From: a virus | Length of the DNA stretch: 26,425 bases | Reading direction: 5' to 3' (one strand) | IMG/VR virus record: IMGVR_UViG_3300028590_000078 | Location: 1-26,425 of that record | In this document: in pieces, positions 1 to 26,425 of the stretch | How positions within the stretch are numbered: the stretch's first letter is position 1 | Layout: each line of letters starts with the position of its first letter | The notes under the pieces: model-generated | Databases searched by the model: none | What the model was told of the DNA's origin: nothing | Seen by the model: the letters and a program-made list of their open reading frames with translations, nothing else | Position numbers and translations under genes: made by a program

Positions 1-32
1 TCGTTCGAGCCAAATTCATATGTGTTTGTCAT
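1..32 (-). CDS. Start of an unidentified gene running off the left edge
   Basis: Only the first ten codons are visible (MTNTYEFGSN), so no function can be assigned. The start is supported by an ATGA overlap with the TGA stop of the upstream 1026-residue tail gene (ATG at 32-30, TGA at 31-29). A purine-rich ribosome-binding site (GGGAGAGGT, read on the minus strand) sits three bases upstream. An in-frame alternative is not seen; the ATG at 19-17 is in another frame. By position it could be another tail-tip protein or the first lysis gene, since no endolysin has appeared yet in the window. That is inference only. Confidence 0.5.
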   Translation of the reverse strand, partial: MTNTYEFGSN

Positions 33-3000
33 TGTACCTCTCCCAGGTCGGCATTCCAGGTGTTTGGATTGAGCCAGGCATCCCAGGGTTTGGAACCCAG
101 AGAAGCGGTGGGCATGTTGCTTCCTTGGATCGCTGTCACTGTCAACACGCCGACACCTGACAACACACCTACGGCAGACGGTGCAGACGACGTTACAGCG
201 CCGAGCGTACCTTCGCTTGACAGTGTGCCCGCAGTGAATCGTGCGCCCGTTGCAGACGCCGACAGAGTGCCAGTGCCACTGAGCTGACCAGCGATTACTT
301 GGCCCGAACCAACAGTGCCTGTGAGCGTACCCGAACCCGAGAGTGACACCGCCCGCACGAAGTGGGGCTTGGCTGTGGCTGACAGTGTGCCAACACCCGA
401 CAGGCCCACGAGCACATCTTGTGAAGAGTACCCTGTCAATGTGCCCGAGCCACTCAGCCCAGTCGTGATTGTCAGCCGTGGAGTAGTCGTCCCGGACAGC
501 AGTGTGCCCGAACCGCTTAGCGGCCCAGTGATCGCAACAGCCTTGGTAGCAGACCCAGACAATGTGCCCGAGCCAGACAGGCCTGCAGTGATCGACGTGG
601 ACTTGCTAGCCGAACCCGACAGAGTGCCTGAGCCAGAGAGGTTGCCCGTTCGTGAGTAGTTCGAGCCGGACAATCCCTGCAGTGTACCCGACCCAGACAG
701 CGCGCCAGTTGTTGATGCTCCGGGCGTGCGAGTCGAGGTAAGCGTACCGGACCCGGACAGGTTGGCTGTGACCGCAAAGTTGGGTACTCCCACACCAGAC
801 AGGGTACCTGTTCCACTCAGTGTACCTGTTTTGGTGAACCCAACGCTGCGCGTCGAAGTCAACGTGCCCGAGCCGGAGAGTGCGCCGGATGTTGAAACTG
901 CAACAGTCCGGAGAGATGACAGTGTGCCTGATCCTGTGAGTGATCCAGCGGCTGTGATCGCAGGCGTTTGTGTGGCCGACAGTGTGCCAGAGCCAGACAA
1001 GTTTCCTGTACGTGCGTAGCCTGGGATAGATGTCCCAGTCAGTGTACCCGACCCGCTCAGAGTACCAGCAGCCGCAAAGCCAACGACACGAGTCGAGGAC
1101 AGCGTGCCAGAACCTGACAGTGCCGCACTCGCGTTACGATGCGCTGTGCCGGTGCCCGAGAGTGTACCCGAGCCAGACAGTGATCCAGTCTTGGCGAACC
1201 CAACAGATCGAGTTGAAGACAGAGTACCCGAGCCAGACAGATTGCCGGTGGCCGCAAAGCCAGTGTCATACGTCTTGGTCAGCGTGACCCGCTGGGTGTT
1301 GTCCGAGCTGTAGCCTGTGTACACCAGGCTGATCTGCGTGCCTGTGTCAGTGACCACACATCGACCGTACTGCTGAACCACGTTGGTACCCGATGCAGGG
1401 TATGGTCCAACGTCGTAGGGTCCACCCTTGATCGACGCGTTCTGGTACAGCGGAGCGGCTTGGAACACTGGGCATCCACCTGGTGAGCCTGAGCCATCTT
1501 CAGCTGCGAGCGCGTGCATGTCACCGGCAAGGATGATGATGTTCTTGTTGGATGCATCGTAGTACGCAGCCATCTCATCGCGTTCCGTGATGTACCCAGC
1601 CCAGCTGTCATCGCCTGCAGTCGACGTGATGATCCACGGATCAGCTTGGATGATGACGATGACAGGCTCAGTCGCGTTGTCGATCTGCGACTTCAGCCAT
1701 GTCTTCTGTGTGCTGCCCAGCGCAGTCTTGGAACCATTGTCCGTGTTCGCTGAAGGCGACTTGTACGAACGGTTGTCAGTCTGGATGAACCTGACCCGAC
1801 CCCAGACAAACGAGTAGTAGTTAGCGGGCATTGGGAAGAGTTCAGTCTTCGCCGTGTTCCAGTTAGTCCACGCCGTAGCGTCGTCACCCGCAGTAGAGTT
1901 GTTGTTCATACCATCGTGGTCCGACGGAGTATAGGTCATGTTCATCGTCGAGAACACAGCAGCATGGTTCGTTGCCGTGATCTTGGCATTCATCTTGTCT
2001 CGGAAGTTTGCTGTGCCTGTACCGGATGCATCAGCGTAGTACATGTCACCGAGATGGAAGAACAGATCGTCACCACGTGTTGCGATGGCGCCCATGGAAT
2101 CGGAGTCCGTGTTGTTAGCACAGGAAGCAAAGTCGAACGCAAAGTTCGCCGCACCCGTGGGTGCAGTCTTGGCTCGACCAACAGTGCCAGTGTCCAGCGA
2201 CGTACCCGCAGCCGAGTCTGTCATTTCAACACGGTAGTAGTACCGGGTGTTCGCCGTCAGACCTGTAGCCGTCAGCGTGGCATTGCCATCAGAGTCGGGG
2301 GTGACAGCGCCACCGTAGACGACACCTGCAGTGACACCCGAGTCAGTGCCCATCTTGAGACGTACCGACGTAGCGTTGGTAGTCTTGACCTTGATGCGTA
2401 CGGAAGTCGAAGTGTTGGTGTCCGGGATACCCACGACTCGCTGAACAAGGACAGGAGTTGCCGGGCCAGTTGAGCCGGGACGAAGTGCAACGGTAACGCC
2501 CGTCCACTGAAGAGTTGTGCCCGAGTTAGTCTTGGACCAGGTGCGTGTGCCCGTAGCGCCAGCAGTAGCACGTTCCTCATAGAAAGCCCGAGTGTAACGG
2601 CCGGTGCCTGTTGTTTCCGAGTAGCTGGTTGTTCCCGAAAGAACGTTGATCTGGTTAGTCAGCGAGGAGCCGTTCATAGCCAGAACGTGCAGGAGCATCG
2701 CCCCGTTAGTCACGGTCGTAATCGTGGGCATAACGAAAGTCGACTGGACCGGTACGGCGTTGCTCACGAAAGTCACGTCAATGGGTGTGGTCGTATCAAC
2801 ACCAGACCATCGAGACATGCTGCCGCTAAGACGGCCTGCTGCAACGCTTGACGGTACGCTGACAGAACCCGACTCACTGCCCGTTGCAATCTTGTACCAC
2901 ACCGACATGGAGGGTGCAGTGTTGTTAGCAGCCCGAGAGCCACAGCTCACCCAGCCACTAAGCGTTGTGTTCGGAACGGTCGTGCCCGAGTTGGTTACGG

Positions 3001-3109
3001 TCAGGAACAACAGTTCGTTAGCTTGAATCCCCGATGGATAAGGGACAACGGCTGTAGTCGACGAGGCGTTTTCATACAGCGTGGGTGTACCCTCAAGAAC
3101 AATAGCCAT
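29..3109 (-). CDS. Minor tail protein: PhoD-like metallophosphoesterase with C-terminal LSGSGTL repeats (1026 aa)
   Basis: Probable tail-tip protein with an enzymatic domain facing the host surface. Residues 1-210 form a beta-rich tail domain also present in the 1283-residue paralogue upstream. Residues ~220-310 resemble the Fn3-like N-terminal domain of PhoD enzymes, and ~320-605 the PhoD catalytic domain. Visible motifs are FASC (327-330), HLGDMYYAD (352-360), SDHDGMNN (396-403), TDNRSYKS (444-451) and AGDMHA (528-533). C330, D355 and Y358 match the Cys, Asp and Tyr that I recall binding ferric iron in Bacillus PhoD. PhoD enzymes cleave phosphodiesters and phosphomonoesters, including wall teichoic acid. 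From residue 623 to ~1000 there are 19 LSGSGTL-type repeats, then a Trp-rich tail (WDAWLNPNTWN). ATG follows AAGGAG. The active-site motifs look intact; the substrate is unknown. Confidence 0.82.
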   Translation of the reverse strand: MAIVLEGTPTLYENASSTTAVVPYPSGIQANELLFLTVTNSGTTVPNTTLSGWVSCGSRAANNTAPSMSVWYKIATGSESGSVSVPSSVAAGRLSGSMSRWSGVDTTTPIDVTFVSNAVPVQSTFVMPTITTVTNGAMLLHVLAMNGSSLTNQINVLSGTTSYSETTGTGRYTRAFYEERATAGATGTRTWSKTNSGTTLQWTGVTVALRPGSTGPATPVLVQRVVGIPDTNTSTSVRIKVKTTNATSVRLKMGTDSGVTAGVVYGGAVTPDSDGNATLTATGLTANTRYYYRVEMTDSAAGTSLDTGTVGRAKTAPTGAANFAFDFASCANNTDSDSMGAIATRGDDLFFHLGDMYYADASGTGTANFRDKMNAKITATNHAAVFSTMNMTYTPSDHDGMNNNSTAGDDATAWTNWNTAKTELFPMPANYYSFVWGRVRFIQTDNRSYKSPSANTDNGSKTALGSTQKTWLKSQIDNATEPVIVIIQADPWIITSTAGDDSWAGYITERDEMAAYYDASNKNIIILAGDMHALAAEDGSGSPGGCPVFQAAPLYQNASIKGGPYDVGPYPASGTNVVQQYGRCVVTDTGTQISLVYTGYSSDNTQRVTLTKTYDTGFAATGNLSGSGTLSSTRSVGFAKTGSLSGSGTLSGTGTAHRNASAALSGSGTLSSTRVVGFAAAGTLSGSGTLTGTSIPGYARTGNLSGSGTLSATQTPAITAAGSLTGSGTLSSLRTVAVSTSGALSGSGTLTSTRSVGFTKTGTLSGTGTLSGVGVPNFAVTANLSGSGTLTSTRTPGASTTGALSGSGTLQGLSGSNYSRTGNLSGSGTLSGSASKSTSITAGLSGSGTLSGSATKAVAITGPLSGSGTLLSGTTTPRLTITTGLSGSGTLTGYSSQDVLVGLSGVGTLSATAKPHFVRAVSLSGSGTLTGTVGSGQVIAGQLSGTGTLSASATGARFTAGTLSSEGTLGAVTSSAPSAVGVLSGVGVLTVTAIQGSNMPTASLGSKPWDAWLNPNTWNADLGEVQ
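119..1243 (-). repeat. Nineteen tandem ~60-bp coding repeats (LSGSGTL units)
   Basis: In-frame tandem repeats at the 3' end of the 1026-residue tail gene. Each unit is about 20 codons: a near-invariant xLSGSGTL core followed by ~12 variable residues, many of type SSTRSVGFAKTG. I count 19 units. Seventeen of the first eighteen are 18 or 20 residues long and one is 21. The first twelve are the most regular; the last two are degraded (LSSEGTL, LSGVGVL). At DNA level the core appears on the plus strand as variants of CAGTGTGCCCGAGCC. The regular period with a fixed core suggests a repetitive beta-structured shaft or spacer, and DNA like this can change copy number by slippage or recombination. 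Confidence 0.9.
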
Positions 3110-3125
3110 GACGCTCCTTGGTTAT

Positions 3126-3155
3126 GCTGGGGGCCCCAGCGATGAGACCCCCAGC
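3126..3155 (-). terminator. GC-rich hairpin between the 114-aa gene and the 1026-aa tail gene
   Basis: GCTGGGGG (3126-3133) pairs with CCCCCAGC (3148-3155), an 8-bp almost all-GC stem with a 14-base loop. It begins 6 bases after the TAG stop of the 114-residue gene. An alternative fold is the near-perfect palindrome at 3126-3140. No T-run follows; the ribosome-binding site of the next gene comes directly after. It could be a weak terminator, a processing or stability element, or it could modulate translation of the downstream gene. Confidence 0.5.
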
Positions 3156-3161
3156 AATTGG

Positions 3162-3506
3162 CTAGCTCTGGGTGTAGGTGAAGGTAACAGCCAGCGTACC
3201 CTGGGAGGCAAACGCCTGGCTCGTGATGCTCGCACCGTCGAGGTAGGTGCCGGCAGTGATTGCCGTGTGAACACCAATGCCGACGATGGTTGCACCGGAC
3301 GGCACGTCGAAGGTTGCAGTTGCAGTGATGACACCGTTGGAGGGTGCACCCCAGGTAAGTGCCTTGCGTGCGTAAGCCGGCGAACCACCTGAGGGTTCGG
3401 TACCTGCTGATGCACCAGGCGCGGTTGTGTAGATGGCACCGTGTGTTGCCAGCGACCCGTATTCAGTCGCCAGGTTGTTCTTCTGGGTATTGGTCTGGAT
3501 GGCCAT
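3162..3506 (-). CDS. Small probable structural (minor tail/decoration) protein, 114 aa
   Basis: The protein opens MAIQTNTQKNN, has a conserved-looking middle (GGSPAYARKALTW, about residues 40-52), and continues as an alternating beta-type sequence rich in Thr, Ala and Ser to its end. No signal peptide, membrane segment or catalytic motif is visible. Small proteins of this style occur among tail-tip genes of actinobacteriophages, but I cannot name a characterised family. ATG at 3506 follows a strong GGAG site (AAAAAGGAGCAACA). It overlaps the end of the upstream membrane-protein gene by 44 bases in another frame. A GC-rich hairpin just after the stop resembles those after the major capsid and major tail genes, which may hint at an abundant product (inference). 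Confidence 0.7.
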   Translation of the reverse strand: MAIQTNTQKNNLATEYGSLATHGAIYTTAPGASAGTEPSGGSPAYARKALTWGAPSNGVITATATFDVPSGATIVGIGVHTAITAGTYLDGASITSQAFASQGTLAVTFTYTQS

Positions 3507-3756
3507 TGTTGCTCCTTTTTGATTCCAGGTATCTGATCCGAGCTTTTTGCTCGGTGATTTCCCTACGGGCGTCGGCGAGGTTACGCTTCAGCAGATTGAT
3601 ATAGTCGGTCTCATAGTCGACGGGCAAACCCTGTAGGACTTCGGGTTCGAGCACCTTCTTCTTTCTTTTGTGGAGAGCGTCGATAATCCAGGCCCCCACA
3701 CCAAGGATAAATGGGGTCACCAAGCTAACAAACAACCCCACCTTTTCCCATTCCAC
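3463..3756 (-). CDS. Small membrane protein with one N-terminal TM and a coiled-coil tail (97 aa)
   Basis: From GTG at 3756 the product begins MEWEKVG and has one hydrophobic segment at about residues 7-26 (LFVSLVTPFILGVGAWII). A strongly basic stretch follows (HKRKKK), then a charged helix at ~52-77 (NLLKRNLADARREITEQKAR) likely to form a coiled coil, then a hydrophilic end. Upstream in-frame codons back to 3960 would overlap the preceding gene almost fully, so the GTG just past that gene's stop (3765-3767) is preferred; its ribosome-binding site is weak (TAGGG). It is third in a run of three membrane-protein genes. A role in lysis as holin or accessory protein, or as a membrane anchor, is possible but unproven. 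The next gene's start lies inside its end. Confidence 0.65.
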   Translation of the reverse strand: MEWEKVGLFVSLVTPFILGVGAWIIDALHKRKKKVLEPEVLQGLPVDYETDYINLLKRNLADARREITEQKARIRYLESKRSNNGHPDQYPEEQPGD

Positions 3757-3764
3757 GACAAACC

Positions 3765-4205
3765 CTAGGGCTGGGAGTCTCGGAACCGACGGAGTGCTCG
3801 ACGTTCGACAAAGATCTGGCCCGCACGGAACGAGAAGCCGAGCAGGAAGATACTGCTGAACCCGATACTGTTGGTCAGCAGAGCTCCTGATTCGGTACGA
3901 TAACTCAGCAGAAGCCACTCGAACCACCCCAGAAGTGTAGAGAGCGTTATGCACGCCCAAAATTCAATGACGAGTGATGTATCAGGGTCACGCCTGCGGG
4001 GCGCCGACAGAGTCGCATACACCGCTGCAGACGCTGACAAAAGCAACAGCGTCGACCACACATCGCTGAGCGGGTTGCCGAACACCCCATCCACTGTTTG
4101 GTTCGGGCTGAGGTTCATGGTGTAGACCCCGCCGGCGAAAGCCATCAGGATGTAGATAACGACGGCGAGTGAGTTAGTGGGGCTGGTAATGGTGAACTGC
4201 TTCAC
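3765..4205 (-). CDS. Four-TM membrane protein (146 aa), holin candidate
   Basis: From GTG at 4205 the protein begins MKQFTITSP and has four hydrophobic segments, roughly residues 13-31, 48-67, 82-103 and 113-131. The loops are short, and the basic C-terminal end (RRALRRFRD) suggests a cytoplasmic tail. The GTG start is chosen because GGAGGA lies five bases upstream; the longer in-frame start at 4292 would add a non-hydrophobic stretch that merely overlaps the preceding gene. It overlaps that gene by 32 bases. Polytopic small phage membrane proteins near tail and lysis genes are often holins, but no endolysin is adjacent, so the role is open. It does not look like a copy of the preceding four-TM protein. 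Confidence 0.68.
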   Translation of the reverse strand: MKQFTITSPTNSLAVVIYILMAFAGGVYTMNLSPNQTVDGVFGNPLSDVWSTLLLLSASAAVYATLSAPRRRDPDTSLVIEFWACITLSTLLGWFEWLLLSYRTESGALLTNSIGFSSIFLLGFSFRAGQIFVERRALRRFRDSQP

Positions 4206-4596
4206 GAGATTCCTCCGCCCAACAGATGACTTGTGTGAAGACGGAAATCCAGCCCAGTGCAACGAAAGCCCATACCATGGGACTTGGTCCACCGATCAAC
4301 GAGAGCAACCCGAAGCCGATGAATACTGTCCCAAGCATGAGCGCCGGTAACTGTGCGTAGATGGGTCCGATGAGAACGCTGATGACCAACGCAGTGCTGG
4401 CCGCCAGGAAGATGATGCCCCAGGCGACGGGCGAGGCAAATCCGAACGCCGCGGTGAGCTTGTCGTAGTTCAGGAATGATTCGGGCGCGGACAACAGTGA
4501 GACACCGATGCCGGCGCCACCCAGAAAGAGGATGACGCCGAGCACCTGTGCAACACCATGACTCGCGGCTTTGACTAGCATAGCCTTGAATTTCAT
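4174..4596 (-). CDS. Four-TM membrane protein (140 aa), holin candidate
   Basis: The protein begins MKFKAMLVKAASHG and has four hydrophobic segments at roughly residues 15-36, 52-76, 80-101 and 105-125. A short charged C-terminal end (EESREAVHHYQPH) follows. ATG at 4596 is preceded by AAGGAAAG. It starts 14 bases after the end of the 1283-residue tail enzyme, so it is probably on the same transcript. It is the first of three consecutive membrane-protein genes lying between two paralogous tail-enzyme genes. Size and topology fit a holin or holin-like protein. They could also fit a superinfection or membrane-modifying protein. Confidence 0.7.
   Translation of the reverse strand: MKFKAMLVKAASHGVAQVLGVILFLGGAGIGVSLLSAPESFLNYDKLTAAFGFASPVAWGIIFLAASTALVISVLIGPIYAQLPALMLGTVFIGFGLLSLIGGPSPMVWAFVALGWISVFTQVICWAEESREAVHHYQPH
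4211..4216 (-). promoter_or_regulatory. Shine-Dalgarno site deciding a GTG start
   Basis: GGAGGA on the minus strand, five bases upstream of GTG at 4205-4203. It lies inside the 3' end of the preceding gene and supports the GTG start of the 146-residue membrane protein over the longer reading frame. Confidence 0.7.
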
Positions 4597-4610
4597 GGCT
4601 TTCCTTCTCG

Positions 4611-7600
4611 TTATGCCCGAGTCCAGACAGCGACCCAGTCGATGTAGACGTGGCCCTGGGCACTCGTGGGCGGTGGTGTGGCAGACAGGTTCGTTTCGGT
4701 TTGCAACTTCCAGTACATCGGGTTGGTCGGAATGGCAGCCGAGTCCGTGGTCGTGTAGACCGTGTCGTCAAGAATGAACTTGAGCGACGTGGGTGTCCAC
4801 TCGATCACAGCCGTATGCCACTGCGCCATGTTGACGTTGGTGTTAACGATCCACTGGTTCGTGTTCGGCGAGCCGAAGACGTTGTGTGAATAGCCCTGGA
4901 TGTTGTTGCCGAGCCCAGCTTCAGGGAAGTCAATCTCACCCTGGTTCCAGTTCTCACTGGTGGGCCAAAGCAGCCATGCAATCTTGAAGCCCTGAACGGT
5001 ATCCGCCTTGAACCGCACAGCGTAGCGCCCGTAAAGCTGGCCCCACGTTCCGGTGTCAGGAATCGGATTCGCTACCCATGGACGGCCTGTAGCAGGATCC
5101 GTATACACATGGATATCGAGCATCGAGTTGTGCACGGTCACTGTCTTCGTAGAGTCGTAGATACCCTCGTTGGCAAGTGGCCTGCCGTAAGCACGGCTGG
5201 TGTCATGCTGACCATCAGCTGCTGACCAGATCGGTCCGTACACTGCGGGGAACTGACCAAGCGCTGCATTCTCGGTGAAGTCCTCACTCAGGACAAGGTT
5301 CCAGCCGGGAAGGTTGGTGCTCGGTACAGCGACGCCACTGGGGTTGCCCCCAGGTGCAGGAACTGTTGCATCCTCCCAGAAGCGCACGTAGTCGACCCGT
5401 ACCTTCGAAGCGTCGCCAACAAGGCTGTTGCCTACAGAGGCACCAATGTTGAGCAGCAGGTAATGGGGTGAACCATTGTCTTCCGGAATGTAGGAGTACA
5501 CCAGCTGACCGTCGTAGTACACCTTGTTCTGTCCGGGTGCACGATGCAGCCCGTAGGTGTGCCAGCCACCACCCCAGTTGCCCGGGATAGTACCCGAGCC
5601 CTTCGACGCGTGAACGCCGTTAGCCGAGTAGTGGTGGTTACTGGTCATGGAGTTGACACCATCCCAGCCGGTGACTTCAGCAATGTCGTTCTCGCCTGTC
5701 CCGGGCCATGCGTGACCAGTAGTCCACCATGCGGGCCAGTTGTACACAGTCGCCCCGTTGCCCGGGAAGAAGATGCGAGCCTCGACAAAGCCGTAGTTGA
5801 ACTCGAAGCCTGTGTGCCCAGCCACACCATCCCGCGGGTTGGTTGACATGAGAGCACCAGTCGAAGAGTTCGACAGCCTGAGCGTCAGCTCACCATTCTC
5901 GATTGCCACGTTCGAAGACACAGTCGCCACGTTGTTCATCTGCCCACCCTCGACAAACCAGTACGGCGTCCAGAGCGTGCGGTTCAACGTGTTGAAGTCG
6001 TCAGCCCATTTCAGTGACCAGTTGCCCGTAGCACCCACCGGCTGGTAGCCCGAGGGCGGCGGCGGAGGCGGAGGTGGTTCTTCCGTGGGCGGAGGCGTTA
6101 CGACTGGCGTCAGCACAGGATGGATGACCACGGGGGTCATGCCATTGTCTGACGTTGCAGTCTGGTTGCCCGCCCTCACAATCGAGTGGCGAGTAATGCC
6201 TTCACCGGACTTGACACCATCGGCGTAGTTCGCTACCACCCGGAACACCAGGTCGGCATCTGCTTCCAGATACGGTGTGGTGTAGGAGCAGCTTACTCCG
6301 CCAGTGCCACTCGGCGTGAGCGTCACAGTCGGGCCAGATACCTGGTCCCATGTGTAGCTCAGCACAGCACCTTCAGCGTTAGCATCCATCTGAACGAGCA
6401 AGCCCGCCTCGAGGTTGCTTACGTTGGGCCCGGGATCAGCAAACCCAGTCGCGGTGATTGCCGTTCGGTGCACGCGTACCCCAGCAATGCCCGAGGACGT
6501 GGCCACACCAACCTGCACTCGGTGAGTGCGTACGGTAGTGCCACTTGCCTGAACACCCAGAGTCATCGAGTGGGCACGCACGGTGGTACCCGATACCGGG
6601 GCGGGAGTCACAGCGTAGGTCTTGGTCATCGAGATTCGTTCGGTGTTGTCCGCAGAGTAACCCTTGAACACTACCTGGATCTGATTACCAGTGTCGTTGA
6701 TTGTGACTCGGCCATACTGCTGAACCGTGGGGCCAGCTGCCGGGTAAGGGCCTACGTCCCAGGGACCACCCTTGTGGCTTGCTGCCTGGTTGAACGGAGC
6801 AGCCTGGAATACAGGCACACCGCCGGGAGAACCCGAACCATCCTCTGCAGCAAGAGCATGCATGTCACCACCGAGCATGATGATCTTTTTGCCCGATGCC
6901 GAGAAGTGGCTTGCAAGTTCATTGCGTTCCGTAAGGAAGCCACCCCATGCATCATCGCCAGCACTTGTTCCTGTGATCCAGGGAGTATCCTGACCGATGA
7001 TGGCGATGTTGTCTGCAGGCAGTGCAGTGATCTGATCCTTGAGCCACTGCTTCTGGGTGGAACCCAGGGCAGTCTTCGAGGAGTTGTCAGTGTTGCCCGG
7101 GTTCGACTTGTAGGAACGAGTGTCGAGCATGATGAACCGGACACGGCCCCAGTTGAACGCAAAGTAGTTCTGAGGGTTCGGGAACAGTTCGGATCGTGCA
7201 ATGTTCCAGTTGTTCCATGCAGTCGGATCGGAGCCAGCAGCGCCATCGTTGTTCATGCCGTCATGGTCTGAAGGCAGGATGTGCATGTTGGTCGTGGCAA
7301 ACAGATTGACCTGTGAGGTCATTGCCGCGTTCATCCGGTTACGGAAGTTGTCCAGTCCGGTGCCCGATCCATCATGGTAATACAAGTCACCAAGGTGGAA
7401 GGACAGATCATCATTCCGGTTTGCCATCGCTGTGGAAGCAGCTGTGTGGTTACCGGAGTTACAAGATGCGAACGTGAACGAGAACGATGCCGGACCGTTG
7501 GGCGCAGTCTTCAAACGCCCGATGGGCGTAAGGTTGTCTGCGAACTCAGACCCGCTGCTGTTGGTCATCATCACCCGGTAGTAGTACCGAGTCGACGGTG

Positions 7601-8462
7601 ACAGTCCCGAGATGGTCAGTCGAGCGTCGCCACGAGTGCTGGGTGTAGCCGCAGGGCCGAACACGACACCAGTCGTACCAGATGCGTCAGTCGAACAGCG
7701 GAGCCGTACAGACACTGCATTGTTGACCTTGACGTTCACCTGCCCGGTCGTTGCCGGATCGACTGCAGGGATGCCTACAACCCTCTGGACTAGCCCGGGC
7801 GTAACACCCGACGGCGGGGGCGTTACCGTTGTATCGCTGGGCCGAAGACCCACGGTAATGCTGGTCCACTGAAGCGCAGTCGTTGAAGTCTGCGACCAGG
7901 TCTGCGTACCAGTACTGCCGGCCACACCCTGGTTCTCGACGAACACTGACAGCTTGCGCCCCGTAGTACCTGAGCCGCTAACCTTGGTCAAACCCGAGGG
8001 CGTGTTGATATCCGAGGTGGTTGAGGCGTTGAGTGCGACGACATGGAAGACTGTCACGTTGTTGGTGATGGTATCCATGGACGGCGAGGTGTAACCAACA
8101 GCAATGCCCGAGCCAGATTTGACCGGGGTTACATCGAGGTAAGTTCCCGCCTGTCCCGTCCAGCGCTGCATCAGACCAGTGACACGGCCAGCAGTTCCAG
8201 ACGTAGCGAAGGTTACTGACCCGGACTCAGAGCCCGTGGCAATCTTCGCCCAGACCGCGATACCGGGACCGCCGCCTTCACCATCCTTGCTGTCAATAAG
8301 AGTCCAGCCCCCAGGGTTCGTAACAGGGGCGGGTGACTGGGTATGGGCAACCTGTGCAAGGAGAAGTTCGCCAGCGACAATTCCTGAGGGATACGGAATC
8401 ACTGCAGAAGTAGCGCTGGCACTCTCATATACAGATGGCGTACCCTGTACGACTACGGCCAT
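4611..8462 (-). CDS. Giant minor tail protein: PhoD-like phosphoesterase, PKD-like domain and two GH16 glycosidases (1283 aa)
   Basis: Probable multi-enzyme tail-tip protein. Order: N-terminal tail domain (1-208); PhoD Fn3-like domain (~222-318); PhoD catalytic domain (~325-612) with FASC (331-334), HLGDLYYHD (356-364), SDHDGMNN (398-405), LDTRSYKS (446-453) and GGDMHA (531-536); three short VRxH repeats (~621-673); PKD-like domain (~675-765); polyproline linker (~789-803); GH16 domain 1 (~812-1031) with catalytic ENDIAE (E924, D926, E929); GH16 domain 2 (~1054-1281) with EIDFPE (E1176, D1178, E1181). GH16 enzymes cleave beta-glucans or galactans by a retaining mechanism; PhoD cleaves phosphate esters such as teichoic acid. 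All catalytic motifs look intact. ATG at 8462 follows AAGGA. The first ~620 residues are paralogous to the 1026-residue protein downstream. Substrates are not known. Confidence 0.86.
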   Translation of the reverse strand: MAVVVQGTPSVYESASATSAVIPYPSGIVAGELLLAQVAHTQSPAPVTNPGGWTLIDSKDGEGGGPGIAVWAKIATGSESGSVTFATSGTAGRVTGLMQRWTGQAGTYLDVTPVKSGSGIAVGYTSPSMDTITNNVTVFHVVALNASTTSDINTPSGLTKVSGSGTTGRKLSVFVENQGVAGSTGTQTWSQTSTTALQWTSITVGLRPSDTTVTPPPSGVTPGLVQRVVGIPAVDPATTGQVNVKVNNAVSVRLRCSTDASGTTGVVFGPAATPSTRGDARLTISGLSPSTRYYYRVMMTNSSGSEFADNLTPIGRLKTAPNGPASFSFTFASCNSGNHTAASTAMANRNDDLSFHLGDLYYHDGSGTGLDNFRNRMNAAMTSQVNLFATTNMHILPSDHDGMNNDGAAGSDPTAWNNWNIARSELFPNPQNYFAFNWGRVRFIMLDTRSYKSNPGNTDNSSKTALGSTQKQWLKDQITALPADNIAIIGQDTPWITGTSAGDDAWGGFLTERNELASHFSASGKKIIMLGGDMHALAAEDGSGSPGGVPVFQAAPFNQAASHKGGPWDVGPYPAAGPTVQQYGRVTINDTGNQIQVVFKGYSADNTERISMTKTYAVTPAPVSGTTVRAHSMTLGVQASGTTVRTHRVQVGVATSSGIAGVRVHRTAITATGFADPGPNVSNLEAGLLVQMDANAEGAVLSYTWDQVSGPTVTLTPSGTGGVSCSYTTPYLEADADLVFRVVANYADGVKSGEGITRHSIVRAGNQTATSDNGMTPVVIHPVLTPVVTPPPTEEPPPPPPPPSGYQPVGATGNWSLKWADDFNTLNRTLWTPYWFVEGGQMNNVATVSSNVAIENGELTLRLSNSSTGALMSTNPRDGVAGHTGFEFNYGFVEARIFFPGNGATVYNWPAWWTTGHAWPGTGENDIAEVTGWDGVNSMTSNHHYSANGVHASKGSGTIPGNWGGGWHTYGLHRAPGQNKVYYDGQLVYSYIPEDNGSPHYLLLNIGASVGNSLVGDASKVRVDYVRFWEDATVPAPGGNPSGVAVPSTNLPGWNLVLSEDFTENAALGQFPAVYGPIWSAADGQHDTSRAYGRPLANEGIYDSTKTVTVHNSMLDIHVYTDPATGRPWVANPIPDTGTWGQLYGRYAVRFKADTVQGFKIAWLLWPTSENWNQGEIDFPEAGLGNNIQGYSHNVFGSPNTNQWIVNTNVNMAQWHTAVIEWTPTSLKFILDDTVYTTTDSAAIPTNPMYWKLQTETNLSATPPPTSAQGHVYIDWVAVWTRA

Positions 8463-8472
8463 TTGATTATCC

Positions 8473-9543
8473 TTACGGCTGGTTGCCGGTTACCCGGACA
8501 CGGAGGTCGCCACGGTCGGTGACGTTTGCAGCCTCGGGACCCGTAAGCGTGAACGAGTACTCGGTGACTGTGGTGGGGAGCGGCCCGAAGTTTCGGGTAG
8601 CGATAACCGTTGTGCCCTGCAAGAGAGCAACGTCGGCATACGTGGGCGGAGTGGAATCACTCGCGCTCAGGCGGACAGTCACGTTCGGAGTACCAGTCGC
8701 AAGACGGGCGTTCATGCCGAAGGTGATTTCCGCATTGGCAGGCGATGCAGGAGTCTGGGCGTAGGTCGCATCGGACTCATCAGCAAGAGCTGCTGACAGG
8801 CTGGATGCACCACCCACGTTTGTCCAGTTGCCGGCATTTGTTACCACGCTGGCTGGTCGGATCACTGCCGCGGATGCGTTGTACGGCCCGAGCAGTGCAG
8901 AGGTTGAGGTGTTCAGTTCGATGGAATCGTAGAAGCCATTCCATGCACCACCGATGAGCAGCTTGCCGAAGTACCAGGCAACCAGGTTCGTCGTACCCAG
9001 GTCAGCAGTCGTGCTGGTGAACTGAGTCTCGAGAGGTGTGGACGCGTCGCCTGCGAACACTGCGAAGCGGATCACACCGTTGGTTGCAGTCGTGCCAACC
9101 TCGAGCGACATTTCCACACGGTACCAGGTATTCACAGCCAGAGTCGTCGTGGTTGTGTAGAGCACACCACCCGCACGCTGCACAAGCACGAGCTTGCCAG
9201 CAGGGTTGAGGTTCAGCGTAGCGACGTACTGGGTGCTCGCCCATGCAGTGATGAGCTGCTGGTCGATGACTGGGACAGTGCCCAGACGGATGTATGCCCG
9301 CATCGACTGCTGCATGCTTGCAGGGATAGCGCCACCATCCCAGCCGAAGCTGACACGGTTGCCTTCCGTGCTGGTGAGCCCGTAACCCAGGGTGCCATGC
9401 GATGCAGTGTTGACGAAGGTGAAGGATGCACCAGCCATTACGTCAACGGAACTCCAAGCGATGCCAGAGCCACCGCCTGAGTTTGCGGCTGTTACGGCCC
9501 CGTTGAGCACACCGCCCGCGGCGTTGTTATACAGGATAGCCAT
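8473..9543 (-). CDS. Minor tail protein with lectin-like beta-sandwich (356 aa)
   Basis: Residues ~30-215 have the alternating strand pattern and sequence flavour of a concanavalin/LamG-type jelly roll, including a NTWYRVEMSLEV strand near residues 138-149 and a GFYDSIELN strand near 203-211. A linker near 215-235 leads to a C-terminal beta-sandwich (~236-356) resembling carbohydrate-binding or Ig-like modules. No catalytic residues stand out. ATG at 9543 follows GAAAGG. The start (MAILYNNAAGG) recalls the MAxxx openings of the two PhoD-bearing tail proteins. Its place among tail-tip genes suggests a role in host-surface carbohydrate binding, which is inference. Confidence 0.65.
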   Translation of the reverse strand: MAILYNNAAGGVLNGAVTAANSGGGSGIAWSSVDVMAGASFTFVNTASHGTLGYGLTSTEGNRVSFGWDGGAIPASMQQSMRAYIRLGTVPVIDQQLITAWASTQYVATLNLNPAGKLVLVQRAGGVLYTTTTTLAVNTWYRVEMSLEVGTTATNGVIRFAVFAGDASTPLETQFTSTTADLGTTNLVAWYFGKLLIGGAWNGFYDSIELNTSTSALLGPYNASAAVIRPASVVTNAGNWTNVGGASSLSAALADESDATYAQTPASPANAEITFGMNARLATGTPNVTVRLSASDSTPPTYADVALLQGTTVIATRNFGPLPTTVTEYSFTLTGPEAANVTDRGDLRVRVTGNQP

Positions 9544-9555
9544 AGCCTATACCTT

Positions 9556-10659
9556 TCAGGATTGGAGACCGCGGTTTTGCGCAGTCAAGATTTCGCCATT
9601 GTCTTCAAACTTGTTAGTGCCGAGCCCCACGATGGTTGCCGTTGTTGTGAACATCAGTCGGATGTAATACCGGATGCCAGTCGTGCGCAGATACATGGAG
9701 TCACGCTTGAACAGATTGTCCCGGAAGGTGTACGTGCCTTGCGCAAGCTCAGCACCAGCCATACCCTGGGCAAACCAGTTCTTCTCAATCACCATCTTGT
9801 TGTCGAGCGGCAGAGTCCGAGTCTGAGTTACACGAAGACCCGCACCGGGTGCGTGCGTGCCGTTCTGTGACATGTGATCCGGAAAGCTTGGATGACGAGC
9901 GGACATCTGACCCGAGGGGTAAGACAGCCCATCAGCGTCAGGGAAGTTCCGGTCATCACCCAGGACAGCGGATGCCTGCAGCAGATTGCCAGCCACGTAG
10001 ACGTGACCGCCAGCCAGGATATCAACCCCGTAGTTCACCGTTCCAGTTGCAACCCCCGGCAACGGTCGCCAGTAGGCTAGGTCTGCGAAGTAAGAGTTGA
10101 TAACTCGAGCACGGACCGGGCGGCTATTGGCAGTCGAATTGATAACCGCGCCCACTCGGTTCTTCAGGAACTTGCAACGGTTCAATGAGTACGCACCGAC
10201 GATGCCATCTGTGTAATAGCTCGGACGCTGCGGCATGAACGTGCAGTCCTCAAAGTACGGCACACCCAGCCATGGATCAATGTCAGTGACTGAGCCTTCA
10301 GTTCCCACACGGCAGTCGACGAGCGACGTACTCGCAGTGGGCCAAGCAGTGCTGCCATAGAACCCGCAGTTGTAGAACTTCAACCCGGACGCTGACGGAT
10401 GGACCTTCCCGTAGAAGTCAATGTCCCGGTAGACCTGATTAGGGTTCGTGAGCGTAAGGTCCCCCATGTGAACCTTACGAGCACGAGATGAGGTAACGCC
10501 TGTGTTAGTCACGTTGGGCTTGATCACACCAGGGAGTGCTTCCGCACGGGGAGTTGACTCAGGTTGAATGACCCAACTCCCCTGCGGAATACCCACCCAG
10601 CCCTGGTTGCTTGAAGTCAGCGGCCGAAAGGTACTCTTAGGTCGTGAGATACGAACCAT
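9556..10659 (-). CDS. Right-handed beta-helix tail protein (367 aa)
   Basis: From about residue 65 the sequence shows repeated short strands with turn patterns typical of parallel beta-helix proteins: LKFYNCGFYG, PYFEDCTF, SLNRCKFLKN, ARVINSYFAD, HVYVAGNLLQ, MVIEKNWFA and YTFRDNLFKR. The recurring aromatic, Asn and Cys ladder positions fit a pectate-lyase-like solenoid. Such folds in phage tails are often polysaccharide lyases or hydrolases, but I cannot identify catalytic residues, so it may be a binding spike. A loop near residues 240-275, rich in His, Ser and Pro, interrupts the solenoid. ATG at 10659 overlaps the TGA stop of the upstream gene by one base (TGATG). Confidence 0.7.
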   Translation of the reverse strand: MVRISRPKSTFRPLTSSNQGWVGIPQGSWVIQPESTPRAEALPGVIKPNVTNTGVTSSRARKVHMGDLTLTNPNQVYRDIDFYGKVHPSASGLKFYNCGFYGSTAWPTASTSLVDCRVGTEGSVTDIDPWLGVPYFEDCTFMPQRPSYYTDGIVGAYSLNRCKFLKNRVGAVINSTANSRPVRARVINSYFADLAYWRPLPGVATGTVNYGVDILAGGHVYVAGNLLQASAVLGDDRNFPDADGLSYPSGQMSARHPSFPDHMSQNGTHAPGAGLRVTQTRTLPLDNKMVIEKNWFAQGMAGAELAQGTYTFRDNLFKRDSMYLRTTGIRYYIRLMFTTTATIVGLGTNKFEDNGEILTAQNRGLQS

Positions 10660-11297
10660 CAGATAAGCCGCCGCTCAATGAAGACATCCCCTACGTGTGG
10701 ACCGTTGACGCCCGTGGAAACAATCGCCGGCAGAGCATCCACACCAACCCAGATGATCAGAACATCATCGGAGCTAGTGGGCCGCACAGGCCAGCTGCCG
10801 TTCGCACTCTGTCGAACGAAGCCGACAGTGCCGGGCAGGAAGGACGTTGTGCCTCCCGTGCCACCACCCCCAGTTGATGCCGAACCCCAGCGTGTAGCAT
10901 AAGGTTCGGAGCCATCCTTGACGAGGACCTGACCGTCGATACCCCCCGGAGCGATACCCAGGGGATCATCCCAGACAACATCGAGGTCAACGTTGGAAGC
11001 CTTGGTCAATACCTGCCCGGGGTTGCCTCCCACCGGGATGGGGTCCGAAGCAACGAGCCCAACCTCGAATGCCCCCGACACCCATTTGACGCGCTGCTTG
11101 CCCTCGACCTCAAACTCAGGCGTCACGCCGTCGTTGTTGGAGACAAGCTCGTTCAGCGGGAAGGCAACACCACTGGGCGTGAAGATCGCCAAAGGCGAAG
11201 CGTTAGCATCGTCCTCAATGTCATAGATCAGACCCACGGCTTCGGCGAGTGGCGTGCCATCCTCGTCAGTAACTACTTGCTGGAGAAAGAGTCCCAT
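10659..11297 (-). CDS. Collar/fibre-type minor tail protein with GQVLxK motifs (212 aa)
   Basis: Residues ~88-110 and ~117-140 carry two copies of a motif common in phage fibre proteins, here NPGQVLTKASNVDLDVVW and IDGQVLVKDGSEPYATRW. A Gly/Thr-rich flexible stretch (GGGGTGGTT, ~143-151) leads to a compact C-terminal part ending FIERRLI. The N-terminal ~85 residues (GLFLQQVVTDEDGTPLAEA) look like a globular attachment domain. No enzymatic signature is visible. ATG at 11297 lies three bases after the upstream TAA. It is likely a structural connector or small fibre at the tail tip; the exact role is not known. Confidence 0.62.
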   Translation of the reverse strand: MGLFLQQVVTDEDGTPLAEAVGLIYDIEDDANASPLAIFTPSGVAFPLNELVSNNDGVTPEFEVEGKQRVKWVSGAFEVGLVASDPIPVGGNPGQVLTKASNVDLDVVWDDPLGIAPGGIDGQVLVKDGSEPYATRWGSASTGGGGTGGTTSFLPGTVGFVRQSANGSWPVRPTSSDDVLIIWVGVDALPAIVSTGVNGPHVGDVFIERRLI

Positions 11298-11300
11298 GAC

Positions 11301-12305
11301 TTACCACCCAATCGCAATCCAGTTAATACGGTGAGAAGCATGTGGTGTACGGCCGTATTGCAATGTGCCAACACCATCATCGGATGCCGGTTGGCTAAGA
11401 ACTGCGTAAACCCAAGAGGTTTTGCTTCCATAGCCATCGTCACCGAATACCCCAGAACCACCACCCACGTTACCCGCGGAGGCAAACATCATCGAGCCAC
11501 CAGTGGCCCAGTCATCACCGTTGAACCCAGCAACATACAGCACGCCGTTGGGGAAAGGCCTGGGCCAATTGACCCGGCAATAGCCGGACTGATCAGCAAT
11601 ACCAACCTGAGTACCGCACTGCATGATGAAGGGGTGGCCGCTTTCTGCAAGGGACTTCACACTCATTCCACCGGGAGTAAGTGCATTGGCCGCACTGTAC
11701 AAGCCAATCGAGCCGACTGCAGCTGTGCGTTCCCAGGTGACGCTGTTGGTCCCATTCGTCTTGCGAATCCAGGTGTCTCCGTTGATGGTGAGGTGTGTGC
11801 CGACCTGGTCCAGGTAACCCATCACTAGATCGCTAACCGCGAAGACACCCCCGTTATGTGCCCACACCCGGAGGTCCACGATTTCCTGGACGGCGTTCTG
11901 ACCCGAGCGCACTCGGGCAAGAGCGATGGGCTGGTCAGCGAGCACACCCGCATTGGTGTTGCGGGAAGGCAATGTCCTGTTCGGTCCACCGGTGACAACC
12001 GTGTAGATTGATGTGCTGGCACCCGGTGTGGCATTCCAGGTACGTCGGAGAACGATCATGTCCCAGCGGTCACCCGAGGGAACAGAAGTCAGGTTTACAG
12101 TCGTGTCATTTTCGAAGACATCCAAGATGCCGTCGCCAATCACCGTGCCCGCCTTGATGGTGACAGCTCGGGTACCAGCCCCGATTATCGCCTTGGCGTC
12201 ATTGGTGCCAGCCACAGAATACTGGGCGGCAGCTACGTTTGGCATCCAGTCAGCCAGCTGTGCAGCATTCACTGATCCTGGGTAACCAATATGCTGGTCA
12301 GCCAT
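11301..12305 (-). CDS. Minor tail/fibre protein with gp53-like C-terminal end (334 aa)
   Basis: The N-terminal ~150 residues match a module widespread in actinophage tail tips. It contains an entry segment, a VTIKAGTVIGDGILDVFEN stretch, DRWDMIVLRRTWN (~79-91), and ends in LARVRSGQNAVQEIVDLRVW. Residues ~155-225 include a short repeat-free linker region. The last ~110 residues contain WPRPFPNGVLYVAGFNGDDW and finish RINWIAIGW, the pattern of the phage tail-fibre gp53-like C-terminal domain that forms a receptor-binding knob. ATG at 12305 overlaps the TAA of the Tal gene (TAATG). It is a good candidate for a non-enzymatic receptor-binding fibre. Confidence 0.65.
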   Translation of the reverse strand: MADQHIGYPGSVNAAQLADWMPNVAAAQYSVAGTNDAKAIIGAGTRAVTIKAGTVIGDGILDVFENDTTVNLTSVPSGDRWDMIVLRRTWNATPGASTSIYTVVTGGPNRTLPSRNTNAGVLADQPIALARVRSGQNAVQEIVDLRVWAHNGGVFAVSDLVMGYLDQVGTHLTINGDTWIRKTNGTNSVTWERTAAVGSIGLYSAANALTPGGMSVKSLAESGHPFIMQCGTQVGIADQSGYCRVNWPRPFPNGVLYVAGFNGDDWATGGSMMFASAGNVGGGSGVFGDDGYGSKTSWVYAVLSQPASDDGVGTLQYGRTPHASHRINWIAIGW

Positions 12306-13426
12306 TATTGACTCGCTTTCAGTTTGTTCAAAGAACCAGACAGTGTAGACAGTGCCTCAACCACCTGGGAGGTCGGATCAGTTTTCTTTCCCACGATACC
12401 TTTGAAACGCAGGCCTTTTTCAGAGTCGTACTGAAACTCAATCTCACGGAGAATGTCGGTAACCTCAACTCGGCCTTCGCCAACCTTCGCGGTAACGATC
12501 TGGCCAACCTTGAGTCCACCAGGACCACCGAACCGGAAGTTCTTCGTTTCACCAAGAGTAATCTCGATGGACGATTTACCTGCACCTTCGAAGAGTGTTT
12601 CGTCAGCGCGTTCCGTGTAGGTGTTCAGATCGTCAGCATCCCGGGCATCTCGGAAGGCTTCGATCCTGTCACCCCACAAAGCTTCACGCGTAGCATCCAC
12701 CTGGTCGATGAAGGTACGAGCCGTGCCCTGGTTCTCACCACCAACAACCACGTAGGTTACATCGGGTGCCTCAACACGAGCTTTCCACTTACGCACGATG
12801 CGCGAGGATTCGGACAAGACGTTCGGATAAACGCCCGGCTCATATACATCCACGGTCAGACCCGCGGGTGAGGCAGTGACCGTCACCCCGAGACCCATTG
12901 ACTCAAGCAGTGGGAACATCTCGTTGTAGATCTTTGCCATACGAGCCTGAGCGTGAACAGTGCTTCCCCGTCCTTGGTCCGTTGCAATGATGATGGGTTC
13001 CACACCACGGTCACCGATGTTCAGGTTCACGATGGTCTTGAACACCGTTTCTGCTGCGCCAACCTGTTCATACCGGTAAGCCAATGCTTGGTTCGCCATT
13101 GATTCGCCCGGACGTTGGAAGATCAGGAAGTTTCGCAGGATGCGGAAGTTATCCTCAACCTCGAACGTGAAATTGCCCGACACCCCGGGACCCTCGGCGC
13201 CCCATGCGCGGATGGGACCTTCGATGAAAGTCTCACCCCGCAACTGGCAACGCACGCGAGTCCCGGGAGTACACATCTGCTCAATGCGTTTGTGTGTGGC
13301 CTTGACAGTGAACGACAAGTCTGAGATGTTGTCGAACCGTTTAGTTCCTTCGAGTGAGACAAACGCACCAACGGGCGCCTGCCATACCCTGTTCTTGTTA
13401 TACAGGTCGAGTCGGAACAGTGACAT
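12305..13426 (-). CDS. Tail-associated (Tal-like) minor tail protein, ReqiPepy6 gp37-like (373 aa)
   Basis: Second gene after the tape measure, directly following Dit, which is the usual place of the Tal or baseplate-hub protein. The sequence has the features of the Siphovirus ReqiPepy6 gp37-like family: an N-terminal hub region with LSFTVKATHKRIEQM and GTRVRCQLRGETFIEGPIRAW (~38-75), a FEVEDNFRILRNFLIF segment (~89-104), a central YVVVGGENQGTART region, and a C-terminal barrel (GGLKVGQIVTAKVGEGRVEV). No lysozyme or peptidase motif is seen, so it is probably structural. TAATG overlaps join it to both neighbours. Confidence 0.82.
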   Translation of the reverse strand: MSLFRLDLYNKNRVWQAPVGAFVSLEGTKRFDNISDLSFTVKATHKRIEQMCTPGTRVRCQLRGETFIEGPIRAWGAEGPGVSGNFTFEVEDNFRILRNFLIFQRPGESMANQALAYRYEQVGAAETVFKTIVNLNIGDRGVEPIIIATDQGRGSTVHAQARMAKIYNEMFPLLESMGLGVTVTASPAGLTVDVYEPGVYPNVLSESSRIVRKWKARVEAPDVTYVVVGGENQGTARTFIDQVDATREALWGDRIEAFRDARDADDLNTYTERADETLFEGAGKSSIEITLGETKNFRFGGPGGLKVGQIVTAKVGEGRVEVTDILREIEFQYDSEKGLRFKGIVGKKTDPTSQVVEALSTLSGSLNKLKASQ

Positions 13427-14343
13427 TAGACACTCCGGAAATAGAGAGGGGTGAAGAAAGCCTGGATTGAACCAGTACCATCCAGTGTTAGCGACAGCGT
13501 GGTATCCTCACCCGGAGGCAGCGGAGCAAACTCGAACGAACCCAGGGAAGCCATGATATCCACACCATCACGCGTGGCTGTCAGGTTCCTCGGGTCGGTG
13601 TCGATGACAACAGTCTGACCGGCAGAGGTATTACCCACTGTCGCGGTCAAGCCATTCAAACCTACGGATGCAGTGTTGAACGGTCCCTTCAGTTCCCACC
13701 TCAAGAATGCTTCAACATCCCCCGGGTTGCTCATGGTTGCGTTGGTGATATCCGCAGCTGACGCAATGTAGAACGGCGGACCTCCGGTGCCTCCGAAGAA
13801 GTCGTAATCACTTTGGGGATACCAGATGGGTGATTGTGTTTCGCCTTCCCAGAAGGGCTGCTCACACATCCCAGTGATACCGTAGATGGCCCAGCCAAGT
13901 TTGACCGGGTCTCGCGAGTACACGGAGGTATCATCACTCTTGAACCGTACGGTGATGCTGTACCGTTCATTGGTGGGCAGAACAACTTCCCATCGCAGCG
14001 TTTTGCCTGGATGGAAGATCCTCCAGAAATCCTTCTTCCTTTGGATCCATTCTTCACTGCTGTCTTCGAAGATGCCAATGACCCAGTGAACATCTCGACC
14101 GGAGGCTCGCCAGCCTTCCCATTCAAAGCCGTGGACGACTGGCGAGTCAAAGGTGTACTGCTCAATGATTGGCATGCCCATGCCCTCGATGCCTTCCGGC
14201 ATGAGGAACACACCGTCACGCCCATCGGTCACATCCCACACCGAGCCATCCCAGCCATAGAAGATGTGCTTGATGCGACGCCACGGTGTGTAGATGGCTG
14301 GAGCGACCGGCGGCCGTAGTTGTGTACCTCTCAAGTAAGCCAT
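13426..14343 (-). CDS. Distal tail protein (Dit-like), 305 aa
   Basis: The first gene after the tape measure encodes the distal tail protein that closes the tube and organises the tip. The N-terminal part shows YGWDGSVWDVTDG (~29-41) and a GFEWEGWRASGRDVHW segment typical of actinophage Dit proteins. Next come WRIFHPGKTLRWEV (~127-140) and, in the middle, WAIYGITGMCEQPFWEGE, a hallmark stretch before the C-terminal beta-sandwich (~200-305). The gene overlaps the tape measure stop and the Tal start by TAATG on both sides. Confidence 0.82.
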   Translation of the reverse strand: MAYLRGTQLRPPVAPAIYTPWRRIKHIFYGWDGSVWDVTDGRDGVFLMPEGIEGMGMPIIEQYTFDSPVVHGFEWEGWRASGRDVHWVIGIFEDSSEEWIQRKKDFWRIFHPGKTLRWEVVLPTNERYSITVRFKSDDTSVYSRDPVKLGWAIYGITGMCEQPFWEGETQSPIWYPQSDYDFFGGTGGPPFYIASAADITNATMSNPGDVEAFLRWELKGPFNTASVGLNGLTATVGNTSAGQTVVIDTDPRNLTATRDGVDIMASLGSFEFAPLPPGEDTTLSLTLDGTGSIQAFFTPLYFRSV

Positions 14344-17300
14344 TACTTACCTACCTTACCAATTTGAGCTACGAGGTTTGCCCGACGAGCTTTCTTGTCG
14401 AAATCTTCAGCGACACGTTCCGGCGTAGCACCATAGTAGTCGCCTTCGATGTTCACGAGCGCGCCCTTGGGCGTCGAGTATGCACCGCTCACGCCAGACG
14501 CTGCAGACGCGAATGAGGCGGTACCGTCGAACACCTGAGCATGTGCAACAGCATCGCTTGCCGTTCGCCTCAGAGCGTCTGCACGTTCCGTCATGCCCCG
14601 ACCGAAGTCATCAATCAACTTACGGCCTGAGTGGATCGTGTAACCCTTGCCCGAGAACGGACCGTACTTAGCAGGCGACTGGGGGAATGCACCCTTGACT
14701 GCGGCGACAACCGTAAGAGCTGCAGCAACAGCCGCGCCGATTGCCGAAGCAATACCGCGAGCGAACGCACCGATCAGAACAGCACCAGCGGTGAACAGCT
14801 CGAAAGAACGAGCCATCAGTGCACCAGCGATCTGTCCCGGGATACCACCCGCAGTGATCAGCAGCGAACTGATACCCGCAACAAGCCCGGTAGCAACTCG
14901 ACGCATGAACCCGGGAACAGCAGTGACGATTGCTTCCCAGCCACGAGCGAAGTTCTGCCCGAGTTGAGCCATGCCGATCACAACTTGCATCAGCATGCCC
15001 GGGATACCAGCGGCAAGGCTAGTGGCGATGTTCCTCATGCCCATAGCCGCGTTGAGTGCAACGGTACGCCAGAAGTTGCCCCATTGAGTATGCGCTTGGA
15101 TGAAGAATCCAGTGAACGAAGCAATCATGCCCGGGATACTCGAGTTGAGTGTGCCGGTCACGAGAGTCATAGCAATCGAGGCAGGATTCGGCAGGCCCGA
15201 CCAGAAGGTTTGCCACCTGGGCGTTTCCCCCTGGATAAGACCCAGCGCCGCGATGATCAGTGCGATGCCCGTGGACACAGTGCCCGGGATGGGACTGAAG
15301 CCCTGTGCAACAGAACCGTTCAGACCAGCCCAGAAGGTGTTCCAACGTTCGACCACACCGAACAGCGAGTCAAAGGCAAGAACCAGTGCAGGCAAACCCT
15401 TCCCAGGGTCGAGCAGGGCTTGGATGGTTCCAATGAAATCGCCCACGCCCTGTGCCGCATTGACTACGCCCTCGATCTTGGCCCAGAGTCCGCCGAGCAC
15501 TTCACCCAGGATCCTGAAGAACGCAGGAACCTCAGGATGATCAATGGCGAACTGAACGAGCGTGAAGAACCCACCCTTGGTATCGCCGAGGCTAAGCTGT
15601 GCGAATGCCGTGGGGATCTTGCCCATCAGCTCGACCATGTCGCCGAGCCATTCAAGGGAATCCCGGATGAACGGGGTAGCTTCCTTGAGTGCAATGCCGA
15701 GTTCCCGGAAGAACACAACGAGCACGGGTGAAGCAGCCTTGACAAGATCGACAATCAGCGGAGCAAGTTCAGCAATGAGCGGAATCAGCGGAGGCAGAAC
15801 TTCCTTGACGAACGACAGCAGCACAGGCCCAAGTTCCTTGAGCACGTCGCGCAGCAAGCCGGTCAGTACAGGGATCAACGGCCTGAGAGCTTCGAACAGC
15901 TCAGTGAAGATCGGAGCCAGCTGCTTGGCAGCCTCAGTGAGTACGGGCCCCATCTGTGACAGCAGCAGACCCAGTGCCGAAGCGAGCGTGCCGATGATCT
16001 GACCCAGAGGAGCCATCGCAGGCTTCAGGTCAGTCATAAACGTCAGGAAGCTTGAGAAGAAGTTCTTCAAGCCCGACTGCAGCGTGGGATCAGAAACGAG
16101 CAGCCCGATGTTCTCGAGCAGCTGTCCCAGGATCTTGCCCACCGAGTCGAAGATCGTAGCCAGTGTGGGCGCGAATTTACCCAGGCCCACACCAAGGCGG
16201 GCGAGCCCGTCAACGAGACCATCCATGAGACGATGCGCACCACCGAAGATGGTTGCGAACGTTACCTGGAAGTTCGAGGTGTTCATGGTGTCAGCGAGCT
16301 TGCGCAGACCGTCAGCCAGTCCAGCGAACGTTGAACCACCTGCAGCCTGAGCAGCACGACCCAGCGAGGCAAACACACGGCCCGTCTGGAACAGCACACG
16401 ACCAAGGTCCTTGAATGCTGTGATGCCTGTTTCAGCCCATTCCTTGAGCCGGCCATCGGCAGCAGCAGCCTGGATGAAGTTGTTAAACTGGTCGCTGAGC
16501 TTCACCAGCCATTCAGACAGACGGGGCAGGTACTCGGAACCGAAGGAACCCAGTGTGGTGAATGCAGCGACGAGAGGCTTCATAGCCCTGCCGGCAATTT
16601 CAATCGACTTGGTGAGGTTGCCCATCATAAAGGCAAGCTTGTCGGGTGTGATGTTCACCTGAAGCTCGCGAGACATTTCACCGAACAGCCGGCCCCATGC
16701 ACGAGCAAGATCCCCGAGGGTGTCACGCATCGTTGGCAGCAGGTTGTTTGTCAGGTCACGGATGGGCTGTGCAGCTTCCGTCCAGAACTCGTCACTGATA
16801 ATGTTCTGCAGGTTTGAGAACGCAGGGCCCAGATCAGCGAGGACTTTCTTTGTGTCCTTGAATGCCGCAATCAGCACACCCACGTTGATCGCCGACGCGG
16901 CGAGCAGTGCAGGAAGCAGTACGGAGATTTGCCCGAGCTGTGCGAACGACACACCCAGGGTTGACAGGTTGGAGATGAGCGCAAGCACAGCACCACTCAA
17001 GCCCAGGATGCCTGAAGAAACCAGGCCCAGCTTGGGGGCATTCTTGTCAAGATTCTTGACTGCATCCCAGAAGCTGTCGAAGACGTTACCCAGCATACGG
17101 GCACCCGTCAGAGCGGCGAGAGTGCTTGCAGCAGCCGCGACCGACGCGGCGTTCACACGAACGAAAATGGGAACTGTACGGGCCCTTGTAAGGACTGCCA
17201 GTTGCTGGCGTGCTCGAAGCGCATCAAGGTTGGCGTGAATGTTCGGATCAATGTCTTCGATCCGCTTCTTCAGATCGTGGAGCTGATCATTGGTTACATA

Positions 17301-17504
17301 CGGTTCAACCTTGATGCGTACTTCGAGGTCGCGCAGTTGTTCTTTTAGTTTACGGACTGACTCTCGCGTCACCGCGAGCTCAGCAGGAATGGTTGCCTTC
17401 ATAGTCTTCTCGATACGCTCGAGAGACAACTTCAGATCCTCGCGGAAACGCGATGAGTCAGGCAGGACTCGGATTGATACCCGGCCTGCGGATTTTGTAG
17501 CCAA
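14343..17504 (-). CDS. Tape measure protein (1053 aa)
   Basis: Sets tail length and is injected or released at infection. Residues ~20-100 are charged and helical (KLKEQLRDLEVRIK). A hydrophobic, probably membrane-seeking stretch spans ~160-216. The bulk is Ala/Leu/Gly-rich helix with repeated Trp turns (WNTFWAGL, WQTFWSGL, WGNFWRTV). Near residue 945 it has SPAKYGPFSGKGYTIHSG, a C-terminal signature common in actinophage tape measures. At about 1.5 angstrom per residue, 1053 residues predict a tail near 158 nm. The start is TTG at 17504 with AGGAGG five bases upstream, overlapping the chaperone stop. No lysozyme or peptidase domain is obvious. Confidence 0.93.
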   Translation of the reverse strand: MATKSAGRVSIRVLPDSSRFREDLKLSLERIEKTMKATIPAELAVTRESVRKLKEQLRDLEVRIKVEPYVTNDQLHDLKKRIEDIDPNIHANLDALRARQQLAVLTRARTVPIFVRVNAASVAAAASTLAALTGARMLGNVFDSFWDAVKNLDKNAPKLGLVSSGILGLSGAVLALISNLSTLGVSFAQLGQISVLLPALLAASAINVGVLIAAFKDTKKVLADLGPAFSNLQNIISDEFWTEAAQPIRDLTNNLLPTMRDTLGDLARAWGRLFGEMSRELQVNITPDKLAFMMGNLTKSIEIAGRAMKPLVAAFTTLGSFGSEYLPRLSEWLVKLSDQFNNFIQAAAADGRLKEWAETGITAFKDLGRVLFQTGRVFASLGRAAQAAGGSTFAGLADGLRKLADTMNTSNFQVTFATIFGGAHRLMDGLVDGLARLGVGLGKFAPTLATIFDSVGKILGQLLENIGLLVSDPTLQSGLKNFFSSFLTFMTDLKPAMAPLGQIIGTLASALGLLLSQMGPVLTEAAKQLAPIFTELFEALRPLIPVLTGLLRDVLKELGPVLLSFVKEVLPPLIPLIAELAPLIVDLVKAASPVLVVFFRELGIALKEATPFIRDSLEWLGDMVELMGKIPTAFAQLSLGDTKGGFFTLVQFAIDHPEVPAFFRILGEVLGGLWAKIEGVVNAAQGVGDFIGTIQALLDPGKGLPALVLAFDSLFGVVERWNTFWAGLNGSVAQGFSPIPGTVSTGIALIIAALGLIQGETPRWQTFWSGLPNPASIAMTLVTGTLNSSIPGMIASFTGFFIQAHTQWGNFWRTVALNAAMGMRNIATSLAAGIPGMLMQVVIGMAQLGQNFARGWEAIVTAVPGFMRRVATGLVAGISSLLITAGGIPGQIAGALMARSFELFTAGAVLIGAFARGIASAIGAAVAAALTVVAAVKGAFPQSPAKYGPFSGKGYTIHSGRKLIDDFGRGMTERADALRRTASDAVAHAQVFDGTASFASAASGVSGAYSTPKGALVNIEGDYYGATPERVAEDFDKKARRANLVAQIGKVGK

Positions 17505-17509
17505 GGCAA

Positions 17510-17515
17510 CCTCCT
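17510..17515 (-). promoter_or_regulatory. Perfect Shine-Dalgarno site for the tape measure TTG start
   Basis: AGGAGG on the minus strand, five bases upstream of TTG at 17504-17502. The TAG stop of the frameshifted chaperone (17516-17514) overlaps this site, so ribosomes terminating there lie directly over the tape measure initiation site. Confidence 0.75.
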
Positions 17516-17960
17516 AGGATGCTAGACCAGAGCCGAACAGATTCTTCAGTGTTGTACCAAAGTCAGCGAGTGTTTCAGTGGGCTTGTTGGGCGTTTGGCC
17601 CGGACGTGGATAAGGAGTAACTTCAGGCACCTTATTGTTCGGACTATTCGCACCCACAAAGTAAGCCGAGTGTTGGTTCACTGCGTCAATCAGATCAGCC
17701 ATGACGTAAGTGTTAGCGTCCCATCCCAGGTATTGTGAGTAGTCTTTGAGCTCCGGACCACCTAGGGACTTCGCACGCCACAACGATTTGGGTTCGTGTG
17801 GGAGGCGATCCAGCAGAGCGTACACCCGACGAATGGGAACCCGACCATCAATTGCATCCCATATGTCAAAGTCATACAGGGCAAGAAGATCGGATTCCCA
17901 GTCGGGGTTCAGCTCTAGCTGTCGTCGGAGCTCTCGTCTTCCCCCAGGACAGAGGTCCAA
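17514..17960 (-). CDS. Tail assembly chaperone, gpT-like part made by -1 frameshift
   Basis: This reading frame overlaps the end of the first chaperone in the -1 frame and lacks a credible start of its own (TTG at the frame's edge, no ribosome-binding site). It is best read as the downstream part of a gpG-T fusion. From the shift site it continues GRRELRRQLELNPDW, then LLALYDFDIWDAIDGRVPIRRVYALLDRLP and YVMADLIDAVNQHSAYF, a pattern usual for actinophage second chaperones. A -1 slip at GGGGGAA would give 114 residues from the first frame plus 142 here, 256 in total. The product assists tape measure and tail tube assembly and is not in the virion. It is followed immediately by the tape measure. 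Confidence 0.85.
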   Translation of the reverse strand: MDLCPGGRRELRRQLELNPDWESDLLALYDFDIWDAIDGRVPIRRVYALLDRLPHEPKSLWRAKSLGGPELKDYSQYLGWDANTYVMADLIDAVNQHSAYFVGANSPNNKVPEVTPYPRPGQTPNKPTETLADFGTTLKNLFGSGLAS

Positions 17961-18283
17961 GCAATGGCGAGTTCAGCCATACGCTGCATCGCATCCCTGC
18001 CCGAACAGAACTTCGTGAACTCTTTTTCGTCCTTGGCCCAGGGGAGCATCGCCTTGCCGATCTTACCGAGAATCGGAATCGCCTCGGTGTCCGACAGGGA
18101 TACCTCCTCGCCTTCCTTGGCGTCACCCATGAGTTCGTAGACGAGTGCCAGGAGCGGGGCCTGATCCCACACCGGTACTTCGTCAATCGACTTCATCAGG
18201 TTGAAGCCCGGGGTGTCTTCCGGACGGACGACCTTTTCAGCCTTCGGCTTACGATCCTGGGGGGTTTTACGTGAAGTAGCCAT
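17915..18283 (-). CDS. Tail assembly chaperone, gpG-like (122 aa)
   Basis: First gene after the major tail protein and just before the tape measure, the standard place of the gpG-like chaperone. The protein begins with a basic stretch (MATSRKTPQDRKPKAEK), has a helical core (APLLALVYELMGDAKEG; FCSGRDAMQRMAELAIAW) and an acidic end (GEDESSDDS). The last codons overlap the gpT frame and contain the probable slip site. ATG at 18283 follows AGAAAGG. Length and composition are normal for the family. It is expected to be made in excess over the frameshifted product. Confidence 0.85.
   Translation of the reverse strand: MATSRKTPQDRKPKAEKVVRPEDTPGFNLMKSIDEVPVWDQAPLLALVYELMGDAKEGEEVSLSDTEAIPILGKIGKAMLPWAKDEKEFTKFCSGRDAMQRMAELAIAWTSVLGEDESSDDS
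17939..17945 (-). promoter_or_regulatory. Probable -1 ribosomal frameshift site (GGGGGAA)
   Basis: On the minus strand GGGGGAA lies in phase G-GGG-GAA within the last nine codons of the gpG frame. A one-base backward slip at the GGG codon continues into the gpT frame as GGA-AGA-CGA. The frame offset between the two genes was checked by position arithmetic and is exactly -1. It is the only homopolymeric run in the short overlap that fits. Confidence 0.75.
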
Positions 18284-18316
18284 TGCGAGCCTACCTTTCT
18301 AAGCGAGCCAAGTGAA

Positions 18317-18355
18317 ACTGTGCGGGAGCCGGCTCGCAGAAGACTCCCGCACAGT
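18317..18355 (-). terminator. Strong hairpin after the major tail protein gene
   Basis: ACTGTGCGGGAG (18317-18328) is the exact reverse complement of CTCCCGCACAGT (18344-18355), a 12-bp stem with a 15-base loop. It starts five bases after the TAA stop of the major tail protein. Only three T's follow on the minus strand, so it may be an actinobacterial-type terminator without a long U-tract, a partial attenuator, or a 3' stabiliser of the tail-tube mRNA. Confidence 0.75.
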
Positions 18356-18359
18356 GTTG

Positions 18360-19163
18360 TTACGCAGCGCGCGTGTACGCCTGCGAGTTGGACACACCGT
18401 TGACCGTGGTCACGATGATCGGAGCAGAGCCGGACGAACCCGTGGGCAGAACGACTGCCATGCTCTTCGTGTTGTTGACCGTGTAGGATGCCGACGTGCC
18501 ACCGACGGTAACGCTGGTGACGCCGACGAAACCGGTACCCACCAGGTTGACAGTCTGGCCCGTACCCTGGCCGGAAGGCAGCGCAGTCGACACAACCGGA
18601 GCCGTGTCGATGAGTCCCGGGTGGTAGAACCGGAAGCGCTTGCCCGTGGTCTCGGAGTTCAGCATCTGAGCCGACAGCGCGATTTCGAAGAACGCATCCA
18701 CCGCAAGCTGCGGAGCGTCGCCGATGGTAATGGTCGTGTTGGGGATGTAGATGCCCATGCGAGTCGTGCCATCCACGATGAGGATGAACAGCGCCTTTTT
18801 CTGCGGGGCGATGGAGCCGCCCACGTCGTAGGTGCCGAGCGTTCCGTTGTGGGTGCCATCACCGAAAGCCAGACCCAGGGTCAGCTTGTCGATCTGGATG
18901 GAGTTGACGTTGACCGACCAAGTGATCGGATCGTAGGTCGCACGGAGAGCATCGTCCCACCAGGAACCACGCTGCGTCGCATCGCCGCCACCCTTGGAAA
19001 GGGAAACGTTGTTGTCACGCGAGGTGTGGCCGAGAGCCTGCCATCCGCCGGACAGAACGCCCGTGGGGTCGATGGTCTCGTAATCAGGGGCAGCGGTATC
19101 CGGGGGAGCGACGAGAACGGTGCCCCTGCCCGGAATGGTTGTTGCATTGGCGTTGAAGCCCAT
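18360..19163 (-). CDS. Major tail (tube) protein with C-terminal IPT/TIG Ig-like domain (267 aa)
   Basis: Forms the tail tube. It sits between the tail terminator and the chaperones. The N-terminal ~185 residues are the tube domain (GRGTVLVAPPD, GWQALGHTSRDNNVSLSKGGG, KKALFILIVDG, AVDAFFEIALSAQML). Residues ~190-267 form an extra domain with PVVSTALPSGQGTGQTVNLVGTGF and VTSVTVGGTSASYTVNNTKS, the pattern of an IPT/TIG Ig-like fold, probably displayed on the outside of the tail. ATG at 19163 follows GGAAGGA. A strong hairpin after the stop fits a highly expressed gene. Confidence 0.9.
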   Translation of the reverse strand: MGFNANATTIPGRGTVLVAPPDTAAPDYETIDPTGVLSGGWQALGHTSRDNNVSLSKGGGDATQRGSWWDDALRATYDPITWSVNVNSIQIDKLTLGLAFGDGTHNGTLGTYDVGGSIAPQKKALFILIVDGTTRMGIYIPNTTITIGDAPQLAVDAFFEIALSAQMLNSETTGKRFRFYHPGLIDTAPVVSTALPSGQGTGQTVNLVGTGFVGVTSVTVGGTSASYTVNNTKSMAVVLPTGSSGSAPIIVTTVNGVSNSQAYTRAA

Positions 19164-19181
19164 GGTAAATCCTTCCGAAAG

Positions 19182-19619
19182 TTATTTGCGAACAATGACG
19201 TGGAACACACCATCGTATTGGGTAAGGTCGCCTGCCGGCGTGAGGGTCGTACTCGTGCGGGAGGGCATCGAAACGTCATCGACAGACGTTACAGAGCCCA
19301 CACCAGGGTAGCGTGCGTTATTGTCGTGCGATTCATGCATGGCGCGATACACCATGTCTGCAATGTCTGCAGCTTCGTCGCGAGAACTGCCGAGGATCGA
19401 AACGAACACGTCCCATTCCCAGGCGTTGGGTCCACCCAGCATGCGCCCATTCTGGGCATTGACTACCACAAAGGGTACATGCTTTATGGCATCAACGTCT
19501 TGCTGGCTCATTACTTCCATGTCGGCAGTGCCAAACGTTGTAGCGATATCTTCGAGGGCGTCACGGATCACAAGGGTGAACAGTTGTTCAACGTCTACGG
19601 TCATGCGTACATAAGCCAT
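19182..19619 (-). CDS. Tail terminator protein (145 aa)
   Basis: Caps the tail tube before joining to the head. ATG at 19619 (MAYVRMTVDVEQLFT) is chosen over a longer frame because it overlaps the upstream TAA as TAATG. The protein shows a helix-strand pattern usual in tail terminators: LFTLVIRDALEDIATTF, then HVPFVVVNAQNG, then WDVFVSILGSSRDEAADIADMVYRAMHES, then a C-terminal strand FHVIVRK. It is directly upstream of the major tail protein. The family match is by pattern and gene order only. Confidence 0.78.
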   Translation of the reverse strand: MAYVRMTVDVEQLFTLVIRDALEDIATTFGTADMEVMSQQDVDAIKHVPFVVVNAQNGRMLGGPNAWEWDVFVSILGSSRDEAADIADMVYRAMHESHDNNARYPGVGSVTSVDDVSMPSRTSTTLTPAGDLTQYDGVFHVIVRK

Positions 19620-19972
19620 TAGCCGAACCTCATGTGTGAGGACCAGGGACCGGGCAGCTGAGTTACAGCGCCACCCAGGATGTGCTGACCAGGAACCCAC
19701 GTTGCGCCGGGTGCACCTTTACGCGGTGCCCAGTGACCCCACTCAATCGAATACGCAGCCTTGTCGCCTGCGAAGATCATGCGGTCACGAACGCCCTTCT
19801 TGCCGGGGACGTTCTTGATGGACAGCTTGCTGATGTAATCACCCGTGAGACGGTGAGCCTGAGCACGTCGCTTGACGTGGAGCATGACGAGTTCCGCTGT
19901 AGCATCCATCTCTGCAGAATTGCCCGCCATGCGAGCGACCCCGTTGGGAACCCAGCGATAAACCTCAGCCAT
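19619..19972 (-). CDS. Neck / head-tail joining protein, HK97 gp10-like (117 aa)
   Basis: This gene lies between stopper and tail terminator, where HK97 gp10-like neck proteins occur. The helical N-terminal half (ATAELVMLHVKRRAQAHRLTGDYISKLSIK) precedes a strand-rich half with DKAAYSIEWGHWAPRKG (~70-86), the usual YxxxxExGH-like feature of this group. The C-terminus is WSSHMRFG. It is coupled to both neighbours by TAATG overlaps. It probably helps attach tail to head; alternative names are tail completion or minor neck protein. Confidence 0.7.
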   Translation of the reverse strand: MAEVYRWVPNGVARMAGNSAEMDATAELVMLHVKRRAQAHRLTGDYISKLSIKNVPGKKGVRDRMIFAGDKAAYSIEWGHWAPRKGAPGATWVPGQHILGGAVTQLPGPWSSHMRFG

Positions 19973-20328
19973 TACCTCACCTCCGTACCACGTGCCTTGA
20001 GTTTGATTTCTTCGTGCTTGGTGCGTCGGCCACGGCCGAACCGTTTGACCACACCAACCTGGTCGTATTCTTCACCGTTCCACATCACCGTGCTGTGTGG
20101 GCCTCCCACCCATGCGGGTGTGTCAGCCTTCAAGATGATGTAGTCGGCGTTTACGTAGCCCGGGTCTTCGGCAGAACCGAAAGCAGCCAGGCCCGCGGGT
20201 TGTACACTGACGCCACGATAGACGACAGGATTCCCGGGGCCCAGCTTGTTGCTTCCTGTTCGGTCTTGACCGACGATGACCCGTGGGATGCACGTTACGG
20301 TGTCAGGGCCTGAGGTGAGGGCGCTCAT
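19972..20328 (-). CDS. Head-tail stopper-like protein (118 aa)
   Basis: ATG at 20328 overlaps the upstream TGA as ATGA and is preferred to a TTG six bases further up. The protein is beta-rich: RVIVGQDRTGSNKLGPGNPVVYRGVSVQP, then DYIILKADTPAWVGGPHSTVMWNGEEYDQVGVVKRFGRGRR near the middle and end. This small barrel pattern and the position after the adaptor fit head-tail stoppers, which hold DNA in the filled capsid. The C-terminal KHEEIKLKARGTEVR is basic. No catalytic motif is present. Confidence 0.7.
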   Translation of the reverse strand: MSALTSGPDTVTCIPRVIVGQDRTGSNKLGPGNPVVYRGVSVQPAGLAAFGSAEDPGYVNADYIILKADTPAWVGGPHSTVMWNGEEYDQVGVVKRFGRGRRTKHEEIKLKARGTEVR

Positions 20329-20741
20329 GGCCAACCATAACGATTCGAGGCAAACACTGTCCGGGGCCTGACGGCCGCAGTGGCAATGATGCCGAGGTCA
20401 GCAAGTTCATCCTTGGTAAACCAGATGTTGCCTGACGCGACGACTGGGTTACGCTTGTACGAGTAGTTGCCTTCCGTTTCCGATTGCATGCCTTCTGGGT
20501 CACGCAGTACACGCAGGACCGCACCAATGACTTTGTCCTTCACGAAGTTCGGGTCAATGCCCGTTCCTGTTACAGGGTCATAGGCAGCCATGCGCGAGAC
20601 GATGGTGGGAGCCTTTCGAAGAAGCAGTCGGACTGCCTCATCAATTTTGTCCTGGTACCACTCGTCAAGATTTTCCAGGTCCAACTCACCCTCATACGGC
20701 GTTTCCAGGTCAGTCGAAACATAACCGAGGACGTTGGCCAT
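20325..20741 (-). CDS. Head-tail adaptor protein (138 aa)
   Basis: The protein is mainly helical, as expected for adaptors that dock on the portal: ENLDEWYQDKIDEAVRLLLRK (~24-43), a short loop with RMAAYDPVTGTGID, then FVKDKVIGAVLRVLRDPEGMQSETEGNYSY. The end (FTKDELADLG...RPRTVFASNRYGWP) is typical of the gp15/gp19-type adaptors of actinophages. ATG at 20741 follows AAGGAGT. It overlaps the stopper gene by ATGA. Confidence 0.78.
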   Translation of the reverse strand: MANVLGYVSTDLETPYEGELDLENLDEWYQDKIDEAVRLLLRKAPTIVSRMAAYDPVTGTGIDPNFVKDKVIGAVLRVLRDPEGMQSETEGNYSYKRNPVVASGNIWFTKDELADLGIIATAAVRPRTVFASNRYGWP

Positions 20742-20750
20742 GGTGACTCC

Positions 20751-21140
20751 TTACTCGGCGTCGGCTTCGTCGTCTTCTTCGAGACGAGCGATGAGGTCGG
20801 CCTTGGTGCCGGAGACGGGAAGATCCCGCTGTTCGCAGAGCTCCTTCAGATCGTCCTTCGAGAGGTCGGCGTAGCCGAGGTCCTCGTCCACGTCTGATGC
20901 GGCTTCGGCTGTCGGAGGAAGTGTGTTGATGGTCGACCACTTCGTGTCCGGATCGTCAGGTTCGTTTTCCGGATCGGTGAGGCGCACATCCTCGCTGTCG
21001 CTAGCCTCGTGATCACCACCATAAACGTGATCACCAACGAGCTCAAGTGCCCAGTCAGGAACTTCATCGCCAGGAGCGAACCAGACAGTTTCAGCAGGGT
21101 CCTTGTGGACTGCAACATAGGCATTGAATTTCTTTCCCAT
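20751..21140 (-). CDS. Acidic protein with C-terminal SAP/HeH-like motif (129 aa)
   Basis: ATG at 21140 (MGKKFNAYVAVHKDP) follows AGAAAGG and is chosen over a longer frame that would run through the upstream hairpin. The N-terminal ~40 residues contain ETVWFAPGDEVPDWALELVGDHVY. The middle is very acidic and low-complexity. The last ~40 residues read DLSKDDLKELCEQRDLPVSGTKADLIARL, the helix-extended loop-helix pattern of SAP, HeH or Rho-N-type nucleic-acid-binding motifs. Proteins like this often follow the capsid gene in actinophages. A packaging or head-completion role is inferred. Confidence 0.7.
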   Translation of the reverse strand: MGKKFNAYVAVHKDPAETVWFAPGDEVPDWALELVGDHVYGGDHEASDSEDVRLTDPENEPDDPDTKWSTINTLPPTAEAASDVDEDLGYADLSKDDLKELCEQRDLPVSGTKADLIARLEEDDEADAE

Positions 21141-21160
21141 GATAGTAACCTTTCTCAAAA

Positions 21161-21190
21161 GTGTGGGGCCCCCCGAAGAGGACCCCACAC
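21161..21190 (-). terminator. Strong hairpin after the major capsid gene
   Basis: GTGTGGGG (21161-21168) pairs with CCCCACAC (21183-21190), and inner G-C and G-T pairs extend the stem to about 11 bp around a short loop. It starts eight bases past the capsid stop. Four T's follow on the minus strand. It is a probable terminator or attenuator that separates capsid mRNA from the connector genes, or a 3' stabilising end. Confidence 0.78.
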
Positions 21191-21198
21191 AGAATGAA

Positions 21199-22212
21199 TT
21201 ACGCCAGGACCTGAGCCGAGAAGCTCAGTGCTGCGTTGCCCAGGACGGGCATGCCGATTGCGTCGGAGATGACCTCAGCGATGACCGGGGGCTGCTCGTT
21301 GCGGTATACACCAGCAACAATGCCTGCCTGTTCGTCATCGGCGATGCCCCAGCCGAGTTCGCTTGCCGTCAGCGTGGTGCCCCAGTAGGTTGCACCCAGG
21401 GCCTCGGATTCCTCCGGGGTCGGGAGCAGGAGAACCTTGTTGGCGGGGATGACCGGAGTCAGCGTGCCTTCGAAGTTCACCCGGCGGTCGAAGATCTGGA
21501 TGGGGGGCAGGCCCTCATCAGCCATGATCGCCTGGATTTCACCCTGGGTCATCGGACGGCCCGTGACCTGGTTCTGGAACTGCGTGCCCTTACGGAACTG
21601 TGCGTACACAGTCGAGGACATGAGGATGCGTCCCGGGTTCACCGCGTTGGTTGCACGGTAGGTGTCCTGCCACGCGAGCAGGTCCGAGATGCGGTCAGTG
21701 CCGGCGATGGACCAGAAGGCCCCAGCGACGACGGAGTGGCCCGCAGGCCGGCCGAAGTTGTCAGCGATGCGGAAGTTGGACTGGTTGACGGTAGCGATAC
21801 CGGTATCCAGAACCACACCACGCAGGAGTTCCATTCGGTCGGCGACACCGCGGACAACGCGGTCAGCAGCCTTGAGGATGGAGTCGAGCATTGCCTGGTT
21901 GGAGGCATTGCGCATCCGGAGCTGGCGGTACTCGGAGATCGGGAGCTTCTGGCCGATGGCCGGGAGTTCGATCATGACCCGCTTGCCAGCTTCTTCCTTG
22001 GTGTACTCGGGCTCAGCGTCGAACGCACGGAACCGTGCGGTCTGCGTGAGACCAAAGGCACCAACGTCGAACGACACGGAGATGTCCGGTACGTTCTCGT
22101 TGTGCAGGTACATCTCGAGAGAGCCCTGACGAGCCTCGTAGTTGGCGAGTGATTCCCGCATGTACCCGGAAAGGGTGGCGGGGTCGATTACATCGGTCCA
22201 CAGAGTAGGCAT
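21199..22212 (-). CDS. Major capsid protein (337 aa)
   Basis: Builds the icosahedral shell (HK97 fold). The sequence is of the E-type: VIDPATLSGYMRESLANYE at the start, ISVSFDVGAFGLTQTARFRAFDAEPEYTKEEAGKRVMIELPAIGQKLPISEY in the E-loop region, and GILM-type strands (PGRILMSSTVYAQF). Near the end it reads LGATYWGTTLTASEL and AVISDAIG-like PPVIAEVISDAIGMPVL. Length is normal. ATG at 22212 follows GGAAGGGG. It sits between the decoration protein and the connector genes, and a strong hairpin follows its stop. Confidence 0.92.
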   Translation of the reverse strand: MPTLWTDVIDPATLSGYMRESLANYEARQGSLEMYLHNENVPDISVSFDVGAFGLTQTARFRAFDAEPEYTKEEAGKRVMIELPAIGQKLPISEYRQLRMRNASNQAMLDSILKAADRVVRGVADRMELLRGVVLDTGIATVNQSNFRIADNFGRPAGHSVVAGAFWSIAGTDRISDLLAWQDTYRATNAVNPGRILMSSTVYAQFRKGTQFQNQVTGRPMTQGEIQAIMADEGLPPIQIFDRRVNFEGTLTPVIPANKVLLLPTPEESEALGATYWGTTLTASELGWGIADDEQAGIVAGVYRNEQPPVIAEVISDAIGMPVLGNAALSFSAQVLA

Positions 22213-22228
22213 TGTTTACACCCCTTCC

Positions 22229-22642
22229 TTAGATGAAGACGATCGTGGTGGCGGACAGCTTGGCTGCCGCCGTGGGCTTGGTGAACGCGATGGGCAGCTT
22301 GGCTGCCTTGACGCGGCCGTGGTCGAGCAGCGGGACGTTGATATCGTCCGCAGCGTTGGCCGTGGCACCGGGTGCAACGAACAGCGGCTGGTCGGTCAGG
22401 ATGAAGCCGGCAAGGATGCCAGCGTTGGTCACGGTACCTTCAGTTGCGTCGTAGGGGACGAGAACGCCACCGACCTTTGCAACGGGCATGCCGGACGGGA
22501 TGTAGCCATTCGGGTAGTGAGTGGCCGCGGTGAACGTCGAAATGTCGAGGATTTCAGTCCGGGCGTTTCGGATCGCGTGACCCGAGCCCAGCCATGACAT
22601 GTCCCCAGTGACGATTTCCGACTCAGTGCGAAAACGAGGCAT
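22229..22642 (-). CDS. Head decoration protein (137 aa)
   Basis: A small protein directly upstream of the major capsid gene, as in lambda (gpD before E). The central AKVGGVLVPYDATEGTVTNAGILAGFILTDQPL is the typical core of actinophage and lambda-like decoration proteins, and the C-terminal FTKPTAAAKLSATTIVFI ends in a beta strand. It probably trimerises on the capsid surface to stabilise it against DNA pressure. ATG at 22642 follows AGAAAGG. It starts three bases after the scaffold stop. Confidence 0.82.
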   Translation of the reverse strand: MPRFRTESEIVTGDMSWLGSGHAIRNARTEILDISTFTAATHYPNGYIPSGMPVAKVGGVLVPYDATEGTVTNAGILAGFILTDQPLFVAPGATANAADDINVPLLDHGRVKAAKLPIAFTKPTAAAKLSATTIVFI

Positions 22643-22645
22643 TGT

Positions 22646-23275
22646 CTAACCTTTCTGATTTTTGTTGTGCCGGGAGGCGTAGAGGTCGCGTCCTACGGCT
22701 ACGGAGGTGGCACCGTCGGCTGGACGGTAACCCTGATGATTTGACTTGCGCTGCTGTTGGTTTCCCTTGGCGGGCTTCAATGCGTCCACACGCTTCTGGA
22801 CCTTGGTGGTATCAATCTCACCGTTCGCGTCCAGGTACTTCGTGTAGTCAACATCTTCGAGGAAGCCGTCGAGGAGTTCCTTGGGAACTTCCCCTGCGGA
22901 CAGGGCTTTGAACTCAGCTCGGACCAGACGGGGTGCAAGCTTGGTACGCTCTTCGAGACGTGCCTGCTCAGCGGCCTGGTCTACGACCTTCTGGTCCGGG
23001 GCCTTGTTGTCTTCCTGGTACTTACGCCATGCATCTGCGGCGGCTTTCTGCTGGTCGTAGTCGGCACGCGACTTGGCAACACCCTCATGCTGCCGTGCGT
23101 GGAACTTCCAGTATGCAAGCTGCTGCTCGGTGGTCATTTCCACCAGCGGCGTATCCTTGGGGAACCCGTGGTCCTTGTCGGAACCACTTGCATTTCCTGA
23201 TCCACCCGAGGTCTGACCCTTGTCATCCGGGTCGCCTTCAGTGAACATCAGGAAGTGCGGTTTGCGCATAGCCAT
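22646..23275 (-). CDS. Capsid scaffolding protein (209 aa)
   Basis: The N-terminal part is disordered and Gly/Ser/Asp-rich (~14-36), followed by VEMTTEQQLAYWKFHARQHE, a pattern very common in actinophage scaffolds. A charged helical segment (~70-125, with AEQARLEERTKLAPRLVRAEF) follows, then FLEDVDYTKYLDANGEIDTTKVQKRVDALKP. The C-terminal end is basic (~175-209), as in scaffolds that bind the capsid protein through a positively charged tail. ATG at 23275 follows AAGGAG. No protease domain is present. Confidence 0.85.
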   Translation of the reverse strand: MAMRKPHFLMFTEGDPDDKGQTSGGSGNASGSDKDHGFPKDTPLVEMTTEQQLAYWKFHARQHEGVAKSRADYDQQKAAADAWRKYQEDNKAPDQKVVDQAAEQARLEERTKLAPRLVRAEFKALSAGEVPKELLDGFLEDVDYTKYLDANGEIDTTKVQKRVDALKPAKGNQQQRKSNHQGYRPADGATSVAVGRDLYASRHNKNQKG

Positions 23276-23322
23276 TGTTTTCTCCTTGTCGGAAGGGGGT
23301 GCTCCATGTCGGGGCTATCCAA

Positions 23323-23351
23323 CGGATTGTACCATAGAGGTAGGCAATCCG
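23323..23351 (-). promoter_or_regulatory. Bulged hairpin / possible extended -10 promoter before the scaffold gene
   Basis: This is the largest gap in the window (23276-23363). CGGATTG (23323-23329) pairs with CAATCCG (23345-23351), and inside it TACC pairs with GGTA (23330-23333 with 23339-23342) around a 5-base loop with a 2-base bulge. On the minus strand the same stretch reads TGGTACAAT (23334-23326), like an extended -10 box. There is no T-run. It could be a promoter with operator, or an RNA processing or regulatory hairpin. Confidence 0.4.
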
Positions 23352-23363
23352 AAAGGCTTAGGG

Positions 23364-23621
23364 TTATTCTTCTTCGTCGGGTGCCGTCAGCATAGCCAGC
23401 CCACGACGAATCAAGCCCTCATTGACATGAAGGGCCTGGGATGAGGAGGCAATGGTGTATTCGGAATACTCAACTTCTTCTTCCATGGATACAACAAAGC
23501 CAATAAGTACAAAGTCTTGCAGAACGTGGCCTGAATCGTAGACGGCCTGTGAGTATGCCTGGGCTGCAGCACGCAGTGCCTCCCATTCCGGGGGATGCGA
23601 ATCTTCACCGATACCACTCAT
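23364..23621 (-). CDS. Unidentified small acidic protein (85 aa)
   Basis: I do not recognise this protein. It begins MSGIGEDSHPPEWEALRAAAQAYSQAV, has a hydrophobic beta-like centre (HVLQDFVLIGFVVSME), an acidic patch (EEEVEYSEYT), and ends in helix plus an acidic tail (LIRRGLAMLTAPDEEE). No membrane segment is convincing. ATG at 23621 overlaps the MuF-like gene stop as ATGA and has a very strong TAGGAGG site, so it is a real gene. Position between the MuF-like protein and scaffold suggests a head role, but that is inference. Confidence 0.7.
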   Translation of the reverse strand: MSGIGEDSHPPEWEALRAAAQAYSQAVYDSGHVLQDFVLIGFVVSMEEEVEYSEYTIASSSQALHVNEGLIRRGLAMLTAPDEEE

Positions 23622-24634
23622 CGTTTCCTCCTACGCTTCGGGCGGTCCATCTCGTCAACCTCTTTGGTGAGGTTACGCAGACGTTCCTGCTGCCAAGTGA
23701 TTGCTTCACCCACGTCTTCACCCGATTCCCTGCGGGCAATGAGCCTGGGCAGTGATTCGTTGAGTGAGTTGACTTGGGCCTCAATCGACTCGCGTCGAGT
23801 AAGTGTAGTGCCGGGCCTGGGAAGCGAACGTCCCGCGGAGCGGTTCTTCGCACCCTGCTCAACAAGGTAGGGTCCCAGCTCGCCGTGGTCGTCAATTCGG
23901 TAGCGTACCCGAGACAGGGCCTGGTCCGACGTACCACCCGCAAGCTCATACAAAGCTTTCAGGTCGTCTTCGTTGAACTGGTTCCCAGGGTCCTCGTCAC
24001 CGACGATGGGCATGACACCGCAGTGGCAGTGATCATGGATGGGCATCAGGGTCTTTTTCTTGTACACCCGAGTCGAGGCGGCAATGCACAAACCACACGA
24101 CTGCTTCGACTCAGCGAGTTCGGGATGCAGCACGCGGCGGTACCCAGTGACCTTCGGTGTGGCTGACAGAATCTGGTTCGCTTGCTTGCGCATGGCAAGC
24201 TGCATATCCAGGTCCCCCAATTCATCCACACGCTTGAGGGCGATCTGTGTTGCTTCCTCCTCGGTGGCGCCTATCGAACGCGCATAACGATACTGCTCGG
24301 CGGGCCGGTTCCATTCCTCAAGGGGTTGGATGGCCCGCTCGAGCAGCTCATCGTTGATCGCGTCGAGTTCTTCTTCGGTGGGGAACTGCAGATCATCGAA
24401 CTGCTGGTACACAAACTTCATGTACGAGAGAGTCTGTGACCTTACAGCCCGTTGACCCGACTCAACCAGTGTCGCAGCACGAGCTGCGCGGGCAAGCACG
24501 AGGTCACCATCGTAGAAGTTGTCGTTCGGTGTGGCCCAGAGGGCGGCAAGCTGACGGAGCAGGAAAGCAGTAGCAGTGGCGTATCCACGAGTTTGTGCCT
24601 CGAGAAGCATCAAGAGTCTCTGTGTGTTCGCCAT
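23618..24634 (-). CDS. MuF-like minor capsid / head morphogenesis protein (338 aa)
   Basis: Follows portal, as MuF-like proteins do. The N-terminal half is helical (ARAATLVESGQRAVRSQTLSYMKFVYQQ; EATQIALKRVDELGDLDMQLAMRKQA). At about 165-210 it shows the MuF signature: RRVLHPELAESKQSCGLC, then LMPIHDHCHCGVMPI, where C180, C183, H200, H202, C203 and C205 could bind zinc. The C-terminal ~90 residues are charged and helical, ending in a very basic tail (RPKRRRKR). No toxin or protease fusion is obvious. ATG overlaps the portal TAA as TAATG. Confidence 0.85.
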   Translation of the reverse strand: MANTQRLLMLLEAQTRGYATATAFLLRQLAALWATPNDNFYDGDLVLARAARAATLVESGQRAVRSQTLSYMKFVYQQFDDLQFPTEEELDAINDELLERAIQPLEEWNRPAEQYRYARSIGATEEEATQIALKRVDELGDLDMQLAMRKQANQILSATPKVTGYRRVLHPELAESKQSCGLCIAASTRVYKKKTLMPIHDHCHCGVMPIVGDEDPGNQFNEDDLKALYELAGGTSDQALSRVRYRIDDHGELGPYLVEQGAKNRSAGRSLPRPGTTLTRRESIEAQVNSLNESLPRLIARRESGEDVGEAITWQQERLRNLTKEVDEMDRPKRRRKR

Positions 24635-26094
24635 TACTTCAGCTTAGCGATATCCGTCGTGCCCGGCAGCGAGTTGACCTTGTTGTTCGGGTCCTGACCC
24701 ATTGCTGCCTGCAGGAACATGTCATCCATGCGCTCTTTCTCAGCCGTGGCAATCTCATCGGGCGTGAGTTCGAGGAACTTCGACATGGTCGTGCGCCACG
24801 GTGCACCTGCCGCCATTGCCTGCACAGCAGACACAGCGCGTTCCGTGAGCGAGGAGCGACGGGGTGAAGCCCAGATGACTTCAATATCCTCAATCGCTGC
24901 ACGTTCAGAATCGCCCTCAGCAGCAAACGCATCAGCCATCATCGCGGCGAACGCGTGATCAGCACGACTAATGCAGTCATCAACTTTGAACAGAAGGCCT
25001 TCACGCTGTAGAGCAGCGCCTTCCGCCGACCCATTGGCAGCATCAGGTACCACACTGAACAGCGGTGTTTGCGAGGACACTGCAAGATGAATAATGTCGT
25101 CCTTGACGGAGTTGAGCACCGGACCAAGATCGGCTTGACCCGATTCCCAGAATTCTGCAACCTCGGGCAAAAGCCAGATCGCACCCGGATCACTCTTGAA
25201 GATATCGCTGTAATCAATTTCCACACCATCTTCATCTGTATTCGGTACGCCTTTCACTGCGCGCTGGCGGAACGCCTGGAACGCAATGATGATCATACGC
25301 TGAAGAATCGTGTGGTTGATCCGCTCGAGAGTGGCAATGTGCTTCTCGAACTCGCCCTTGCCGCTGCGGTTCTTGAACGCATGGATCGGGACAGTCTCGG
25401 TGAACAGTTCCTCGCCTTCGTCCTCCCATTCCCAGGAGCCCGGGCGGATCTGCCATGCCTTTGCAATCGCATTGGTACGGACGCCCGGAAGAATCGAATT
25501 GCCGACGTGGCGTGCGACACGCATGGTCGCCATGTTACCGTCTGTACCGCGCCGGTAGAGTACAGCGACGTCGCTATTTGTCAGGTCGTCACGATACACC
25601 TTGAGCGCAGCGATGGCGTAACCCGGATTGTCAGGGTCGTCCTCGGTGATGCACTGTGTGGGATGTTCGGACCGAAGCAATGCGCGGAAGCCGTCAGGTG
25701 TGGCCTGCTGCGCCACAGAACCGTAGGATTCACTCAGCGACAGCATCCACTCGAGGATTTCAGCCGCGGTGACCTTCATTCGGTTCTGCTTCCAGATTCG
25801 AGCAGCTTCCTCGTCACCGTTCTCGTCGTTGTCTGCGCCCGTGCGGAATGCGAGGGGCTGCATACGGTACAGGACCGCGTTCACGATGAGTTCAGCGAGG
25901 TTCAGCCGTGCAAGACGCTGGACGCGTTCAAAGCCTTCGCCAGCTTTGTCCGGGTAGGCGAGAGGGGGGTTGCCTTCCATCCACTGCTGAAGCTCGGCGA
26001 TCCTAGGGAGTCGTTGTGCGAGTGCGATGGAAAGCCGCTTCATCCACCACTCATCGGTGTCGGGCTTCCTCATCTCATCAACTGAGAGCTGCAT
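24634..26094 (-). CDS. Portal protein, SPP1 gp6-like (486 aa)
   Basis: Forms the dodecameric DNA-entry vertex. The opening (DEWWMKRLSIALAQRLPRIAELQQWMEGNPPLAY) and VQRLARLNLAELIVNAVLYRMQPLAFRTG are typical of actinophage SPP1-type portals. Further on are EILEWMLSLSESYGSVAQQ, IPVHAFKNR-type IHAFKNRSGKGEFEKHIATLERINHTILQRM (~235-265), and FQAFRQRAVKG. The C-terminal end is helical with many charged residues. Length is usual for the family. Start ATG at 26094 follows AGAGGTAA, which includes the terminase stop region. Confidence 0.92.
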   Translation of the reverse strand: MQLSVDEMRKPDTDEWWMKRLSIALAQRLPRIAELQQWMEGNPPLAYPDKAGEGFERVQRLARLNLAELIVNAVLYRMQPLAFRTGADNDENGDEEAARIWKQNRMKVTAAEILEWMLSLSESYGSVAQQATPDGFRALLRSEHPTQCITEDDPDNPGYAIAALKVYRDDLTNSDVAVLYRRGTDGNMATMRVARHVGNSILPGVRTNAIAKAWQIRPGSWEWEDEGEELFTETVPIHAFKNRSGKGEFEKHIATLERINHTILQRMIIIAFQAFRQRAVKGVPNTDEDGVEIDYSDIFKSDPGAIWLLPEVAEFWESGQADLGPVLNSVKDDIIHLAVSSQTPLFSVVPDAANGSAEGAALQREGLLFKVDDCISRADHAFAAMMADAFAAEGDSERAAIEDIEVIWASPRRSSLTERAVSAVQAMAAGAPWRTTMSKFLELTPDEIATAEKERMDDMFLQAAMGQDPNNKVNSLPGTTDIAKLK

Positions 26095-26097
26095 GGC

Positions 26098-26425
26098 TTA
26101 CCTCTTGTCTACGCGTCGTGGTACAAATGTGTCTTTCGGCTTGTCGCCGTGGTGCAGGTATGCAGCGCGAGCCTCATATGCCAGAGTGGCTGCCATACAT
26201 GCGTCAATCTTCTTCGGTGACTTCTTCGATTCCTTGCCGATGACGTTGCCGGCAGGCCGTTCCCACACCCGAGCGTTGATGATGTGGCGCAGGAGCGTCT
26301 TGTCCTCCTGGATACGGACTTCCTTCGTCTCGTTGCAGATAGCATCGTGAAGCCGTTCAAGCGCAAGGCTCATTTGACTGTCTCGCTTGGTCCACCAACG
26401 GATTGCCGAGGATTGGCCAGCCTTC
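26098..26425 (-). CDS. Terminase large subunit, C-terminal part (runs off the right edge)
   Basis: The frame stays open to the edge (first full codon at 26424), giving 108 residues. The fragment reads IRWWTKRDSQMSLALERLHDAI, then LLRHIINARVWER, and KKSPKKIDACMAATLAYEARAAYL. The last is the usual end of the terminase RNase-H-like nuclease domain, where the Asp of KIDACMA matches a conserved metal-binding acidic residue. Its position directly before portal agrees. The ATPase domain and most of the nuclease lie outside the window. The enzyme pumps DNA into the capsid and cuts it. Confidence 0.85.
   Translation of the reverse strand, partial: KAGQSSAIRWWTKRDSQMSLALERLHDAICNETKEVRIQEDKTLLRHIINARVWERPAGNVIGKESKKSPKKIDACMAATLAYEARAAYLHHGDKPKDTFVPRRVDKR

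Follow-up and report, generated by a model that had tools for sequence, protein, structure and literature searches.

PhoD of B. subtilis (2yeq) is a secreted phosphatase with an aspartate, Asp265, in its metal site. PhoD proteins also occur in phages. The 'hydrolases' of Streptomyces phages Samisti12 and Jay2Jay, grouped in phrog_13624, consist of an N-terminal domain and a PhoD domain over ~620 residues, and the Samisti12 protein, 651 aa in length, has no GH16 domain. PhoD-type genes of Samisti12 and of Microbacterium phage Hortus1 lie outside the tail-tip cluster. The phosphodiesterase of Thermobifida phage P1312 (1096 aa) is a PhoD protein encoded two genes after the tape measure, with a weak carbohydrate-binding domain further along (below the gathering threshold) and no GH16. 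A gene annotated as glycosyl/glycerophosphate transferase is located a few genes past it (L139:9996-10991), and its product has no Pfam match at 0.01. A tail-encoded phosphodiesterase of an unrelated enzyme family, the GDPD of the enterococcal phage tail module, has been proposed to act on teichoic acid; three architectures have been described, with no glycosidase in the same protein (PMC10194240). A literature search for PhoD tail proteins that act on teichoic acid found no relevant paper. GH16 domains are represented by the endo-1,3-beta-glucanases and laminarinases, for example 4bq1. They also occur at the C-terminus of viral tail proteins behind a Pro-rich linker and with no phosphoesterase domain, as in the DUF5047 protein of locus L065; loci L142 and L150 look alike.

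The window analysed here is the whole virus record IMGVR_UViG_3300028590_000078, 26,425 bases in length. A DNA search with the whole window against annotated phages gave no match. The phage is a siphovirus that carries a PhoD domain and two GH16 domains in one tail-cluster protein, termed P0001. The earlier note had read this combination from the sequence, and Pfam, the gene context and the fold match to 2yeq all bear it out. The 1283-residue open reading frame that it had proposed is real, starting with ATG and preceded by an AAGGA that resembles a ribosome-binding site. The features of P0001, its paralogue P0002 and the upstream tail genes are as follows.

29..3109, minus strand: P0002, 1026 aa, N-terminal and PhoD domains followed by LSGSGTL repeats, without GH16 (comparison with P0001)
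4611..8462, minus strand: P0001, 1283 aa, N-terminal domain, PhoD, PKD-like domain, GH16a and GH16b (ATG start, Pfam)
4614..5312, minus strand: GH16b, residues 1051-1283 (Pfam, best stretch 1142-1277), motif EIDFPE at 1176-1181 intact
5367..6026, minus strand: GH16a, laminarinase-like, residues 813-1032 (Pfam), motif ENDIAE at 924-929 intact
6027..6137, minus strand: proline-rich hinge, residues 776-812, with PPPPPPPP at 796-803
6138..6602, minus strand: linker and PKD-like domain, residues 621-775 (K319L-like PKD, weak, below gathering)
6603..7496, minus strand: PhoD-like metallophosphoesterase, residues 323-620 (Pfam PF09423, hmmsearch to 2yeq, fold match)
7248..7271, minus strand: metal-ligand loop S398-D-H-D-G-M-N-N405 (alignment to 2yeq, column table)
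7497..7799, minus strand: Fn3-like PhoD_N domain, residues 222-322 (2.7e-5, below gathering; inside the 2yeq structural match, which begins at residue 220)
7833..8462, minus strand: N-terminal beta domain, residues 1-210, common to P0002, probable tail adaptor
12305-13426, minus strand: Gp37-like minor tail protein (PHROGs and Pfam)
13426-14343, minus strand: Dit-like protein (PHROGs and Pfam)
14343-17504, minus strand: tape measure protein (PHROGs and Pfam)

The minus strand of the window encodes the terminase end, portal, protease, scaffold, major capsid, connector and tail genes. It also holds the tape measure, Dit-like and Gp37-like genes, all upstream of P0001 and in the same orientation, further genes without assignment, P0001, a group of small proteins and P0002. 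The small proteins separate the two paralogues, and two of them appear membrane-like by eye. P0001 is encoded in the tail module, the setting of tail-associated depolymerases and virion-associated lysins, and its start has no evident signal peptide. The order tape measure, Dit, Gp37-like, further genes and PhoD protein recurs in the related phage L003, and from Dit on in the sister phage L002, with an endolysin downstream. Before the tape measure gene, two open reading frames (17915-18283 and 17514-17960; window 17514-18283) overlap in different frames; the latter matches a tail assembly chaperone, and the pair resembles a programmed frameshift pair.

Residues 13-621 of P0001 fall in phrog_13624 'hydrolase' with an E-value of 6.5e-76, and the PhoD part shares 33-35% protein identity with the Samisti12 and Jay2Jay proteins. 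The AlphaFold model of residues 1-640, computed from 22 aligned sequences, has a pLDDT of 86.9, with residues 1-210 mostly at 80-94. Comparison with a viral fold library gave matches with a target TM of 0.7-0.8 over ~200 residues to small uncharacterised phage proteins and to minor tail proteins. These matches to the model are taken to belong to the N-terminal domain, which is a probable tail adaptor. Between the PhoD and GH16 parts, the polyproline hinge proposed earlier is present, whereas the PKD-like domain proposed with it corresponds to a weak Pfam match (3.2e-4, 21.1 bits against a cut-off of 27). In the sister phage L002 a PDPGGG linker takes the place of the polyproline hinge.

The PhoD domain is identified by PF09423 (3.1e-20, 73 bits against a gathering threshold of 27) and by an hmmsearch to 2yeq (9.9e-22). 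The best solved match of the 1-640 model is B. subtilis PhoD, with a Z score of 34.7 and an RMSD of 2.5 over 371 residues; purple acid phosphatases score lower (Z ~31). C334, D359, Y362 and D533 of P0001 correspond to the iron ligands and bridging aspartate C180, D207, Y210 and D436 of the B. subtilis enzyme, and the calcium-ligand equivalents D266, N271 and N272 are kept as D399, N404 and N405. Ser398 occupies the position of Asp265, so the calcium-ligand set is incomplete. Residues D359, Y362, D399, H400, D401, D447, D533 and H535 are conserved throughout, or almost throughout, 22 phage PhoD sequences with 28-65% identity to P0001. The column of Asp265 holds serine throughout the close clade (glycine in L005), and several distant phage relatives keep the aspartate. 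Because Ser398 replaces Asp265, the modelled P0001 domain is classed as a PhoD fold whose metal site is a variant, rather than as a canonical PhoD enzyme. Phosphoesterase activity of the domain is nonetheless predicted as likely.

The GH16 family profile PF00722 matches P0001 in two separate stretches (1.2e-20, 74.1 bits against a gathering threshold of 22), and on sequence grounds the C-terminal half is assigned to GH16. GH16a has a profile match of 2.6e-13 and aligns across the catalytic motif with the endo-1,3-beta-glucanase 4bq1 (phmmer, 7.7e-13), from which P0001 differs in bearing a tandem pair of GH16 domains on a phage protein. GH16b matches the NCBIfam ExoK model at 2.4e-7, far below the equivalog cut-off, and its similarity to laminarinase is also weak; used alone as a viral query, it gave nothing confirmed. 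The nucleophile, helper and acid-base motif ExDxxE is present in both copies. The residues named in the earlier note (C334, D359, Y362, GGDMHA at 531-536, E924/D926/E929 and E1176/D1178/E1181) were all located where it had placed them. Its statement that the key residues are intact holds for both GH16 motifs and fails for the PhoD site, where Ser398 stands at the Asp265 position. Of the checks it had suggested, profile placement confirmed both PhoD and GH16 above gathering, well beyond chance expectation. Structure prediction did so for the PhoD half, again well beyond chance; the model of residues 640-1283 has a pLDDT of 41 from an alignment of 3 rows, too low for use. Its premise that tail enzymes usually carry a single activity was too strong in view of the enterococcal tail GDPD (PMC10194240) and of a 1689-aa viral protein (L066:2133-7199) with four carbohydrate-active domains in one chain, namely GH46, alginate lyase, GH16 (just below gathering) and chondroitinase B.

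P0001 and P0002 share 54% identity over their common N-terminal and PhoD domains. The sister phage L002 has an equivalent pair of PhoD paralogues, the second at L002:14074-16890, and the PhoD tree places the P0001/P0002 duplication before the split of the window phage and L002. L002 also has the same fusion architecture as P0001, at 56% identity overall. The identity is distributed unevenly over the domains, with 71% for PhoD, 60% for GH16a and 30% for GH16b. In GH16a of L002 the sequence GLANIAE stands where P0001 has GENDIAE, such that the nucleophile Glu and the Asp are lost; the ExDxxE motif is kept in all 15 other GH16 domains compared, L002 GH16a being the sole exception. GH16b of L002 belongs to a different subfamily from that of P0001 and shares 48% identity with a free GH16 of L002 itself (L002:13237-14028). 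This free GH16 has an apparent signal peptide, unlike P0001, and is encoded next to the fusion, with the PhoD paralogues of L002 on either side. Phage L018 carries a GH16 domain between PhoD and the repeats, whereas the related L017 has none there. The insertion in the PhoD tail protein of L018 is independent of the P0001/L002 fusion, and on the PhoD tree GH16 must have changed at least twice separately. All three PhoD-GH16 fusions retain an intact motif in their second or sole GH16. The domain identities, the comparison of L018 with L017 and the PhoD tree thus reveal PhoD as the conserved core, with GH16 modules gained, replaced, and inactivated or lost independently. A fixed two-step enzyme machine is disfavoured by the sister phage, because its GH16a is without the nucleophile and its GH16b is of another subfamily while PhoD is kept at 71%.

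The frequency of the pairing was surveyed over 25 IMG/VR loci with an L002-type GH16. A recognised phosphoesterase occurs in the same protein at 4 of them, with three phosphoesterase types: L002 (PhoD), L062 (PF04185), and L063 and L064 (metallophosphoesterase). The best solved relatives of the L063/L064 metallophosphoesterase are purple acid phosphatases, at a weak E-value of 0.001. The L062 protein (L062:4047-6014) combines an apparent signal peptide, a PF04185 phosphoesterase and GH16; the other two (L063:1872-4091 and L064:4383-6632) each combine an apparent signal peptide, CBM96, GH16 and a purple-acid-phosphatase-like domain. The apparent N-terminal signal peptides indicate that these three proteins may be secreted rather than virion proteins. 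The L064 fusion gene stands among phage tail, connector and endolysin genes. Most of the other loci encode a tail-like protein with a C-terminal GH16 and no phosphoesterase (most judged by eye), and the partner seen most often resembles a tail protein of the DUF5047 type (by Pfam for L065, by eye for the others). In IMG/VR, GH16 recurs as a module of viral tail proteins, and a phosphoesterase partner is a recurring minority. The proposal that GH16 is specifically tied to phosphoesterases is weakened by the count of four loci.

Among the records listed from the annotated phage collection, none matched more than ~31% of P0001, always over the PhoD part. In annotated phages, the GH16 domains alone had matches in just two Curtobacterium phages and a single faecal phage contig. 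The combination of PhoD with a double GH16 is without a match in the annotated phage records searched; both domain types are known in other phages. The only strong match of a genome scan with the N-terminal/PhoD region was to a 26-kb Segeticoccus rhizosphaerae contig, and no genome with a GH16 fusion was found. Among actinobacterial genomes, the relatives of GH16b and those of the L002-type GH16 had no evident fused phosphoesterase in the frames inspected by eye. That the window phage infects an actinobacterium is suggested by the single Segeticoccus match and by the annotated relatives, whose hosts are mostly actinobacterial.

We consider it fairly probable that P0001 is a virion-associated protein of the tail tip that degrades the host surface, its PhoD domain acting on a phosphate-containing wall polymer and its GH16 domains on a beta-glycan. 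A role away from the tail, as an enzyme that is released at lysis, frees phosphate, or degrades phospholipid or exopolysaccharide, appears quite unlikely. A phospholipase D and enzymes that scavenge phosphate do belong to the PhoD family (PMC4223295), some phages encode PhoD-type genes outside the tail cluster, L002 encodes its free GH16 with a signal peptide next to the fusion, and small membrane-type proteins lie between P0001 and P0002. Nevertheless, P0001 lacks an evident signal peptide, its gene position and the recurrent order after the Dit and Gp37-like genes point to the tail, and the fold of its N-terminal domain resembles that of proteins annotated as minor tail.

Two further alternatives concern catalysis. 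The PhoD domain could be catalytically dead or altered by the change of Asp265 to Ser and serve as a structural scaffold, as might be expected from the abolished activity of B. subtilis PhoD D265A (PMC4223295) and from the fixation of Ser, or Gly in L005, across the whole close clade. This is distinctly improbable, as the other ligands are kept across most of the 22 sequences, which is unexpected for a scaffold, and the aspartate retained in several distant phage relatives indicates that the change may be a variant of the metal site and not a loss. The GH16 domains could instead function mainly in binding a surface glycan, with catalysis optional and only PhoD required to work. The 60% identity retained by L002 GH16a despite its lost catalytic residues, set against the motif kept in all 15 other domains, is compatible with such a role, as is the paralogue P0002 without any GH16. 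We regard it as unlikely, since both motifs of P0001 and the second or only GH16 of the three fusions are intact.

For the surface-degrading protein favoured here, we infer virion location, catalysis, substrates and order of action. The N-terminal domain (1-210) would anchor P0001 to the tail, and the Fn3 and PhoD domains (220-620) would act as a unit that cleaves phosphodiester linkages of a wall polymer that contains phosphate, of the teichoic-acid type. The PKD-like spacer and the proline hinge would carry the two GH16 modules, which would cleave a beta-linked glycan of the surface or at least hold on to it. The action of PhoD on teichoic acid is a proposal by analogy, drawn from the function suggested for PhoD of B. 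subtilis (PMC4223295) and from the enterococcal tail GDPD (PMC10194240). Separate acquisition, replacement and inactivation of the GH16 modules on a PhoD core that stays is what parts that set host range would be expected to show. A more speculative and rather doubtful extension is that actinobacterial phages repeatedly pair a phosphoesterase and GH16 in one chain against a single mixed polymer with alternating phosphodiester and glycosidic backbone bonds, at least three phosphoesterase types (PhoD, PF04185 and purple-acid-phosphatase-like) having been recruited beside GH16.

If P0001 is active, a single phage protein would cut bonds of two different chemistries in the host envelope. Its close relatives exhibit gain, swap and inactivation of sugar-cutting modules on a fixed phosphoesterase core. 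With these changes visible, and with dual cutting if the protein is active, the P0001 family is a tractable model for host-range change in tail enzymes and might help to dissect wall polymers of actinobacteria about which little is known.
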